Shown here one piece after another: positions 1-64,000 of a stretch of DNA of 64,000 nt (position 1 is the stretch's first letter; the number at the start of each line of letters is the position of its first letter). Below the pieces are notes generated by a model. It did no database searches. It was not told the origin of the DNA and saw only the letters and a program-made list of their open reading frames with translations. The translations under genes were made by a program, and so were the position numbers. The DNA is from Leptolyngbya iicbica LK (GTDB lineage: Bacteria > Cyanobacteriota > Cyanobacteriia > Phormidesmidales > Phormidesmidaceae), in NCBI RefSeq assembly GCF_004212215.1, contig NZ_QVFV01000001.1:1126814-1190813 (forward strand), in the 5' to 3' direction.

Positions 1-78
1 TACCTTGCCGAAGGCTATCGCTTTGTCACCGTGTCTGAACTCCTGACCCAGGGAAAACCGATTCGCCGCTGGTCCTAA
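1..78 (+). CDS. C-terminal fragment, probable NodB-type polysaccharide deacetylase
   Basis: The window opens inside a reading frame whose last 25 codons are visible before a TAA at 76-78. The tail contains the string YRFVTVSELL followed by a short basic end. This string is typical of the last strand and helix of NodB-fold polysaccharide deacetylases, which remove acetyl groups from chitin-like or peptidoglycan sugars. No catalytic residue is in view, so the assignment rests on this tail alone and is tentative. Confidence 0.45.
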   Translation, partial: YLAEGYRFVTVSELLTQGKPIRRWS

Positions 79-256
79 TTAGCTCGCCGATAGGGTCAAA
101 TTTTAACCGCCTCTTGATAGACGATGGGTCGCGATCGCTCTAGATTGATACGGAGGGCATCACGTTTTCTTAACTATTGCCCGCAAATATGAAAGGATAG
201 GGATCGCCTCACGCGCCTATTAATTTACCCACAGTTGTTCACACAGGTTCGCCACT

Positions 257-2158
257 ATGACGAAGTTTCCCATTGACCTCAGCGCTTATAAACGCATTAC
301 CCTTGATCCCTCAGTCCCCACCCTAACGGATGAACAGCGCGCCGCGCTCAAGTTCAATATCGAACTATGCCGCGATGCGATCGTCTTTTTCACCGCTACG
401 GGTGCTGCTCGCGGCGTGGGTGGCCACACTGGCGGGCCCTACGACACCGTCCCCGAGGTGATGATCTTGGATGCGATTTTCCGAGGCAATGAGGACAAGT
501 ACGTCCCCACCTTTTTTGACGAAGCAGGCCACCGCGTCGCCACCCAATATTTGATGGCCACCCTGAACGGCGACTTGCCAGCCGAACAACTGATGCAGTA
601 TCGCGCCGCCGGCTCCACCCTACCCGGTCACCCGGAGTTGGGCCTAACCCCCGGCGTCAAATTTAGTTCCGGTCGTCTCGGTCACATGTGGCCTTATGTC
701 AACGGCGTGGCCCTGGCGAATCCTGGCAAAGCGGTTTTCTGCCTCGGTTCTGACGGTTCTCAACAAGAGGGCAACGACGCTGAAGCCGCGCGTCTCGCCG
801 TAGCGAACCACATCAATGTGAAACTGCTGATTGACGACAACGATGTCACGATCGCGGGGCATCCCTCCAGTTACATGGGTGGGTACAGCGTCAAGCAAAC
901 CCTGGCAGGTCATGGCCTCACGGTGCTAGAAGGTGATGGCGAAGACCTCGACACACTTTACGCCAATATCTGCAAAGCGATCGCCACCCCCGGCCCCGTC
1001 GCGATCATCAACAAGCGGCCCATGTCCGTCGGCATTGAGGGCATCGAAGGCAGCACCCACGGTCACGATGTGATTCCGGTGGACGCCGCCATCAAGTATT
1101 TGGAAGCGAAAGGCCATGCAGAAGCCGCCACCATTCTAAAAACCACTGAGAAACCCAAGAACACCTACGAATTTCTCGGTTCCTCCGACAAGGTCGGCGC
1201 TAACCGCAACGTCTTTGGCGATGCCGTGGTCGAAATTCTGGGCAGCATGGACGAAACCACCCGCAAAGACAGCGTCCTGGTGGTGGATAGCGATCTGGAA
1301 GGTTCCTGCGGTCTCGCCCAAATTCGCAAGGCGCATCCCGAAGTCTTTATCAGCGGCGGCATCCAAGAGCGGGGCAACCTGTCCGCTGCCGCCGGTTTTG
1401 GCATGGAGAAGGGCAAACAGGGCATTTTTGCGACCTTCGCCGCTTTCTTAGAAATGTGTATTTCTGAGATCACCATGGCGCGGTTGAATTACTCCAACCT
1501 GCTGTGTCACTTCTCCCACTCCGGCATTGACGACATGGCCGACAACACCTGCCACTTCGGTCTCAACAACATGTTTGCCGACAACGGGTTAGATGACGGC
1601 TACGACACCAAGCTCTACTTCCCCGCCGATGCGAACCAGATGAAAGCAGTGGTGAAGGCGGTCTTTAACGATCCCGGTTTACGCTTCATCTTCTCCACCC
1701 GCTCTAAAGTCCCTTATCTATTGGATAGCAGTGGTAATGAGATTTATGGCGGTGACTACACCTTTACCCCTGGTAAAGATGAAGTGATTCGCGAGGGCAC
1801 GGCAGGCTACATTGTCACCTTTGGGGACTCCGTCTACCGCGCGCTCGATGCGGTGGAGCGACTGAAGCAAGACGGCATCGACGTGGGTCTGATCAACAAA
1901 ACGACGCTGAACGTCGTTGATGAAGACATGATGGCGAAACTCGGCAAAGCGCCGTTTGTGCTGGTAACGGAAGCCTTTAACCGTCGCACAGGCTTGGGCA
2001 GTCGCTTTGGGTCCTGGCTATTGGAGCGAGGCTATACGCCGAAGTTTGCCTACATCGGCACCCATGAAGAAGGCTGCGGCGGCCTTTGGGAACAGTTTCC
2101 CCATCAGGGCATTGACCCCACGGGCATCATGGCCAAAGTCAAAGAGCTCGTGGGCTAA
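257..2158 (+). CDS. Transketolase-family enzyme, divergent 633-aa form
   Basis: Thiamine-diphosphate enzyme of the transketolase family, which moves two-carbon units between sugar phosphates. The cofactor motif is visible at about residues 163-171 (GSDGSQQEG, with an Asn in DDND downstream), followed by the pyrimidine-binding and C-terminal domains. It is shorter than the usual 670-residue Calvin-cycle transketolase. Its substrate-loop region reads GGHTGGPYDTVPEV where the classical enzyme has GHPGLPMGxAP. It is therefore probably a paralogue of the Calvin-cycle enzyme, and its sugar specificity cannot be read from sequence. The ATG lies after a weak AGG. The gene is single, with its own spacer. 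Its last 58 bases begin a 177-bp tandem duplication. Confidence 0.85.
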   Translation: MTKFPIDLSAYKRITLDPSVPTLTDEQRAALKFNIELCRDAIVFFTATGAARGVGGHTGGPYDTVPEVMILDAIFRGNEDKYVPTFFDEAGHRVATQYLMATLNGDLPAEQLMQYRAAGSTLPGHPELGLTPGVKFSSGRLGHMWPYVNGVALANPGKAVFCLGSDGSQQEGNDAEAARLAVANHINVKLLIDDNDVTIAGHPSSYMGGYSVKQTLAGHGLTVLEGDGEDLDTLYANICKAIATPGPVAIINKRPMSVGIEGIEGSTHGHDVIPVDAAIKYLEAKGHAEAATILKTTEKPKNTYEFLGSSDKVGANRNVFGDAVVEILGSMDETTRKDSVLVVDSDLEGSCGLAQIRKAHPEVFISGGIQERGNLSAAAGFGMEKGKQGIFATFAAFLEMCISEITMARLNYSNLLCHFSHSGIDDMADNTCHFGLNNMFADNGLDDGYDTKLYFPADANQMKAVVKAVFNDPGLRFIFSTRSKVPYLLDSSGNEIYGGDYTFTPGKDEVIREGTAGYIVTFGDSVYRALDAVERLKQDGIDVGLINKTTLNVVDEDMMAKLGKAPFVLVTEAFNRRTGLGSRFGSWLLERGYTPKFAYIGTHEEGCGGLWEQFPHQGIDPTGIMAKVKELVG

Positions 2159-2454
2159 GCAAGCTCCCAAAAGTCGTAGGGGTTTGGCAATGCCGAACCC
2201 TTATAGTCGGCCTCTAAGCTTACAGCCGTTCACGCAGAGCCATTGAGTATTCACGAACGGGAGGAGTCGGTCCGACTCCATCAGGGCATTGATCCCGTTA
2301 GCATGGTAGCCAAAGTGAAAGAACTGGTGGGCTAAGCGAGTTCCGGAAAGTCGTAGGGGTTTGGCAATGCCGAACCCCTACAGCCAGCCACGAAGCGGTC
2401 AGTCGTTCACGTCAGACAAGTGATGATTCACGAACGGGAGGAGTCAGACCGACT
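2101..2454 (+). repeat. 177-bp tandem duplication of the transketolase 3' end and trailer
   Basis: Two adjacent copies of exactly 177 bp (2101-2277 and 2278-2454). Each holds the last codons of the transketolase gene through its stop, then a hairpin (2176-2204; 2353-2381: GTAGGGGTTTGGC pairing with GCCGAACCCCTAC or a decayed version), then the start of a terminator. In the coding part the copies differ in about 11 of 60 positions. Four changes are synonymous (GAC/GAT, GTC/GTG, GAG/GAA, CTC/CTG) and the rest cluster in four adjacent codons. Copy 2 still reads HQGIDP...AKVKELVG-stop. It looks like the end of a second, functional paralogue rather than a recent slippage product. Confidence 0.9.
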
Positions 2455-2465
2455 GCTCCCGTTTT
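2433..2465 (+). terminator. Rho-independent terminator after the transketolase duplication
   Basis: Arms AACGGGAG (2433-2440) and CTCCCGTT (2456-2463) enclose a second stem AGTC/GACT and are followed by a T-run. The duplicated unit upstream carries only the left arm and inner loop, since copy 1 ends at GACT (2277). The right arm was therefore lost at the junction, and this copy is the working terminator. Confidence 0.8.
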
Positions 2466-2570
2466 GTCATGTTTCAGCGTTTCAAGATTTGCAAGGGTCT
2501 ATTGCGGTTTTAGTTTGTTCGCCATGAACCCGAGCAGACTAAAAGTATATTCACCATTCAAAAGCTGTAT

Positions 2571-2861
2571 ATGTCTAAAGAAAACGCCCTCGACTTCCTC
2601 AAGCAAGCTGCTGATAACTCGACGCTATCGGAACAGGTCAAAGAAGCCGATGAGAAAACAAAGATCGTTGATTTAGCCAAGCAACACGGTTTTGAATTTT
2701 CGGAGGACGACATGAAAAAAGCAATTCCCGCGATTAAAGAGCAACCGGGCTTCTTTGGTGAGCTGGCAAAAGCAGTGCTAGAACTCTTTGCCCCGGCTCA
2801 TGATGACTATCCCGCAACTGGCGTTCAACCGTTTACCGGTGAGTTGGGCCGCAAGCATTAG
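2571..2861 (+). CDS. Nif11-domain peptide (RiPP-leader-like), orphan
   Basis: A 96-residue protein. Its first 50 residues (MSKENALDFLKQAADNSTL..., LAKQHGFEFSEDD) match the Nif11 domain, which serves as the leader of many cyanobacterial ribosomal peptides and also occurs in stand-alone small proteins. The remaining 46 residues hold a helix rich in Ala, Leu and Glu and end in QPFTGELGRKH. There is no double-glycine cleavage site and no Cys in the tail, so a lanthipeptide-type core is unlikely. No modification, protease or export gene is nearby. It is most likely a free-standing Nif11 protein of unknown role. The ATG has only a weak upstream purine stretch. Confidence 0.75.
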   Translation: MSKENALDFLKQAADNSTLSEQVKEADEKTKIVDLAKQHGFEFSEDDMKKAIPAIKEQPGFFGELAKAVLELFAPAHDDYPATGVQPFTGELGRKH

Positions 2862-2890
2862 ACTGACTGTTGTCTATCGATTTGATCCAG

Positions 2891-2930
2891 CGCCCTCCGT
2901 CGATTCAGTTTGGCGGGGGGCGTCATTTTT
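2891..2930 (+). terminator. Terminator between convergent nif11-like and protease genes
   Basis: CGCCCTCCG (2891-2899) can pair with CGGGGGGCG (2914-2922, two mismatches or bulges), and a T-run follows at 2926-2930. It lies 30 bp after the Nif11 stop and just before the convergent protease stop, so it suits the plus-strand transcript. Confidence 0.6.
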
Positions 2931-2944
2931 GGAACATTGGAGCT

Positions 2945-5809
2945 TTAGAGGCCCAAGAGTGGCGCATCGAGGACGCGAGCAATGCGATCGCGCACATCCT
3001 CTAAATGAGCGCGGGTGGTAATCGCCATGCTATCGCCGTCGCGGGAGAGGGCATCGCTAATATCATCCTGCATCTGTCGTAGCTGATAGCGGGCCAGCAC
3101 CCGCGCATCCTCTGGTGCCCCGATCGTCCCCAAGGTCGCCATAAACTCGTTAAAGCTCTGGGCGTTGAGGGCATCCCAAAAGGTGCGTCGCAACACCAAA
3201 TTGCTCAGGATGTTGAGATGGTGGCGCTGCAACCCCCGCCGTAGACTCGAAATCTCGGGCGGGTTGCCATCAGAGTTCATGACCTCTGACCAAATACTCT
3301 GGTACATCGACCCGTATAGCTCAGACAGGGTGAGCACATCCTCGGCGTCGGTGCGAAACTCCAGGTCGCGGACGCGAGCTAAGCGATCGGCGAGGAATAA
3401 TTGGCTGAGCGTCACGCTTTGCACTTCTAGCACTTGCTCATAAATCGGATAATCCAGCGGAAAACTGGTGAGCCGCACGCCCCAATGCCGCCAGCGATCG
3501 GGGGCCAACTGGTTAATCAGTTGCGAGGAAAAGTCGAAGGCATCAGCGGCAAAGACTTCTTCACTCAAGGCAGTGAGGGCAGCCCGTTGTTTGTCAGCGG
3601 CGATCGGTTCAAAGGGCGTAGAATCGCGATTCTCCCAAGGATTTAACCGCCGAAAACGCTGCCCGCCGACATAGTCAGTCAAGGTCAGCGCGTTGCTAAA
3701 AAAGTAATTGAAGACGAGATCGACCCGACGGCGCAAGCTACCGTAGCCTTCTCCCGGATTCACCGAGAGGCGGTTAAGGCGATCCCAAACGGCTTGGGCA
3801 TTGTCGAGTTGCCACAGAGAATATTGCATAGGATCGCTGCTGAGGTCCCAGGCGCTCGATTCTGGGTCGATGAAATCAAAAATGTCTTCATCGGTGGCAT
3901 AAGCCAAGGCCGGTTCAGTGCTACGGCTCAGGATACGGCTGAGCATTTGTTGCTCCGCACGGCCCAGAGGAGAGGGCGGCGCTTCGCGATAGCCATATTC
4001 GATCGCCCACAGGTCATAGGGTCCCAACCGACTGGGAAAGTACTCTCCCTGCTCCGTACCGGGCGGGGCCACATTGGGGGGAAAGTAGTCCATCACGGAA
4101 CTCACCAAACCTTGAGCAGTCGTAAGTTCCCGATCGTTCAGGTCTTCGGGCGCCAGGAGCAGGCTGCCCGCAAAGTTGTGACGCAACCCCAAGGTGTGTC
4201 CGACTTCGTGCGCGGTCAGCGCCACTAAATATTGTTGGATAAAAGCGTCCAACTGCTCACTCAAAAAATCGGCTCCCGATAGCGTCGACAGCGCCAACGC
4301 ACCAAAGGCGTTGTGTTGGGCGTTGAGGTATCCGGCACAGTGATCATCGGTCAGCCGTTGGTTGCTGCCCTCCGTCGGCCAACCTTCTAAATTGCGGGTC
4401 ATTTCCAGCCCTGCCTCGCCCGCTTGCTGCATGGCAAGCCATTGCAAATACCAGGTTTGCGATCGCTGACCGCACAACTGCAGATAAAACTCCGAACCAT
4501 TCGGCGCATCCAGCCCCCGTCCCTGATAAAGCTGCCGCAAATAGCGAATGACATTGGCATCGAGAATGACATCCGCGTCCAGAATCTGGCCGGTCAACGG
4601 ATTCACCCGCGACGGGCCAAACCCAATGGCCCAATTGCTCAACGAATCAGACCAGCGCACCACGTTGTAGCGCACGTCAGACGGATCCCAAGTCGCGTTA
4701 TTCGGCATTTGTCGCGCTTCAATAGCGTTCTGAAACCCCGCTGCGGCAAAGGCTTCATTCCAAACCAAAATGCCCTGGCGAATGGCCTCGCGATATTCCG
4801 GTGGCGTCGTATTTTCAATCCAAAACACGATGGGCTCTTGGGGGGGCGACATCTCAGCCTGGGGATCTTGCTTTTCGAGATGCCAGCGATTGATGTAGCG
4901 CACAAAGGGATCAGCACGACGAACTTGCTGGGGGGCTCGAAATGCCGTGGTAAAGTAGCCAACCCGTTCGTCCGCCTGACGCGGTTGATAACTGTTATTC
5001 ACTGGCAATGCCGACAGGCTATAGCGCACCTGCAAGGCAAAGCCCCGACTATCCGGAATGCCATCCAGGGAAAAGCTAAACAATGCGGCGAGCGGATCCG
5101 TCGCGCCCCCACCGACAAAACCGACCACAGTGCCTACTTCCAGATTTTCAGGAAACATCTGCAACGACTCGAGCTGCGACAGCTCCGGATTACGGCTGTA
5201 ATTGCTCAAGGCCCAGCCCAATCCCTCGGTCAGATTGGCTAAATCTCGCTCCATCAGCAGGGTCGATAAATCGATCAGCTTGGCCTGCGTGCTGGGGTCG
5301 ATACTGACCACATCCACCACGAAGATAATGGAATCGCTGAATGACGTTTCTTGGAGTCGTTGTTGCCAACTTTCACCGCCAGTGTTGCGCAAGTACGTGT
5401 TAGGCACGGCCACCTGCACGCGATCGCCCGGCATCGCGCGAAACTGCATCACAAAATCATTGATCGGCCAGCCGCGAAACAGCCCCGCTTCTCCCAAACC
5501 GGATTCCAACGTTGCCGAGAGCAAAAAGTTGCGATTGAACTGCCGGGGCGTGAGGGCCAGGTAAGCTTCGCCGCGATCGACATTGCTATAGACCGTCAGC
5601 AAACCTTCTTGCTTTTCCAGATTTTGAGTCAGTTCTGCAAAGTCCAGCAGCGCCCCTACCGCGTCATCGGTTTCCGTCACCACGTCATCAGCCTGGGCAT
5701 AGGCAACAGTCTGATGAGACCAAGTTCCTCCTAGCGCCAACAACACAGCTAAACACACGCCAACGATGCTAAGTACCAGGAATTTTAGGGAACGGGTCAG
5801 ACGATTCAT
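2945..5809 (-). CDS. Large secreted zinc metalloprotease, metzincin type (DUF5117/DUF4953-like)
   Basis: A 954-residue exported protein. The N-terminus MNRLTRSLKFLVLSIVG... is a basic stretch plus hydrophobic core, consistent with a signal peptide. An extended metzincin zinc site HEVGHTLGLRH lies near residue 533, and a Met-turn (SVMDYFPP) follows about 50 residues later. This combination is known in the cyanobacterial and bacteroidete zinc-dependent proteases with a DUF5117 front and a DUF4953 core. An in-frame GTG at 5860 would add 17 residues before the signal, so the ATG at 5809 is preferred. The substrate is unknown. It is monocistronic and convergent with the Nif11 gene. Confidence 0.8.
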   Translation of the reverse strand: MNRLTRSLKFLVLSIVGVCLAVLLALGGTWSHQTVAYAQADDVVTETDDAVGALLDFAELTQNLEKQEGLLTVYSNVDRGEAYLALTPRQFNRNFLLSATLESGLGEAGLFRGWPINDFVMQFRAMPGDRVQVAVPNTYLRNTGGESWQQRLQETSFSDSIIFVVDVVSIDPSTQAKLIDLSTLLMERDLANLTEGLGWALSNYSRNPELSQLESLQMFPENLEVGTVVGFVGGGATDPLAALFSFSLDGIPDSRGFALQVRYSLSALPVNNSYQPRQADERVGYFTTAFRAPQQVRRADPFVRYINRWHLEKQDPQAEMSPPQEPIVFWIENTTPPEYREAIRQGILVWNEAFAAAGFQNAIEARQMPNNATWDPSDVRYNVVRWSDSLSNWAIGFGPSRVNPLTGQILDADVILDANVIRYLRQLYQGRGLDAPNGSEFYLQLCGQRSQTWYLQWLAMQQAGEAGLEMTRNLEGWPTEGSNQRLTDDHCAGYLNAQHNAFGALALSTLSGADFLSEQLDAFIQQYLVALTAHEVGHTLGLRHNFAGSLLLAPEDLNDRELTTAQGLVSSVMDYFPPNVAPPGTEQGEYFPSRLGPYDLWAIEYGYREAPPSPLGRAEQQMLSRILSRSTEPALAYATDEDIFDFIDPESSAWDLSSDPMQYSLWQLDNAQAVWDRLNRLSVNPGEGYGSLRRRVDLVFNYFFSNALTLTDYVGGQRFRRLNPWENRDSTPFEPIAADKQRAALTALSEEVFAADAFDFSSQLINQLAPDRWRHWGVRLTSFPLDYPIYEQVLEVQSVTLSQLFLADRLARVRDLEFRTDAEDVLTLSELYGSMYQSIWSEVMNSDGNPPEISSLRRGLQRHHLNILSNLVLRRTFWDALNAQSFNEFMATLGTIGAPEDARVLARYQLRQMQDDISDALSRDGDSMAITTRAHLEDVRDRIARVLDAPLLGL

Positions 5810-6312
5810 GAATTTTCTACTGTGCAGAATGGCTCCTATACAGTTTGAACGGCTCAGCACAATTTTGGGACAACTTTAAGGAGAAGTTTCGGAAACAAGC
5901 TAATGAATTGAAAGGCCAAGACGGCTGTTGCTACTTAATTCAATTTTCATCTCTAAAACCATACCCAAAATGTATCGGGGACGCTGAGAGCTTGTTCGAA
6001 ACTTGCCAGCCTTAACAGATGCCTAGTGATCTAAACAATGCTGAATATCAGGTGCACTGTAGCCGAGATAAAACCCAGTGCAATCCACAAAACTGTTGAA
6101 TCTGTGGGTTTCGTAGACTCGACACTACGCTACCGTCTCATCAACTCCGGTCCAACGCTGTACTAGCAGAGCAGCGCGATCAGGTGCCATTAATGAGCAT
6201 GGGAGAGACAACCGCTCACCATGGTCAACAGCAAAGCCAGCGTAGATGCACGGTGCAGTCATAGGCCTCCAGGCTAGAAACGCTAGAGGCAAAACAGGCA
6301 TACAGCGCGGCC
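5810..6312. other. Gene-free spacer
   Basis: No credible gene was found. At 5910-5950 the string AAGACGGCTGT...CTACTTAATTCAATTTTCAT resembles the right half of the hairpin repeat at 8416 and 19434 and may be a decayed copy. At 6052-6082 GCACTG and CAGTGC can form a stem. The spacer holds the promoter of the large protease. Confidence 0.4.
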
Positions 6313-6759
6313 TTAACCTGCTGTGTCGCCATCATCGTCGTCCTCTAACTCATCCACCATGTTGGGACTGATTAGAGTGATATCAAATTCATCCGGTGGC
6401 GTAGGATTCGTCGAGTCGCGCCGCAGTTGATAAAAGATGGCTCTGGCTTGTGGCCCAAAGACAATTTCGTCCTCATTTTTGAGGTCATGGGCAGGTACTT
6501 TGCGACCATTGATTAACATACCGTTGGCACTGGGTTTGCCCTTGAGGTTGCCATCAACAATGCGGTAATAGAAGGTGTTGTCGTCTTTGGGCAATTGCAC
6601 CAGGGTTGCATGGTGACGCGACACAAACTGTGATGAGAGGCGAATGTCGCACTTCGGGTCGCGGCCGATGGAATAGACTGAGCCGTCTAGGATAATCTCG
6701 CGGCGGCCTTTACTATCTTCGACGATAAAGATGTTGCTGAGTTGAGATTCTGAAGCCAT
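6313..6759 (-). CDS. FHA-domain protein
   Basis: A 148-residue cytoplasmic protein consisting almost wholly of one forkhead-associated domain, which binds phosphothreonine peptides. The signature residues are present: GR in SIGRDPKCDI, SRHHA near residue 48, and NG in ANGMLINGR near residue 80. An acidic tail (ELEDDDDGD) follows. No kinase gene is adjacent, so its phosphorylated partner is unknown. AAGGAA sits about 10 bases before the ATG. Confidence 0.85.
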   Translation of the reverse strand: MASESQLSNIFIVEDSKGRREIILDGSVYSIGRDPKCDIRLSSQFVSRHHATLVQLPKDDNTFYYRIVDGNLKGKPSANGMLINGRKVPAHDLKNEDEIVFGPQARAIFYQLRRDSTNPTPPDEFDITLISPNMVDELEDDDDGDTAG

Positions 6760-7070
6760 CCCGACGATTATTCCTTACCGCGCTGAGTTAACAGTACTAT
6801 CACAAACCTTTATGGTGTTGCCACTTAGATTCTGTAACAGTAACATCACATTTGGTCATCAGCTTAACTACTGAACACAAAGTTGTCGGCTGCAAGCATA
6901 CAGGAGCCATGACCTCTCTCAAGAATGCCCGAAAAAACTGGAACAGACCACGTTTCGTGGGGACAGATAGAGGCGGCATCCGACTGTTTCTCGCTATTCG
7001 CCAAAAGTCGTCCAACTGAGCTCGGCGGCATGCGGGAAAGTGTTATCGCCGCCGCTGCGAAAATCGATAG
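6760..7070. other. Gene-free spacer between FHA and DUF815 genes
   Basis: No convincing coding sequence. GGCGGC and GCCGCC at about 7024-7055 can form a stem just beyond the stop of the DUF815 gene, without a T-run on that strand. The promoter of the FHA gene must lie in the left part. Confidence 0.35.
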
Positions 7071-8360
7071 CTAGTGACGGATGGCGAGTTCGGCCTGCAA
7101 AAAGTCGATAAATTGTCGAGCGGTGCGGCCAGAACGGCCATTGTGCCGAGTCGCCCACTGGAGGGCTCGCTGTTGCAAAGTCTCATCGTCAATCTGGAGC
7201 TGGGCTTGCGTCGCGAGGTGACGCACGATCGCTAAATACGTCTTCTGATCAGCTGCATCAAAGGTGAGGGTAAGACCAAAGCGATCGCTAAACGACAGCT
7301 TTTCTTGCAGGGTATCCCAAGACTGAATTTCGTCTTGATCACTGGGGCGGGGGCGATCGCTAAAGTATTCCCGCACTAAATGTCGGCGGTTGGAGGTGGC
7401 ATACACCACAACGTTTTGGGCACGGGCGGTCACATTGCCTTCCAGCACGACCTTGAGCGCTTTAAAGGCGTCGTCATCTTCTTCAAAGGACAAATCATCC
7501 ACAAAGATGATGAACTTTTGCGGCAAGTCTCGCACTTGCTCCACAATCGCCGGGAGCTCGGTCATGCCCGCCTTATCGACTTGAATCAGCCGCAGACCGC
7601 GATCGCCATACTCATTGACCAACGCTTTCACCAGCGACGATTTGCCCGAACCGCGACTGCCGTATAGCAACACATGCAGGGCGGAGTATCCCGCCAGCAA
7701 AAACTCCGTATTTTGAATCAACCGTTGACGCGGATCGTCATAGGCGGCCAAATCGTCCAACTGCACGGGATCAGGATGTGGTACGCCGACCAGCGTATCC
7801 GCTTGCCAGCGAAACACGCGATATTGCCCCATGGGACCAATGCCTTGCTGACGGTAATAGGTCGCTAGCTCGATCAGGCCAGTCTGCCAGTCCGGTAGCG
7901 CCGGAAAGGAGACCTCAGGCCAGGACTCCGTGTCTAAGTGCCACACGATAGGAGTCTCGGGCACTTGGCAAACCGTTTGCACCCATTGACTGAGTTGCTG
8001 ACTTCGACAAGCATAGAGGCCCTGGAGACGACGCAGGTCACTCTGGGCGGCATGTAAAAGGGCGGGGGGCAATTCCTGCACTGGGAGGCGCTGGGCCAGT
8101 TGCGAGAAGGGATTATCCGATCGCACAATTTGCTCAATCAAATGCCCCTGCCAGGTTTGCTGTGCGGCGGCTAATTCCCGAAACCAGTGCCCGTAGGCGA
8201 TCAAACATTCAGCGGAGTCTTCTCGGCAAAGGGCGTCGAGCAAATTGAGCCACGCTCGGCTAATCGGCGTCTCTAACACCGACTGATACAGCAACAGACC
8301 CGCTGCCTGCTGCTGAAATCGCTGTACCGACGCGATCGCCTTAGCTGCTAATCCACCCAT
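7071..8360 (-). CDS. DUF815 AAA-type ATPase
   Basis: A 429-residue cytoplasmic ATPase. An N-terminal helical half of about 200 residues precedes a P-loop GSRGSGKSS near residue 234. A Walker B stretch FIIFVDDLSFEEDD lies near residue 285, and a sensor-like Asn in YATSNRRH follows. This order and these strings are those of the DUF815 family, whose cellular role is not established. The gene is divergent from hslO across a repeat-filled spacer. Confidence 0.85.
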   Translation of the reverse strand: MGGLAAKAIASVQRFQQQAAGLLLYQSVLETPISRAWLNLLDALCREDSAECLIAYGHWFRELAAAQQTWQGHLIEQIVRSDNPFSQLAQRLPVQELPPALLHAAQSDLRRLQGLYACRSQQLSQWVQTVCQVPETPIVWHLDTESWPEVSFPALPDWQTGLIELATYYRQQGIGPMGQYRVFRWQADTLVGVPHPDPVQLDDLAAYDDPRQRLIQNTEFLLAGYSALHVLLYGSRGSGKSSLVKALVNEYGDRGLRLIQVDKAGMTELPAIVEQVRDLPQKFIIFVDDLSFEEDDDAFKALKVVLEGNVTARAQNVVVYATSNRRHLVREYFSDRPRPSDQDEIQSWDTLQEKLSFSDRFGLTLTFDAADQKTYLAIVRHLATQAQLQIDDETLQQRALQWATRHNGRSGRTARQFIDFLQAELAIRH

Positions 8361-8415
8361 ACTTCACTCCCTGCTGACGCCTGCTCCACTGAAGGAATCG
8401 GAATTTTTACAATCT

Positions 8416-8495
8416 CAGTTTTGTCGGACAGGCACCTTGCCTGCACTGGAACAGCCGAGACGGCTGTCCACACTTAATTAAATTTCCATTCCTTA
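8416..8495 (+). repeat. Dispersed two-hairpin repeat, copy A
   Basis: An 80-bp element closely similar to 19434-19512. It holds two short palindromes: CAGGCA/TGCCTG, and ACAGCCG-AGA-CGGCTGT with a perfect seven-base stem. It ends in an AT-rich AAATTTCC stretch. There is no coding capacity. It resembles REP or MITE elements and sits in the spacer between divergent genes. Confidence 0.8.
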
Positions 8496-8589
8496 GCAAG
8501 ATACCGCCCAGATGCCTGCCCCTCTCAATTCTGCGACAAAATCTAGCCCGCTGAAAGTGACTCACCTGCCAACCATCGACGGAACTTCA

Positions 8590-8731
8590 CCCACACCCCC
8601 CGCCACCCTCTCACCCTGCCACCCTCTCACCCATCCACCCATCCACCCTCTCACCCATCCACCCATCCACCCTCTCACCCTGCCACCCTCACACCCATCC
8701 ACCCTGCCACCCTCTCACCCATCCACCCTCC
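8590..8731 (+). repeat. Short-period CCC-rich tandem repeat
   Basis: A chain of imperfect units built from CACCCTCTCACC and CATCCACC, giving more than fifteen CCC runs about seven bases apart. The minus strand therefore has regularly spaced GGG runs that fit the pattern for G-quadruplexes. It ends about 70 bp before the hslO start. An open frame across it translates to a His/Pro/Leu repeat and is not a credible protein. Confidence 0.9.
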
Positions 8732-8802
8732 TCAAGCGGTTCCAAAAGTCCTTACAATGGCACTAACGAAAAGATGACGTGAATTCAGTTCAGGACGTTT
8801 GC

Positions 8803-9720
8803 ATGGCAGACCAACTCCTTCGGGCCACCGCCGCCGATGGCGGCATTCGGATTGTCGGCACCATTACCACCGACTTAGTAGCAGAAGCCCGACGGCGCCA
8901 CCAACTGACCTACGTCGGCACCGCCGCTTTAGGTCGCGCGATTTCGGCGGGGCTACTCTTAGTTTCCAGCATGAAACGGGCCGAGTCGCACATCAATCTG
9001 CGAGTCAAAGGCGATGGGCCGATGGGCGGGGTCATGGTCGATGCGGGACTAGATGGTAGTGTTCGTGGCTATGTCGATCGCCCCGAAATTGAACTGCCCC
9101 CGACAGAAACTGGCAAGCTGAACGTGGGAGGCGCGATCGGGCGCAACGGCTACCTCTATGTGGTGCGTGATGTGGGCTACGGTCAGCCCTATTCCAGCAC
9201 AGTAGAGCTGATTTCCGGCGAAATTGGCGAAGATCTTACCTATTACCTGGCGACGTCTGAACAAACCCCTTCGGCGTTGGCGCTCGGTGTGCACGTCGAT
9301 GAGCAAGGCGTCGAGGCGGCGGGAGGCTTGCTACTGCAAGTGATGCCCAAAGCCGCGCGCGATGAATCCTTGATTTCGCTGCTTGAGTCCCGCATGGGCA
9401 CGCTGGCTGACTTTACGCCCAAGCTACTGGACAAGCAAACTCTGCCTGAAATTTTTGAAGCGCTAGTCGGCGATTTGAATCTAGAGATTCTGCACGACGC
9501 CGAACCGATGAACATTCGCTTCCACTGTCCTTGCACTTACGATCGCATGTTGGGAGCCCTCAAAATGCTCGGTGTGGATGAGCTGCAAGACATGATCGAA
9601 AAAGATGACGGGGCCGAAGCCACTTGTCACTTCTGCGGCGAAGTCTACACCGCCGACAGCAACAAACTCGCCGGATTGATTGACGATCTCAAGAAACAGC
9701 GATCGGAAGCTTTGAATTAG
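8803..9720 (+). CDS. hslO: Hsp33 redox-regulated chaperone
   Basis: A 305-residue cytoplasmic holdase chaperone activated by oxidation and unfolding. The four zinc-binding cysteines of the redox switch are present at 242, 244, 275 and 278 (CPC and CHFC). The start MADQLLRATAADGGIR matches the usual N-terminus, so the ATG at 8803 is preferred over an in-frame GTG at 8779. The gene stands alone behind the CCC-rich repeat. Confidence 0.95.
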   Translation: MADQLLRATAADGGIRIVGTITTDLVAEARRRHQLTYVGTAALGRAISAGLLLVSSMKRAESHINLRVKGDGPMGGVMVDAGLDGSVRGYVDRPEIELPPTETGKLNVGGAIGRNGYLYVVRDVGYGQPYSSTVELISGEIGEDLTYYLATSEQTPSALALGVHVDEQGVEAAGGLLLQVMPKAARDESLISLLESRMGTLADFTPKLLDKQTLPEIFEALVGDLNLEILHDAEPMNIRFHCPCTYDRMLGALKMLGVDELQDMIEKDDGAEATCHFCGEVYTADSNKLAGLIDDLKKQRSEALN

Positions 9721-9932
9721 GCTGATTCAGCCAAGATGCTGGGCTATGGTGCATTACGCTGCGCTAATGACACCCTACGAATGGCAATGCTTTGCCAGAT
9801 CGCCTTAACTGTGACCGACTCCACCGACTTAACTACGCTCACCTCATCCACCCAGCTACCCTCACACGCCGCTCAACGATCCCCGCCATATGGCACTCTG
9901 GACAGTAGACCGACCAAACTGCTGGAGGAGCG

Positions 9933-11249
9933 ATGGGCACGACGCCGAAGATTATTGCGCTGGATGACGATCCCACCGGATCACAGACGGTTCATAGCTG
10001 TTTGCTGTTGCTGCAGTGGGATGTCGAGACGCTGGTGCTGGGTCTAAAGGATGACTCACCGCTGATGTTTGTGCTGACGAACACACGAGCACTGTCGCCG
10101 GAGCAGGCCGAAGCCGTCACGCGAGAAGTGTGTCAAAACCTGAAGGTGGCTATTCCCCAAGCGGGCGTTGAAGAATTTTTGGTCGTCAGTCGTTCGGACT
10201 CGACGCTGCGGGGCCACTACCCGATCGAAACGGATGCGATCGCGGCTGAACTGGGTCCCTTTGACGCCCACTTCATGGTGCCCGCCTTTTTCGAAGGGGG
10301 CCGCATTACCCGCGACAGCATCCACTACGTCGTGCAAAATGGCACCCCCGTGCCCGCCCACGAGACGGAATTTGCGAAAGATTCTGTCTTTGGCTACAGC
10401 ACCGCCTATCTGCCGGACTATGTGGCCGAAAAAACCGGAGGCGCGATCGCCCCTGAGCAAGTCGAACGCTTCACTCTAGAGCGAATGCGATCGGGCGTTT
10501 CAGATGCCTTAATGAGGCTCGAAGGCAATGTGTGTGTGGCGGTAGATGGCGAAACCCAAGCAGACTTGAACACCTTTGCCCAAGAAGTTTTGGCCGCCGC
10601 TGCTGACGGCAAGCGCTTCTTATTTCGCAGTGCAGCGAGTCTGTTAACCGCGTTGGCAGCGCTGCCTCCCCAGCCCATCGCCGCCGAAGACATGGCGCAA
10701 TACGTCAAAGACCATCATCCCGGCGCGATTCTCATTGGCTCCCATGTGAAAAAGACCACCCAGCAACTGGCCGAGTTACTCAAAGCCCCCGGCATTGTTG
10801 GCGTCGAAGTCGATGTGACGCAGATGTTGGACGATTGGGCCGCTGGGCGATCTCGCCTCTTAGACTCCACCCTGGCCCAGGTCAGCCAAATTCACGCACA
10901 GGGCCAAACACCCGCGATTTACACGAGTCGCGAAGAACTGACCTTTCCCGATGTGCAAATTCGCCTTGCCTTTGGAGAGCAGGTGTCAGGTCTCTTGATG
11001 GACATTGTGCGGGGCTTGCCCAGCGACCTGGGCTTTTTGATCAGCAAAGGGGGCATCACCTCTAACGACACCCTAAGTCAGGGACTCGCCCTCCGCACGA
11101 CCCGGTTATTGGGACAGATCTTGCCCGGAGTCTCGGTCGTCCGTACCGCAGCTGACCATCCTCAATTTGCAGCCATGCCCGTAGTGCTCTTTCCCGGCAA
11201 TGTTGGCGACGAAAATGCCCTTGCTCTGGCCTATCAGAGGCTAAGCTAG
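9933..11249 (+). CDS. Four-carbon acid sugar kinase family protein (DUF1537)
   Basis: A 438-residue protein of the family that includes the tetronate and threonate kinases OtnK and DtnK, which phosphorylate four-carbon sugar acids. The N-terminal domain starts IIALDDDPTGSQTVHS and contains VSRSDSTLRGHYP, both hallmarks. The C-terminal nucleotide-binding domain has SKGGITSND near residue 370. No epimerase or aldolase partner of the usual tetronate operon is adjacent, so the substrate here is uncertain. GGAGCG lies before the ATG. A 212-bp spacer separates it from hslO. Confidence 0.8.
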   Translation: MGTTPKIIALDDDPTGSQTVHSCLLLLQWDVETLVLGLKDDSPLMFVLTNTRALSPEQAEAVTREVCQNLKVAIPQAGVEEFLVVSRSDSTLRGHYPIETDAIAAELGPFDAHFMVPAFFEGGRITRDSIHYVVQNGTPVPAHETEFAKDSVFGYSTAYLPDYVAEKTGGAIAPEQVERFTLERMRSGVSDALMRLEGNVCVAVDGETQADLNTFAQEVLAAAADGKRFLFRSAASLLTALAALPPQPIAAEDMAQYVKDHHPGAILIGSHVKKTTQQLAELLKAPGIVGVEVDVTQMLDDWAAGRSRLLDSTLAQVSQIHAQGQTPAIYTSREELTFPDVQIRLAFGEQVSGLLMDIVRGLPSDLGFLISKGGITSNDTLSQGLALRTTRLLGQILPGVSVVRTAADHPQFAAMPVVLFPGNVGDENALALAYQRLS

Positions 11250-11345
11250 GGAAGCCGCTAAAAGCACCCATCAGCGATGATCCCCGTTTTCCCGCTATGG
11301 GTTGCCTGATACGGCATCATCAACATTGCAATTGTGGAAAGTGTC

Positions 11346-11981
11346 ATGTCTGAGGCAGATAGATTCCGGGTCGTCATCTTCGGGTCTGCACGTTTGAAGC
11401 CCGAAGATACGGTGTATGAGCAGGTGCGACGGTTAGCCCGGTTGCTCGGGCGAGAAGGCATGGATGTCGTCACAGGCGGTGGCCCCGGCTTGATGGAAGC
11501 GGCCAACTGGGGCCATCGCGAAGGGCGGGAAGACCCCAACAGTGTTGACGGATCGAGCAAATCCTACGGCCTCAATATCAAACTGCCGTTTGAAGAAGCG
11601 GCCAATCCCCATGTGGATATCAAGCACGATTACGATCGCTTCTCCGAACGGCTCGATCATTTTATGCACCTGGCCAATGCCGTCGTGGTCGCTCCCGGTG
11701 GCGTCGGCACGCTGCTAGAGCTGGCCTACACCTGGCAGTTGATGCAGGTCGAGCACATTTGCAATATCCCCATCGTGCTACTAGGCGATATGTGGGAAGA
11801 CTTTTTGCGCTGGGTCAAAGCCTGGCCCCTCGAGAAACGGCTCATCAATCCCGAAGACTACGAGATGCTGTACCTCGTGCGGACGTCCGACGAAGCCTTT
11901 GAAATTGTCCGTGCTGCTCAACGCAAGTTTGTCGAAAGCAGCAGCGAGTTTTGCCTCAACTATCAACAGTACAAACTGTAA
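11346..11981 (+). CDS. LOG-family Rossmann-fold protein (TIGR00730-like)
   Basis: A 211-residue protein with the GGGPGLMEAAN motif near residue 44 and PGGVGTLLE near residue 117. These are the nucleotide-binding and catalytic signatures of the LONELY GUY/lysine-decarboxylase-like family. Known members are cytokinin-activating phosphoribohydrolases or nucleotide 5'-monophosphate nucleosidases. The exact substrate is not readable here. A GTG 12 bases upstream is also in frame, but the ATG is the more usual choice. Confidence 0.85.
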   Translation: MSEADRFRVVIFGSARLKPEDTVYEQVRRLARLLGREGMDVVTGGGPGLMEAANWGHREGREDPNSVDGSSKSYGLNIKLPFEEAANPHVDIKHDYDRFSERLDHFMHLANAVVVAPGGVGTLLELAYTWQLMQVEHICNIPIVLLGDMWEDFLRWVKAWPLEKRLINPEDYEMLYLVRTSDEAFEIVRAAQRKFVESSSEFCLNYQQYKL

Positions 11982-12023
11982 GGGCTTCACTTCGCCACCA
12001 ACCAGTGGGCACGCTGTTTGCTG

Positions 12024-12087
12024 AGGAGATCTCTGGAAAAGAATTTCCCGTTCGTAGGGTGTCATGAGCGCAGCGTCATGCACCGCA
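12024..12087 (+). repeat. 64-bp dispersed repeat, copy 1
   Basis: Ungapped match with nine differences to 60801-60864. Both copies lie just behind a plus-strand gene in the same orientation. The right part can fold (GGTG-CATGA against TCATGCACC). Nearby at 12214-12238, GTGGGTC and GACCCAC form another stem. The rest of the 11982-12331 spacer shows nothing else. Confidence 0.8.
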
Positions 12088-12331
12088 ACCGGGCATTTTT
12101 GTTTCCTTTCCGGAGGTCTCCTTAGCCAAAAGCCTCTGGTACCACCTCAAACCTCAATGGACGGGTTAGTCGTGTGGGGCCAAGTTTGCAAAACCTATAG
12201 ATTCAATAGCCCTGTGGGTCGCACTGCGTTTGACCCACGCTACACCGCACCCGAATTTTTAGCCTTGACCGAGCACCAGGGGATTGCTTTTGGACAAGAG
12301 AGAAATTGAGACTCTGAGTTGGAAAAATCGC

Positions 12332-13870
12332 TTAAGACTGGAAAGCGGACAAATCCAGGCCCGCTTGAGTCGTGAAGAACGCTTGGAGCTTCGCCGTGAT
12401 CTGGGCCACCCCGCCCTCGACGTTGGATTCAACATTGAGGGGCAACACGGGGTCGTGCAGCGACAGTCGCAGCAAAAACCAGCCGTCTTCGTTCGCATTG
12501 GTGCAAGCAACGCGAATTCCCTCATAGTTATTGGGCACGATCGCCCAGCCGGGTTGCTCCGCAACAAATGTCTGCAGTTGCGTAATCACTTGGTTGCCGT
12601 GGGTCTTAAAGTCAGGTTCCAAAATTTTGAGGCGCAATTCCTGGCTTTCGACGGGTTCTTGCAGGTTGGCAATGAGGTCAGTCAAGCGTTTGCCGCTGAG
12701 TCGGGCCTTAGCGAGTTCACCCAACAGCTTGCTCACGAGGTAGGCACCGTCGTCCAAAAAGTAGTTTTCGCGCATGGCTCCGTGGCCCGAGGTTTCGATC
12801 GCCAACCAAGATTCCTGCCCGGCCTCATTTAGCCGCATCGCCTCGTTGATCACATTTTTGTAGCCCCGCTTAAAGCGATGGTGGACGCCATCCAAGTCTT
12901 GCTCGATAAAGCGAGTGAGACCGTCGGAGGTGATGGAGTCGGTGACAATGGTCGAACCGGGATGTTCTTGCAGCACGATCGCAGCAATCAGCGCAATCAG
13001 TCGATTCCGATTTAGTTCGCGCCCTTCGTGATCAACGGCAGCGCCGCGATCGACATCCGTGTCAAAGATGATGCCAAAGTCCGCCTGGTTAGCGGTGACA
13101 GCGCCACAAATCGCGGCCATCGCCACTGCATTTTCCGGATTGGGGACGTGATTCGGAAAGTTGCCATCCGGGTCGAGAAACTGACTGCCAGTGGTATCGG
13201 CTCCCAACGGTTCTAACACCTTGTCAGTGTAGAAACCACCGGCGCCATTGCCCGCATCCACAACGATTTTCAACCCACGTAAGGGTTCATCAAAATGGTC
13301 GGGATGATTTACCGCTGTGCGAATCTGTCGGACTAACTCGGCAGCATACGCTGAGAGCAGATCACGGGGGACGATCGCTCCCGGCACCGTCGTCACCGCA
13401 AATTCATTCTGTGCCGCCAACTCTAAAATCTTCGTGATGTCCGGTTTGCCCAGGCCGCCCTGGCGAGTGAAAAATTTCAGCCCGTTGCGGTTGAAGGGCA
13501 AATGGCTGGCAGTGAGCATGATCGCGCCATCGCATTGAAACTCGGGCAGCACCGTACTCATAAACATCGCCGGAGTCGAGGCCAAGCCCACGTCGTAAAC
13601 CCGGCTCCCCATCGCCGCCATACCTTTGATCACCGCCGCCATCAGGACGGGGCCAGATAAGCGACTGTCGCGCCCGATCGCGAGCGTCAACTCGGCAGCG
13701 GGCTGGTGCAACTGGGCGGCGAGCCAACTGACAAAGGCTTGCCCCAGCGTGTAGGCCACCTCCGGGGTCAGGTTCACGGGCTCATCCGGCACGCCAGCGA
13801 TCGCCACCCCCCGAATGTCGGACCCATTTTGCAGGGCAACCCAGTTCACCGATGTTGCAGAAAGAACCAT
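12332..13870 (-). CDS. Phosphomannomutase/phosphoglucomutase family protein
   Basis: A 512-residue alpha-D-phosphohexomutase. The phosphoserine loop TASHLPFNRNG has Ser122 as the phosphorylated residue. The metal loop DTDVDR is at 270-275 and the sugar-binding loop ETSGH at 359-363. All four domains of the superfamily seem present. It interconverts hexose 1- and 6-phosphates for glycan or storage synthesis; mannose versus glucose preference is unresolved. It stands alone on the minus strand. Confidence 0.88.
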   Translation of the reverse strand: MVLSATSVNWVALQNGSDIRGVAIAGVPDEPVNLTPEVAYTLGQAFVSWLAAQLHQPAAELTLAIGRDSRLSGPVLMAAVIKGMAAMGSRVYDVGLASTPAMFMSTVLPEFQCDGAIMLTASHLPFNRNGLKFFTRQGGLGKPDITKILELAAQNEFAVTTVPGAIVPRDLLSAYAAELVRQIRTAVNHPDHFDEPLRGLKIVVDAGNGAGGFYTDKVLEPLGADTTGSQFLDPDGNFPNHVPNPENAVAMAAICGAVTANQADFGIIFDTDVDRGAAVDHEGRELNRNRLIALIAAIVLQEHPGSTIVTDSITSDGLTRFIEQDLDGVHHRFKRGYKNVINEAMRLNEAGQESWLAIETSGHGAMRENYFLDDGAYLVSKLLGELAKARLSGKRLTDLIANLQEPVESQELRLKILEPDFKTHGNQVITQLQTFVAEQPGWAIVPNNYEGIRVACTNANEDGWFLLRLSLHDPVLPLNVESNVEGGVAQITAKLQAFFTTQAGLDLSAFQS

Positions 13871-14006
13871 GTGCGATCGCTCCGTTGCGGCTTCCTGTTC
13901 ACCATAAAAGTGACCCGCGCGATTCCGCCATTTCTTCAGCTTTTTTGCACGTCAGGAGCAACCGGCTGGCGATCGCCCCGATGCGCCCCAACGTCCTGGT
14001 CACCAT

Positions 14007-14903
14007 TTAGACTGAGCGCGATCGCTGCATCAGTGAAGTCGCCGAATAGATCGCCAGGGCCATCCAGATGCAGCCAAAGGTCACCAGATGCGTTGGGGTA
14101 AACGGCTCACGATACAAAAATACGCCCAACATGAGTTGAATCGAGGGCGCGACGTATTGAAAGAAGCCCAGCGTTGAGAGCCGCAGCCGCTTGGCCGCAT
14201 TGTTAAACCACAGCAGCGGCATAGAGGTCATCACCCCGGCACCGATGAACAACAGACTCAAGCCGACGGACTCGCCAAAGTGTCCCACGCCAGTAACCTG
14301 CCAGTAGCTCACTGCCATCAATGCCAGCGGAGTAATCAGCAACGTTTCCACCGCTAGGCCCACCAGCGGGGCCACCGCCACCACTTTGCGCAGCAGTCCG
14401 TAAAACGCGAAGGTAAACGCCAGTCCCAGGGCAATCCACGGGACGGCACCAAACTGCCAGACAAAGTAACCGACACCGATCGCCGCCAGCCCCACCGCAA
14501 TCTGTTGGCCCCGCAGCAGCCGCTCTCGCAAAAACACAAACCCCAGCAGCACCGTCACCAGTGGATTGATGAAATAGCCGAGGCTGGTTTCCACCACGCG
14601 ATCGCTGTTCACCCCATAGATGTACAGCCCCCAATTGCAGGTCAGCAAAGTGGCCGTCACCAACAGCAAGCGCCAGGTCTTGGGCGATCGCAGCAGCACC
14701 CCCACCTCCGGTTGCCGCCGCTGCACCAGCAGAATGCCCGTCAAAAACACCAGCGACCAGATCATCCGGTGACACAGCACCTCAACGGGCGAACTCTGCT
14801 GAAAAAACTTCCAGTAAATGGGCAGCAGGCCCCAAGCCCCATAGGCCAGCACGGCATACAGGCTGCCCGCCCTCACAGTCGATGGCTGAGACGATTCGTT
14901 CAA
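14007..14903 (-). CDS. rarD: RarD-type EamA/DMT permease
   Basis: A 298-residue inner-membrane protein with about ten hydrophobic segments. The N-terminal string YAVLAYGAWGLLPIYWKFF and the segment LTCNWGLYIYGVNSDRVVETSLGYFINPL are typical of RarD within the drug/metabolite transporter superfamily. Transport substrates of RarD are not established. It is divergent from the cobalamin riboswitch/cbiX unit. Confidence 0.9.
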   Translation of the reverse strand: MNESSQPSTVRAGSLYAVLAYGAWGLLPIYWKFFQQSSPVEVLCHRMIWSLVFLTGILLVQRRQPEVGVLLRSPKTWRLLLVTATLLTCNWGLYIYGVNSDRVVETSLGYFINPLVTVLLGFVFLRERLLRGQQIAVGLAAIGVGYFVWQFGAVPWIALGLAFTFAFYGLLRKVVAVAPLVGLAVETLLITPLALMAVSYWQVTGVGHFGESVGLSLLFIGAGVMTSMPLLWFNNAAKRLRLSTLGFFQYVAPSIQLMLGVFLYREPFTPTHLVTFGCIWMALAIYSATSLMQRSRSV

Positions 14904-14971
14904 GCCGACTCCTTACAAGACAAAACCCCTATCCTACCAAGGGAAGCAAGGTCTGCATGAAGGTACACCAT

Positions 14972-15030
14972 TCTCCCTCTCCTCTGCTCCCTTGCCCCCC
15001 CTGCCCCTTCGCATCCACATCCCCCACCCC
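14972..15030 (-). repeat. G-rich low-complexity tract (minus strand)
   Basis: Dense C-runs on the plus strand (CTCCCTCTCC, TTGCCCCCCC, CCCCTTCGC, CCCCCACCCC) give clustered GGGG runs on the minus strand, meeting the usual G-quadruplex pattern. It lies in the leader of rarD. A similar G-rich tract in the opposite orientation is at 52978-53017. Confidence 0.6.
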
Positions 15031-15080
15031 AGCATTCATTCCCGCAAAGCAGTGAGATAAGATAACAGAGCAAAATTGAT

Positions 15081-15205
15081 GCCGCCACCCGAGGGGAAAG
15101 TTCGGTGCGTGAACTGCTTCACCAATCCGACACTGTGCCGCAACTGTGATGAATCTCTGCCACACAACGGATATGAGGCTCTCAGTCAGAACACCCGCTG
15201 GTGGC
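15081..15205 (+). promoter_or_regulatory. Cobalamin (B12) riboswitch
   Basis: The leader of cbiX contains the conserved B12-aptamer pieces in order: GGGGAAA...GGTG near 15095, CCAATCCGACACTG (15123-15136), GCCGCAACTGTGAT (15137-15150), and the closing AGTCAGAACACCCGC (15184-15198). The ends GCCGCC (15081) and GGTGGC (15200-15205) can form the closing stem. A hairpin GCCTG/CAGGC (15220-15236) abuts the GGAG ribosome site at 15239. Control by occlusion of translation is therefore likely, since no T-run terminator is present. Repression of cbiX by adenosyl- or another cobalamin is inferred. Confidence 0.85.
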
Positions 15206-15253
15206 TTTGTATCTTGACCGCCTGCGATGCACAGGCTCGGAGATCAATCACGA

Positions 15254-16333
15254 ATGACCACTGCGCAAATTTTGACTCACCCTGGCGTCTTTGACGTCGA
15301 TCAATCGCTCACGCTGCCGCCGTTGCCCCATGGCCGCCCCTTGTTATTAATTGGTCATGGCAGCCGCGATGCCCAAGGCCGCCAAAACGTGCTGGACTTT
15401 GCCACCGCATATCAAGCTTTGGATGCTTCTCGTCCAGTCATCCCCTGCTTTTTAGAACTGACCGAACCGACCATTCAAGATGGGGTCGATCGCTGCGTGG
15501 AGGCAGGCTACACCGACATTTCGGCGCTGCCCGTGTTGCTGTTTGCCGCGCGACACAACAAATTTGATGTCACCAACGAACTCGATCGCGCCCGCCAACG
15601 GCATCCCCAAGTCACATTTCACTATGGGCGGCACTTTGGCATTGCCCCCGAAATTTTGGATTTGTGGCGCGATCGCCTCGCCCAACTCGACACCCCCACC
15701 TACAATCCCCATCAGGTTGAGCGCAAAGATACGGTCTTGCTATTTGTCGGTCGCGGCGCTAGCGATCCAGATGCCAACGGCGATGTCTACAAACTGGCGC
15801 GCATGGTGTGGGAAGGCAGCGGCTATAACACCGTGGAAACCTGCTTCATCGGCATCACCCATCCCCGGTTAGAAGAAGGCTTCCGCCGAGCGCGGCTCTA
15901 TCAACCCAAACGCATCATTGTGCTGCCGTACTTCCTGTTCACAGGCGTACTGATGAAAAAGATTCAGGATATCGCCGCTCAACAGCAGGGTGACCATCCC
16001 GAGACCGAAGTCATTTGTCTGCCGGAAATGGGCATTCACCAGCAGCTCCTTGGCGTCATGCGGCGTCGGGAAATTGAAACCCAAACGGGATCAGTCGCGA
16101 TGAACTGTGAAATGTGTAAGTTCCGCTTAGCCGCCTTTGAAGCCAACAGTGCTAGCCACGGGCATGACCACAGTCATGGACATGAACACGGGCACGGTGA
16201 TCACGCTCATGGTCACAGCCATGGCCATACTCACGGACATTCTCATGGTCATGGACACCACCACGAGGGAGAAATGCCCGATCCCTACGCGGAACCCGCA
16301 CAATATCACGATCGCATTTGGCAGGTGCCCTAA
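15254..16333 (+). CDS. cbiX: Sirohydrochlorin cobaltochelatase CbiX with His-rich tail
   Basis: A 359-residue class II chelatase that inserts Co2+ into sirohydrochlorin in anaerobic-type cobalamin synthesis. Two homologous chelatase halves are visible: [13 protein letters not shown] near residue 32 and [14 protein letters not shown] near 165. A CEMC motif lies near residue 288, followed by a tail of about 40 residues dominated by His, Gly and Asp, likely a metal store. The His tail and CxxC are known from long CbiX proteins. The ATG at 15254 follows GGAG by about ten bases, so an in-frame ATG at 15227 is not used. The upstream B12 riboswitch supports cobalt rather than iron chelation. Confidence 0.9.
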
Positions 16334-16393
16334 CAGCGATATCTTGAGGGTGGAGTCCCGGTGCTCCGCCCCCGTTCTTCATGGTGATTGATG

Positions 16394-16639
16394 ATGAGTG
16401 AGTCCTTTATTATTGGCGATCGCGTTTATCTCGCCACCGCGCCCCCCTACCTCAAGACAGCCGATACTATGCCCATGCTGCGCCCTGGCGACACAGTCCC
16501 CGTTGGCACGCAGGGCGTGATCTTGCAACAAAAGCCAGGTGACTACTGGGCCGTCAAATTCGAGCAAGGTGCTTTTCTTGTAGACACCAGTTATTTAAAG
16601 AAGGTCGTCTACGAAAGCAAACCCGCCGCAGAAGAATAG
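16394..16639 (+). CDS. sipA: SipA regulatory protein (DUF3148)
   Basis: An 81-residue protein with IGDRVYLATAPPYLKTADTMPMLRPGD and a beta-rich remainder. This is the conserved sequence of the small cyanobacterial protein SipA, known to bind and modulate the histidine kinase NblS. Two more ATG or TTG codons lie directly upstream (16388, 16391) and the start among them is arbitrary. It follows cbiX by 60 bp in the same direction. No kinase gene is present in the window. Confidence 0.85.
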   Translation: MSESFIIGDRVYLATAPPYLKTADTMPMLRPGDTVPVGTQGVILQQKPGDYWAVKFEQGAFLVDTSYLKKVVYESKPAAEE

Positions 16640-16719
16640 CGTTCACCTTACCTGCAAATGGGCCGTCGAACCGTTCCAGAGCTATTAACGCGGGGTAAAA
16701 CCGCTAGACGACTGCTGAG

Positions 16720-18231
16720 TTAATACCAGTGCACAGGAGCACGACTATACAATCGCGTCAGTTCCCGCAAACGTTCGCGGAGTTCACCCGTGAGCATTTC
16801 GGAGCGATAGCGCCAAGCCCAGTTACCGTCGGGCTTACCTGGCGAATTCATGCGGGCAAAACTGCCCAACCCCAGCACATCTTGTAGGGGAATAATCGCT
16901 TGATTGGCGATAGAACTCAGCGCCAGACGAATCAAGTCCCAGTGAATGCCGTCGGCGTGGAGCCCCCCCAAGTACCGGAGCACGCGATCGCGCTCATATT
17001 CCGAAGCCTTGTCAAACCACCCCACCGTCGTGTCGTTATCGTGGGTGCCTGTATAAACCAGGCAATTTCTCACATAGTTGAATGGCAAATAAGGATTCGT
17101 GTGATCGCCACCAAAGGCAAACTGCAAAATCTTCATGCCGGGAAAGTCAAACTGATCTCGCAGCGCCTCGACCTCTGGCGTAATCACGCCCAAATCTTCC
17201 GCCAAAATCGGCAGACTGCCAAATTCTGCTTTCACCGCATTGAAAAACGCTTCGCCCGGCGCTTGCACCCACTCACCGTTCAAAGCGGTTTCTTCGCCTT
17301 CGGGCACGGCCCAATACGCTTCAAACCCACGAAAGTGATCGATTCGCGTCAAATCAACATAATCCAGCAGGGACTTGACCCGCTGCAGCCACCAGCGAAA
17401 TTCCCGCTTTTGAATTTCTTCCCAGTTGTAGGTGGGGTTGCCCCAGAGCTGCCCAGTTTCGCTGAAATAGTCGGGCGGCACCCCGGCCATCTCTGCCGGT
17501 TCCAGCGTTTCCTTATCAATCATGAAATTGTGAGGAAACGCCCAAACGTCCACGCTGTCGTGGGCCACATAAATTGGCATATCGCCCACGATTTGAATGT
17601 GGCGCTCATTGGTGTACTGCTTAAGCTCTTGCCACTGACGGGTGAACTCAAACTGAAAATACTTGTGATAGCTAATGACGGTCGCTAACTTATCGTGCCA
17701 CTCGGCCATGGCCATGGGTTCACGACGCGCGAGGGCTGATTCCCACTGATGCCAGCTAGCGCCATTGTGCGCCCGCTTCAGCGCCATAAAGAAAGCATAG
17801 TCGTCTAACCAAAAGGCCCGCTCCTGACAAAAGGCTTCGTACTCGCTGCGGGCCTCGTCATCAGCGGTGGCATTGAAGGTCTCAGCGGCTTTTTCGAGCA
17901 GCTTGAGCTTGGTTGGCAACACATTGCCAAAGTCCACTTCGTCCTCGGTAAAGTGGGGAAACTCGTCTAAGTCGGATTGCTCTAGCAAGCCGCGATCGCG
18001 CAACTTTTCCAAACTGATGAGCATGTGATTACCCGCCATCGACGAGTAAGACATGTAGGGTGAATTACCATGCCCGGTCGGGCCTAACGGTAAAACTTGC
18101 CAGAGTTGCTGTCCCGTTTCGGCCAAAAAATCGACAAACTCGTAAGCGGTGGGGCCGAGATCGCCCATGCCAAACCGTCCGGGAAATGAAGTGGGATGCA
18201 ACAGAATGCCGCTTGCTCGTTGAAAAGGCAT
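16720..18231 (-). CDS. malQ: 4-alpha-glucanotransferase
   Basis: A 503-residue amylomaltase/disproportionating enzyme of family GH77, acting on malto-oligosaccharides from glycogen. The start RASGILLHPTSFPGRFGMGDLG and the catalytic strings LTRIDHFRGFEAYW (nucleophile Asp), ILAEDLGVITPEV (acid/base Glu) and YTGTHDNDTTVGW (third Asp) are all intact. Length is standard. It stands alone, convergent with sipA. Confidence 0.96.
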   Translation of the reverse strand: MPFQRASGILLHPTSFPGRFGMGDLGPTAYEFVDFLAETGQQLWQVLPLGPTGHGNSPYMSYSSMAGNHMLISLEKLRDRGLLEQSDLDEFPHFTEDEVDFGNVLPTKLKLLEKAAETFNATADDEARSEYEAFCQERAFWLDDYAFFMALKRAHNGASWHQWESALARREPMAMAEWHDKLATVISYHKYFQFEFTRQWQELKQYTNERHIQIVGDMPIYVAHDSVDVWAFPHNFMIDKETLEPAEMAGVPPDYFSETGQLWGNPTYNWEEIQKREFRWWLQRVKSLLDYVDLTRIDHFRGFEAYWAVPEGEETALNGEWVQAPGEAFFNAVKAEFGSLPILAEDLGVITPEVEALRDQFDFPGMKILQFAFGGDHTNPYLPFNYVRNCLVYTGTHDNDTTVGWFDKASEYERDRVLRYLGGLHADGIHWDLIRLALSSIANQAIIPLQDVLGLGSFARMNSPGKPDGNWAWRYRSEMLTGELRERLRELTRLYSRAPVHWY

Positions 18232-18397
18232 CGATTCTTTGGTAACGTCCCACTGACTCTAGCATGGCAATAATCAGGAATAACCTGGCACCAGACAGAG
18301 TTTTATCACAGGCTCTGGGAACAGCAACTTTGGCAGCCCAAACCCGGCGATCGCCAGGCTCCGACCCAAAATCTCCTATGGTAATAAAACGATCGAT

Positions 18398-18847
18398 TTG
18401 GCAAATCCCTGGCCTGCTGTGACGTACCGTAATCCTGCTCCGACTGTAGACATTGTGATCGAGATGCGCGATCGCCCCCATCGGCCAATTGTGTTGATCG
18501 AGCGGCGTAATGAACCGTTTGGGTGGGCCATTCCCGGCGGCTTTGTGGATTACGGCGAACGGGTGGAAATCGCGGCGATCCGGGAAGCACAGGAAGAAAC
18601 GCAGCTAGACATAACTTTGATCGAGCAGTTTTACGTCTACTCCGACCCCAGCCGCGACCCGCGCAAACATACCCTGAGCATTGTGTTTCTCGCCTACGCG
18701 ACGGGCACCCCCATCGCCGCTGATGACGCCAAAGACATTGCCCTATTCGCCCCGTGGGAAGTGCCTATCAATCTCTGTTTCGACCACGATCGCATCCTGC
18801 AAGATTACTGGCAGTATCGTCATTACGGCGTTCGTCCCCGCCCTTGA
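18398..18847 (+). CDS. Nudix hydrolase
   Basis: A 149-residue Nudix pyrophosphohydrolase. The Nudix box spans residues 48-72 (Gly48, Glu54, Arg62-Glu63, Glu66-Glu67); the usual late Gly is replaced by Gln. The family cleaves nucleoside diphosphates linked to other groups; the substrate cannot be told. The start is a TTG at 18398, the only early start in frame. The gene is preceded by malQ in divergent orientation, leaving only 166 bp for both promoters. Confidence 0.85.
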
Positions 18848-19019
18848 CCCCAACTCGGGTTTGCACAGATCACATATCGCTGTTGGGGCTGGGGAGAAGC
18901 GGAGCCGGGGAGCAAACTCTGTAGTCGCCCTTCAGAGAGGAGATATTCAGCATTCCACATTTGGACAAGGGATTTTTCCCTGCGATAATGATGGCCGTTA
19001 TGCAATCAAATGGGGATGT

Positions 19020-19409
19020 ATGGAACGCAAAATTGTGCAAACCGATCAGGCACCGGCACCCGTTGGGCCATATAACCAGGCGATCGCTGCGACGGGCACC
19101 ATGCTGTTTGTCTCCGGCCAGATTCCCCTCGATCCTCAAACTGGCGAACTGGTCGGTGGTGACGATATCGTGGCGCAAACCGAACAGGCGATCGCCAACC
19201 TCAAAGCCATTCTCGCCGCTGGCGGTGCCACCCTGGACAACGTGGTCAAAACCTCCGTCTTTCTCAAAGATATGAACGACTTTGCCACGATGAACGCCAC
19301 CTACGCTCAGCACTTTGGCGAAGACAATGCACCCGCCCGTGCCTGTGTCGAAGTCGCGCGTCTGCCCAAAGATGTGCGCGTTGAAATTGAGTGCATCGCC
19401 GTCATCTAA
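19020..19409 (+). CDS. ridA: RidA-family enamine/imine deaminase
   Basis: A 129-residue YjgF/YER057c/UK114 protein that hydrolyses reactive 2-aminoacrylate-type imines. The signatures [33 protein letters not shown] and the active-site Arg in [26 protein letters not shown] are present, so it belongs to the active RidA group. The ATG at 19020 has GGGG five bases upstream; longer in-frame extensions are not supported by the family length. Confidence 0.93.
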
Positions 19410-19433
19410 AGCATCAGGGTTTTATCGGAATTG

Positions 19434-19512
19434 CAGTTTTGTCGCAGGCAGCTTGCCTGCGCCTGAACAGCCGAGACGGCTGTCCACACTCAATGAAATT
19501 TCCCTCCCTAAG
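19434..19512 (+). repeat. Dispersed two-hairpin repeat, copy B
   Basis: Close match to 8416-8495. The hairpins are GCAGGCA/TGCCTGC and ACAGCCG-AGA-CGGCTGT, followed by AAATTTCC. It lies between the convergent ridA and fur-family genes, where it could also act as a bidirectional transcript end. Confidence 0.8.
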
Positions 19513-19559
19513 TCCTGTGGTTGGGCTGGGGACTCGCGATCGCTCGCCACCGAGTCGGA

Positions 19560-19967
19560 TTACTCAGCGCTACCCGCAGCGACTTCTTCTTGGGCCTGAC
19601 AGTCGGGACACAGGCCAAAAAATTCCAGCGTGTGGTAGTAAATGCGGAACTTGTGGTGAGCCTGGAGTTCATGCTCCAAATCATGTACCGGGCATTCGTC
19701 GATAGAAATGCTACCGCCACAGCGCAAACAGGTGAGGTGATGGCGATCTTCTTGGGGCAAGCTGTAGAGTGATTCGCCACTGGGCAACGTCCGCACTTGC
19801 ACCAACCCATCTAGCTTGAGCGCATCTAGCGAACGATATACCGTTGCCAAACCGATGCTGTACTGGTGATTGCGCAGCTCCATATAAAGATCCTGAGCTG
19901 ATGCTGGTTTAGTGAGCCCTTGCATCACTTGGAGAATGCGTTCTTGACTGCGAGTGCGTCCGTTCAT
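19560..19967 (-). CDS. Fur-family transcriptional regulator
   Basis: A 135-residue metal- or peroxide-responsive repressor. The winged helix (RTRSQERIL..., SIGLATVYRSLDAL) is followed by a dimerisation domain with two CxxC pairs at Cys80/83 and Cys120/123, the structural zinc site, and a His-rich stretch between them. Lacking the typical N-terminal extension, it starts at MNGRTRSQ (ATG at 19967). A longer frame to 20051 overlaps the purS start. Subtype (Fur, Zur or PerR) is not certain; the CPVHDLE segment suggested Zur-like forms but this is a weak hint. Divergent from purS. Confidence 0.85.
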   Translation of the reverse strand: MNGRTRSQERILQVMQGLTKPASAQDLYMELRNHQYSIGLATVYRSLDALKLDGLVQVRTLPSGESLYSLPQEDRHHLTCLRCGGSISIDECPVHDLEHELQAHHKFRIYYHTLEFFGLCPDCQAQEEVAAGSAE

Positions 19968-20049
19968 GTCTGCTATCAACCACGCCTCTACCAGCTTAGT
20001 GCAGAGCGGGATACGGTAGGATGGTGAAGCCTTTTCGGATGCGATCGCC

Positions 20050-20325
20050 ATGCCGACCTACCAAGCTCAAATCTACGTTACGCTACGCCCTTCGGTGCTT
20101 GATCCCGCCGGTACGGCGGTGCAATCAGGACTCCATCACATGGGTTTTGATGGCGTCGAGCAAGTGCGCATTGGCAAATATATCCAAGTCACCCTGACCG
20201 CTGAGGATGAAGCCACGGCACGCCAACAGCTCGACCAAATGTGTGATCAGCTGTTGACCAATCCCGTCATTGAAAATTACCGCTTTGATCTCACAGTCAA
20301 AGCGACGGCGGACACCGCAGCTTAA
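20050..20325 (+). CDS. purS: Phosphoribosylformylglycinamidine synthase subunit PurS
   Basis: A 91-residue small subunit that bridges PurL and PurQ in the fourth step of purine synthesis. It has the typical pattern of this short alpha/beta protein (YQAQIYVTLRPSVLDPAG, VRIGKYIQVTL, ENYRFDLT). The ATG directly overlaps a HIP1 octamer. It is followed by purQ after 32 bp, forming an operon. purL is not in the window. Confidence 0.93.
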   Translation: MPTYQAQIYVTLRPSVLDPAGTAVQSGLHHMGFDGVEQVRIGKYIQVTLTAEDEATARQQLDQMCDQLLTNPVIENYRFDLTVKATADTAA

Positions 20326-20357
20326 CTTTTGCACCCCAGGTTTGGAGATCGACCGCC

Positions 20358-21056
20358 ATGAATGTCAGCGTTATTGTCTTTCCCGGTGCGAACTGCGATC
20401 GCGATGCGGCCTACGTCACCCGCGATCTGCTCGGCCAACCGACCCAAATGATCTGGCACGAAGATCGAGATTTACAACAGGCCGATGTGGTCATCGTGCC
20501 TGGTGGGTTTAGCTATGGCGATTATTTGCGATGTGGCGCGATCGCTCGCTTTTCTCCCGCCCTGCAAGCCACAGTGGAACATGCCCAGCGCGGCGGCCTG
20601 GTCATCGGCATCTGCAATGGCTTCCAGATTTTGACCGAGGCGGGGTTGCTGCCCGGAGCCCTGATGCGCAATCGCGACCTGCACTTTATTTGCGATCGCG
20701 TGCCCCTGCGAGTCGAACGCACCGACCTGGTGTGGACGCAAAACTATGCTGACCAAGCCGTCATCACTGTGCCCATTGCCCACGGCGAGGGCTGCTACTA
20801 TGCCGACGCCGACACCCTGCAAGCTCTCGAAGACAACGGCCAAGTGGTCTTCCGCTACTGCGATGTCACTGGCGATCCGACCCCGGCTAGCAATCCCAAT
20901 GGCTCACTGAACAACATTGCGGGCATTTGTAACCAGCAAGGCAACGTCCTCGGCATGATGCCCCACCCCGAGCGAGTCTCGGATCCGCTTTTGGGCGGCA
21001 CCGACGGGCTGGCCCTGTTTGAAAGTGTGTTGAGTAAGCAACTGCAAACAATTTAG
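20358..21056 (+). CDS. purQ: Phosphoribosylformylglycinamidine synthase subunit PurQ
   Basis: A 232-residue class I glutamine amidotransferase feeding ammonia to PurL. The nucleophile Cys86 lies in GICNGFQIL, and His203/Glu205 in MMPHPERV complete the triad. GGAGATCGACCGCC precedes the ATG and contains a usable ribosome site. Cotranscribed with purS. Confidence 0.96.
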   Translation: MNVSVIVFPGANCDRDAAYVTRDLLGQPTQMIWHEDRDLQQADVVIVPGGFSYGDYLRCGAIARFSPALQATVEHAQRGGLVIGICNGFQILTEAGLLPGALMRNRDLHFICDRVPLRVERTDLVWTQNYADQAVITVPIAHGEGCYYADADTLQALEDNGQVVFRYCDVTGDPTPASNPNGSLNNIAGICNQQGNVLGMMPHPERVSDPLLGGTDGLALFESVLSKQLQTI

Positions 21057-21145
21057 ACAAGATCCTGTGGCCACTGATGCTCCCCAGTCACGCTGGGTAC
21101 CTTGGAGTCATCAATCAAGTATTGTTGAATTCTGGGAGCGTCACC

Positions 21146-22120
21146 ATGACCCCATTAGATGCAGCAACCCAGCGATCGCTCACAGCCGCACTCTACGCCT
21201 ATTTAAATGACTACGGCGGCGACTCAATAGACGAGGTCCGCGCGATCGCGGGGGCCATCCTGGCGGCTAAAGAGCAAGCTGGGGAATGGTCACTCCCCGG
21301 TTGGGAGGTTGAACAATGGGTGGATACCCTCGTGGCAGATGTGGATCTGAGCCAGCCGCTTCCCTCTATCTGGCAAGCTGCCGATCAGCAACTAGCCCAC
21401 CAAGCACAACACTGGCGCGAACAACTGGCTGTCAAAACCCGGGCTACCGTTGATGCTTATTTGCAACAATATTCCTTCACGGAGGGGCTCTCTCTCCATC
21501 AGCTAGTAGCAACGGTTTTACCCCTCGTCACCGATGCCACCCTGCCTCGCGATACGGCCCGTCAGTTGATTGAGACGGTAAGCAGCCAAGTGGATTTATC
21601 GAGCGTGAGCGATCGCGTCATTGACCGCAAGTGGGTGCTGCTGGCGGAACAAGTCCATCAACTCTGGCAACAGCGCGACATGGCCAACTCCGTCACCGAT
21701 GTAATGCAGGCTTATGTTCACAAATTTCAGCCCGCCGCTGTGGATATTGGTGAAAGCTTAATTGAACAGGCCGTCGAGGCCGTCTCCAACAGCAAACTCA
21801 AGCTGGGCTTGGATACCGAACTCACGCCCGACACCCGCAAACTCTTGATCAAACAGGTCATGCTGCAAGTGAAGTTGCGGGATATGTCGTCGCCCCCGGT
21901 CAAGACCGCCCTGGAGATTGCCCAAGACTTACACAACGAAGTGGTTCGCTATCGCCACGATCGCGGGCTCGACGACCCGAACTATTGGCCAACCACAACC
22001 ACCAGTGCTGCCAACGACGATAGTTCAGCCCTGGGCGGCGAGATCAGCATCGGCATCAATGTCCGACCTCGGCCCTCAGATCCCGAGTCAACCGGCAACA
22101 TTTCGTCAACCGACAGCTAA
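21146..22120 (+). CDS. Uncharacterised cyanobacterial protein
   Basis: A 324-residue soluble, largely helical protein of unknown function. The sequence is rich in Ala, Leu, Gln and Val, with repeated amphipathic stretches, and ends in a polar Thr/Ser/Asn-rich tail. No signal peptide, membrane segment or known catalytic motif was seen. The ATG at 21146 has GGGAG eight bases upstream, so the longer frame from 21077 is not used. It follows purQ by 90 bp in the same direction and might be cotranscribed, but nothing links it to purines. Confidence 0.7.
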   Translation: MTPLDAATQRSLTAALYAYLNDYGGDSIDEVRAIAGAILAAKEQAGEWSLPGWEVEQWVDTLVADVDLSQPLPSIWQAADQQLAHQAQHWREQLAVKTRATVDAYLQQYSFTEGLSLHQLVATVLPLVTDATLPRDTARQLIETVSSQVDLSSVSDRVIDRKWVLLAEQVHQLWQQRDMANSVTDVMQAYVHKFQPAAVDIGESLIEQAVEAVSNSKLKLGLDTELTPDTRKLLIKQVMLQVKLRDMSSPPVKTALEIAQDLHNEVVRYRHDRGLDDPNYWPTTTTSAANDDSSALGGEISIGINVRPRPSDPESTGNISSTDS

Positions 22121-22809
22121 ATCGCCAAAAATTGACTGAACTTAATAAAAAAGTTTCTACCCTGGATGAACTGCCCGCGACGCGCCCCCTGAGGTTTACC
22201 ACCTGACGTTGCCAAGATGAACGGTTAGAGCACCGCCGCCCCTATCCGACCCACGCATTACAGGCAGAGCGGCCAGTCGCGATCGCCTCCCCTCACTCGA
22301 CCGCTCACCCCTACTGCACAAGGCTTTGGCTGTAGGCACTCCCAGCGCCAAACGCGATCGCCACAAATACTTAACGCCCTAGCGACACAACTCAGTCCAG
22401 GCAACCGTAGACCACCACCCGAACGACTGATCGCGCTCCACCACAAGTCAAAAACTCTCTAGAGAAAAATAATCTTTGCCATCATTCGAGTTTTTGTCTT
22501 TTGTCCACATCTAAATTGAATAAAGACACAAAATTTACTGGGCAAGGTTTTTTGAGCTTCAGTCAGGATTAAAGGGGATTTTCAGTTTCCTACAACTTCA
22601 AGCACAGGCCAGCCCCAAATAAAAGCTTGATCGAGATTCTTGAGCGCTTCCCGAATCCAGTGGCCAACCCCATAATGCTAACCAAGCCGAAAACCCTCGC
22701 TGCTTTCACGCGGCGAGTTTACCTAATTAAAAACCGTTGCGGGTGCGGGCGGACTCATTATCCCCACCCGCAACCCCTTGATAAATCGAACGCTTGGGAG
22801 CGATCGCCT
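22121..22809 (+). other. Long chlL leader/spacer with a strong hairpin
   Basis: About 690 bp without a convincing gene. The middle (22440-22620) is distinctly AT-rich and is the likely promoter zone. At 22736-22774 GTTGCGGGTG(C)GGG pairs with CCCCACCCGCAAC, a ten-base perfect stem extended past one bulge. It ends 21 bases before the GGGAG ribosome site of chlL. No T-run follows, so it is not a plain terminator; it may act in mRNA stability or control. Confidence 0.5.
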
Positions 22810-23673
22810 GTGAAACTCTCCGTCTATGGCAAAGGTGGCATTGGCAAATCCACCACCAGTTGCAACATTTCCGTCGCCCTCGCCAAACGGGGCAAAAAAG
22901 TCCTCCAAATTGGCTGCGACCCCAAACACGACAGCACCTTCACCCTGACCGGATTCCTCATCCCCACCATCATCGACACGCTAAAAGAAAAGGGCTTTCA
23001 CTACGAAAACGTGTGGCCTGAAGACGTGATCTTCAAAGGCTACGGCGGCGTGGACTGTGTGGAAGCGGGCGGCCCCCCAGCGGGCGCGGGCTGCGGCGGT
23101 TACGTGGTGGGCGAAACCGTCAAACTCCTCAAAGAACTCAACGCCTTTGATGAGTACGACGTGATTCTCTTTGATGTGCTGGGCGATGTCGTCTGTGGCG
23201 GTTTTGCCGCCCCGTTGAACTATTCCGACTACTGCATGATCGTCACCGACAACGGCTTCGACGCGCTATTTGCAGCCAACCGGATTGCCGCCTCCGTCCG
23301 CGAAAAAGCCCGCACCCATCCCTTACGCTTGGCCGGACTCATCGGCAACCGCACCTCCAAGCGTGACCTGATCGATAAATACATCGAATCAGTGCCCATG
23401 CCAGTGCTCGAAATTCTGCCGCTGATCGAAGACATCCGCATTTCTCGCGTGAAGGGCAAGACCCTCTTCGAAATGGCCGAAACCGATCCGTCCCTGACAC
23501 CGGTCACGCAGTACTACCTCAACATTGCGGATCAGATCCTCGCGCAGCCCGAAGGGGTCATTCCCAGCGAAACGAAGGATCGCGATTTGTTTGCGTTACT
23601 GTCTGACTTCTATCTCAATCCGCCAGAAGATGCGCCCAAACAAGAATCAGAACTGGATTTGATGATGGTTTGA
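22810..23673 (+). CDS. chlL: Light-independent protochlorophyllide reductase, iron protein ChlL
   Basis: A 287-residue NifH-like ATPase that passes electrons to ChlN-ChlB, allowing chlorophyll synthesis in the dark. The P-loop GKGGIGKST is at residues 7-15. The 4Fe-4S ligands Cys95 (AGAGCGGY) and Cys129 (DVVCGGF) are present. The start is a GTG at 22810 with GGGAG nine bases upstream. The frame is open further upstream to 22627 but the extension is unlike ChlL. A terminator follows the gene. Confidence 0.96.
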
Positions 23674-23696
23674 CGCGGCCGTGCACCTAATTACCG

Positions 23697-23760
23697 GGGT
23701 GGCTCTGCACTGGCAGACGGGTACTCACCTTCTCTGTGCAGTCACTGCCACCCATTTTTC
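23697..23760 (+). terminator. Terminator after chlL
   Basis: GGGTGGC (23697-23703) pairs with GCCACCC (23747-23753), with an inner CTGCAC/GTGCAG stem, and ATTTTTC follows. It separates chlL from DUF5331-chlN, so the latter need read-through or their own promoter. Confidence 0.8.
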
Positions 23761-23813
23761 ACCCTGAATCCCCGAGTCCCTGTAACGTTGCTGCTCAATT
23801 GCCTCTCTGTTTT

Positions 23814-23826
23814 GATGAATTTCATC
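23814..23826 (+). promoter_or_regulatory. Small dyad upstream of DUF5331-chlN
   Basis: GATGAA-T-TTCATC is a perfect 13-bp palindrome 40 bp before the DUF5331 start and behind the chlL terminator. The position suits an operator or promoter element; no regulator can be named. Confidence 0.35.
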
Positions 23827-23866
23827 TATCATGAGGCGTCTAAGCGCAACGGATTGAGGCAAAGCG

Positions 23867-24226
23867 ATGGCCTTCTTCGAAAACTTCGTATCAGTAATAC
23901 GCCAAAAATGGTTAGATTACGTCGAATCCAACCGTGAATGGTTGCAGTTGCAAATGCGCATGACCTCGGTCAGAACCCCAGATGGGGGACGGCGTCCGTC
24001 GTCATTGCTGATCTTGGGTGTGGTCAATGCTCTAGAGCCTAAGCTAGGCAACCTGATGGTGCCGTTTTACCAGCTCAATTCTGATGAAGATGCGCTGGTT
24101 GAAGTACTGGGCCTGAACTTTGACCCAGAAATGGCTCTCAGCAACGGCAACCTGCCCACCACAGTTGAGGCGGAAAACGAAGAAGCCAAAATGCTGCTCG
24201 ATGCGGCGGAAGCTGACGAGGACTAA
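23867..24226 (+). CDS. DUF5331 protein between chlL and chlN
   Basis: A 119-residue soluble protein beginning MAFFENFVSVIRQKWLDYVESNREWL and ending in a Glu/Asp/Ala-rich tail. Proteins of this type (DUF5331) are regularly found between chlL and chlN in cyanobacteria, which suggests a role tied to dark protochlorophyllide reduction. No function is established and no catalytic motif is visible. The ribosome site is GAGG about eight bases before the ATG. It precedes chlN by 102 bp. Confidence 0.8.
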   Translation: MAFFENFVSVIRQKWLDYVESNREWLQLQMRMTSVRTPDGGRRPSSLLILGVVNALEPKLGNLMVPFYQLNSDEDALVEVLGLNFDPEMALSNGNLPTTVEAENEEAKMLLDAAEADED

Positions 24227-24325
24227 CCGACGCCACTCGCTGTTGGCGCGATCGCCACGTCAGTGCCGCTCCGGTTGAGCCTCAAGGGGATTCTCCATTT
24301 AATTTCATTAATTAAGAAGGAGTAA

Positions 24326-25741
<1,416 letters not shown>

Positions 25742-25775
25742 CGGTGGCTTGTCTCGGAAAACTTACCCAATGAAA

Positions 25776-25819
25776 AGCGATCGCGGTTCAGGAGTTCATG
25801 CCCCCGAACCGCGATCGCT
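25776..25819 (+). terminator. Hairpin after chlN built from HIP1 octamers
   Basis: Perfect 14-base arms AGCGATCGCGGTTC (25776-25789) and GAACCGCGATCGCT (25806-25819) lie 35 bp after the chlN stop. Each arm contains a GCGATCGC octamer. There is no T-run, but a stem this long is likely to end or protect the transcript. Confidence 0.6.
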
Positions 25820-25858
25820 ATATGGATAGATGACGAATGGTCTGAGTGGCGTAACAGT

Positions 25859-26296
25859 CTATGACTGTTCTAACGCTTGTTGGACTCGCTGCAGCATGAG
25901 GTCATCAGCAATTAAGCGGTCTTGATAGCCTCGTTGCCACAGGGGGCGACCAGGCGTATTTCTCAATAAATTAATCCGCTTTGCCGCCGCCGCCTTATAG
26001 CTCGCCACAAACGCATTCAACAAGCGCGGCTTATCGCCGGGCTTGCTGCTATAGCTACCGGCATTTTCGGCTTCGCGCAGCGAGACAATGCCTTCCACCC
26101 GATTGGGCCAAATTGCCCATTTATCTAGCATGAGGTGAGTATAGGCTCGGGCTGAGCGCTGCCATTCATCGGCGGCAATCTGTCCAGCCCCATTTAATTC
26201 AATGCGCCGATCCGCAGTCACATCACCGAAGAGGTCTTCGTGGTTGTAAGTGTAGAGCTTAACCAAGTAGTGGGTCGTTCCAATGGTAGTCAGCAT
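25859..26296 (-). CDS. Y1-transposase/RAYT-like protein lacking the HUH motif
   Basis: A 145-residue protein whose layout follows REP-associated tyrosine (IS200-like) transposases. LFGDV...IELNGAGQIAADEWQ is followed by LDKWAIWPNRVEGIVSL and KPRLLNAFVASYKAAAAKRIN..., then the WQRGYQDRLI segment. In active members the middle string reads MPNHxHG; here both metal-binding His are absent (PNRVEG). The Tyr of WQRGY remains. The protein stops soon after this point, without the usual NPxxW end. It is either a decayed transposase or a co-opted DNA-binding derivative. The ATG at 26296 is preferred to a TTG at 26353. Confidence 0.6.
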   Translation of the reverse strand: MLTTIGTTHYLVKLYTYNHEDLFGDVTADRRIELNGAGQIAADEWQRSARAYTHLMLDKWAIWPNRVEGIVSLREAENAGSYSSKPGDKPRLLNAFVASYKAAAAKRINLLRNTPGRPLWQRGYQDRLIADDLMLQRVQQALEQS

Positions 26297-26974
26297 GGAA
26301 GACGGCGCTTGCTCAACAACGTTAGGTGAATGTGGTTTCAATGGCCTGCCCAAAAGAGGTTTATGTATCTTCCGCTAGGCTTATGTTTCCCCTATCAAAA
26401 GGGGAGTAACCCAGTGGCACATGAAATGTTGTGGCAAATGGTTGCGGGAATTAAACAAACCCTGACACTAACCTGAACCCCTTGCCGATCAATCACATGT
26501 AATCTGAACTTTATATGGCTAGCATTCTCGCCTGAATGCCCCGGTCAACGCTTGCGTAAAATCTTGGAACATTCATCGGCATCAACACAGGCTTTATAGT
26601 TTTTACAGCTTTGCTGTTGGGCGCGCCCAACAATCATCGCAAACTCACATGATCTCTGAGAACTGCTTCATCTCAACCCATTGCCGCCCAGGCAGCGATG
26701 CCTCAGGGAGCCTGAGCGATCGCATTGACAGGCTCTTTAGCGACCATCCCAAGTATTTCTTCAATGCAGACAGAACTTTTGCCGAAAAATTCTAGATCTT
26801 GGATGAATCTAACTCAGCAAAAATACGGAGCATTCAATATCTGTAAAAATACGGAATATCCGGTGAAGAATCGCAAAATCCCCGAAGAAATACTCCATTT
26901 CAGAGTGAATTTCGCTGGACTCCCATAGCGAGCCCTCGGATTTATTAATTTTGCGTAAAAAAATCGGTTGGCAT
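26297..26974. other. Gene-free AT-richer spacer
   Basis: No convincing gene. CCCCT/AGGGG at about 26390-26408 can form a small hairpin. AAAAATACGGA occurs twice, at 26819-26829 and 26845-26855, exactly 26 bp apart, and the second copy runs into a CGGA-ATA-TCCG dyad. This arrangement could be a pair of operator sites but no neighbour suggests for what. Confidence 0.35.
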
Positions 26975-27151
26975 TAAAAAAGAGAGGTGGTTTACCTCTC
27001 TTGCGGGATGCTGCAGGGTATTCGATGATTTGAGTCGTTGCCGCAGTCGCTGTTGGCGTTTGCGGAGTTGACGTTGCCGAGCAGTGGCAGCTCGACCATT
27101 ATCGTTGCGCCCCCGGCGACGGGGCGATTCCCACCGTTTGAGCGTCGTCAT
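26945..27151 (-). CDS. Possible small Arg/Gln-rich protein behind tRNA-Leu
   Basis: A 68-codon frame starting at ATG 27151, 25 bases after the tRNA, with a CAGGT stretch upstream. Residues 10-42 are very basic (RRRGR..., RQRQLRKRQQRLRQRLK), as in small nucleic-acid-binding proteins. Against it, the frame runs through the tRNA terminator hairpin at 26975-27002. It may simply be a spacer frame. Confidence 0.2.
   Translation of the reverse strand: MTTLKRWESPRRRGRNDNGRAATARQRQLRKRQQRLRQRLKSSNTLQHPAREVNHLSFLMPTDFFTQN
26975..27002 (-). terminator. Terminator of the tRNA-Leu transcript
   Basis: On the minus strand AAGAGAGGT and ACCTCTCTT form a nine-base stem followed by a T-run (A-run at 26975-26981 on the plus strand). 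It lies about 175 bp downstream of tRNA-Leu. Confidence 0.8.
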
Positions 27152-27175
27152 GAGGTTGACCTGCTGAAAATAACA

Positions 27176-27257
27176 TGGGCGGAGAGAGACTCGAACTCTC
27201 ACGACCGAAGCCGCCACATTTTGAGTGTGGTGCGTCTACCAATTCCGCCATCCGCCC
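27176..27257 (-). tRNA. tRNA-Leu (anticodon CAA)
   Basis: A class II tRNA. The acceptor stem is GGGCGGA/TCCGCCC with discriminator A. The D-arm is TGGCGGAATTGGTAGACGCA, as in leucine tRNAs. The anticodon stem CCACA/TGTGG encloses loop CTCAAAA, giving anticodon CAA. A long variable arm follows (CGGCTTCGGTCG), then the T-arm GAGAG-TTCGAGT-CTCTC. CCA is not encoded. Its first 22 bases overlap the end of the upstream M48 protease gene on the same strand. Confidence 0.97.
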
Positions 27258-28114
27258 TTAGATGACACTCGAGGATTATACTGCGAAACGTCGCGGTTTA
27301 GCAAAGTTTGGTATTCGGGACTATTAAACCAGCGATCAATCTCACGCGCCCGCAACACCGGCAACGGATGGGTCAAATCCTGGGTGCGAATCTGCTTAAT
27401 CACTTCCCCCGTTTCCGAGGCAACGGCTACGTCGTAGGCCCGCGCCTGATCAAGGAAAGCCTCCACATTCAGCTGGTCGGAGAGACTGGGGGAGCCACCC
27501 GATAACTTCATCAGTAATGAGGCGATGGTTTTGGCGTCTTGAACCACGAGGAGGGCGGCGCGATCGCAGGTAAACTCGGCACAGCGCACCCATTCCATAA
27601 TCTGGGTTTGGAAGGTGGGCACCAACAGCTCCGCAAAGGGAAGCTGACTAGCCGCCAAGGTGAGCAGATTAGCCAGGGTAAGGTACACACTGTGATCGCA
27701 CTTCAGGTGCCCCAGTTCATGGCCGATCACCGCTTGAATTTCGGCGGGATTGAGCAAGTCAATCAGCGCCGTGTGAATGACGATAAACGGCTGCTTGCCC
27801 CGCATGGCAAAGGTGTAAGCATTGGGCACCGGATGCTGACGGATGTAGAGTTGAGGGGCATCCAAATCAAGGATTTTGCACGCTTCCAATAACGACTCAT
27901 GCAGGTGGGGCAATTGGCGATCGCTCACCAAGACACTGGACGAAATGTTGTCGAGGTAAAACACCTGCTCAGCGACTGGTCCCAGGGCCGTCCGCACGAC
28001 CACGTCAAGCCCGGGCAACTGGCGCAAGGTCGTCGTCGCATTCAGATCCAGCGGATGGCGAAAGTGGTCAGCTTTCAGGCCAGTTAAAACGGTTTTGTGA
28101 GCAGTGGTATCCAT
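27236..28114 (-). CDS. M48-family metalloprotease
   Basis: A 292-residue zinc protease. The metal site HELGH is at 132-136, with the third ligand Glu180 in AEFTCDR, as in HtpX/Ste24-like M48 enzymes. Two hydrophobic stretches lie around residues 145-165. The start MDTTAHKTVL (ATG 28114) is chosen because the frame upstream runs into wecB. The last residues (GGWRN W) and the stop are encoded inside the tRNA-Leu gene: the TAG is in the D-loop. Its target is unknown. It lies 76 bp after wecB and may share its transcript. Confidence 0.85.
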   Translation of the reverse strand: MDTTAHKTVLTGLKADHFRHPLDLNATTTLRQLPGLDVVVRTALGPVAEQVFYLDNISSSVLVSDRQLPHLHESLLEACKILDLDAPQLYIRQHPVPNAYTFAMRGKQPFIVIHTALIDLLNPAEIQAVIGHELGHLKCDHSVYLTLANLLTLAASQLPFAELLVPTFQTQIMEWVRCAEFTCDRAALLVVQDAKTIASLLMKLSGGSPSLSDQLNVEAFLDQARAYDVAVASETGEVIKQIRTQDLTHPLPVLRAREIDRWFNSPEYQTLLNRDVSQYNPRVSSKGGWRNW

Positions 28115-28190
28115 TGCGGCAGTGGGTCTGACAGGTGGTTGACTATTACTGTAGCGAACTTGCTCAGTCGCCAGCGGTGGCAGGCAGCGC

Positions 28191-29306
28191 TCAGGATAGT
28201 TGGAAGTAGCGGCGCACGATTTCGACAATACGTTGAGAAGCCTGGCCATCGCCAAACGGATTGACGGCTTGAGCCATGGCGTCATAGGCGGTGGGCGAAT
28301 TCAACAAGCTCAGAGCAGCACTAGCGATCGCGTCGGCCTGGGTGCCAACCAGTTTGGCCGTGCCAGCGGCGATCGCTTCTGGACGTTCCGTCGTCTCTCG
28401 GAGTACGAGCACGGGTTTGCCCAGTCCGGGCGCTTCTTCCTGCAAACCGCCCGAGTCCGTCAATAGCAAGGTGCAGCGCTGCATCGCCCCCACCAGTTGC
28501 GCGTAGTCCAGTGGCTCCGTCAAAAAGACCCGAGGGTGCTCGCCTAAGGCGATCGTCAGCGGTTCTCGCACGGTGGGATTGCGGTGCAGCGGCAGCAGCA
28601 GCGCCGTATCGGGGCACTGATCGAGAATCTTCAAAAAGCCCTGGGCAATGTCTTGCAGCGGCTCGCCCCAGTTTTCACGGCGGTGCACGGTCGATAACAA
28701 TACGCGATATTTTTGCCAGTCTAAACCCGGAATTGAGCAGGGAGGATTCTGAGCCGCGACTGCCAGCAAAGCGTCAATCACGGTATTGCCCGTATGATGC
28801 ACCTCCCCAACCACGCCGGATTTTTGCAAGTGGCCGACGGCGGTGTCGGTGGGGGCAAAGTGCAGGCGCGTAATTTGGGAAATCAACCGACGGTTGGCCT
28901 CCTCTGGAAAGGGGTTGAGCAAGTCGTCAGTGCGCAGCCCCGCCTCGACATGGCCGACGGGAATTTTTTGGTAAAACGCGGCGAGGGCGGCAGAAAAGGC
29001 GGTGGTAGTATCGCCCTGCACGATGACGAGGTCGGGCTGCGATCGCACAAAACAGTCTTCTAACCCTTGCAGGCTGCGGCAAGTAATATCCGTCAGGCTT
29101 TGCTGAGGCTGCATAATTTCCAAGTCTTCGTCAGCCCCCAGGTGAAAGAGTTGCATCACCTGTTCCACCATTTCGCGATGCTGCCCGGTGAGAATCACCT
29201 GGGTCGCAAATGCCGCTGATTGCCGAAAGGCTTGAATGACCGGCGCCAATTTAATCGCTTCGGGGCGGGTGCCTAAGGTAATGCAAACACGAATGGGGGC
29301 AGACAT
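28191..29306 (-). CDS. wecB: UDP-N-acetylglucosamine 2-epimerase (non-hydrolysing)
   Basis: A 371-residue enzyme turning UDP-GlcNAc into UDP-ManNAc for surface polysaccharides. ITLGTRPEAIKLAPVI at the start, TGQHREMV, VQGDTTTAF, GHVEAGLRT and the C-terminal DSGGLQEEAP...LRETTERPEA are the family signatures. Length is standard. No other polysaccharide gene is adjacent. Confidence 0.95.
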   Translation of the reverse strand: MSAPIRVCITLGTRPEAIKLAPVIQAFRQSAAFATQVILTGQHREMVEQVMQLFHLGADEDLEIMQPQQSLTDITCRSLQGLEDCFVRSQPDLVIVQGDTTTAFSAALAAFYQKIPVGHVEAGLRTDDLLNPFPEEANRRLISQITRLHFAPTDTAVGHLQKSGVVGEVHHTGNTVIDALLAVAAQNPPCSIPGLDWQKYRVLLSTVHRRENWGEPLQDIAQGFLKILDQCPDTALLLPLHRNPTVREPLTIALGEHPRVFLTEPLDYAQLVGAMQRCTLLLTDSGGLQEEAPGLGKPVLVLRETTERPEAIAAGTAKLVGTQADAIASAALSLLNSPTAYDAMAQAVNPFGDGQASQRIVEIVRRYFQLS

Positions 29307-29526
29307 AGCTCAAGCAACTCTCACAACAGAACGGAGTTCAACGTCGGTGGCATGGCCACAAACCTCACTATGATGGCATGTCATGAATGACCGAATCGAG
29401 AAGCTGGCAGAATAAACAGATGGACGCCAGATGTCGTCAGCTAACCCGCGCTCAGGCTTATTTTTCTAGCTCTAGGCCAAAGCGGCACCGTGTCCATCTC
29501 TCGTTGAACTCTAAATGCGATCGCCC

Positions 29527-30006
29527 ATGGCCCATACGCTAAAACTCACTGCCGACACGCTGTACACCCTGGATCTGTCAGGAGCGCAGGCATATATCGA
29601 ACCGCTGATTGAAAAAGGCAATTTGCTAGATCCAGAAGTGCGGATCCAGTTTGAAATTGACTTTCCCCGCGAGCCCACCGACCCGCGCGAACTCTCGGAA
29701 ATCCCCGAAGTGCGGCTCTGGTTCATTCGCTTAGATGCCCTATATCCCTGGTTGCCCTATGTGCTGGATTGGGAAGCAGGAGAGCTAGGCCGCTATGCCG
29801 CCATGCTAGTACCCCATCAGTTCAGCCCCAAAGATGGCATTCGCTACAATCCCGAAGCGTTGGAAATCTTTGTCATGCAGAAAATTTTTGTCGTGTCAAA
29901 TTGGCTGCGATCGCAAAACAATGCCCAAACCACGCGCCTGAAATTTATGACGCAAATGCTCGGCTATGAGATCGAGGACGGGCTCTTTGAACTGCTGATG
30001 TCTTAA
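29527..30006 (+). CDS. CRR6-family NdhI maturation factor
   Basis: A 159-residue protein (DUF1817) known in plants and cyanobacteria as CRR6, needed for assembly of the NdhI-containing arm of the photosynthetic NDH-1 complex. Diagnostic strings are FEIDFPREPTDPRELSEIPEVRLWFIRLDA and YPWLPYVLDW. ATG codons at 29515 and 29527 are both in frame, separated by a HIP1 octamer; the shorter is chosen. It stands alone, divergent from wecB. Confidence 0.88.
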   Translation: MAHTLKLTADTLYTLDLSGAQAYIEPLIEKGNLLDPEVRIQFEIDFPREPTDPRELSEIPEVRLWFIRLDALYPWLPYVLDWEAGELGRYAAMLVPHQFSPKDGIRYNPEALEIFVMQKIFVVSNWLRSQNNAQTTRLKFMTQMLGYEIEDGLFELLMS

Positions 30007-30162
30007 AGAGATTGCCCGCTCTTGGCACCCAACCGATCTGGACGTCCACTGGCACCGCATAACTGGGTATTGCCGACCGCGACCGGGTGCGGCATTGGCC
30101 CAGCACGGCCAGACCTCCGTACAATGAATGAGACCTGACTCAAAACGGACAAGGAGACACTT

Positions 30163-31005
30163 TTGAAATCTCAATCTCTCGGGTGGCAGCCCATCGCCCT
30201 AGGATTTTTAGCGTTGGTGGTGTTCACTATCGCCTCTAGCAGCTTTGTGATCATCAATCCGGGCCAAGCGGGCGTCCTCAGTATTTTAGGTAAAGCCCAA
30301 GACGGCGCACTGTTAGAAGGCGTCCACTTTAAGCCGCCAGTGATCTCGGCAGTGGATGTCTATGACGTGACCGTACAGAAATTTGAAGTTCCCGCCCAAA
30401 GTTCCACCAAAGACTTGCAGGACTTGTCAGCCCGATTTGCGATCAACTTCCGGCTTGATCCCAGCGAAGTCGTCACGATCCGACGCACCCAGGGCACCCT
30501 GGCGAACATCGTCGCGAAAATCATTGCCCCGCAGACGCAAGAGTCTTTCAAAATTGCCGCAGCATTGCGTACGGTCGAAGAGGCCATCACCAAGCGGCAA
30601 GAATTGAAAAATGACTTTGACGAAGCGCTGGATACGCGGCTAGACAAATACGGCATTATCGTGCTGGATACCAGCGTCGTGGATTTGGAATTTTCGCCCG
30701 AGTTTGCCAAGGCCGTCGAAGAAAAGCAAATTGCTGAACAGCGGGCCCGCCGAGCCGTGTATGTCGCCCAAGAGGCCGAACAAACGGCCCAGGCAGAAGT
30801 TAACCGCGCGAAGGGCCGCGCCGAAGCTCAGCGTCTCTTAGCGGAAACCTTGAAAGCTCAAGGAGGCCAGCTTGTACTGCAAAAAGAAGCGATCGAAGCT
30901 TGGCGAGAGGGCGGTGCCCAGATGCCTCGGGTCCTGGTCACGGGCGGTGGCAGCAGCGCCAACGTACCCTTTATCTTCAATACGGCTGACCTGACGGCTG
31001 ATTAG
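30163..31005 (+). CDS. Prohibitin/SPFH-domain membrane protein
   Basis: A 280-residue protein with one N-terminal membrane segment (about residues 10-32), an SPFH domain (INPGQAGVLSILGKAQ... VRRTQGTLANIVAKIIAP), and a C-terminal coiled coil rich in Ala, Glu and Gln. It resembles cyanobacterial prohibitin 1 of thylakoid or plasma membrane, which forms ring oligomers. The start is a TTG preceded by AAGGAGA at about seven bases, a strong site, so a rare start codon is well supported. Its 3' end overlaps the convergent 30977-33076 gene by 29 bp. Confidence 0.88.
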   Translation: MKSQSLGWQPIALGFLALVVFTIASSSFVIINPGQAGVLSILGKAQDGALLEGVHFKPPVISAVDVYDVTVQKFEVPAQSSTKDLQDLSARFAINFRLDPSEVVTIRRTQGTLANIVAKIIAPQTQESFKIAAALRTVEEAITKRQELKNDFDEALDTRLDKYGIIVLDTSVVDLEFSPEFAKAVEEKQIAEQRARRAVYVAQEAEQTAQAEVNRAKGRAEAQRLLAETLKAQGGQLVLQKEAIEAWREGGAQMPRVLVTGGGSSANVPFIFNTADLTAD

Positions 31006-33076
31006 TCTCGGTTGCAGCCTCGGCCCGCAAGATTGATTGCAACTGGTCGAGCGATTGTAAGGTTCGTTGTTTAACGGCTTCAGCGTCTGTCTCATCGGCA
31101 GGCGCTGTTGCTGTTTTGGGAGCGGCTAAAGAATCCAAGTTAGGGGTAGATAAAGACTCCGATGCCTTGAAAGTCACCTCCGAATCCGCCTGGGACACAG
31201 GGGTGGGTGGGTCAAACCGAATGGGGGTAGGTTCCGGCACGGGTGCGGCAGGCGCGGGCTCAGATAAGGCGGAATTGTGGTCAGCCTCAATGGGCGGAGA
31301 AATCGCCGCTTCCAGGCGGGCAGTTGCCACCGGAGTCGACGCAGCTTCTGGCTCCGCATCGGTAGGCGCATCAGCTGTCGCCAGACTCTCATCTGGAGTA
31401 GCCGCGATCGCTGCCGATGCCGTTGCGACATTTCCCTCGGACTCGACCGACGGCCGTGTCAAAGCAGCGGGCAACGCAGGCAAGTCAGCTAGTGCGGCAG
31501 CAGGCGTGGGCAACGGCTCGGCTATCGCTGCAGGGGCGACTGGGCCGTCTTCAGCAAAGCTCACAGAGTCATCCTCAAGCCGGGTTAGGAAATTGGTGAC
31601 GGCTTGCCCCCAGCGACCTAGACGACGAGGTGCCAGCTTGGGCGTCCCCCCTTTCTCAGGTTGGGCCTGACTGTTAGAAGACGTCAGGCTCATACCATCA
31701 CGATCAGGAGCCGCCATGGCGACCACTTCGGGGTTGTCACGAGCTGACTCTGGTATGGTGGGAGCCGTCTGGGCTGATGCCGCCGCCACGGTCTCGGCAG
31801 TCGAGTCACCACTGGTAAAGGCATTAAATGCAAACGGAACGGTGTCAATGACCGGTTCAGGAGCGGCAGCAAGCTCTAAGTTCAGGGCAATATCGTCATG
31901 ATTGGGCACCGGCGCAGGCGCGATCGCCACCTGAGTTTGGGCATTGAAGGCCGCGATCGCGCGGGCGATCGCGTTGGCTCGCCGCTCTTGGTCGTGGCTG
32001 ATGGAATAGATGTTATTCCCCAGACCGGGGGCGTTCCACCGCTGGGTGTCGGGGTCAATAAACGACCGGGTGCGTGCCCAGATGATGGCTTCTGATCCCT
32101 GCATTCCCAGGCTATGGGCTTCTTTGAGCCAGTCGATATAACCGCCGCGATCTAACGCCGCCAGAGGTGCTTGATTCGCCAAATCAATGCCATTCAGCAG
32201 TTCTTCTTTGGTCAAGGACAAACCATGGGCCAGGGCTTTTTGGCGCAGGATTTCCGTTTGCGTCTGCAACCGACGTAACTGCTTGTCATCCGCCTCTTCT
32301 GGCGAAGCGGCCCCATGCTGATAGGAAAACGTGCCCAAGTTCCAGACGCCATTCCCAGGATCCACATGACCGTAGTAGGCCGGATTCTTATGGCCTTCAG
32401 GGGTGCGGGTGCCCTCGGCACTCCCCACCGCTCGGGCGACCAGAGATTCGGTGCCCCCCGTAAAGAGCGTATAAAAATTGTCGAAAGAGTACTCAAAGAC
32501 CGTGGGCTGCTCCGCCGCTGGGGTCTCAGGTTCGGGTGCCGCAGCAACGACTTTTTCCGGAGCCTCAAAGGTCTTTTCTTGAATGCCGATGAAGAGTGCG
32601 ATTTGCTCCTGAATTTCAGTGTCGGTGAGCTGCTGAGTTTCGGCCTCCGCTGGCGGGGGGGCGGGTGGGGGGGCGATCGCCGTCTGTATCGCCCGAACAT
32701 ACTCCGGCACGGGCGGGGGCGCCGGCAACAACGCCTGGACAGAAGCGGTGGCCCCGATGGCCACGGCTTCTAATCCGCCATAAACCCCTGATGGCCGACT
32801 ATGGTCACTCGCCATCGGCGGATTCTCCGCCCCAGCGGGAATGGGTAACGGCGCATCAGCACTCGCTAAGCTTGCTACCGCTGCCGCTTCCGCAGCAGCG
32901 GCAGCTTCGGCGGCGGCTGCCGCTTCGGCAGCTGCCGCTTCCGCTTTGGCAATGGCCTGGGGCGATGGGGGCAAGTCAAACGATAGGGCCACATCGCTGC
33001 TAGCTTTGGCGGTGCTGCCCACCCCAAAAGACATGGCCAGCGTGCCCAGCGTCAATAAGGCTCGATAATGAGGCAT
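30977..33076 (-). CDS. Secreted Ala/Pro-rich protein with a lysozyme-like central domain
   Basis: A 699-residue exported protein. It has a signal peptide (MPHYRALLTLGTLAMSFGVGSTAKA), then a segment of Ala/Glu triplets (KAEAAAAEAAAAAEAAAAA), then a folded region at about residues 200-380. That region carries GSAEGTRTPEGHKNPAYYGH and GNGVWNLGTFSYQHG, which resembles cell-wall muramidase domains with a Glu in AEGT. A long disordered Pro/Ala/Glu tail follows. Muramidase function is only inferred. It is the last of four minus-strand genes from 35130 and convergent with the prohibitin gene. Confidence 0.65.
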   Translation of the reverse strand: MPHYRALLTLGTLAMSFGVGSTAKASSDVALSFDLPPSPQAIAKAEAAAAEAAAAAEAAAAAEAAAVASLASADAPLPIPAGAENPPMASDHSRPSGVYGGLEAVAIGATASVQALLPAPPPVPEYVRAIQTAIAPPPAPPPAEAETQQLTDTEIQEQIALFIGIQEKTFEAPEKVVAAAPEPETPAAEQPTVFEYSFDNFYTLFTGGTESLVARAVGSAEGTRTPEGHKNPAYYGHVDPGNGVWNLGTFSYQHGAASPEEADDKQLRRLQTQTEILRQKALAHGLSLTKEELLNGIDLANQAPLAALDRGGYIDWLKEAHSLGMQGSEAIIWARTRSFIDPDTQRWNAPGLGNNIYSISHDQERRANAIARAIAAFNAQTQVAIAPAPVPNHDDIALNLELAAAPEPVIDTVPFAFNAFTSGDSTAETVAAASAQTAPTIPESARDNPEVVAMAAPDRDGMSLTSSNSQAQPEKGGTPKLAPRRLGRWGQAVTNFLTRLEDDSVSFAEDGPVAPAAIAEPLPTPAAALADLPALPAALTRPSVESEGNVATASAAIAATPDESLATADAPTDAEPEAASTPVATARLEAAISPPIEADHNSALSEPAPAAPVPEPTPIRFDPPTPVSQADSEVTFKASESLSTPNLDSLAAPKTATAPADETDAEAVKQRTLQSLDQLQSILRAEAATETNQPSGQPY

Positions 33077-33155
33077 CTTAGTAGGCTCTCACAACAAACT
33101 TAGGAACAGCAGACAAAGAACTCGCACACCGGGCAACTCCCATCCGGATGGGCGA

Positions 33156-33707
33156 TTAAAAGCGTTGGAGCGATCGCTCCAACACGCCAGTCGAGGGTTC
33201 AACAATGGCCCAGGTGCCGTCGGGTTGGCGACGCATCGTGGTGAAGTGCAGATACTGCGATCGCCCCAGGGAGTCGCCAGCTTCGACTTCACCAACGCGG
33301 GGATTCATCAAGCCGCAAAACCGAAATAAATAGGCAGGCACTTCGGGAGAAGCGAAGAAAATGCAGTCAGGACCATCGGCGGAGGGCTGCACTTCACCGT
33401 CAAAAGGGGCTCGCACCCGAGCACCGCGCAGTTGCATCGTGACATCCCCCAAGCCTGCCACCACGCGAAAACCTTCGACCACATTACCCAGGGTCAGCTC
33501 CCAGGTTTGGTCAATGGCAACGCTGCGGGGGGCGGCGATCGCGTCTTCGCGACAGCTGGTCAAACTCGGCCCCAGGGCTAAACCCAAAATCAGCACCCCC
33601 CATAGTCGCCATCGCTGGAAGGGCCGCGATCGCCCCCAGCGCGTTTGCCAATGGCGCTGCCAGGCAGTTAGCCTATTCAAAATTAAAGCGATACCCAGCA
33701 TATTCAT
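33156..33707 (-). CDS. Putative lipoprotein with a LytM-like domain
   Basis: Up to 183 residues. A hydrophobic stretch ends in LTSC (lipobox), followed by a beta-rich domain. Strings such as RAPFDGEVQP, GDSLGRSQYLHF and PDGTWAIVEPS recall peptidase M23/LytM folds, but the zinc ligands (HxxxD, HxH) are not visible, so it is probably not catalytic. The start is uncertain: ATGs at 33707 and 33701 overlap the upstream gene by about 30 bp, and a TTG at 33680 overlaps its stop. Translational coupling is likely. Confidence 0.6.
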   Translation of the reverse strand: MNMLGIALILNRLTAWQRHWQTRWGRSRPFQRWRLWGVLILGLALGPSLTSCREDAIAAPRSVAIDQTWELTLGNVVEGFRVVAGLGDVTMQLRGARVRAPFDGEVQPSADGPDCIFFASPEVPAYLFRFCGLMNPRVGEVEAGDSLGRSQYLHFTTMRRQPDGTWAIVEPSTGVLERSLQRF

Positions 33708-34083
33708 CGTTCTCGTACAGAATGACTAACTGTGTTTTGGGGTCAAATTCGAGCGGATAGGCTTCACGCTCAGCCTGCACATCGGCCCGGACATTCAAGC
33801 TGGCTAAGCGACAGTAGGGCTCAGCGACCACTTCTCGCACTCGCTCCTTCGAATCTCGTTCAGGAATCGTCAGTAGTTGGGCTAACTGTTCGCGAGACAG
33901 CTTTGCTTCGGTTTGCACAAACTCACTGCAAGACTTGTCGTTGACCTGCGGCTGCGATCGTGTAAACCAGCCACCCATATCCCGCACATCAAACAGCACG
34001 ACAGCCGCGGCAATCACGACCCCCCCGGCCACCAATGATTTGACCGGCGGGGTCACAGGCAACTGAGATCGTTGACTCACCAT
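33673..34083 (-). CDS. Conserved single-pass membrane protein, unknown function
   Basis: A 136-residue protein with one membrane segment (SLVAGGVVIAAAVVLF, about residues 13-28) and a soluble part containing DKSCSEFVQTEAKLSREQLAQLL and AEPYCRL. The two cysteines might form a disulfide outside the cytoplasm. The ATG at 34083 has AAAGGAGT upstream, so the longer frame from 34194 is rejected. It overlaps the lipoprotein gene downstream. The function is not recognised. Confidence 0.7.
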   Translation of the reverse strand: MVSQRSQLPVTPPVKSLVAGGVVIAAAVVLFDVRDMGGWFTRSQPQVNDKSCSEFVQTEAKLSREQLAQLLTIPERDSKERVREVVAEPYCRLASLNVRADVQAEREAYPLEFDPKTQLVILYENDEYAGYRFNFE

Positions 34084-34212
34084 AATTGACGACTCCTTTA
34101 GTTCAATAAATATTGGTAGAAGGGGCGATCGGGGAGAAGCATTCCGACCAAATAAAGGCAGCGGCGATTGGTTCACAGCTCGTAAAACGACCACCGGGGA
34201 GACAGCCCTGCC

Positions 34213-35130
34213 TTAGACCTGACCACCAATCCCTAAGCCCAGCAGCACCAAAAATAGACGGGCAATAAAAGCCGCATCAGTCCGGGGGGCAAACAGCAAA
34301 CGGTAAAGCCCCAACGCGACCGCTCCGATCGTGATGCCAATCACCCAAGGCCAGAGTCCGGGCATGGCGGCTAGAGCCAACTCCAACGCCAGTCGACCGA
34401 TAATGCCGCCCCCACACCACACCAAAATATCGATGGGAGTAATTTGCGACTGATTTTCAATCGTGGTCGTCAACATCTGCCATAGCTCCGAGACCCGATG
34501 CCACGACTCTCGCCAGCCCGCCCGCATAGCCCGAGCCGACTGGCGCGACGGAGCCTGAGCCCGAGCCCGCAAGCTGGCAGCAGTTTCGGAAGCTTGCTGT
34601 TGATCTAAATTCAGATCCAGATCGATCGCCGTCAACACGTAGCGATTTTGCTCATCTTGAATCACAGTGGTCAGCGCCGCATCTTGAATTTCGCAAAACT
34701 GATCGACACGCAGCCCAGCGGTGTTAGGCTGCTTCATCAAAATGAGCGAGAGGCCATTGACCGAGTTGTGGAATTTACGAATTGCGGCTTCTTGCTGGTA
34801 GTACAGCTCGTTGATACGCTCTGCCTCGCTGTGCAAGCGCTGCAAATACCGATGAATATTGATCGGTTCGACCGGGGCTGTCGGAGGCGGGGGTGCCGGT
34901 TGTGCCGCCCGTTCTTCGGGGGTGGGCCATTGACTGGACTGCATCGCCGATCGCTGCCGGAGCGCCTGCGCCACATCGGCTCGCTGGGGCGGTTGCCAGG
35001 TTACTCCATCGGCATCCAGCGTCGGCAGACTGGGTGACGCGGGGGCAGACGGTGGCAGTTCCGGCTCCGACCGGGATTGCTGATGGACGGCTAGCAGTTG
35101 TTCACGAATGGCACTGATATCTGAACTCAT
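34213..35130 (-). CDS. Uncharacterised membrane protein with a Pro-rich N-terminal region
   Basis: A 305-residue protein. An N-terminal Pro/Ala-rich disordered half (to about residue 90) precedes a helical segment at 95-130 and a small beta domain. The C-terminal 75 residues contain about three hydrophobic stretches (ITPIDILVWCGGGIIG..., LWPWVIGITIGAVALGLYRLLF, ARLFLVLLGLGIGG). The ATG at 35130 is preferred over 35157. It heads the minus-strand set that includes the next three genes. Function unknown. Confidence 0.65.
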   Translation of the reverse strand: MSSDISAIREQLLAVHQQSRSEPELPPSAPASPSLPTLDADGVTWQPPQRADVAQALRQRSAMQSSQWPTPEERAAQPAPPPPTAPVEPINIHRYLQRLHSEAERINELYYQQEAAIRKFHNSVNGLSLILMKQPNTAGLRVDQFCEIQDAALTTVIQDEQNRYVLTAIDLDLNLDQQQASETAASLRARAQAPSRQSARAMRAGWRESWHRVSELWQMLTTTIENQSQITPIDILVWCGGGIIGRLALELALAAMPGLWPWVIGITIGAVALGLYRLLFAPRTDAAFIARLFLVLLGLGIGGQV

Positions 35131-35163
35131 GGGGGCACACCAATGCTTTAGAATCAAGAGTCT

Positions 35164-35211
35164 TAGATAGTTTATATGTACTATCTACTTCTTTAGATAC
35201 AAATGTACTAT
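35164..35211 (-). promoter_or_regulatory. AT-rich dyad and direct repeat upstream of 34213-35130
   Basis: TAGATAGT (35164-35171) and ACTATCTA (35180-35187) form a perfect eight-base inverted repeat with an eight-base gap. The same words recur directly: TTAGATA...ATGTACTAT at 35163-35184 and again at 35193-35211. This lies 34-81 bp before the start of the four-gene minus-strand set, where an operator would be. No known regulator motif was recognised. Confidence 0.45.
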
Positions 35212-35616
35212 ATATTTTCAGCTTTGCAACCCCTTCTTAAAAATTTTGATCTGAATGCCTCGCAAGTTTGAGTCGGGCAGTCGAGACAGCCGCTCAGATC
35301 GCGTGAGTGGACGCAGGCAGTGACAGGTCAATCATCGGTCTCACAAGGGTTTGAGGGCATCGCCAGCAGGTCTATCTTGCCGCGATCGCGGGCGCGACCC
35401 AGTCCCATCCCAACGACTCACGTTGATCACATTGCCCCCCACGCAGCTAACTGACTGACGGCGAACGATCACGGACACCAGAAAAATGGGGATGATGTAC
35501 TCATCCAGTACAGTCTGGTCAGACCGGCTGGTCAGCCTCAGTAACAATGGCCTCCAGCAGCCGTTCACTGTAACGGTTGGGGACCGCAGTCGAATCGTCG
35601 TATCAGTGCATTTATC
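35212..35616. other. Spacer between divergent envelope genes
   Basis: About 400 bp with no supported gene. It must hold the promoter of the MlaE-type permease on the right. No clear hairpin or ribosome site was seen beyond the AT-rich dyad at its left edge. Confidence 0.35.
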
Positions 35617-36468
35617 ATGCTCAACCCCCTTCGCCGGAAGTCTCGTCCGCTGCCTGGTTGGCGCGATCGCCGTCCGGTTATGACCGCCCCACCGCCATAT
35701 GAACAGCCATTGGCGCGATCGTGTCCGTACCACATTCTGATGGCCATCATTCTGGGCGGACAGGTACTGATGCGGCTCTTGCGCGGACGAGTCCAGCGTC
35801 ATCGCGTCATGGAACATATGGTGGCAGCGGGGCCAGGTGCGCTCACTCCCGTACTCATGACCAATCTTTTCGCCGGGATGATTTTTGCCATTCAAACCGC
35901 GCGCGAAATGGCCCGCTTTGGCACCCTCCACGCTTTAGGTGGGGCTTTTGCATTGGGCTTTTGCCGAGAGCTCGCCCCCATTCTCACCGCGGCGATCTTG
36001 GCTGGCCAGGTGGGCTCCGCCTTTGCCGCCGAAATTGGCAGCATGAAAATCACCGACCAAATTGACGCCCTCAAAGTTTTACGCACCGACCCGCTGGAAT
36101 ATCTGGTGGTGCCTCGCGTGGTGGCCTGCTGCGTCATGCTGCCCATCTTGACCATGCTGGGATTAGTACTCGGGGTTGGAGGCGGGTTGCTAGCCGCTCA
36201 TCTGCTATATGACGTACAAGCCCCCATTTTTCTGAGCTCCGTACAGGAATTGTTGGAACCGGTTGATTTATTCGCAGTGTTGCTCAAGGCAGTAATCTTT
36301 GGGGCTATGACGGCACTTGCAGGCTGCACTTGGGGTTTAACGACCACTTGCAGCAAAGGTTTGGGGCGTTCAACCACGGCCGCCGTGGTGACCACTTGGG
36401 TCAGTCTGTTTGTGGTTGATTTTTTTATTACCCTCATCCTGTTCCACGGGGTCACGATACTGTACTAG
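35617..36468 (+). CDS. MlaE-family ABC transporter permease
   Basis: A 283-residue inner-membrane permease of the MlaE/YrbE (plant TGD1) family, which moves phospholipids or lipids between membranes. Family strings: AGMIFAIQTAREMARFG, GFCRELAPILTAAILAGQVGSAFAAEIGSMKITDQIDAL, and PRVVACCVMLPILT. Five or six membrane segments. The ATPase and substrate-binding (MCE) partners are not adjacent. An internal ATG at 35680 would remove a basic 21-residue lead. Confidence 0.88.
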   Translation: MLNPLRRKSRPLPGWRDRRPVMTAPPPYEQPLARSCPYHILMAIILGGQVLMRLLRGRVQRHRVMEHMVAAGPGALTPVLMTNLFAGMIFAIQTAREMARFGTLHALGGAFALGFCRELAPILTAAILAGQVGSAFAAEIGSMKITDQIDALKVLRTDPLEYLVVPRVVACCVMLPILTMLGLVLGVGGGLLAAHLLYDVQAPIFLSSVQELLEPVDLFAVLLKAVIFGAMTALAGCTWGLTTTCSKGLGRSTTAAVVTTWVSLFVVDFFITLILFHGVTILY

Positions 36469-36574
36469 CCCACTATCGCTACGGGTGACACAAAGCCGAT
36501 GCCGCCCCCTTGCAGGCCTGTCAGCCCAGGTTCGCTCGGGTCAAATCGGCTACTCATCAAGCCCGTGCTGGGGC

Positions 36575-37888
36575 CTAAAACACAAACTGAATCCTCACTT
36601 GCCAAGCCGCTTCGTCCCGCTCTAGCCAAATAGTTTGGATGAATTCGCGCAGATAGACGCGGCGTTCTGACTCAGAGAGCCCTTGCCAAAACTCGGCAGA
36701 CCCGAGAGTCTGGGCAATCTCGGCCAGATTTTCGGGGGGCAGTTGCGATCGCTGTTGTTCTAAATCCGCCAGTTCGCCCCGCAGGGTATAGCGACGCAAA
36801 TCCGCGCTGGTGGAGTCCAACACCCCTTGTGCCTGCAGCTGATCAACCTGAGTCAACAGGTCTGTCTTAGCCGTAATTTGAGCGCTAATTCCGGCTTTAA
36901 TCGCACCCACGGGGGGAGCCTGAAAGTTCGCCACCGCTTGGGGAAATTCCTGACCGATCGCGGCGATCGTCTGGGCGAGCACCGCATCATAAGCGATCGC
37001 GCGGCAGTGCTTTTCCCGACCGCATTGCATGGGACGCAAATACAGATAGTCTGACGATTGGCGCGGGCGCGTCACCCGTGAAACCCGCAGCTTGCTCTGA
37101 CACTCGGCACACTGCACCAGTCCAGCCAGCGATCGCTCGGCACTCACCGTTTTGGGTGGCAGTTTGCGGTTACGCCGCAGCAAGCGATCGACCTGAGCCG
37201 CCTCATCCCGAGAAATGATCGGTGTATGCGTATCCCGAATCACTTGCCCGTCTTTATATTCCGAATCCCCACGATAGATGGGATGTTGCAGCCACCGTTG
37301 AGCTGTGGAAGGCGAAATTTTTTTGCCATATTTTTTCTCTAAAAATCGGGTCGCTCCCCGAATGGAGCCATACAAAATGAACTGCTCAAAAAACGCCTTG
37401 ACCGCCGGAGCAGTGGCTTTGTCAAGGGCGTAGCGATAGCGACCACGGCGATAACCGTAGGGCGCGCGTCCCGGTGGCGGCAGCAAATTGATGCGGTTAC
37501 GGGCGTGTCCCGCCGCCAGCTGTTGACGGCGATGTTGCGCTTCGACGGTGGCGGCTAGCTGCAACAACCGTTCAGACGATAACTCAGCGCTCGGGGTATC
37601 CGCCGTGGCATAACTACCGTCCGCCGCAGCCACCCAAATTCCTTGCTCTTCTAGGGTTTTCAGCCTGGCAAAAACCGCCGCTGGCGAACTGCCCAAATCG
37701 CCCAATTGCTGAATGAGTACCCGTTCGGGCCGTTCCTGACGACAGTCGTCCAAAAGGCGTTGCAGTTCGGGGCGGGGGTCATGGACCTGGCAATAGTCGA
37801 TATACACGCGATCGACCGTCACCTCAAATGGCGGCTGAGACGACACCGGGTGATAAGGCGATAGGCAGGTGTAGGCAAACGTGGTCAT
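36575..37888 (-). CDS. Large serine recombinase-like protein with an altered active site
   Basis: A 437-residue protein with the plan of large serine recombinases (XisF/TnpX type). It has a resolvase-like domain (1-95), a recombinase domain (GRAPYGYRRG..., STAQRWLQHPIYRGD), a zinc ribbon (CAEC...CGREKHC) and a coiled-coil end. In the resolvase domain Tyr6 and Ser10 of the YxRxS motif remain, but its Arg is Cys8. The DRLxR helix reads GDLGS, losing both catalytic Arg. Strand exchange is therefore unlikely. No element borders or phage genes are nearby. The start MTTFAYT at 37888 is placed as in the family. Confidence 0.75.
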   Translation of the reverse strand: MTTFAYTCLSPYHPVSSQPPFEVTVDRVYIDYCQVHDPRPELQRLLDDCRQERPERVLIQQLGDLGSSPAAVFARLKTLEEQGIWVAAADGSYATADTPSAELSSERLLQLAATVEAQHRRQQLAAGHARNRINLLPPPGRAPYGYRRGRYRYALDKATAPAVKAFFEQFILYGSIRGATRFLEKKYGKKISPSTAQRWLQHPIYRGDSEYKDGQVIRDTHTPIISRDEAAQVDRLLRRNRKLPPKTVSAERSLAGLVQCAECQSKLRVSRVTRPRQSSDYLYLRPMQCGREKHCRAIAYDAVLAQTIAAIGQEFPQAVANFQAPPVGAIKAGISAQITAKTDLLTQVDQLQAQGVLDSTSADLRRYTLRGELADLEQQRSQLPPENLAEIAQTLGSAEFWQGLSESERRVYLREFIQTIWLERDEAAWQVRIQFVF

Positions 37889-38057
37889 GCAGTCTGGAAG
37901 CAGCGATCGCACCTTTTCAGCTTGCCAGTCAGTCGCCGCTAAGCCGCCAAGCCTTAAGGTCAGATTTAGGATAGTGAGCATTCCCCACCGGATCGCCCCT
38001 CCCGTTGTGCCGTCAGCCGATTATCTTAAAGGAAGGACACACGTTCACCGGATAGTT

Positions 38058-39251
38058 ATGACTGAGGCAGCACAGCGAATTTGTATTTTAGGCGGCGGGT
38101 TTGGGGGGCTCTACACCGCCCTGCGCCTGAATTCTTTGCCCTGGAGCACCCCCGAGCCGGTGGAAATTGTGTTGATCGATCAGCGCGATCGCTTCCTATT
38201 TGCGCCGCTGCTCTACGAATTGGTAACCGGGGAACTCGCCACTTGGGAAATCGCCCCCGCCTACAGTGAGTTGCTGGCGAATACCCGCATTCGCTTTATT
38301 CAAACCACAGTGGAATCGGTCAACCAAAGCGAACAGCAAGTGCAGCTGGGAACTGGAGAAACCTTGCACTACGACCGCCTCGTGCTAGCCGTCGGGGGTG
38401 AAACGCCGATGGATAAAGTGCCAGGAGCCGCTGAGTATGCCCTGCCTTTCCGCACGGTGGAGGATGCCCAGCAGCTGCAAGAGCGGTTACGCGCCCTGGA
38501 AACCTCCGATGCGGAAAAAATTCGCGTGGCCGTCGTAGGCGGCGGCTACAGTGGCGTCGAGTTGGCGTGTAAAGTGGCCGATCGCTTGGGCGATCGCGGA
38601 CGGGTACGCCTGGTCGAACGGGCCGACGACATTCTGCAAACTTCAACGGAATTCAACCGCCAAGCGGCCCGTGACGCCCTCTCAGAGCGCGGTATCTGGC
38701 TCGATTTAGAAACGAGCGTTGACCAGATCACCGCAGATACCCTCACGCTGACCTTCCGTGATCAGACCGATGAATTGCCCGTCGACATTGTGTTGTGGAC
38801 GGTGGGGACCCGCGTGGTGCCGCTGCTCGACACCCTGGATCTGCCCCGTAGCGATCGCCAGCAAATTCAAGTTGAACCCACCTTGCAAGTGGTGGGCCAC
38901 CCCGAAATTTACGCCCTGGGCGACCTGGCCGACTGCAAAGACGCCACCGGCCAACAAGTGCCAAACACCGCTCAATCGGCCCTGCAACAGGCCGACTATG
39001 CTGGCTGGAACCTCTGGGCCTCTCTGCGCGATCGCCCACAGCTGCCCTTCCGGTATCAGCATTTGGGCGAAATGATGACTCTCGGCATCGACAATGCCAC
39101 CCTCACCGGCTTGGGCATTAAGCTCGACGGACCGATGGCCCACGTAGCCCGCCGCCTCACATACTTGTATCGGATGCCCACCCTGGATCATCAAATTCGC
39201 GTGGGGTTGAATTGGATTCAGCAGCCCATTCGTGATCTGTTGTCGGTATAG
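38058..39251 (+). CDS. ndbB: Type II NAD(P)H dehydrogenase, NdbB-like (demethylphylloquinone reductase)
   Basis: A 397-residue flavoprotein with an FAD-binding Rossmann motif at residues 12-17 (GGGFGG), a NAD(P) motif VVGGGYSGVE near 155, and YALGDLAD near 287. The overall sequence follows Synechocystis NdbB, known to reduce demethylphylloquinone before the last methylation in vitamin K1 synthesis. The start ATG at 38058 lies 20 bp after an AAAGGAAGG stretch. The HAD gene follows after eight bases, so they are cotranscribed. Confidence 0.88.
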   Translation: MTEAAQRICILGGGFGGLYTALRLNSLPWSTPEPVEIVLIDQRDRFLFAPLLYELVTGELATWEIAPAYSELLANTRIRFIQTTVESVNQSEQQVQLGTGETLHYDRLVLAVGGETPMDKVPGAAEYALPFRTVEDAQQLQERLRALETSDAEKIRVAVVGGGYSGVELACKVADRLGDRGRVRLVERADDILQTSTEFNRQAARDALSERGIWLDLETSVDQITADTLTLTFRDQTDELPVDIVLWTVGTRVVPLLDTLDLPRSDRQQIQVEPTLQVVGHPEIYALGDLADCKDATGQQVPNTAQSALQQADYAGWNLWASLRDRPQLPFRYQHLGEMMTLGIDNATLTGLGIKLDGPMAHVARRLTYLYRMPTLDHQIRVGLNWIQQPIRDLLSV

Positions 39252-39259
39252 CGATCGTC

Positions 39260-39946
39260 ATGGAACAGCCAAAAGTCATTTTTCTCGATGCCGTAGGGAC
39301 GCTCTTTGGGGTCAATGGCAGTGTCGGCCAAGCCTATGCCACCATTGCCGAGCGCTTTAATGTTGACGCCGATCCGGTCGCGCTCAACGACGCCTTTTTC
39401 AAACAGTTTGGTGACGCCGAGGCCATGGCCTTTCCAGGAGTGGAAACCACACAAATCCCAGCCTTGGAATATCAATGGTGGCGGGCGATCGCGGAAAAAA
39501 CCTTCGCCGATGTGGATCAGCTGGAGGCCTTTGAAGATTTCGATGCCTTCTTCACTGACCTCTACGCCTATTTTGCCGGGGCCGAACCCTGGATCGTTTA
39601 CCCCGACGCTTATCATTCTCTGGAACGCTGGAAAGCCAAGGGCATTGAGTTAGGCGTCATTTCCAACTTTGACTCCCGGCTCTTCACCGTGCTCGACTCC
39701 CTCGCCTTGGCTGACTTTTTCACCACGGTCACCATTTCCAGCGAGGTGGGAGCCGCGAAGCCGGATCCGCAAATCTTTGCCGCTGCCCTGGCGAAACACG
39801 ACTGCGAGCCAGCTGATGCGTGGCACGTGGGCGATAGCTACGGCGACGACTTTGAAGGTGCAAAAGGCGCCGGTCTGCGAGCCATCTGGCTCCAACGGCC
39901 CGAAGAAACCATCACCAAATATAGCGACCAACCGCCCCGACTGTAG
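39260..39946 (+). CDS. HAD-superfamily hydrolase (HDHD3/REG-2-like)
   Basis: A 228-residue HAD phosphatase-like protein. Motif I is FLDAVGTLFG with nucleophile Asp10. The second Asp usual in DxDGT is Val12, as in the REG-2/HDHD3 branch. Motif II is ISNFDS near 136, the Lys motif is AAKPDP near 166, and motif IV is GDSYGDDFEGAKGAG near 192. The substrate is unknown. It starts eight bases after ndbB, suggesting a shared role or only shared expression. Confidence 0.85.
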   Translation: MEQPKVIFLDAVGTLFGVNGSVGQAYATIAERFNVDADPVALNDAFFKQFGDAEAMAFPGVETTQIPALEYQWWRAIAEKTFADVDQLEAFEDFDAFFTDLYAYFAGAEPWIVYPDAYHSLERWKAKGIELGVISNFDSRLFTVLDSLALADFFTTVTISSEVGAAKPDPQIFAAALAKHDCEPADAWHVGDSYGDDFEGAKGAGLRAIWLQRPEETITKYSDQPPRL

Positions 39947-39956
39947 AGCTAGAAGC

Positions 39957-41453
39957 TTATCGTCGATAGGGTTCCAGATATTGCAGCAGGCCACGGGCGA
40001 TCGCTTGGGAGATATTTTCTTGCCAGGCGGGGTCACGGAGTTTGGGCGCATCATTCGCGCCCGTAACAAAGCCCAGCTCCAACAGAGCCGCTGGCATCGC
40101 GGTGTTACGGAGCACGTAAAAGCGGGCTTGTTTGACCCCGCGATCGCCAAATCCAGAAGCGGGCAACACATTTGCATGAATGATGCTGGCAAGCTGTTGC
40201 CCTGTCGCCGAATAGTAGTAGGTTTCCACACCGTTCACATCCGGACGACTCATGCTGATCGCATTGGCATGAATGCTGAGAAAGACCGTGGCATTAGCAT
40301 TGTTCGCGATCGCGGTTCGCGGTTCTAAATCCAATGTGACGTCGGAAGTGCGGGTCATCACCACATCGACGCCTGCCTCACGCAGGAGCTCCGCTACCCG
40401 CAGCGATACGGGAAACACGACATTCTTCTCTTGCAAACCACCGATGCCCACGGCACCCGGATCACGACCGCCATGCCCCGGGTCGATCGCCACACGCACC
40501 CGACTATTGTTCACAGTGGGGGGAATTGCCGGTCTGGCGGGTTGCGGCGGCAGGTTGGGCTGCGGGACTGGGGTTGCAGGTCGCGTGGTGGGGGGCACCG
40601 CAATCTGCGGATTACCGGCCTGAGATGGATTATCCGGAATCGAGCTAATCGACACACCACTGGGCGGCACCAGCACAATCCCCGTTTGGGTGCCGATATT
40701 GGTGGGGGTAACCTCCCAATCGGGACTGCCCGGAGCCAACGTCATGACGACGCGGGTCACGTTGCGCTGGGGGTCTTGAGTGATATCCCAACGGTTGACA
40801 CTGTAACGGTTGTTGGGCAAGGCTTCGGCTTTCAAAAAGGGCGAAATGGAGCTATCAAACAGGTCGATGATGATTTGCCGCTCACCACCGGGCTGGCCTC
40901 GCCGCTCTAAATTGATGGTGGGGATTTCGCCACTGGTGCGCATAAAGAAACCATCAGCAGTGGTCACCACCCCTGACAAAAAGGTCATAGCGCCATTGGT
41001 CGAATATTCCCCCGTAACCGAATTGCCACCGCTAGCGCCCGTTGCGCCACTGCCCATCTGCTGCGGCTGGGGCAACTGCACGACCCATTCATTACTCCGC
41101 ACGCCGCGCACTTCCACCGCCCGCGGATCCAAGGTATAACCGGGTGCCAATTCAATCACCAGACGCGCCGTTTGGGAGTCAAATTGGCCCGATCGCACCT
41201 CGCGAATGGCCCCCCCGACCGCTTGACTTTGGGAAGGGCGACCTAAGGTAGTCCCCGGCAAGTCAATGACGACACGGGTGGGATTAAAGACCATTTGAGC
41301 ACGGGGCTGCACTGGCGCATCCGTGTTAAACACCAGCTGATTACGCTGCTGGTCAAACCGCCAAAAGCGTAACTGAGCCGCCTCGGCAGGCAGGGTATAA
41401 ACCAATGCACTGGTCACTGCCAGTCCGGCGGGAATTAGCCAATCAACTCTCAA
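39957..41453 (-). CDS. N-acetylmuramoyl-L-alanine amidase with AMIN domain
   Basis: A 498-residue periplasmic AmiC-type enzyme cleaving peptide stems from peptidoglycan during cell separation. It has a signal peptide (to about residue 25), an AMIN domain (about 28-125), a second AMIN-like stretch (160-265), a Pro-rich linker, and an Amidase_3 domain from about 320. The Amidase_3 domain has zinc ligands in DPGHGGRDPGA, LQEKN and SIHAN, and catalytic Glu in LLELGFVTG. The start is a TTG with AAGGAGA eight bases upstream. It is convergent with the HAD gene, with a ten-base gap. Confidence 0.92.
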   Translation of the reverse strand: MRVDWLIPAGLAVTSALVYTLPAEAAQLRFWRFDQQRNQLVFNTDAPVQPRAQMVFNPTRVVIDLPGTTLGRPSQSQAVGGAIREVRSGQFDSQTARLVIELAPGYTLDPRAVEVRGVRSNEWVVQLPQPQQMGSGATGASGGNSVTGEYSTNGAMTFLSGVVTTADGFFMRTSGEIPTINLERRGQPGGERQIIIDLFDSSISPFLKAEALPNNRYSVNRWDITQDPQRNVTRVVMTLAPGSPDWEVTPTNIGTQTGIVLVPPSGVSISSIPDNPSQAGNPQIAVPPTTRPATPVPQPNLPPQPARPAIPPTVNNSRVRVAIDPGHGGRDPGAVGIGGLQEKNVVFPVSLRVAELLREAGVDVVMTRTSDVTLDLEPRTAIANNANATVFLSIHANAISMSRPDVNGVETYYYSATGQQLASIIHANVLPASGFGDRGVKQARFYVLRNTAMPAALLELGFVTGANDAPKLRDPAWQENISQAIARGLLQYLEPYRR

Positions 41454-41685
41454 CCTGATGTCTCCTTTCGGGAAACTGCGTAGATATTAGATGACGTTGG
41501 GATGGACGCATCAGTGCCAGCATTTCCTGACAATTTCGCAAGTTTCGCACCTCGCGGCTTCAAAGTCTAGCGCAGGAAATTGCAATCATGAGCCTGCCTC
41601 CAGGAAATTTCCGCAATCTTGCGGGGTTATTGTCAGCACGGCCTTGGGCGCACTAAGGGTGGTCGCTTCATCACAGGGTTCGGGG

Positions 41686-43113
41686 ATGCATCTCACACGT
41701 CAACAACGCCGTTTGGGCGGTTTGCTACTGGGCGCAATTTTGCTGGTTTTAGCGGTTCACCACTGGCTGCTGCCGCTGTTTACGCGCCCGTCGTTGGCGG
41801 CTCTTTTGCCCCAAGATCCATATATTCAGGTTTATTTCAACCAGTCTCAAGCCAGCCTGTATACCGATCCCTATCGCCAAATTCGGCGGCCAGGGGATGA
41901 TTTGGAACAGGTGATCGTCGAGGCGATCGCTGCCGCCACCACCTCCATTGACGTTGCCGTACAAGAAATCACGTTGCCGCAAATTGCCCTGGCGTTGCGC
42001 GATCGCGCCCAAGCTGGTGTCAATGTCCGCATCATTGTCGAAAATCAGTACAACCGGGTTTGGCGGCCGCTGAATGAATTCCAGTCGGGACAAATGGACG
42101 AGTACCAACAGTCCAAACACTCGGAGAAACAGCAGCTCATTGACGCTAACGGTAATGGCAAAATCACCGCCGAGGAGGTAGCCCAGCGTGATGCCATTCA
42201 CATTTTGACCCAAGGCCAGGTGCCACTGCTGGATGACACTGCCGATGGCTCCAAAGGCAGCGGGCTGATGCATCACAAATTCATGGTGGTAGATGGCCGC
42301 ACGGTGGTGCTCGGTTCGGCTAACTGGACGACGTCGGGTATTCACGGAGATTTTGCGTCTGCAGACAGTCGCGGCAACGCCAACGCGCTGCTCCGCATCG
42401 ATAGTCCAGAACTGGCTGCCGTGCTAGAGGAGGAATTTGACCTGATGTGGGGCGATGGACCAGCGGGCAAGGAAGACAGCCTGTTTGGGTTACAAAAGCC
42501 GCTGCGATCGCCCCGCGTGGTCAACATTCCCGGTTCCCAAGTTACAGTACAGTTTTCGCCCGTATCGGAAACGCAGCCCTGGAGCCAAAGTGTGAATGGC
42601 CTGATTAGCCAAACGTTGACTCAGGCTAGCAGCAGTATTGATCTGGCGCTGTTTGTGTTTTCCGATCAGGGAATTAGCGATCGCTTGGCCCAAAAATCTC
42701 AAGCGGGAGTGACCATACAGGCCCTGATTGACCGCAATTTTGTTTACCGCAGCTATAGCGAAGCGCTGGATATGCTCGGCACGGCCATGCCGGATCACCG
42801 CTGTAAATATGAAGCCCATAACCGCCCGTGGACGCAGCCCATCGCCACTGTCGGCACCCCCAACCTGCCGGAAGGCGACAAATTGCACCACAAGTTCGCC
42901 CTAATCGACAACCACACCGTCATCATCGGCTCCCACAACTGGAGCGCCGCCGCGAACCACACTAATGACGAAAACCTGCTCGTTATCCGCAATCCGACTG
43001 TCGCCGCCCACTTTCGCCGCGAGTTCGATCGCCTTGCCGCCAATGCCGAGATGGGCTTTACGAAAGATCTGCAAAACCGCATCCAACGCCAGCGTAAGCA
43101 ATGCGGCGGCTGA
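41686..43113 (+). CDS. Phospholipase D-like protein with an EF-hand-like insert
   Basis: A 475-residue protein with a single N-terminal membrane anchor (residues 10-30) and two complete HKD motifs: His196/Lys198/Asp203 followed by GSANW, and His401/Lys403/Asp408 followed by GSHNW. An insert before the first motif holds DANGNGKITAEE (153-164), a canonical EF-hand calcium loop. The family includes phospholipases, cardiolipin synthases and nucleases; the substrate cannot be decided. The frame is open to 41491, but the ATG at 41686 begins the anchor. Confidence 0.85.
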   Translation: MHLTRQQRRLGGLLLGAILLVLAVHHWLLPLFTRPSLAALLPQDPYIQVYFNQSQASLYTDPYRQIRRPGDDLEQVIVEAIAAATTSIDVAVQEITLPQIALALRDRAQAGVNVRIIVENQYNRVWRPLNEFQSGQMDEYQQSKHSEKQQLIDANGNGKITAEEVAQRDAIHILTQGQVPLLDDTADGSKGSGLMHHKFMVVDGRTVVLGSANWTTSGIHGDFASADSRGNANALLRIDSPELAAVLEEEFDLMWGDGPAGKEDSLFGLQKPLRSPRVVNIPGSQVTVQFSPVSETQPWSQSVNGLISQTLTQASSSIDLALFVFSDQGISDRLAQKSQAGVTIQALIDRNFVYRSYSEALDMLGTAMPDHRCKYEAHNRPWTQPIATVGTPNLPEGDKLHHKFALIDNHTVIIGSHNWSAAANHTNDENLLVIRNPTVAAHFRREFDRLAANAEMGFTKDLQNRIQRQRKQCGG

Positions 43114-43132
43114 CGGGTTGCGAGTATTAGCG

Positions 43133-43235
43133 GCGAGGGGACGGGCCCCTTATACGCCACCTGAGTTAAAGCGAGGGGACGGGTCCCTTGTACTCCACCT
43201 GAGTTAATCGGTGTTGCCGACAGGGACCCGTCCCC
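43133..43235 (+). repeat. Direct repeat plus GGGGACGGGTCCCT inverted repeat
   Basis: Two 38-bp direct copies (43133-43170, 43171-43208) each carry GGGGACGGG(C/T)CCC and CACCTGAGTTAA. At 43222-43235 AGGGACCCGTCCCC is the exact inverse of 43175-43188. It lies between the convergent phospholipase and CPBP genes and likely ends both transcripts. The same GGGGACGGGTC word occurs at 52072. Confidence 0.8.
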
Positions 43236-43251
43236 CTAAGGAATCGAGAAA

Positions 43252-44784
43252 CTAGTTAGCGCTGCTGCCGAGGAGAAATAGCCCCAGCATGGTGACGCTA
43301 TTCCAAGCGCTGTGGAGCAGCATGGGAGCGAGGAGGTTGCGCGATCGCGTGTACACAATCCCCAAGACGCCCCCAAGCACCGCCAAGGGCAATACTTCCG
43401 ACAGACTGAGGTGGGCGATCGCAAACACCAGGCTACTGACAGCGATCGCGCCGCCGACGGGCATGTAGCGCGTTAGGGAGGGCAGCAAAAAGCCGCGAAA
43501 GAGAAACTCCTCAAACAAGGGGGCAGCGACCGAGGCCGTGGTGAAGAAAATCGCTAGCGCGAAGGGATCTTGGGCTTCGAGCACCGTTTGCAACAGCGGA
43601 TTGCTGCCCCCCTGCCCCTGCCAAATCTGCTGGTTTAGCACCGAGACGGTCAACATCAGCGGCAGCGCCGCAAAGTAGCCGCCCAGCCCCCACAGCCACC
43701 AATTACTCCGCAGCTTGAACTTGAACCAGTCCGGCGGCAGGGGTCGATAAGACCGAATCGCAAACCAGAGCACCGCGATCGCTCCGACAGACATCATTAA
43801 GTAGTACGTCAGCGCAAACAACGCCTGGCCGCGCGTGCCCGCCCCTGCGAGCACCCCCCGCAGCGGACTGATGACGACCGGCACCACTAACTGCCCCATA
43901 AACAAGAAGCCACCGACCACCACAATCCAAATGGTCTCTGCCGACCAGGGCACCTCCCAACCGCGATCGCGATTTTGTGCCAGTAGCGCATCGGCGCCCT
44001 TCACTAAGCGCTGAATGCCCAGACCAATGAGCAACAAAATGCCCGTCAAAGCGCCCACTGCCGGAAATACACCCACCGCCGCCAGGGTCAGAATCAATCC
44101 TTGAGCCTGGTCCGCCTCAGCTTGTTCTAGCGCGGCCAAGGCAGCTGAGTCTTGGGTGCGTCGATAATATTGCGCCAATGCCCGATTCTGAAACCACCCT
44201 TGCAGGGTTGTGCTGATCAGCGCTTCACTATCATCCGGCAGGGAACGGTCATGCCAAAGCGCGTCTAGGGTGTCGGCGGTGCGCCAGAGGCGATCGCCCG
44301 TCGCGTGACGAGATTTCACGCCCTCCCAATTGGCTTGGGCAGCCTCAAAGGCTTGCTGCTCCGCCTCCAAAATTCCCAACCGCAGATCGAGCAAATCAAG
44401 TAGTTCTGACTGTCCGGCGATCGCATTTTGTAAGCGGGGCGAGACCGAGGCCGCGTCGCCCGCTAAGGCCGCATTTTCATCTAAGGTATTGACGGCGGTG
44501 GCCCGCACTGAGGCGTAATTTTTCTGGGCATCCGCAATGGGATCCGCCCCCAACAGATTGCGGCGCAGCGTTGCCACCTGTTCAGCGGGTAAGCCATCGC
44601 CCTCCCACGCCGTCGCCTGCAACAACAAATCGGTTTGATACAGCTCTAAGCGGCTTGCGACTTGGGGCTCCTTCCAACTCGCGATGAGGGCACTGCCCAT
44701 AATCAGGCTGACTAATAAGGTAATGACCACCAACACAATGCGACGAAGGGTGCTGGGAAACTGCGGCGCGAGTTCAGAGTCCAT
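43252..44784 (-). CDS. CPBP-family intramembrane metalloprotease with long N-terminal extension
   Basis: A 510-residue membrane protein. An N-terminal anchor and a periplasmic-type helical region of about 200 residues precede several membrane segments and a C-terminal CPBP (Rce1-like) domain. The CPBP residues are EEFLFRG (EExxxR), AHLSLSE and HSAWNS. CPBP members cleave prenylated or bacteriocin-type peptides in other organisms; the role here is unknown. The 240-residue lead before the transmembrane core is longer than in typical 250-residue CPBP proteins. The ATG at 44784 is preferred to a TTG at 44802. Confidence 0.85.
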   Translation of the reverse strand: MDSELAPQFPSTLRRIVLVVITLLVSLIMGSALIASWKEPQVASRLELYQTDLLLQATAWEGDGLPAEQVATLRRNLLGADPIADAQKNYASVRATAVNTLDENAALAGDAASVSPRLQNAIAGQSELLDLLDLRLGILEAEQQAFEAAQANWEGVKSRHATGDRLWRTADTLDALWHDRSLPDDSEALISTTLQGWFQNRALAQYYRRTQDSAALAALEQAEADQAQGLILTLAAVGVFPAVGALTGILLLIGLGIQRLVKGADALLAQNRDRGWEVPWSAETIWIVVVGGFLFMGQLVVPVVISPLRGVLAGAGTRGQALFALTYYLMMSVGAIAVLWFAIRSYRPLPPDWFKFKLRSNWWLWGLGGYFAALPLMLTVSVLNQQIWQGQGGSNPLLQTVLEAQDPFALAIFFTTASVAAPLFEEFLFRGFLLPSLTRYMPVGGAIAVSSLVFAIAHLSLSEVLPLAVLGGVLGIVYTRSRNLLAPMLLHSAWNSVTMLGLFLLGSSAN

Positions 44785-45413
44785 AGAGTTTGGCAAAGTC
44801 AATTAAGGCACTGCTTTCCAGAGTAGCGGGTATTCTCTCCCTGAGGGCATGAAGATGCTGAGCCCGGCAACTCTGCACCCAGCCGCCGCTAAATTCGCCC
44901 GATATGGTGAATTAGACACCTGACCGAGTGGTGTCCGCCGATCCCTTCCACACGCTGGCCACGAGGGGACAAACGGCATCATCTTCGTAATCTGGATGTG
45001 CGATCGCCCTGTTCTTAACAAGAACTTGAAATCAATCAGAAATTTTGGTGCGATCGCTCACGAAGCGCTGTTAAATCATGATTACGCCAGTCAAAGCTCG
45101 CACGACCAACATAAGGATAGGCATGTGATTGTTGCCAGTGACTCGTAACGATCGACCACCGCAAGTTCATTATGTCTTACGTCAGTCAAGCGACTGGCAA
45201 AAGACGTCATTAACACAGCACCTAATGGCCGAGACAGTTTGGTGTTAGAAGATTCCAGCCTCTTTGTGTCAGATTTCCTATCGCTAAAACGGTCACCCCA
45301 GGCCAATATTGTGAGCCACCAGTTCTGTCGTCGATGTTGTGGTCAGAAGTACAGATTTTCCGGCGAACGAAGTTTATTTTAGCTGCGCACTGTTGTTGTT
45401 TTCTCTTGAGTGA
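44785..45413. other. Spacer between divergent CPBP and xdhA genes
   Basis: About 630 bp with no credible gene. GTTCTT-AAC-AAGAAC at 45011-45025 is a perfect dyad that could be an operator. Two HIP1-like octamers lie nearby. The xdh promoter must be in the AT-richer right end (45340-45400). Confidence 0.4.
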
Positions 45414-46835
45414 ATGCCCCCTTCTGTCTCTACGACTTCTCTACAATTTACGTTGAATGGAGAACCCCTCTGTCTCCAAGAGGCTTCTCCGACCCAAACG
45501 TTATTAAGCTATTTGCGGCAACACGGTTACGTTGGCACCAAAGAAGGCTGTGGCGATGGTGACTGCGGCGCTTGCACGGTGGTCATGGTGGGAGCGGATG
45601 CGACCGGGCAGCCCCAGTATCAAGCCGTGAATAGTTGCCTGCTGCCCATCGGCAGTTTAGGCGGGCGGCATATTTACACCGTAGAGGGCATTGCCAACGA
45701 TCGCCTGCATCCGGTGCAGCAAGCGATGGTCGATTTAGGCGGTTCTCAGTGCGGCTACTGCACCCCAGGATTCATCATGAGCCTGTTTGCGGGCTATTAC
45801 AGCGATCGCGTGGCCGATGAGGTCACGGTGGAGGGCAATCTCTGTCGCTGTACCGGATATCTGCCCATTCGACGGGCGGCCCAGCGAGTCGCCGCTGAAT
45901 CTCACGGCGAGGATGATTTTTCTCAAGCCTTAAGTCAAGTGTCACTGCCATTGGCCGCAACGGCTTACAGTGCGCAGGGCCAGCAGTTCTATCGTCCTAC
46001 CCAGCTGGCAGAAGTCCTCGACCTCTTGCAAGCTCATCCCGACGCCACGTTGGTGGCGGGGTCTACCGATCTGGGATTGGAAATGAGCTGGTATCGCCAG
46101 CACTATCCCGTCATGATTGCCCTGGAGGCGGTGGCCGAACTGCATCAGTTGGCACACACTGATGACGCCGTGACCATTGGGGCGGCGGTGCCCCTGAGCC
46201 AGATTGAGGAACAGTTGCGGGGCGTGTTTCCGAGTCTGGATGAGATGCTGCATTGGTTTGCGGCGCGGCAGGTACGCAACCGAGCGACGCTGGGCGGTAA
46301 TTTGGGCACGGCTTCACCCATTGGCGATCTGCCCCCGGTGCTGCTGGCGCTGGATGCGACGATTCAAGTGGCGAGTGCGGCAGGTTCGCGCGAAATTGCG
46401 ATCGCGGACTTTTTCAAAGGGTATCGCGTCACTGATTTGCGGACGGGCGAGGTGATCGTGGCGATTACGATTCCCAAGACGCCACAGATCGCGGTGACTC
46501 GCCGACTCAGCCAATCGTACAAAATCGGTAAGCGGGGCACGGACGACATCAGCATCGTGGCGGCAGCCTACCGGATTGATTTAGACACGCAAAACCGGGT
46601 CGTGGCAGCACGGTTAGCCTATGGTGGCGTGGCGGCGACGCCGATTCGTGCGATCGCCGTCGAAGAGTGGCTCATCGGTCAACCCTGGACGTTAGCAACG
46701 GTGTTAGCGGCGAAAGAACAGCTGCGATCGGCCTTTACGCCGATGAGTGACTTGCGGGGGAGTGCGGACTATCGCAATCGCTTGATTGCCAATCTATTCG
46801 AAAAGTTCTTTGTGGAATTCAATAATTGCGAGTAA
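45414..46835 (+). CDS. xdhA: Xanthine dehydrogenase, small subunit (2Fe-2S and FAD)
   Basis: A 473-residue electron-transfer subunit. The plant-type 2Fe-2S cluster uses Cys46, 51, 54 and 75. The second cluster uses Cys113, 116, 144 and 146 (CGYCTPG, CRCTG). An FAD domain follows from about residue 195 (VAGSTDLGLEM, RNRATLGGNLGTASPIGD). With XdhB it oxidises hypoxanthine and xanthine to urate, releasing purine nitrogen. Its stop lies 14 bp before the xdhB ATG, so the two are cotranscribed. Confidence 0.95.
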   Translation: MPPSVSTTSLQFTLNGEPLCLQEASPTQTLLSYLRQHGYVGTKEGCGDGDCGACTVVMVGADATGQPQYQAVNSCLLPIGSLGGRHIYTVEGIANDRLHPVQQAMVDLGGSQCGYCTPGFIMSLFAGYYSDRVADEVTVEGNLCRCTGYLPIRRAAQRVAAESHGEDDFSQALSQVSLPLAATAYSAQGQQFYRPTQLAEVLDLLQAHPDATLVAGSTDLGLEMSWYRQHYPVMIALEAVAELHQLAHTDDAVTIGAAVPLSQIEEQLRGVFPSLDEMLHWFAARQVRNRATLGGNLGTASPIGDLPPVLLALDATIQVASAAGSREIAIADFFKGYRVTDLRTGEVIVAITIPKTPQIAVTRRLSQSYKIGKRGTDDISIVAAAYRIDLDTQNRVVAARLAYGGVAATPIRAIAVEEWLIGQPWTLATVLAAKEQLRSAFTPMSDLRGSADYRNRLIANLFEKFFVEFNNCE

Positions 46836-46849
46836 GGGAAATTGCAGGC

Positions 46850-49180
46850 ATGAGTAACCGGGATCGACGACAAAGCCATGAAAGCGCGATCGGCCATGTG
46901 ACCGGCAAGGCGGTGTATACCGATGATCAGCGCCCACCGTTCGGCTTGTTATCGCTGTATCCGGTGCTGTCGCCCCATGCCCGCGCCCGCATTTTGACCC
47001 TGGAAACAGCCGCCGCTCGGGCCGTGTCGGGAGTCGTAACGGTGCTAACCGCTGCCGACATTCCCGGACAGAACAATACCGGGGTGATTCGGGCGGATGA
47101 GCCGCTGTTGCCCACCGATGAGGTGAGCTATTGGGGGCAGCCGGTAGTCTGGGTTGTAGGTGAAACGGAGCACGCGGCCCGCCTCGGGGCGGAGCAAATC
47201 TGCATTGAATATGAGCCACTGCCCGCGCTGGTGTCGGTGGCGGACGCGATCGCAGCAGAGAGCTTTCACAGTGCGCCGGATGTGTGTCGCCGGGGCGATC
47301 CCGAGGCGGCGATGGCGACGGCAGAGCATGTGCTGACGGGCGAAGTCGTCATGGGCGGACAAGATCACTTCTATCTTGAAACCCAGGCCGCATGGGTGCT
47401 ACCGGCCACCGACGGCACTTATCAGGTCTATTCCTCGACCCAGCATCCCAACTCAACGCAGACGGCGGTGGCCGACGTGCTGAAACTGCGGCTCAATCAA
47501 GTCGTTGTGACTTGTTTGCGCATGGGCGGAGCCTTTGGCGGCAAAGAGTCCCAGGCCAATCCGTTAGCGGCGATCGCGGCCCTGGCAGCCCACAAAACCG
47601 GACGTCCAGCGCGGGTCAGCTTCCGTCGCCATCAGGACATGATCGTGACGGGTAAACGTCACGGCTTTGTGGGGCGCTATCAAGTGGGGTGCGATCGCGA
47701 TGGCACTCTGAAAGCTCTAGTGCTGAAGCTTTACAGCGATGCGGGCTGGAGCCTGGATCTTTCCCCTCCAGTGCTGCTGCGGGCGATGCTGCACGCCGAC
47801 AACGCCTACTACATTCCCCATGTGGACTTCAAAGGCTATCTGACCAAAACGAATCGGGTGTCGAATACGGCCTTTCGCGGCTTTGGCGGCCCTCAGGGCA
47901 TGATGGTAATCGAAGACGTGATCGACCATGTGGCCCGCACCGTCGGTCGCCCGCCTCACGAAGTGCGTGAGCTGAACTTTTATCGGGGCGAGGGCGACAG
48001 CAACACCACCCACTACGGGCAAGTGCTGGTGGATAACCGGATTCAGCGGGTGTGGTCAGAGGTGAAAACCAATGCCCGCTATGATGAGCGGCACGAAAAA
48101 ATTGCCGAGTTCAATCACCACAGTCCCCATCGCAAGCGCGGCCTCGCCATCACCCCAGTGAAGTTCGGCATTTCCTTTAACAAAAAGGTCTACAACCAGG
48201 CCGGGGCGCTGGTGCTGATCTACACCGACGGCAGCATTCAGCTTAATCATGGCGGCACCGAAATGGGCCAGGGCTTGCACACCAAGATGCAACAAGTGGC
48301 GGCGCGATCGCTGGGAATACCGAGCGATCGCATTCGCATGATGCACACCAGCACCGACAAAGTGCCCAACACCTCGGCCACCGCTGCTTCCAGCGGTTCT
48401 GACTTGAACGGTCAGGCGGTGAAAGACGCCTGCGAAACCCTGAAAGCTCGCCTGCGTCCCGTCGCGGCGGAACTCTTGGGCTTAGACGGTCCCGAAGAAA
48501 TGGTGTTTGCCGAGGACCATATTTACTGTTTGACTGCGCCCCACCTGCGGGTGCCCTTTACCGAGGTCGTGCAGGCCGCTTATAACGCTCGCATTTCCCT
48601 GGCGGCGACGGGCTTCTATCGCACTCCCAACATTAGCTGGGACCCCGAAACCTACAGCGGGCAACCATTTTACTACTTTGCCTATGGGGCGGCGGTGAGC
48701 GAAGTCGAGGTGGATGGCTTTACGGGCACCTTTAAGCTGCGGCAGGTGGATATCGTCCATGACGTGGGGGCATCGCTGAATCCACTGGTGGATCTGGGGC
48801 AGGTGGAAGGCGGCTTTGTGCAGGGGCTGGGCTGGCTCACCATGGAAGAACTGGTGTGGGACGACGAGGGCCGCCTGCGCACCTTTGCCCCCAGCACGTA
48901 CAAAATTCCCACCATTAGCGAAGTGCCCGAAGCCTTCCACGTTCACTTGTTGGAGCGGGCGTCGCAAAACGGCACCATTTACGGCAGCAAAGCCGTGGGG
49001 GAACCGCCGTTTATGTTGGCGTTCTCGGTACGGGAGGCCATGCGAGCGGCGATCGCCGCCTTTGGCGATGAGCCTGCTTGGGCGCCGCTCACCTCGCCCG
49101 CCACACCAGAAGCGACGTTGGATGCGATCGACGCCATCCGCCAGCCCCTCGCTCAGGCAACGGCTTCCATCGCGAGTTAA
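46850..49180 (+). CDS. xdhB: Xanthine dehydrogenase, molybdenum-binding subunit
   Basis: A 776-residue catalytic subunit binding molybdopterin. The residues that set xanthine use are both present: Glu233 in GGAFGGKE and Arg343 in NTAFRGFGGPQG, equivalent to bovine Glu802 and Arg880. The base-catalyst Glu718 lies in VGEPPF. This supports a true xanthine dehydrogenase rather than an aldehyde or CO dehydrogenase. The ATG at 46850 follows AAGGGAA, and the frame from 46826 overlaps xdhA. Confidence 0.95.
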   Translation: MSNRDRRQSHESAIGHVTGKAVYTDDQRPPFGLLSLYPVLSPHARARILTLETAAARAVSGVVTVLTAADIPGQNNTGVIRADEPLLPTDEVSYWGQPVVWVVGETEHAARLGAEQICIEYEPLPALVSVADAIAAESFHSAPDVCRRGDPEAAMATAEHVLTGEVVMGGQDHFYLETQAAWVLPATDGTYQVYSSTQHPNSTQTAVADVLKLRLNQVVVTCLRMGGAFGGKESQANPLAAIAALAAHKTGRPARVSFRRHQDMIVTGKRHGFVGRYQVGCDRDGTLKALVLKLYSDAGWSLDLSPPVLLRAMLHADNAYYIPHVDFKGYLTKTNRVSNTAFRGFGGPQGMMVIEDVIDHVARTVGRPPHEVRELNFYRGEGDSNTTHYGQVLVDNRIQRVWSEVKTNARYDERHEKIAEFNHHSPHRKRGLAITPVKFGISFNKKVYNQAGALVLIYTDGSIQLNHGGTEMGQGLHTKMQQVAARSLGIPSDRIRMMHTSTDKVPNTSATAASSGSDLNGQAVKDACETLKARLRPVAAELLGLDGPEEMVFAEDHIYCLTAPHLRVPFTEVVQAAYNARISLAATGFYRTPNISWDPETYSGQPFYYFAYGAAVSEVEVDGFTGTFKLRQVDIVHDVGASLNPLVDLGQVEGGFVQGLGWLTMEELVWDDEGRLRTFAPSTYKIPTISEVPEAFHVHLLERASQNGTIYGSKAVGEPPFMLAFSVREAMRAAIAAFGDEPAWAPLTSPATPEATLDAIDAIRQPLAQATASIAS

Positions 49181-49207
49181 TCCCGTCGTTTTCCACCTCC
49201 AATCTGA

Positions 49208-50224
49208 ATGTCGACGAGTTTGCAATTTTTTCAGCGGGTGGCGACAGCGTTGACTCGTGGCCCCGTCGCGATCGCTACCGTCATCCATACCAATGGCTCC
49301 ACCCCGCGCGAGGTCGGGGCTAAATTGATGCTCGCCAGCGACGGCGATGCTTGGGGCACCATTGGCGGCGGCGCGGGGGAAGCCAAAGTGTTGCGCCAGG
49401 CCCAAACGGTCTTGCAGACGGGGCAACCCCAAACGGTTGCGATCGATCTGTCCGGTGCGCCCCATCGGGAAATTCAAGGCATTTGTGGCGGTCACATGCA
49501 GGTATGGGTCGCGCGGTGGCAGGGGGAGAGAGCGATCTCGATCGCCCAACAAATTGTGGAATCCTTAACTCGCGGCACCGCCGTTACCCTCACCCTTCCT
49601 CTTAATGCCGAGGAATCGCCGACCGTGGCCCCCGTTGAGCCTCATACCGTCACGGCAATCCATTCCCCAGAGCAGTTTCAGGAAACGCTGCTGCCGTCGC
49701 CACTGTTGCTCATTGTCGGCGCGGGACATTGCGGCATACAACTCGCACAAGTCGCCCACCTGGCCGGATTTCGCATCATGGTGCAGGACGAGCGCCCCGA
49801 GTGGGCCAGTCCCGACAACTTTCCCCAGGCGGAGCAGTTGTTTCATGAGCCGATAGGGAAAGTGATGGGGGCGATCGCCCACTACAGCCAGCTCTACGCG
49901 GCTCTCGTCACGCGCGGCATCGACTACGACCTGCCCGCCCTGCAAGCCCTCATCACCCGCCAGCCCCCCTGCACCTACCTCGGCATGATCGGCAGTCAAA
50001 AGCGTGTGACCAAAGCCCTCCAAGCGCTGCAATCCCAGGGCATCGATTCTCGGCAAATCCCCACGCTACACGCCCCCATCGGCCTCGACATCGGTGCCCT
50101 CACCCCCGAAGAAATCGCCATCAGCATTTGCAGCGAGTTGATTATGGTGCGGCGCGGCGGCACGGGTCAGCCTCTATCCGTCAGCGCCAAAGCCACTCTA
50201 GTCAGGTCAGCAGGCACTCATTAG
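49208..50224 (+). CDS. xdhC: XdhC/CoxI-family molybdenum cofactor insertion protein
   Basis: A 338-residue accessory protein that binds molybdenum cofactor, aids its sulfuration and delivers it to XdhB. The N-terminal XdhC/CoxI part (HTNGSTPREVGAKLMLASDG, WGTIGGGAGEA, GICGGHMQV) is followed by a Rossmann domain (LLIVGAGHCGIQLAQVA near 170) and the closing ISICSELIMVRRGGTGQPLS. It lies 27 bp after xdhB in the operon. Confidence 0.93.
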   Translation: MSTSLQFFQRVATALTRGPVAIATVIHTNGSTPREVGAKLMLASDGDAWGTIGGGAGEAKVLRQAQTVLQTGQPQTVAIDLSGAPHREIQGICGGHMQVWVARWQGERAISIAQQIVESLTRGTAVTLTLPLNAEESPTVAPVEPHTVTAIHSPEQFQETLLPSPLLLIVGAGHCGIQLAQVAHLAGFRIMVQDERPEWASPDNFPQAEQLFHEPIGKVMGAIAHYSQLYAALVTRGIDYDLPALQALITRQPPCTYLGMIGSQKRVTKALQALQSQGIDSRQIPTLHAPIGLDIGALTPEEIAISICSELIMVRRGGTGQPLSVSAKATLVRSAGTH

Positions 50225-50298
50225 GTTGCGAGAATTAGCGAGTGCCTGATAACCCCAGTTCAGTTTCTGACTTTCAAATCTGTAGCAAAGGTCGGCTG

Positions 50299-50634
50299 CT
50301 AGGCGGCGTCTCTCACAGCCCTCTCTTCGCGCACTGAAAACTCTGGCAGAGCCATTGCTGATGTTGACATCGCCTCAGTCTCAATTTGAGCGTAGTTACG
50401 ACACCGAATATCCACCCACAACTGATAAGAGCTACCGGCAGCCGCAATTAGCGTCTGATAGTCTCTGCCCAATGCACAAGCTACTTGATAAGCCTTGTCG
50501 CGATCGCGGCTAGGAAAGGTTCGCGCTAATGACATGATGAGGTTTTGGTACAAAAGCGCTTCGCGAATTTCGCGACCGTCGTAATACTTAAAGACGTTCA
50601 ACTGGAAGGCGGGACACACAAATGGATAGGCCAT
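50299..50634 (-). CDS. Unknown 111-aa protein, paralogue of 51182-51514
   Basis: A small soluble protein of unrecognised family. The first 85 residues (FVCPAFQLNVFKYYDGREIREALLYQNLIM..., GSSYQLWVDIRCRNYAQ) align without gaps to the neighbour at 51182-51514; the C-termini differ. The conserved core has CPAFQL, GEIREA-like, DRDxAY and WVDIRC motifs. No signal or membrane segment. A shared upstream motif suggests co-regulation. Function unknown. Confidence 0.7.
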   Translation of the reverse strand: MAYPFVCPAFQLNVFKYYDGREIREALLYQNLIMSLARTFPSRDRDKAYQVACALGRDYQTLIAAAGSSYQLWVDIRCRNYAQIETEAMSTSAMALPEFSVREERAVRDAA

Positions 50635-51181
50635 GAAACCGAGAACATGTCAGCAAAGAACATAACGGCATAGGTAAAAGAATATTTATTTGTAAATAAC
50701 TATAGATAAATCTTTGGCGAGAGATAATCAACCTTTCGGTAGAAACTCATCAGCCATTAGATAGATAGGGTTGCCTGATTTGAGGCAGTTACTCTTGCAA
50801 TTCCTAATTTTTGCAAGACATGAGTGGCTGAAGTGTGGCTTGCCGACAGCCTTGAATCAAGTTACTGGGTGAACTACCGACATGGGTTGTTGCCTTTTTG
50901 CCATTTGTAGTGCACGGGGCCGATCGCGACTCAATACCCCGCTGGCGAAGGATGCCCCGGGACAGGCTGAGCGTGGAGCGATCGCGTTCTGTCTAGGGTC
51001 AGGCGGGAAAAGAGACCGACTTGGCAAGTAGGGCGGAAGCAGGTGTGCAGCGATCGCCCCCACCTTGACAGCCTGAGACATCGCCCCAGCCCATAAATAC
51101 AGAATCCCCCTGCGAGCCAAAATGGAGGAAGGGGGAGGGAGTCGGCATCATTGAGTTTTCAAAGCAGTCGATAAGGCCACG
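50635..51181. other. Spacer between the paralogue pair
   Basis: About 550 bp without a supported gene. Near the left edge, 50685-50728 carries the TGTAAATAA...ATAAATCTTTGGCG element also found before the second paralogue, overlapping the dyad TTATTT-GT-AAATAA. The right part contains HIP1 octamers only. Confidence 0.45.
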
Positions 51182-51514
51182 CTAAGCCACATCTCGCGAC
51201 CATGGCCCTTGATGAATCGAAGCCACCGGACGCGCTACAGCAGACTCAGTTACGCGGGCCAGAACTTGAGAGTAGTCACGACAACGGATATCGACCCACA
51301 CCTGATAACTGCTACCGTCGGCAGCGATGACAGTTTGATAATGCTGCCCAAGTGCCGAGGCAAAGCGATACGCCACATCGCGATCGCTGGCAGAAAAGCG
51401 CTTAGCCAGGGTCATGATGAGGTTTTGATACATCGTGGCTTCCCGAATTTCACCGTGATTGTAAAACTTGAAGCGCTTGAGCTGGAAAGCGGGACAAACG
51501 AAAGGTAGGGGCAT
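51182..51514 (-). CDS. Unknown 110-aa protein, paralogue of 50299-50634
   Basis: The core PFVCPAFQLKRFKFYNHGEIREATMYQNLIM and GSSYQVWVDIRCRDYSQ matches the preceding gene at more than half of the positions. The ATG at 51514 is used; a TTG three codons upstream is also open. Upstream, TTGTAAATAAATCTCTGGCG (51558-51577) matches the region before the other copy. The pair arose by local duplication. No function is recognised. Confidence 0.7.
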   Translation of the reverse strand: MPLPFVCPAFQLKRFKFYNHGEIREATMYQNLIMTLAKRFSASDRDVAYRFASALGQHYQTVIAADGSSYQVWVDIRCRDYSQVLARVTESAVARPVASIHQGPWSRDVA

Positions 51515-52451
51515 AGGGAACAAACTTTAGACAAAAATGTAATTATTGATACGTAAACAATTGTAAATAAATCTCTGGCGGATATCAATTGTTTTAATTG
51601 AGACTGTCGAAGTTGATGGGTTCAAAAAAGTTGGCCTCGACAAAGGCCGAAGGAACTTACCTGAGTCAACAGTCCAAAAGCGCTTCTCAGAAATAGTTTC
51701 ACGCTTCCACAGCAGCTTGAGCATCTTTTCAAGAACACCAGCCGCTCCTGAGCCAGAAGAGTTAGAGTTGTATTATTTGTTTATCCGTGCCGACCAGCCG
51801 CGGATAAATCAACTGCTGCGTCCAGGTATTTTGCCGACTTCAGTCTGTCGTCTATAGGTCATACCAATCGTCCATGACGCTGGCGCGACATCCCCAACGA
51901 TAAACAGGTGCGATCTCTGGGGTGTTAGGAACCGGGTGCCTATTCGACTCAGCCGCTAACCCGCAATTATCAAGGCACCCGGTCCCTGGCAGGGTCTATT
52001 TTTAGAGCAGCGGCCCATGACGCTGACGCGCCACTCCAAACAATGAAAACCGGGAATATCTCGGAGGCACTAGGGGACGGGTCCCTTTGGGAACCAGGAC
52101 GATACCGCTAGAAGCAGCACAAGAGACCCGTCCCCTGACGGGGCGATCGGGGCGCTATTTTCAGAGCAATTCTTCTGAAGCAGGACGACAAAACCCGTGA
52201 CTTCAAAGCCTCTCTCCTTTTCTTGAATGCCCCTTGGGCTATAGCTTGGGAGCGAGGTTGGGGAGAGGGCCAAGCGTATAGGTAAAGTACAGAACGCAGA
52301 ATATGGGCAGCGCGGACATCTGACTCACGGGTTATCCAACGACCCTTGAGACGACTGGAGTAATTCATCCGAGCATCCGAGAGCTGGCTAAGGTGAATTC
52401 TGCCGCGATCGCCAACTGCCCCAACCCACAGACCGACGACTCCTCGTGGTT
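51515..52451. repeat. Repeat-rich spacer with two palindromes
   Basis: About 940 bp without a credible gene. Two related units each start CCATGACGCTG(G/A)CGCG (about 51873 and 52016) and lead into a palindrome. The palindromes are ACCGGGTGCCT (51931-51941) with AGGCACCCGGT (51973-51983), and AGGGGACGGGTC (52072-52083) with GACCCGTCCCCT (52125-52136). The second arm word also occurs at 43175. These look like small non-coding mobile or structural repeats. Confidence 0.65.
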
Positions 52452-52961
52452 TTAGCCCTGAGTCGCGATCGCCGGTGAGGCGGCTTTGACGACGACAACT
52501 GAACAGCCCGCATGGTGCATCACATAGTTGCTGACGCTGCCGATCCACAGTTCTGAGATGCCAGAACGATTGTGGCGACCAATGACGATTAGGTCAGCGG
52601 GCCAGTCCTGGGCGATCTGACAAATTTGCCGCCCCGGATCACCAACGGCCTGCGTCCATTCGGTGGCGACGCCATGGTCTTTTTGAATCTGATTGGCCTG
52701 CTCGTCTAGCGCTTGCTGGTTGGCTTTTTGATCGAGCTGCCACTGACCGATGTACAGCTGAAAGGTATCCACATTCACCGCTGAGTGCATACCGTCGGCC
52801 GTCATATACATCGGGTTGGGGTAGCCGGACTCGGGCGGCAATAGTACATGCAGCAGATTGAGCGTGGCTTTACTGGGAGCAGCGATCGCGATCGCTTCCT
52901 GCATCACTTTGGCGTTGATCGCCGTTTCTTCGCTCAGAGCAACCAGAATTCTTTGGTACAT
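52452..52961 (-). CDS. Universal stress protein (UspA-like)
   Basis: A 169-residue Usp-fold protein. The N-terminal strand MYQRILVALSEETAINAKV and the C-terminal ATP loop GRHNRSGISELWIGSVSNYVMHHAGCSVVVV (the GxxG-9x-GSxS pattern) point to the ATP-binding type. It may act in stress survival; its target is unknown. A TTG two codons before the ATG is also open. Confidence 0.9.
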   Translation of the reverse strand: MYQRILVALSEETAINAKVMQEAIAIAAPSKATLNLLHVLLPPESGYPNPMYMTADGMHSAVNVDTFQLYIGQWQLDQKANQQALDEQANQIQKDHGVATEWTQAVGDPGRQICQIAQDWPADLIVIGRHNRSGISELWIGSVSNYVMHHAGCSVVVVKAASPAIATQG

Positions 52962-52977
52962 ACGCAATCACTCAGGG

Positions 52978-53017
52978 GAATGGGGCAGGGGGAGCAGGGG
53001 AGAGCGGGAGAGCCAGA
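52978..53017 (+). repeat. G-rich tract (possible G-quadruplex)
   Basis: Runs GGGG-AAT-GGGG-CA-GGGGG-AGCA-GGGG-AGAGC-GGG meet the standard G-quadruplex pattern on the plus strand. It sits in the 140-bp spacer between the aminotransferase stop and the stress-protein start, both read from the minus strand. Confidence 0.6.
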
Positions 53018-53100
53018 GGCATCAGGGGCCAAGTGATCCGTTTGTCGTTCTGAGGCTTGGGTGCCAAACCGCTCGCCTACTCGCCATTAATGCAACGGCT

Positions 53101-54270
53101 TTAAAGCGATGAATGCAGCACTTTTTCCAGGGTGGTGAGTAGGGTTTCGGCGCGATCGCGGTGACTGTTAGCTCCCATGAGGCCGACGCGCCACACTTGA
53201 CCGGCCAATTCACCCAGGCCGCCACCAATTTCGATGTTGTGTTCTAGCAGCAAGGTCCGCGCTACCGCTTTGGCATCCACGCCGTCGGGCACGCGCACCG
53301 TGGTGAGGGTGGGCAGGCGATAGGCGCGATCGACATGGCAGCTCAGGCCGATAGATTCCAGCCCCTCCCAGAAAAATTCCGCCGTGTCTTGGTGGCGTTG
53401 CCAACGGTTTTCTAACCCTTCTTCCGCCAGCAGGCGCAGGGCTTCGCGCAGGGCAAAGGTGAGATTAACGGGCGCTGTGTGGTGATAGACGCGATCGCGG
53501 CCCCAATATTTCCGCAGCAGGCCCGCATCGAGATACCAGTTGGCGACGGGGGTTTGGCGCTGCTCCATTTTGGCCACGGCTCGCGGCCCCATGGTAAAAG
53601 GCGATACGCCCGGCGGGCAGCTCAACCCCTTTTGGCTACAGCTATAGGCCAAATCCACTTGCCACTCATCCAAAAAGATCGGCACGCCCCCCAAACTGGT
53701 GACGGTGTCGATAATCAGCAAGCAGTCAAACTCGCGGCAGAGGGCACCCACACCTTCGATGGGTTGGCGAGCGCCGGTGGAGGTTTCCGCATGTACCAAC
53801 GCCAACACGGCAGGGCGATGTTCTTCCAACCCCGCGCGAATGGTGTCGAGGGAAAAGACTTGGCCCCAGCTTTGATGCATCGTGCGCACATCCGCGCCAT
53901 AACGGCCCGCCATATCCACCAGCCGGTGACCAAAATAGCCCATGACGCCTACGAGCACGCGATCGCCCGGTTCAACCACGTTAGCTAAGGTCGCTTCCAT
54001 CGCCGCTGATCCGGTGCCCGGCACGGGATAGGTGAGCTCGTTGTCGGTTTGCCAGGTGTAGCGCAGCAAGTCTTGCACCTCGTCCATCATTTGCAAATAG
54101 GCGGGATCAAGGTGGCCGATGGGCTGGCAATTCATCGCTGCCACGACTGTGGCCTCAGCATTCGATGGCCCTGGCCCCAACAGCAACCGCTCGGGCACTT
54201 GCAGCGGCGCTAGGGATAACTTGTGGGCAGCGTTTACTTTGGAGGTGTTTAGCGGCAAGGTTGATGTCAT
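53101..54270 (-). CDS. Alanine-glyoxylate/serine-pyruvate type aminotransferase
   Basis: A 389-residue class V PLP aminotransferase. The cofactor Lys214 lies in SCSQKGLSCPPG with Asp188 in IIDTVTSLGG, and the N-terminal LLLGPGPSNAEATVVAAM is the family signature. In cyanobacteria such enzymes convert photorespiratory glyoxylate to glycine. Substrate choice (alanine, serine) is not readable. The ATG at 54270 is preferred to a TTG at 54279. It stands alone and divergent from the NlpC gene. Confidence 0.9.
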   Translation of the reverse strand: MTSTLPLNTSKVNAAHKLSLAPLQVPERLLLGPGPSNAEATVVAAMNCQPIGHLDPAYLQMMDEVQDLLRYTWQTDNELTYPVPGTGSAAMEATLANVVEPGDRVLVGVMGYFGHRLVDMAGRYGADVRTMHQSWGQVFSLDTIRAGLEEHRPAVLALVHAETSTGARQPIEGVGALCREFDCLLIIDTVTSLGGVPIFLDEWQVDLAYSCSQKGLSCPPGVSPFTMGPRAVAKMEQRQTPVANWYLDAGLLRKYWGRDRVYHHTAPVNLTFALREALRLLAEEGLENRWQRHQDTAEFFWEGLESIGLSCHVDRAYRLPTLTTVRVPDGVDAKAVARTLLLEHNIEIGGGLGELAGQVWRVGLMGANSHRDRAETLLTTLEKVLHSSL

Positions 54271-54399
54271 AGCAGGCAATTAATTAATGTCTGAGCGCTC
54301 TTCTATAATTTTCCATTGTCGGTTGGGACGGCAGCGATCGCGCCAAAATTCCAACAGATATTTGCGTAAAGTAACTTTTTGCACAGACAGGAGAAAGTG

Positions 54400-55113
54400 A
54401 TGGTGCTGCTAGCCACGCTACAGCTAGAGACCGAATATCAGTGCCAGACGGCCCTCGACCTGTGCAAGTCACCGACGGATACAGGGCTCGTGACCCAAGC
54501 GGCCGCGGGCCGACACCTGCGCCTGATGTCTTTGCCCCAAGCGCATGACCCCGCGATCGCGGTCTGCCTGTGCGAAGACGACTATCCTGGCTGGTTACCC
54601 GTGACGGCCTTAGAGTCGCTGCAAGTCGCAGCTCAGCCCTACCAGGCTCCTGAGTGGACGGCGGCAGCGATCGCGGCCCAAATTCCCGCCATCATCCACT
54701 TCACCCAAGCCGCTATGGCACAGCCCAACACCTATCTCTGGGGCGGCACCGTGGGGCCAAACTTTGACTGCTCGGGCCTGATGCAAACCGCTTTTGCCGC
54801 CTCCGGCATTCGCCTACCTCGCGACTCGTATCAACAAGAAGAGTTTGTCGAGGCGGTGGAGCTAAATGACTTACAACCAGGGGATCTCTTGTTTTTTGGG
54901 CGGGGCGATCGGCCCAACCACGTAGCCCTGTACCTCGGCGACGGTCGCTACATCCACAGTTCCGGTCGAGATCAGGGCCGCAACGGCATCGGCATCGACT
55001 CAATTACCGATTTGAGCGATCGCATTAGCGCCACGTATCATCAGCAACTGCGCGGGGCCGGGCGCGTGATGCGCAGCTATCAGCCTCAGGGGCAACCGAT
55101 GGCATGTCGGTAG
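54400..55113 (+). CDS. NlpC/P60 cysteine peptidase with SH3-like N-terminus
   Basis: A 237-residue C40 peptidase likely cutting peptidoglycan stem peptides. The catalytic Cys124 (NFDCSGL), His174 (NHVALYLGDG) and a third polar residue at His186 are present. The first 80 residues form a beta-rich SH3-like binding region. No signal peptide is obvious, which recurs in cyanobacterial members such as AvPCP. The ATG at 54400 follows AGGAG, so the upstream frame start at 54379 is not used. Confidence 0.9.
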   Translation: MVLLATLQLETEYQCQTALDLCKSPTDTGLVTQAAAGRHLRLMSLPQAHDPAIAVCLCEDDYPGWLPVTALESLQVAAQPYQAPEWTAAAIAAQIPAIIHFTQAAMAQPNTYLWGGTVGPNFDCSGLMQTAFAASGIRLPRDSYQQEEFVEAVELNDLQPGDLLFFGRGDRPNHVALYLGDGRYIHSSGRDQGRNGIGIDSITDLSDRISATYHQQLRGAGRVMRSYQPQGQPMACR

Positions 55114-55159
55114 CCCCGACAACGTGAGGTCATGACTGTCACTGCTCAGGCGAATCCGG

Positions 55160-55588
55160 TTAGAGTTTACGCTCCATGACTTCGGTCAGCTGCGCCAAGG
55201 TATCGTTCAGCTTTTCCTCGACACTGGGTTCGGCAGCCGCTTCCACTTCTTCTTTGCGCTTGGCGCGTTCAAAGAGCCGCACCATGACAAAAATGACAAA
55301 GGCGATCACGATAAAATTCACTACCGCCGAGAGAAACAGTCCATACTTCACGCCATTGGCCGACAGCTCAGCAATGTCTTCCACCCCAGCAGCGGATAGT
55401 GCTGGGGTCAAAATCACCGGGGTCACAATGTCGGCGATGAACGAATTGACCACTGCGCCAAAGGCTCCACCAATAATTACCGCCACGGCCAGATCAACGA
55501 CGTTGCCCCGCATCAAAAAAGCTTGAAAGTCTCGCATAAATCCGCCTGCCGAGTTGACGGCACGGTTACGAGCTTGCTGATTAGCCAT
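55160..55588 (-). CDS. mscL: Large-conductance mechanosensitive channel
   Basis: A 142-residue membrane channel that opens under osmotic downshock. FMRDFQAFLMRGNVVDLAVAVIIGGAFGAVVNSFIADIVTPVI is the first pore helix. The second helix (NFIVIAFVIFVMVRLFERAKRKEE) and C-terminal coil (EEKLNDTLAQLTEVMERK) are complete. CAGGAG precedes the ATG. It converges with the NlpC gene. Confidence 0.95.
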   Translation of the reverse strand: MANQQARNRAVNSAGGFMRDFQAFLMRGNVVDLAVAVIIGGAFGAVVNSFIADIVTPVILTPALSAAGVEDIAELSANGVKYGLFLSAVVNFIVIAFVIFVMVRLFERAKRKEEVEAAAEPSVEEKLNDTLAQLTEVMERKL

Positions 55589-56096
55589 ACGATGGAATCT
55601 CCTGAATGTCGAAACACTGCTTTTTCAAGCGTTTTGGGCATCATCATACAGTGCTGCCAGCGGCTGCTCAATCATTGAGATAGAAAACCCTGCAAACCCT
55701 TTCCAGAAGATGGTTCGCGCAATCTGTGAGGGTTAACATAGGCGACAACGAGGACGCCATGGTCAGGGCCAGCCACCAGCGTGGGAACGGCATGATTGTT
55801 GCGGGTTTACCTGGGTGCGCAAAGCAGCATTCTCACTGGCTTACGGCAGCCAAGCTGGCGCCTCCTCAGCCCGTCTATTACGCCAACGTAAACAAGTACG
55901 AATTTTATTCACGCCGTATCAAGAAACCTCTCAAAGCCCCTCGACTGTGCTGGGTTACACATACATTGCAAGAACCTGAGCCTTAAAACGGGCCAGTAGA
56001 TACAGGTGCCTTTGCCCTGTCCGCCGTTGGGGATCGCCGCAGCGTTATCGCAATTCTGGCTGCTGTTGATCCGTTGGCTTTCCACTCTTCATCACT
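55589..56096. other. Spacer before the bicA-like gene
   Basis: About 500 bp with no gene supported. An 86-codon frame (55726-55986) lacks family resemblance and a ribosome site. The spacer must carry the promoters for mscL and the SulP transporter, as they are divergent. No clear operator was seen. Confidence 0.4.
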
Positions 56097-57863
56097 ATGC
56101 AAATATTCCAACCCCTCCGTCTTCACAACTTGCGGGGCGATTTGTTTGGCGGACTCACCGCTGCCATTGTCGCGTTGCCCCTCGCCTTAGCCTTTGGGGT
56201 GGCGTCTGGGGCTGGCCCCACCGCGGGCCTATACGGGGCGATCTTGACCGGCTTTTTTGCCGCCCTCTTTGGGGGCACGCCGGCCCAAGTCACCGGCCCC
56301 ACTGGCCCCATGACCGTGGTCATGGCCACGGTGTTTACTAAACTCATTGCCCAGAACCCCGAACACGGCTTGGCGATGGCCTTTACCGCCGTCATGCTGA
56401 GCGGAGTCTTCCAAATCTTGTTTGGCATTTTGCGATTAGGGCAATTCATCACGCTCATGCCCTACTCGGTGATCTCCGGCTTTATGTCGGGGATCGGGGT
56501 CATTATCGTCACCTTACAAATTGCCCCGCTGTTGGGGCATCCCGCCTCTAGTGGGGTGGTGCCAGCGCTGCAGCAACTGCCAACGGTGCTGGCTCATCCG
56601 GAGCCCACAGCAGCAGGACTCGGCATTTTGACCTTGATGATTGTGTTTGGCTGGCCCAAGCATCTCGCCCGGATTGTCCCTTCGCCATTAGTCGCGCTAA
56701 TTTTTTGCACCGCTTTGTCGGTCCTGGTGTTCGGCGGCAGTGAGATTGCCCGCATCGGCGAAATTCCCCAAGGGCTGCCCCAGATTCAGTGGCCCCGGCT
56801 CAACGTGAATCAGCTGAAATCGATTGTGGGTTACGGCCTGATGTTGGCGATTTTGGGAGCGATCGATTCCCTCTTGACCTCGCTAGTGGCCGACAACATT
56901 ACCCGCACTCGCCACAACTCCGAAAAGGAACTCATTGGCCAGGGCATCGGCAACCTGCTGTCCGGCTTGTTTGGGGGCTTGCCAGGGGCGGGGGCCACCA
57001 TGCGCACAGTCATTAACGTCCATGCGGGGGGACAAACGCGCCTGTCGGGCATGTTTCATGCGCTGGTGCTGTTAAGCATCGTGCTCTGGGCTGGGGGCAT
57101 TACGTCGCAAATTCCCCATGCGGTGCTGGCGGGCATCTTGATCAAAGTCGGCATGCGCATCATCGACTGGGACTTTTTGTGGCGGGTCTGTCAGGTTTCC
57201 ACCCGCGCCACGGTCGTCACCTATGGCGTGCTGTTGTTGACGGTGTTTGTGGATCTGATTACCGCCGTGGCAGTGGGGGCGTTTGTCGCCAATATTCTGA
57301 CCATTCAGCGGTTGACCAGTCTGCAAATTGAAAAAGTGCGGGCAGTGCAGCACCCAGCCGATGATCCCGAGGTCTCGCTCACACCAGAAGAGGCACACCT
57401 GCTGCAGCAGGCGCGAGGGCGCGTGTTGCTGATTCAAATCAGTGGGCCGATGAGCTATGGGGCGGCGCGGACGATCGCGTTTCATATGGGCCGCAGTCAT
57501 GAAGCGATCATCCTCGATTTGAGTCAGGTCCCGCTGATTGGGGTGACGGCTTCCCTGACGGTTGAAAAGGAAGTGAAAGCAGCGCGGCAGCAACGACAGC
57601 GAGAAATTTATATCGTGGGGGCTCAGGGGCAAGTGGCCGATCGCTTGCGGCGATTCAAAGTCCACAATGCCCTACCGAGCAACCACTTTTTGCCCACGTG
57701 CTATCGAGCGTTGACGCTGGCGTTAGAGACTCTGGGTGAAGACATCACCTCAGTGAACTTTGTGAATCCGCCGTTTTGTCACTTGCCGCCCTATCCAATG
57801 ATGACGGCATCTGCAGCAGCCCCCGCCCAGGAGGAAGTTGCGTCGTCTCAGGCCATTTCCTGA
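56097..57863 (+). CDS. SulP-family anion transporter, BicA-like bicarbonate transporter
   Basis: A 588-residue membrane transporter. It has about 12-14 membrane segments and then a STAS domain (from about residue 440; the phospho-site loop region LDLSQVPLIGVTASL). The start MQIFQPLRLHNLRGDLFGGLTAAIVALPLALAFGVASGAGPTAGL and GTPAQVTGPTGPMTVVMA closely follow Synechococcus BicA, a sodium-dependent, high-flux bicarbonate uptake system. A sulfate transporter remains possible. A nested palindrome follows. Confidence 0.82.
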   Translation: MQIFQPLRLHNLRGDLFGGLTAAIVALPLALAFGVASGAGPTAGLYGAILTGFFAALFGGTPAQVTGPTGPMTVVMATVFTKLIAQNPEHGLAMAFTAVMLSGVFQILFGILRLGQFITLMPYSVISGFMSGIGVIIVTLQIAPLLGHPASSGVVPALQQLPTVLAHPEPTAAGLGILTLMIVFGWPKHLARIVPSPLVALIFCTALSVLVFGGSEIARIGEIPQGLPQIQWPRLNVNQLKSIVGYGLMLAILGAIDSLLTSLVADNITRTRHNSEKELIGQGIGNLLSGLFGGLPGAGATMRTVINVHAGGQTRLSGMFHALVLLSIVLWAGGITSQIPHAVLAGILIKVGMRIIDWDFLWRVCQVSTRATVVTYGVLLLTVFVDLITAVAVGAFVANILTIQRLTSLQIEKVRAVQHPADDPEVSLTPEEAHLLQQARGRVLLIQISGPMSYGAARTIAFHMGRSHEAIILDLSQVPLIGVTASLTVEKEVKAARQQRQREIYIVGAQGQVADRLRRFKVHNALPSNHFLPTCYRALTLALETLGEDITSVNFVNPPFCHLPPYPMMTASAAAPAQEEVASSQAIS

Positions 57864-57866
57864 ATA

Positions 57867-57994
57867 ACTGACAAAAGTTGCTCTTGTAGGTTGGGTAGAA
57901 CGAAGTGAAACCCAACACCAGAAGCGGTTTCGTTGGGTTACGCTGGCGCTAACCCAACCTACAGCAGAATGAAGGTTTTGAGAGTTTTGTCAGT
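57867..57994 (+). repeat. Nested palindrome behind the bicA-like gene
   Basis: Outer arms ACTGACAAAA (57867-57876) and TTTTGTCAGT (57985-57994). Inner arms TGTAGGTTGGGT (57885-57896) and ACCCAACCTACA (57952-57963). A third pair, AACCCAAC/GTTGGGTT, lies within. The inner part is of a type widely seen as a dispersed hairpin in cyanobacterial genomes. It begins three bases after the stop codon and probably ends the transcript. Confidence 0.8.
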
Positions 57995-58143
57995 CAACCA
58001 GGGCCATTTCTCGGGCCGTTAGGTTATCGCCGCGATCGCGGCTGTCCTCGGGCCGACTTTTACGGTAGCCGCGATCGCGTTCCGCCAGTTTCGACTTATC
58101 CTGTGTCTGATGATTTGCTACTGAGTCTTCAGTCGCTGCGCTT

Positions 58144-59163
58144 ATGAAACTGCCTCCTGCCGTCAAAGCCACCTACCAACGGGTGAAACCCTACCTGCGC
58201 TGGTTCATTTTGGCGCTGACTCTGGGTTTCATCTTGCATACCCTGCGGTTGAACTGGCAGCAGGTATTGACCCTGCGCTTAACGCCCTATGCGATCGCCG
58301 AACTCCTGCTCGCCCTGGGCATCACTCTGGCAGCGCACATTTGGTCGGGCTGGGTATGGTACGGCATCATGCGATCGCTCAGTGCGCCCGTACCGCCCAC
58401 CTGGACGGTCATCACCTACCTGAAAACCAACCTCGGCAAATATCTGCCCGGCAACATCTGGCATTTTGTCGGGCGCATTCAGTTTTTGCGCGACTCGGGC
58501 ACATCGACCGGGGTGGCGATTACCGGCGTGGTGCTGGAACCGTTGCTCATGGCTGCTGCCGCCCTCGCGATCGTGCTGGTCAGCCTGCCTTCAACGTTGA
58601 TTCAACTGGTGATTTTGGTCGCGATGTTGGTGGCACTGCATCCGCGCATTTTGAATCCCATTTTGCAGCGGCTCGCCCAGGCCAAACTCAACCAAGCCGA
58701 CCAGTTCGAGGTCGAACCGCTCACCGCCCCTCCCCAAATTCCTCAGCTGCAGCAATATCCCTGGCGGCCTTTATTGGGGGAAGTCGCGTTTGTGCTCTTG
58801 CGGGGCGTCGGGTTCATTTTTTGCTTTATGGCGCTGTATTCCCTCGATATGGCGGATGTCTGGGGGCTGATGGGGGCATTTAGCTTCGGCTGGCTGCTGG
58901 GGTTGGTGATCCCCGGTGCGCCGGGTGGCCTCGGCGTGTTTGAGGCCACCGTGTTGGCGGCGCTGACACCGCAGTTTCCGGCGGCAATTGTGTTAGGCGT
59001 CGTGGCGCTGTATCGCTTAAACAGTACTCTGGCGGAAGTGCTGGCAGCAGGCTTAGCCGTGCTCGATGAGCGGTGGAATGCGGCGATCGCCAGGCGAGCT
59101 AACGCCCCCGTCGTTCTAGAGGAAGAAGCGATCTTGCCCCAGTTGCCCGCGGGCGATAACTGA
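58144..59163 (+). CDS. UPF0104/flippase-like integral membrane protein
   Basis: A 339-residue membrane protein of the lysylphosphatidylglycerol synthase transmembrane (YbhN/UPF0104) family, with about eight hydrophobic segments. KTNLGKYLPGNIWHFVGR near residue 98 and PGAPGGLGVFEATVLAAL near 258 are conserved markers. The soluble synthase domain of MprF is absent, so a lipid flippase-like role is more likely than synthesis. It precedes the PGM1-like ligase by 135 bp. Confidence 0.82.
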   Translation: MKLPPAVKATYQRVKPYLRWFILALTLGFILHTLRLNWQQVLTLRLTPYAIAELLLALGITLAAHIWSGWVWYGIMRSLSAPVPPTWTVITYLKTNLGKYLPGNIWHFVGRIQFLRDSGTSTGVAITGVVLEPLLMAAAALAIVLVSLPSTLIQLVILVAMLVALHPRILNPILQRLAQAKLNQADQFEVEPLTAPPQIPQLQQYPWRPLLGEVAFVLLRGVGFIFCFMALYSLDMADVWGLMGAFSFGWLLGLVIPGAPGGLGVFEATVLAALTPQFPAAIVLGVVALYRLNSTLAEVLAAGLAVLDERWNAAIARRANAPVVLEEEAILPQLPAGDN

Positions 59164-59298
59164 CGGTTTAGGCCCATGGGAGCCAAGCCACCTGAGTTCA
59201 CGGCCCCGTTTCTAACGATTTTTCAACTAGCAGGCGGACGTTGGAGAGAACGTGTGAATCTATGGAAACATTTGTTCACGGCCCTTGGCAACTAGATT

Positions 59299-60801
59299 AT
59301 GCAATTCCAGCAGCTGCAAACTCGACTGAAAACGTTGTGGCGATCGCCCGACGAGTTTGATGTGCGCGACTGCCAGGTGCTCATCGTCCCCTCCTTAAGT
59401 TTGGATCAGTCAGAGCTGCAAAAAATCGCTGGGGTCCACTATTACGAAGAGCGGCTGTTATTTTCGCTGGCACGGCTCCGGAATCCTTACACGCGGCTGA
59501 TTTACGTCACCTCGCAGCCGCTACATCCCAGCATTGTGGACTATTATCTGGAGCTGCTACCGGGCATTCCCAGCTCCCACGCCCGAGATCGCCTTGACCT
59601 GTTTGCGACTTACGATGCATCGCACAAGCCCCTCACCCAAAAGCTGCTGGAACGGCCCCGCCTGCTCGAAAAAATTCGTCGTCGTCTGGATCCCGAACAT
59701 GCGTATATGGTGTGTTTTAATGCCACGCCCCTCGAACGGGAACTGGCACTGAAATTGGAAATTCCCTTGCTGGGGCTTGATCCCGACCTGCTGTACTGGG
59801 GGACTAAAGGGGGCAGTCGGCAAATTTTTGCGGAATGTGGGGTGCCCCATCCCGACGGCAGCGAATTGGTGAATGATCCAGCGGCACTGGCGGAGGTCGC
59901 GGCAGAGTTGTGGGAACGGCAGCCCCAGTTACAGCGCATCGTGATCAAACTCAACGAGGGCTTTTCGGGCGAGGGGAACGCTTTGCTCGATCTGGCCCCG
60001 CTCGCATCAGTGGCCCCGTCTCAGGCCACCCACCGAGAGCGATCGCAGCAGCTCCAACAGGCTTTCCAAGCGCTACGGTTCCAATGCCCCACAGAAACCT
60101 GGCCGCAGTTTGAACAGAAGATTCATCAGCTAGGGGCGATCGCCGAAGCCTTCATCGAGGGGGAGGTGAAGCGATCGCCTAGCGCCCAGGGGCACATCAA
60201 TCCCCTGGGTGAGGTGGAAATGCTCTCGACCCACGATCAGGTGCTCGGCGGCCCCGATGGACAAATCTTTTTGGGCTGCTCGTTTCCCGCCGACGAGGGC
60301 TATCGCCTCCGCATTCAGGAAATGGGCGAAGCGATCGGCAAAAACCTGGCCCAAAAGGGTGCGCTGGAACGATATGGCGTCGATTTTGTCGCGGTGTACC
60401 ATCCCGATCGCGATCCCCAGTGGGAACTGAACGCCATTGAAATCAACCTACGCAAAGGCGGCACCACCCATCCCCTCATGGCGCTTAAACTGCTGACCGA
60501 TGGCTACTATTCGCCCAGTGACGGACTGTTTTATACCCGGCGCGGCCAGCCCAAGTTTTATCGCGCCTCTGATAACGTGCAAAAAGCCGATTACCAGGGG
60601 CTCTTACCCAGCGACCTGATGGACATCATTGTCAGCGATCGCCTCCATTTCAACAGTGTGGAAGGCGTCGGCGCGGCCTTTCACCTCATGGGCTGCCTGT
60701 CGGAATACGGCAAACTCGGCCTCACCAGCATCGGTAACTCTCCCGAACAGGCCGAAGAAATTTACCATCAAGTCGTCGCCTCCCTCGATCGCGCCACCTA
60801 A
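59299..60801 (+). CDS. PGM1-related ATP-grasp peptide ligase
   Basis: A 500-residue protein resembling pheganomycin ligase PGM1, an ATP-grasp enzyme that joins a carboxylate to a peptide amine. N-terminal residues 25-160 form a Rossmann-like preATP-grasp part. IVIKLNEGFSGEGNALL near 213, the lid region around 285-300, and the metal-binding ELNAIEINLRKGGTTHP near 375 fit the fold. Cyanobacterial homologues are common and uncharacterised. No peptide gene or transporter is nearby. Its stop codon forms the start of a dispersed 64-bp repeat. Confidence 0.8.
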   Translation: MQFQQLQTRLKTLWRSPDEFDVRDCQVLIVPSLSLDQSELQKIAGVHYYEERLLFSLARLRNPYTRLIYVTSQPLHPSIVDYYLELLPGIPSSHARDRLDLFATYDASHKPLTQKLLERPRLLEKIRRRLDPEHAYMVCFNATPLERELALKLEIPLLGLDPDLLYWGTKGGSRQIFAECGVPHPDGSELVNDPAALAEVAAELWERQPQLQRIVIKLNEGFSGEGNALLDLAPLASVAPSQATHRERSQQLQQAFQALRFQCPTETWPQFEQKIHQLGAIAEAFIEGEVKRSPSAQGHINPLGEVEMLSTHDQVLGGPDGQIFLGCSFPADEGYRLRIQEMGEAIGKNLAQKGALERYGVDFVAVYHPDRDPQWELNAIEINLRKGGTTHPLMALKLLTDGYYSPSDGLFYTRRGQPKFYRASDNVQKADYQGLLPSDLMDIIVSDRLHFNSVEGVGAAFHLMGCLSEYGKLGLTSIGNSPEQAEEIYHQVVASLDRAT

Positions 60802-60864
60802 GGAGATCGCTGAAACAGAATTTCCCCCTCGTCGGGTGTCATAAGCGCAGCGCAATGCACCGCA
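60801..60864 (+). repeat. 64-bp dispersed repeat, copy 2
   Basis: Nine differences and no gaps relative to 12024-12087. The first base is the A of the upstream gene's TAA. Contains a foldable GGTGTCAT...AATGCACC part. The reverse strand gives a short frame with the words ALMTP and EILFQRSP in both copies, a by-product of the repeat. Confidence 0.8.
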
Positions 60865-60910
60865 GCTTTTATTCCGAAAATTGCCTCAGCACCATCAAGA
60901 GAACATTTCG

Positions 60911-61246
60911 CTATTCGGCAGTGCAGTTTTGCAGCGTGATTTCGCCATTCACTTCCACCATCGCTTCGCCGCCCTTCTCCCAAAAGGTCGTAGTGCCGTC
61001 GCTATACTTCGCACCGGAGGCTGATTCCACCCGGGGCAAGATGATTTCGGCTTGCTCGGGCAGCGTCACGGTCACGGCATCAGCGGAATCGGCGGCAAAG
61101 ACGGCGGTAATGGTTTCGCCAGTCGGGCAGGTAAAGGTGACCGGGGAGCCGTCGGGATTCGTCGCTTGCGGGCTGCGGCAACTGACCAGCGCTAGACCCA
61201 AGACGGCCAGCAGAATCGACGTCCGTTCGGCGGAAATATAGATCAT
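60911..61246 (-). CDS. MliC-family lysozyme inhibitor lipoprotein
   Basis: A 111-residue lipoprotein: signal segment and lipobox LVSC at Cys23, then one MliC domain (VTFTCPTGETITAVF..., GAKYSDGTTTFWEKGGEAMVEVNG). The Ser/Thr-Lys/Glu-rich loop SGAKYSDGTTTFW in this family blocks the lysozyme active site. In a cyanobacterium it may guard against lysozymes of grazers or against its own wall hydrolases. AAGGAG precedes the ATG. Confidence 0.88.
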   Translation of the reverse strand: MIYISAERTSILLAVLGLALVSCRSPQATNPDGSPVTFTCPTGETITAVFAADSADAVTVTLPEQAEIILPRVESASGAKYSDGTTTFWEKGGEAMVEVNGEITLQNCTAE

Positions 61247-61428
61247 GGCTGACTCCTTACCAGTGGGGCTGAAGCTTAGTGGTCATTTCAAACTCTAGGG
61301 CTGGTTAGGGCGATCGCAACTGGAGTTACCGATTTTGCAACGGTTGGCGAGGCCAGCGCGATCGCTGCACTGCCCCAGTCCCCGTAACTCAGCGCGATAG
61401 GATGAGAAGATTCCCACTGTTGTGTGCC

Positions 61429-62115
61429 ATGACCTCGACTCCTGCTGACGCGAGCCCGACCCCCGATATTGACGCCACTGCCGACACTCTCACCGAAGAG
61501 TCCACCCGCTCTGGGCTCACGGCTGAGCAATACAAGCGCAAAATGGAGCGACGCAAAGCGGTCCAACAAGAACGGCTCGCGGCTCGCACCGTGGAAAAGG
61601 GGCTGATCATCGTCCACACGGGCAATGGCAAAGGCAAGACCACCGCTGCTCTAGGCATGGTGCTGCGATCGCTCGGCCACGGCTACCAAGTCGCCATCAT
61701 CCAATTCATCAAGGGCGCGTGGGAACCGGCCGAAAAAGCCGTGTTTGAGAAATGGCCCGAGCAGCTTGACTTTCACGCTTTGGGCGAAGGCTTCACCTGG
61801 GAAACTCAGGACCGCGATCGCGACATCGCCAAAGCCCACGCCGCCTGGGATACCGCCCTTACCTACATTCGCAATCCGGCCTACCGCACCATCTTGCTCG
61901 ACGAAGTAAACATTGCCCTGAAGCACGGCTTTCTCACCGTCGACCAAGTACTCGCCGGACTCGCCGAAAAAGCCCCCGACACCCACATCATCCTCACCGG
62001 ACGCGGTGCCCCGAAAGATCTTATCGAGGCCGCCGACCTCGTCACCGAAATGTCTTTGGTCAAACATCCCTTCCGCGAACAAGGCGTCAAAGCCCAACCC
62101 GGCATCGAATTTTGA
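61429..62115 (+). CDS. cobO: Cob(I)yrinic acid a,c-diamide adenosyltransferase
   Basis: A 228-residue CobO/BtuR-type enzyme attaching the 5'-deoxyadenosyl group to reduced corrinoids. The P-loop GNGKGKTT is at 65-72, with IQFIKG, LDEVNIALKHGF and ILTGRGAPKDLIEAADLVTEM downstream. An N-terminal 45-residue acidic to basic extension is seen in some cyanobacterial forms. An ATG at 61402 is also open in frame. It fits with the B12-regulated cbiX as part of cobalamin synthesis. Confidence 0.93.
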   Translation: MTSTPADASPTPDIDATADTLTEESTRSGLTAEQYKRKMERRKAVQQERLAARTVEKGLIIVHTGNGKGKTTAALGMVLRSLGHGYQVAIIQFIKGAWEPAEKAVFEKWPEQLDFHALGEGFTWETQDRDRDIAKAHAAWDTALTYIRNPAYRTILLDEVNIALKHGFLTVDQVLAGLAEKAPDTHIILTGRGAPKDLIEAADLVTEMSLVKHPFREQGVKAQPGIEF

Positions 62116-62181
62116 AGCTCATTCAGTTCCAAATGTGGAGTTTTGACCTTTGGACCTCACCGCCTGCGGCACCTCTCCTTG

Positions 62182-62337
62182 GGTATCTGTTTAGCGTCAA
62201 CACGCTCATTCAGAACTGAATCCCCTCCTGGGAGGGGCAAAGGGGTGGGTCGGCCCTGTACTCAAGGGGGTAAACCCACCCCGCCCTGCGGGCACCCCTC
62301 CAGTGGAGGGGATGTTGCGGAACGCTAAACAGATACC
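62182..62337 (+). mobile_element. MITE-like element with 16-bp terminal inverted repeats
   Basis: A 156-bp non-coding unit bounded by GGTATCTGTTTAGCGT (62182-62197) and its exact inverse ACGCTAAACAGATACC (62322-62337). Inside, ATCCCCTCC...GGAGGGGAT and GGGGTGGGT...ACCCACCCC form nested stems. No clear target-site duplication was found at the edges. It lies between cobO and argF, which converge. Confidence 0.75.
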
Positions 62338-62373
62338 TCTTTGGCAAGAAGAGGTTTAGTAAGCTTCCGGTCC

Positions 62374-62393
62374 CTCTCCTTGCTTAAGGAGAG
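62374..62393 (-). terminator. Short hairpin downstream of argF
   Basis: CTCTCCTT-GCTT-AAGGAGAG is a perfect eight-base stem with a four-base loop, 53 bp beyond the argF stop. No T-run on the minus strand, so it is a possible rather than a sure terminator. Confidence 0.4.
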
Positions 62394-62445
62394 GTTAGGT
62401 GAGGTTGCCGACTTCCATCACCTCAATTGTCAACTGAGATGTGCT

Positions 62446-63366
62446 TTAACCCAGTAGTTTCGCAAGCAATGCCTGTTGCGCGTGCATCCGGTTTTCCGCT
62501 TCTTGCCACACCCGCGATTGCGGCCCCTCAATCACCGAGTCGGTAATCTCTTCGCCTCGGTGGGCAGGCAAGCAGTGCAGCACGATCGCATCCTTAGCGG
62601 CGATCGCCAACAGCTCATCATTGATCTGATACGGCTGAAAGATGGGAATCCGGCTCTCGGCCAAGTCTTCTTGCCCCATGCTGGCCCACACGTCGGTGTA
62701 GAGCACATTAGCGCCTTCGACGGCGGCCTTCGGGTCGGTGGTGAGGGTGATGGTCGCGCGATCGCCCGCCAGTTCTTTGGCCTGCGCCACGATCCCCGCA
62801 TCCGGCTGATAGTCTGCCGGGGTCGCGACACACACATTCATCCCCACCAGCGCACAGCCCAAAATGAGGGAATGGGCCACATTGTTGCCATCCCCCAAAT
62901 AGGTCATCGTCAGCCCTGCCAACTGCCCAGCAAACGCCTCTTGCACCGTTTTCAAATCGGCCAAAATTTGACAGGGATGCTCCAAATCCGTCAGGGCATT
63001 AATCACGGGAATGTCGGCATAGTCGGCAAATTCCTGCACCTCAGTTTGCTCAAAGGTGCGAATCGCCAAGACATCTAAGTAACCGCTAAGAATGCGGGCG
63101 GTATCTTTGATGGGCTCACCCCGGCTCACCTGCATCACGTTCAGGTTCAGATCAATCACCTGCCCCCCCAGTCGCCACATCGCGGATGAAAAGCTCACAC
63201 GAGTACGGGTCGAAGACTTGCGGAAAAATAGGCCCAAGATTTTGCCAAAGCAGTCAATTTTCTCCTGCCCCGCCTTCAGCTGGCCCGCTAGCGTCAGCAA
63301 CTCCAGCATTTCGGCCTCGGAAATGTCGGTAATGCGGAGAAAATCGCGCCCGTGTAACCCTGCCAT
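62446..63366 (-). CDS. argF: Ornithine carbamoyltransferase
   Basis: A 306-residue arginine-pathway enzyme forming citrulline. The carbamoyl-phosphate site STRTR is at 52-56, HPCQ at 130-133 and the ornithine-site HCLPAHRG at 264-271. Complete and of normal length. No other arg gene is near. Confidence 0.97.
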   Translation of the reverse strand: MAGLHGRDFLRITDISEAEMLELLTLAGQLKAGQEKIDCFGKILGLFFRKSSTRTRVSFSSAMWRLGGQVIDLNLNVMQVSRGEPIKDTARILSGYLDVLAIRTFEQTEVQEFADYADIPVINALTDLEHPCQILADLKTVQEAFAGQLAGLTMTYLGDGNNVAHSLILGCALVGMNVCVATPADYQPDAGIVAQAKELAGDRATITLTTDPKAAVEGANVLYTDVWASMGQEDLAESRIPIFQPYQINDELLAIAAKDAIVLHCLPAHRGEEITDSVIEGPQSRVWQEAENRMHAQQALLAKLLG

Positions 63367-63472
63367 GTGTCCACCTGTCTGCCGTTGAGAAACTACAAAA
63401 CTATCAAATAATGGGTCAGCAAACGGGAGAATAATTGACGGTTGTGGTTTGTCGACAATGAGGGAACGCTCA

Positions 63473-64000
63473 ATGGGGATTTATGGACGCTGGATTTTGC
63501 CGCGACTGTTGGACTGGAGCATGTCGGGTGCCCCCTTTGCCCAATATCGCCAACAGTTGCTCGCTGAAGTGACCGGCGACGTACTCGAAATCGGCTTTGG
63601 CACCGGGCTCAATCTGGCCTACTATCCCGAAACCGTCACCTCGCTAACGGTGATTGAACCCAATCCAGGCATGGGTGCGATCGCCGCTCCTCGCCTAGCC
63701 CAAACCACCCTCCCCGTCACCAGTCGAACCCTCCGAGGCGAACAGTTGGACTTTCAGAGCGATCGCTTTGACGCCGTCGTCAGCACCTGGACTCTATGCA
63801 GCATCGCTGGCGTCGATCAAGCCCTGGCCGAAATCCATCGCGTGCTGAAACCCGGCGGCAAGTTCGTCTTTATCGAGCATGGCCTCAGCCCCGACCCCCA
63901 CCTCCAAACCTGGCAACATCGCCTCACCCCCCTACAAAAGCGCCTCGCCGACGGCTGTCACCTGGATCGAGCGATCGGCGAGCTCGTCGAAGCCCACTTT
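63473..64000 (+). CDS. Class I SAM-dependent methyltransferase, N-terminal 176 codons
   Basis: The frame is open from the ATG at 63473 to the window edge. The start MGIYGRWILPRLLDWSMSG is followed by the SAM-binding motif VLEIGFGTGLN (about 38-48), acidic motif II VIEPNP, and VLKPGGKFVFIEHG near 125. This matches the Methyltransf_11 group, related to small phospholipid- or quinone-type methyltransferases. The substrate is unknown. AGGGA sits seven bases before this ATG; another in-frame ATG at 63458 is possible. The gene is cut by the window end. Confidence 0.82.
   Translation, partial: MGIYGRWILPRLLDWSMSGAPFAQYRQQLLAEVTGDVLEIGFGTGLNLAYYPETVTSLTVIEPNPGMGAIAAPRLAQTTLPVTSRTLRGEQLDFQSDRFDAVVSTWTLCSIAGVDQALAEIHRVLKPGGKFVFIEHGLSPDPHLQTWQHRLTPLQKRLADGCHLDRAIGELVEAHF

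Follow-up and report, generated by a model that had tools for sequence, protein, structure and literature searches.

The window analysed here, 64,000 nucleotides of the Leptolyngbya iicbica LK genome, carries two neighbouring small genes of similar sequence, which we call P1 and P2. An initial annotation had seen in them a small family placed under common control by an element kept before both start codons. Which family do these genes belong to, and could a known regulator act on both of them?

P1, P2 and their protein family

P1 (50299..50634, minus strand, 111 aa) and P2 (51182..51514, minus strand, 110 aa from an ATG; a TTG start is also open and gives 51182..51523, 113 aa) were aligned over their full length by BLASTP, with 64 of 111 residues identical (58%, E 2e-45). 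Two minus-strand open reading frames (ORFs) at this level of identity agree with the paralogue pair described initially, coordinates included. The similarity had then been confined to the first 85 residues; the alignment reaches the C-terminus, where RD(A/V)A is common to both proteins. Selection at the protein level acts on P1 and P2, since their dN/dS was 0.165 over 87 codons, a rough value because dS (1.69) is near saturation. Neither protein had a convincing match in Pfam, NCBIfam or PHROGs, and the best PHROGs match (E 0.016) was regarded as chance. Searching the PDB by sequence returned a single weak match per query (E 0.78 and 0.74), neither of them a kinase.

The proposed small family was borne out and extends far beyond a pair, with 145 distinct members among the loci that we gathered. 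A profile made from 11 sequences, one row of which had two mistyped N-terminal residues, found matches in 13 of 386 phylum-wide genomes, LK included; in four of these 13 the sole match was weak (E 3.9e-4 to 8.1e-4) and fell on a DUF7469-type or DEP-domain protein, which leaves nine firm. Among 95 relatives, again counting LK, 62 had a match (in three cases no more than a weak one, E 3e-5 to 9e-5), with up to seven copies per genome. The search for further copies in the LK genome itself, which the annotation had called for, yielded a third one on contig 4. Named hosts from the scan of genome contigs include Nodosilinea, Leptolyngbya, Phormidium, Roseofilum and Halomicronema. Scanning genome contigs with a single sequence detected no relative, tblastn gave no plasmid-borne relative at E ≤0.1, and literature searches found nothing on Npun_F0813, DUF7469 or the P1/P2 family. 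For the family profile, 8 of 61 rows were left out (five DUF7469/DEP proteins and three divergent ones); another selection from the 61 rows left out 15, giving 46 sequences plus the consensus and later 23 plus the consensus. From a set of 27 loci the weak L168 was left out, and 20 of the other 26 loci were then used together with the window pair. Judged from their sequences, P1 and P2 are tandem paralogues within an unnamed multicopy family of small cyanobacterial proteins. In a tree of the 145 members, P1, P2 and the two copies of the relative G389 grouped together (100/92) within an 11-member clade (100/94), in a bootstrap that had not settled and with many deeper forks unresolved.

Part of the family profile was also recognized in DUF7469/Npun_F0813 (PF24276, NF045621), whose N-terminal ~85 residues match it over 58 columns (hhalign probability 87.5, E 3.6e-6 for a single comparison). 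Unlike P1 and P2, DUF7469 proteins are ~220 aa long with a further region, and from this partial match they may be fused members of the family. PF24276 matched two of 11 family members with a best E of 0.016, and neither PF24276 nor NF045621 was listed for P1 or P2 at E ≤1. Weak family-profile matches were seen as well in the N-terminal ~85 residues of DUF7469-type proteins at L024, L025, L027 and L041, and in the part preceding the DEP domain at L026.

The neighbours of the pair are xanthine-dehydrogenase-type genes. Adjacent to P1 and convergent with it is a plus-strand ORF (49208..50224) that we take to be an XdhC-type gene (xdhC). Between the convergent xdhC and P1 ends, an inverted repeat (50205-50254; 15-nt arms, 87% complementary) could be a shared terminator. 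The relative G389 (taken as Halomicronema sp. CCY15110), the only one seen with the pair, has tandem copies A and B beside xdhC as in the window. Decay of one copy in relatives had been named as an argument against the pair, and in this one relative neither copy has decayed. Two ORFs that look toxin-antitoxin-like by eye separate the second G389 copy from xdhC (L068:2260-2993). At the DNA level, copies A and B share 91% identity; their nucleotide identities are 83% and 80% to P2 (P2 and copy A compared over 87 codons), and 67% and 64% to P1. As both are nearer to P2 than to P1, the comparison suggests that the xdhC-side copy underwent gene conversion or re-duplication.

The upstream element and candidate HLR1 boxes

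RpaB is a light/redox regulator. The HLR1 sequence to which it binds has an 18-bp consensus, KTTACAWW-N2-KTTACAWW, according to PMC13421787 and PMC11633204. Aligning the promoters of P1, P2 and copies A and B revealed two TTTAC-like half-sites with 10 bp spacing. The shared upstream element thus exists, although the initial annotation had matched up half-sites that do not correspond: before P2, TGTAAATAA is the first TTTAC half-site, before P1 it is the second, and in the promoter alignment TTATTTACAAAT of P1 stands opposite TTGTTTACGTAT of P2. Another part of the element, CGCCAAAGATTT before P1 (50708..50719, minus strand), does align with its P2 counterpart CGCCAGAGATTT (51569..51580, minus strand) and partly with copy A. 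The exact string GCCARAGATTTATYTAYA occurs only at its own two sites in the 5.7-Mb genome. It was rejected as a regulon motif, with 24 matches at ≤3 mismatches versus 23 for a reversed control.

The candidate HLR1/RpaB box of P2 (51550..51567, minus strand) reads TTTACAATTGTTTACGTA, with one mismatch to KTTACAWWNNKTTACAWW. The P1 site (50689..50706, minus strand; TCTATAGTTATTTACAAA) is degenerate, with three mismatches and the second half-site intact, and the boxes of copies A and B have zero and two mismatches, respectively. When the 150 nt upstream of each gene were shuffled by dinucleotides, the fraction of shuffles reaching the observed HLR1 score was 0.002 for P2, 0/3000 for copy A, 0.034 for copy B and 0.11 for P1. 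By this measure, the resemblance to HLR1 is strong for P2 and copy A, suggestive for copy B and not significant alone for P1. The initial annotation had named absence of the motif from orthologous promoters as evidence against its proposal; the motif is kept perfectly in copy A and more weakly in copy B. The distance between the box and the matching start codon is also similar, with 53 nt for P2 and 54 nt for G389 copy A.

A sigma-70-type promoter was predicted for P2 (51560..51588, minus strand; TTGATA-17-TACAAT), the -10 of which overlaps the first HLR1 half-site and the -35/-10 spacer of which contains CGCCAGAGATTT. It is the sole sigma-70-like match in 50200-51800, a count not significant by itself since shuffled sequences gave a mean of 1.5. 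A TATAGT at 50704-50699 is a possible P1 -10 by eye. The upstream element resembles a core promoter on which a candidate HLR1 box is superimposed in part.

We also examined how HLR1 sites are distributed over whole genomes. The LK genome encodes an RpaB candidate (359.5 bits; NF045944 cut-off, 330). At ≤1 mismatch, it contains 15 HLR1 sites versus 11 for the reversed pattern, five of which are HLR1-like sites offset by 1 bp (three with ≤1 mismatch, two with 2), so that six genuine control sites are left; at ≤2 mismatches the counts were 104 and 82. HLR1 site counts in LK are hence barely above the controls. In G389, 21 HLR1 sites were found at ≤1 mismatch versus eight reversed ones, two of these being shifts, and the copy A box is among four perfect HLR1 sites in that genome. 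None of the 15 LK sites lies within an ORF of ≥150 aa, as against three of the six genuine controls. Ten of the 15 recur at a syntenic place in G389, nine of them by blastn (≤20 nt) and that of P2 via a gene anchor. Two of the six genuine controls recur too, one of them within a 278-aa ORF, and conservation alone is therefore not decisive. Genes following near-consensus sites in LK include psb34, sigD, psbA (a fragment), allophycocyanin beta and, from the look of its sequence, a second sigma factor; the sites of psb34, sigD, psbA and the second sigma factor are among those recurring in G389. Before psb34 (NF033486, 83.2 bits) the LK genome has tandem HLR1-like sites with two and zero mismatches (G000:C1:1395939-1395977, L093), and psb34 of G389 is also preceded by two HLR1-like sites.

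Within the family, boxes are scarce. Searching up to 200 nt upstream of the 145 members gave five with a box at ≤1 mismatch and nine at ≤2, compared with zero and three for the reversed pattern (two of the three overlap HLR1-like sites) and zero and 1.25 for shuffles. Control of the whole family by HLR1 was rejected on the basis of nine box-bearing members versus three reversed. The nine include P2, both G389 copies and the close relatives L049 and L051; the seven-member sister clade has no box at ≤2 mismatches. Since most members are without HLR1, the box is probably lineage-specific, and from the upstream sequences HLR1 control looks confined to the Halomicronema branch; G453/G459 may be another instance.

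Possible control by RpaB

The initial claim of common control thus found support for P2 and its orthologue copy A, weak support for P1 and none family-wide, and its candidate basis is the known HLR1/RpaB box. On these sequence comparisons, RpaB control of the pair is moderately supported. We tentatively propose, with a confidence just short of even, that P1 and P2 are RpaB-controlled, probably high-light-induced small binding proteins, the case for P2 being the firmer of the two. An HLR1 box would overlie both the -10 and the start of the promoter from which P2, and less certainly P1, is transcribed. As long as light is low, RpaB would occupy this box and keep RNA polymerase out; once light is high or conditions are reducing, it would leave and the gene would be induced, as for hli genes. 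Release by light is proposed because of the published position rule, set out in PMC13421787, by which HLR1 represses from -38 to +23 and activates from about -45 to -66. If the predicted P2 promoter is real, transcription would start at ~51553 and the box would extend from about -14 to +4, inside the repressing range. The overlap of the predicted -10 with the box likewise suggests repression in low light.

The same elements would be seen if a core promoter had been copied at duplication and the TTTAC repeat had arisen by chance in AT-rich promoter DNA, RpaB being uninvolved. Indeed, the conserved block spans the predicted -35/-10 spacer together with the -10, the P1 match falls within the shuffle range, and HLR1 sites in LK only slightly outnumber the reversed pattern. 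However, both half-sites have been kept in P2 and copy A despite differing flanks, perfectly so in copy A, and the P2 score was reached by 0.2% of shuffles; we consider this explanation somewhat unlikely. Alternatively, the true start could be further downstream and the box activating, in which case RpaB would recruit the polymerase and the pair would be made in low light. With 53 nt from the beginning of the P2 box to the ATG, the -45 to -66 range given in PMC13421787 would be matched if transcription began at the ATG or right beside it. P2 would then have hardly any leader, and a -10-like hexamer lies within the P2 box, making an activating box distinctly unlikely.

A further possibility involves no light response: the pair might serve the adjoining xanthine-dehydrogenase-type genes, in maturation or regulation, and xdhC does adjoin it in both genomes seen to carry it. 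The convergent orientation of the pair and xdhC speaks against co-transcription, and in G390 the xdhC orthologue (76%) is on the same contig as all four family members but far from them. The nearest relatives of the pair also have other neighbours, and we hold a role in this pathway to be highly improbable. Among other relatives, G388 has an xdhC match at 47% and is without a family member, and G386 and G387 gave no match to the window xdhC at E 1e-20.

Under the favoured reading, RpaB control, the pair resembles the HLR1/NblS-RpaB regulon (hli, nblA, psa, psb) in having an 18-bp half-site pair over the predicted start in a genome that encodes RpaB. It differs in that its candidate targets belong to an unnamed protein family and in that the P1 box is degenerate. 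Small cyanobacterial proteins induced by high light include HLIPs, SliP4 and Psb34, HLIPs having a membrane helix. P1 and P2 are similarly small and under candidate RpaB control; unlike these proteins, they are predicted to form a soluble alpha/beta domain and have no Pfam or NCBIfam link. If the proposal is true, uncharacterised, probably soluble proteins would join the RpaB light-acclimation regulon, and a multicopy family (up to seven per genome) without a Pfam or NCBIfam entry would gain its first regulatory handle.

Predicted fold and signalling neighbours of other members

To what these proteins might bind was approached through structure prediction and through the neighbours of other family members. 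AlphaFold2 models were obtained for P2 (mean pLDDT 82.4, pTM 0.71, 28 sequences) and for a relative (mean pLDDT 85.9, pTM 0.76, 22 sequences). In P2 numbering, both models have a short first strand, strands at ~14-19, 22-29 and 32-41 and a helix at 42-55, followed by strands at 61-65 and 69-75 before a terminal helix, with low confidence past ~92. P1 and P2 are thus predicted to be compact single domains, each with a sheet of about five strands, one main helix and a flexible tail. The initial suggestion that divergent C-termini set partner choice did not hold up, as the tail has a pLDDT of ~50 and the same RDxA end, and our tests gave no link to a partner.

The order of strands and helix in the two models is like that of a protein kinase N-lobe, and kinase chains filled 48 of the 50 top VIA-align rows for the P2 model and all 50 for the relative's. 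The best Z scores were 6.0 (84 residues, 3.6 A) and 6.5 (86 residues, 4.5 A), both below the caution threshold of 8, and kinases are abundant in the PDB. Unlike kinases, P1 and P2 had no Pfam kinase match at E ≤1. Foldseek returned no match at E 0.001 or better for either model, with designed proteins, Ski-type domains and homing endonucleases ranking first for the relative's model, and a viral fold library gave no match at E ≤0.001. Unless shown otherwise, the resemblance of the models to the kinase N-lobe is taken as a common arrangement.

Clustering the neighbours at 62 loci by single linkage gave, as raw counts over flanks of 1.5 to 6 kb in which many loci are orthologous and non-independent, a receiver-like protein 28 times, a histidine-kinase-type cluster 19 times and a sigma-factor cluster nine times. 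Other clusters were metabolic genes from the same Nodosilinea-type loci. Eight of ten signalling-looking neighbours of other members, picked by hand, had histidine kinase, receiver, PAS/GAF, EAL, STAS or sigma-70 domains, and the other two had no domain match. By eye, the ORF list at 46-56 kb held no signalling neighbour of the window pair. From the neighbours of other members we infer, weakly, that P1 and P2 could be small binding modules that would tune some component of signalling or transcription as the cell acclimates to light. A wider hypothesis, which we think very unlikely, is that the family consists of free-standing, kinase-N-lobe-shaped binding domains of two-component and sigma systems, from which the Halomicronema pair would have been recruited to the RpaB high-light response. 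With a degenerate receiver, a sigma factor and kinases beside other members, a signalling role would be directly testable.

The receiver-like neighbour matched receiver domains by profile comparison (probability 97.4) and had no Pfam match. Encoded at L082:2262-2705, it is found upstream of the family members of one clade; similar ORFs were seen at L142-L150, L152 and L153. By eye, it has LVILVG where receivers carry the phospho-acceptor Asp. Some members are followed, at a distance of a few hundred bases, by a principal-looking sigma-70 gene, identified with Pfam at L161:4400-5518, and the look of the sequence points to a similar arrangement at L030, L033, L055, L160, L163 and L166. At L071:2135-3319, a gene encoding HisKA and EAL domains is overlapped by 14 bases by a family member.
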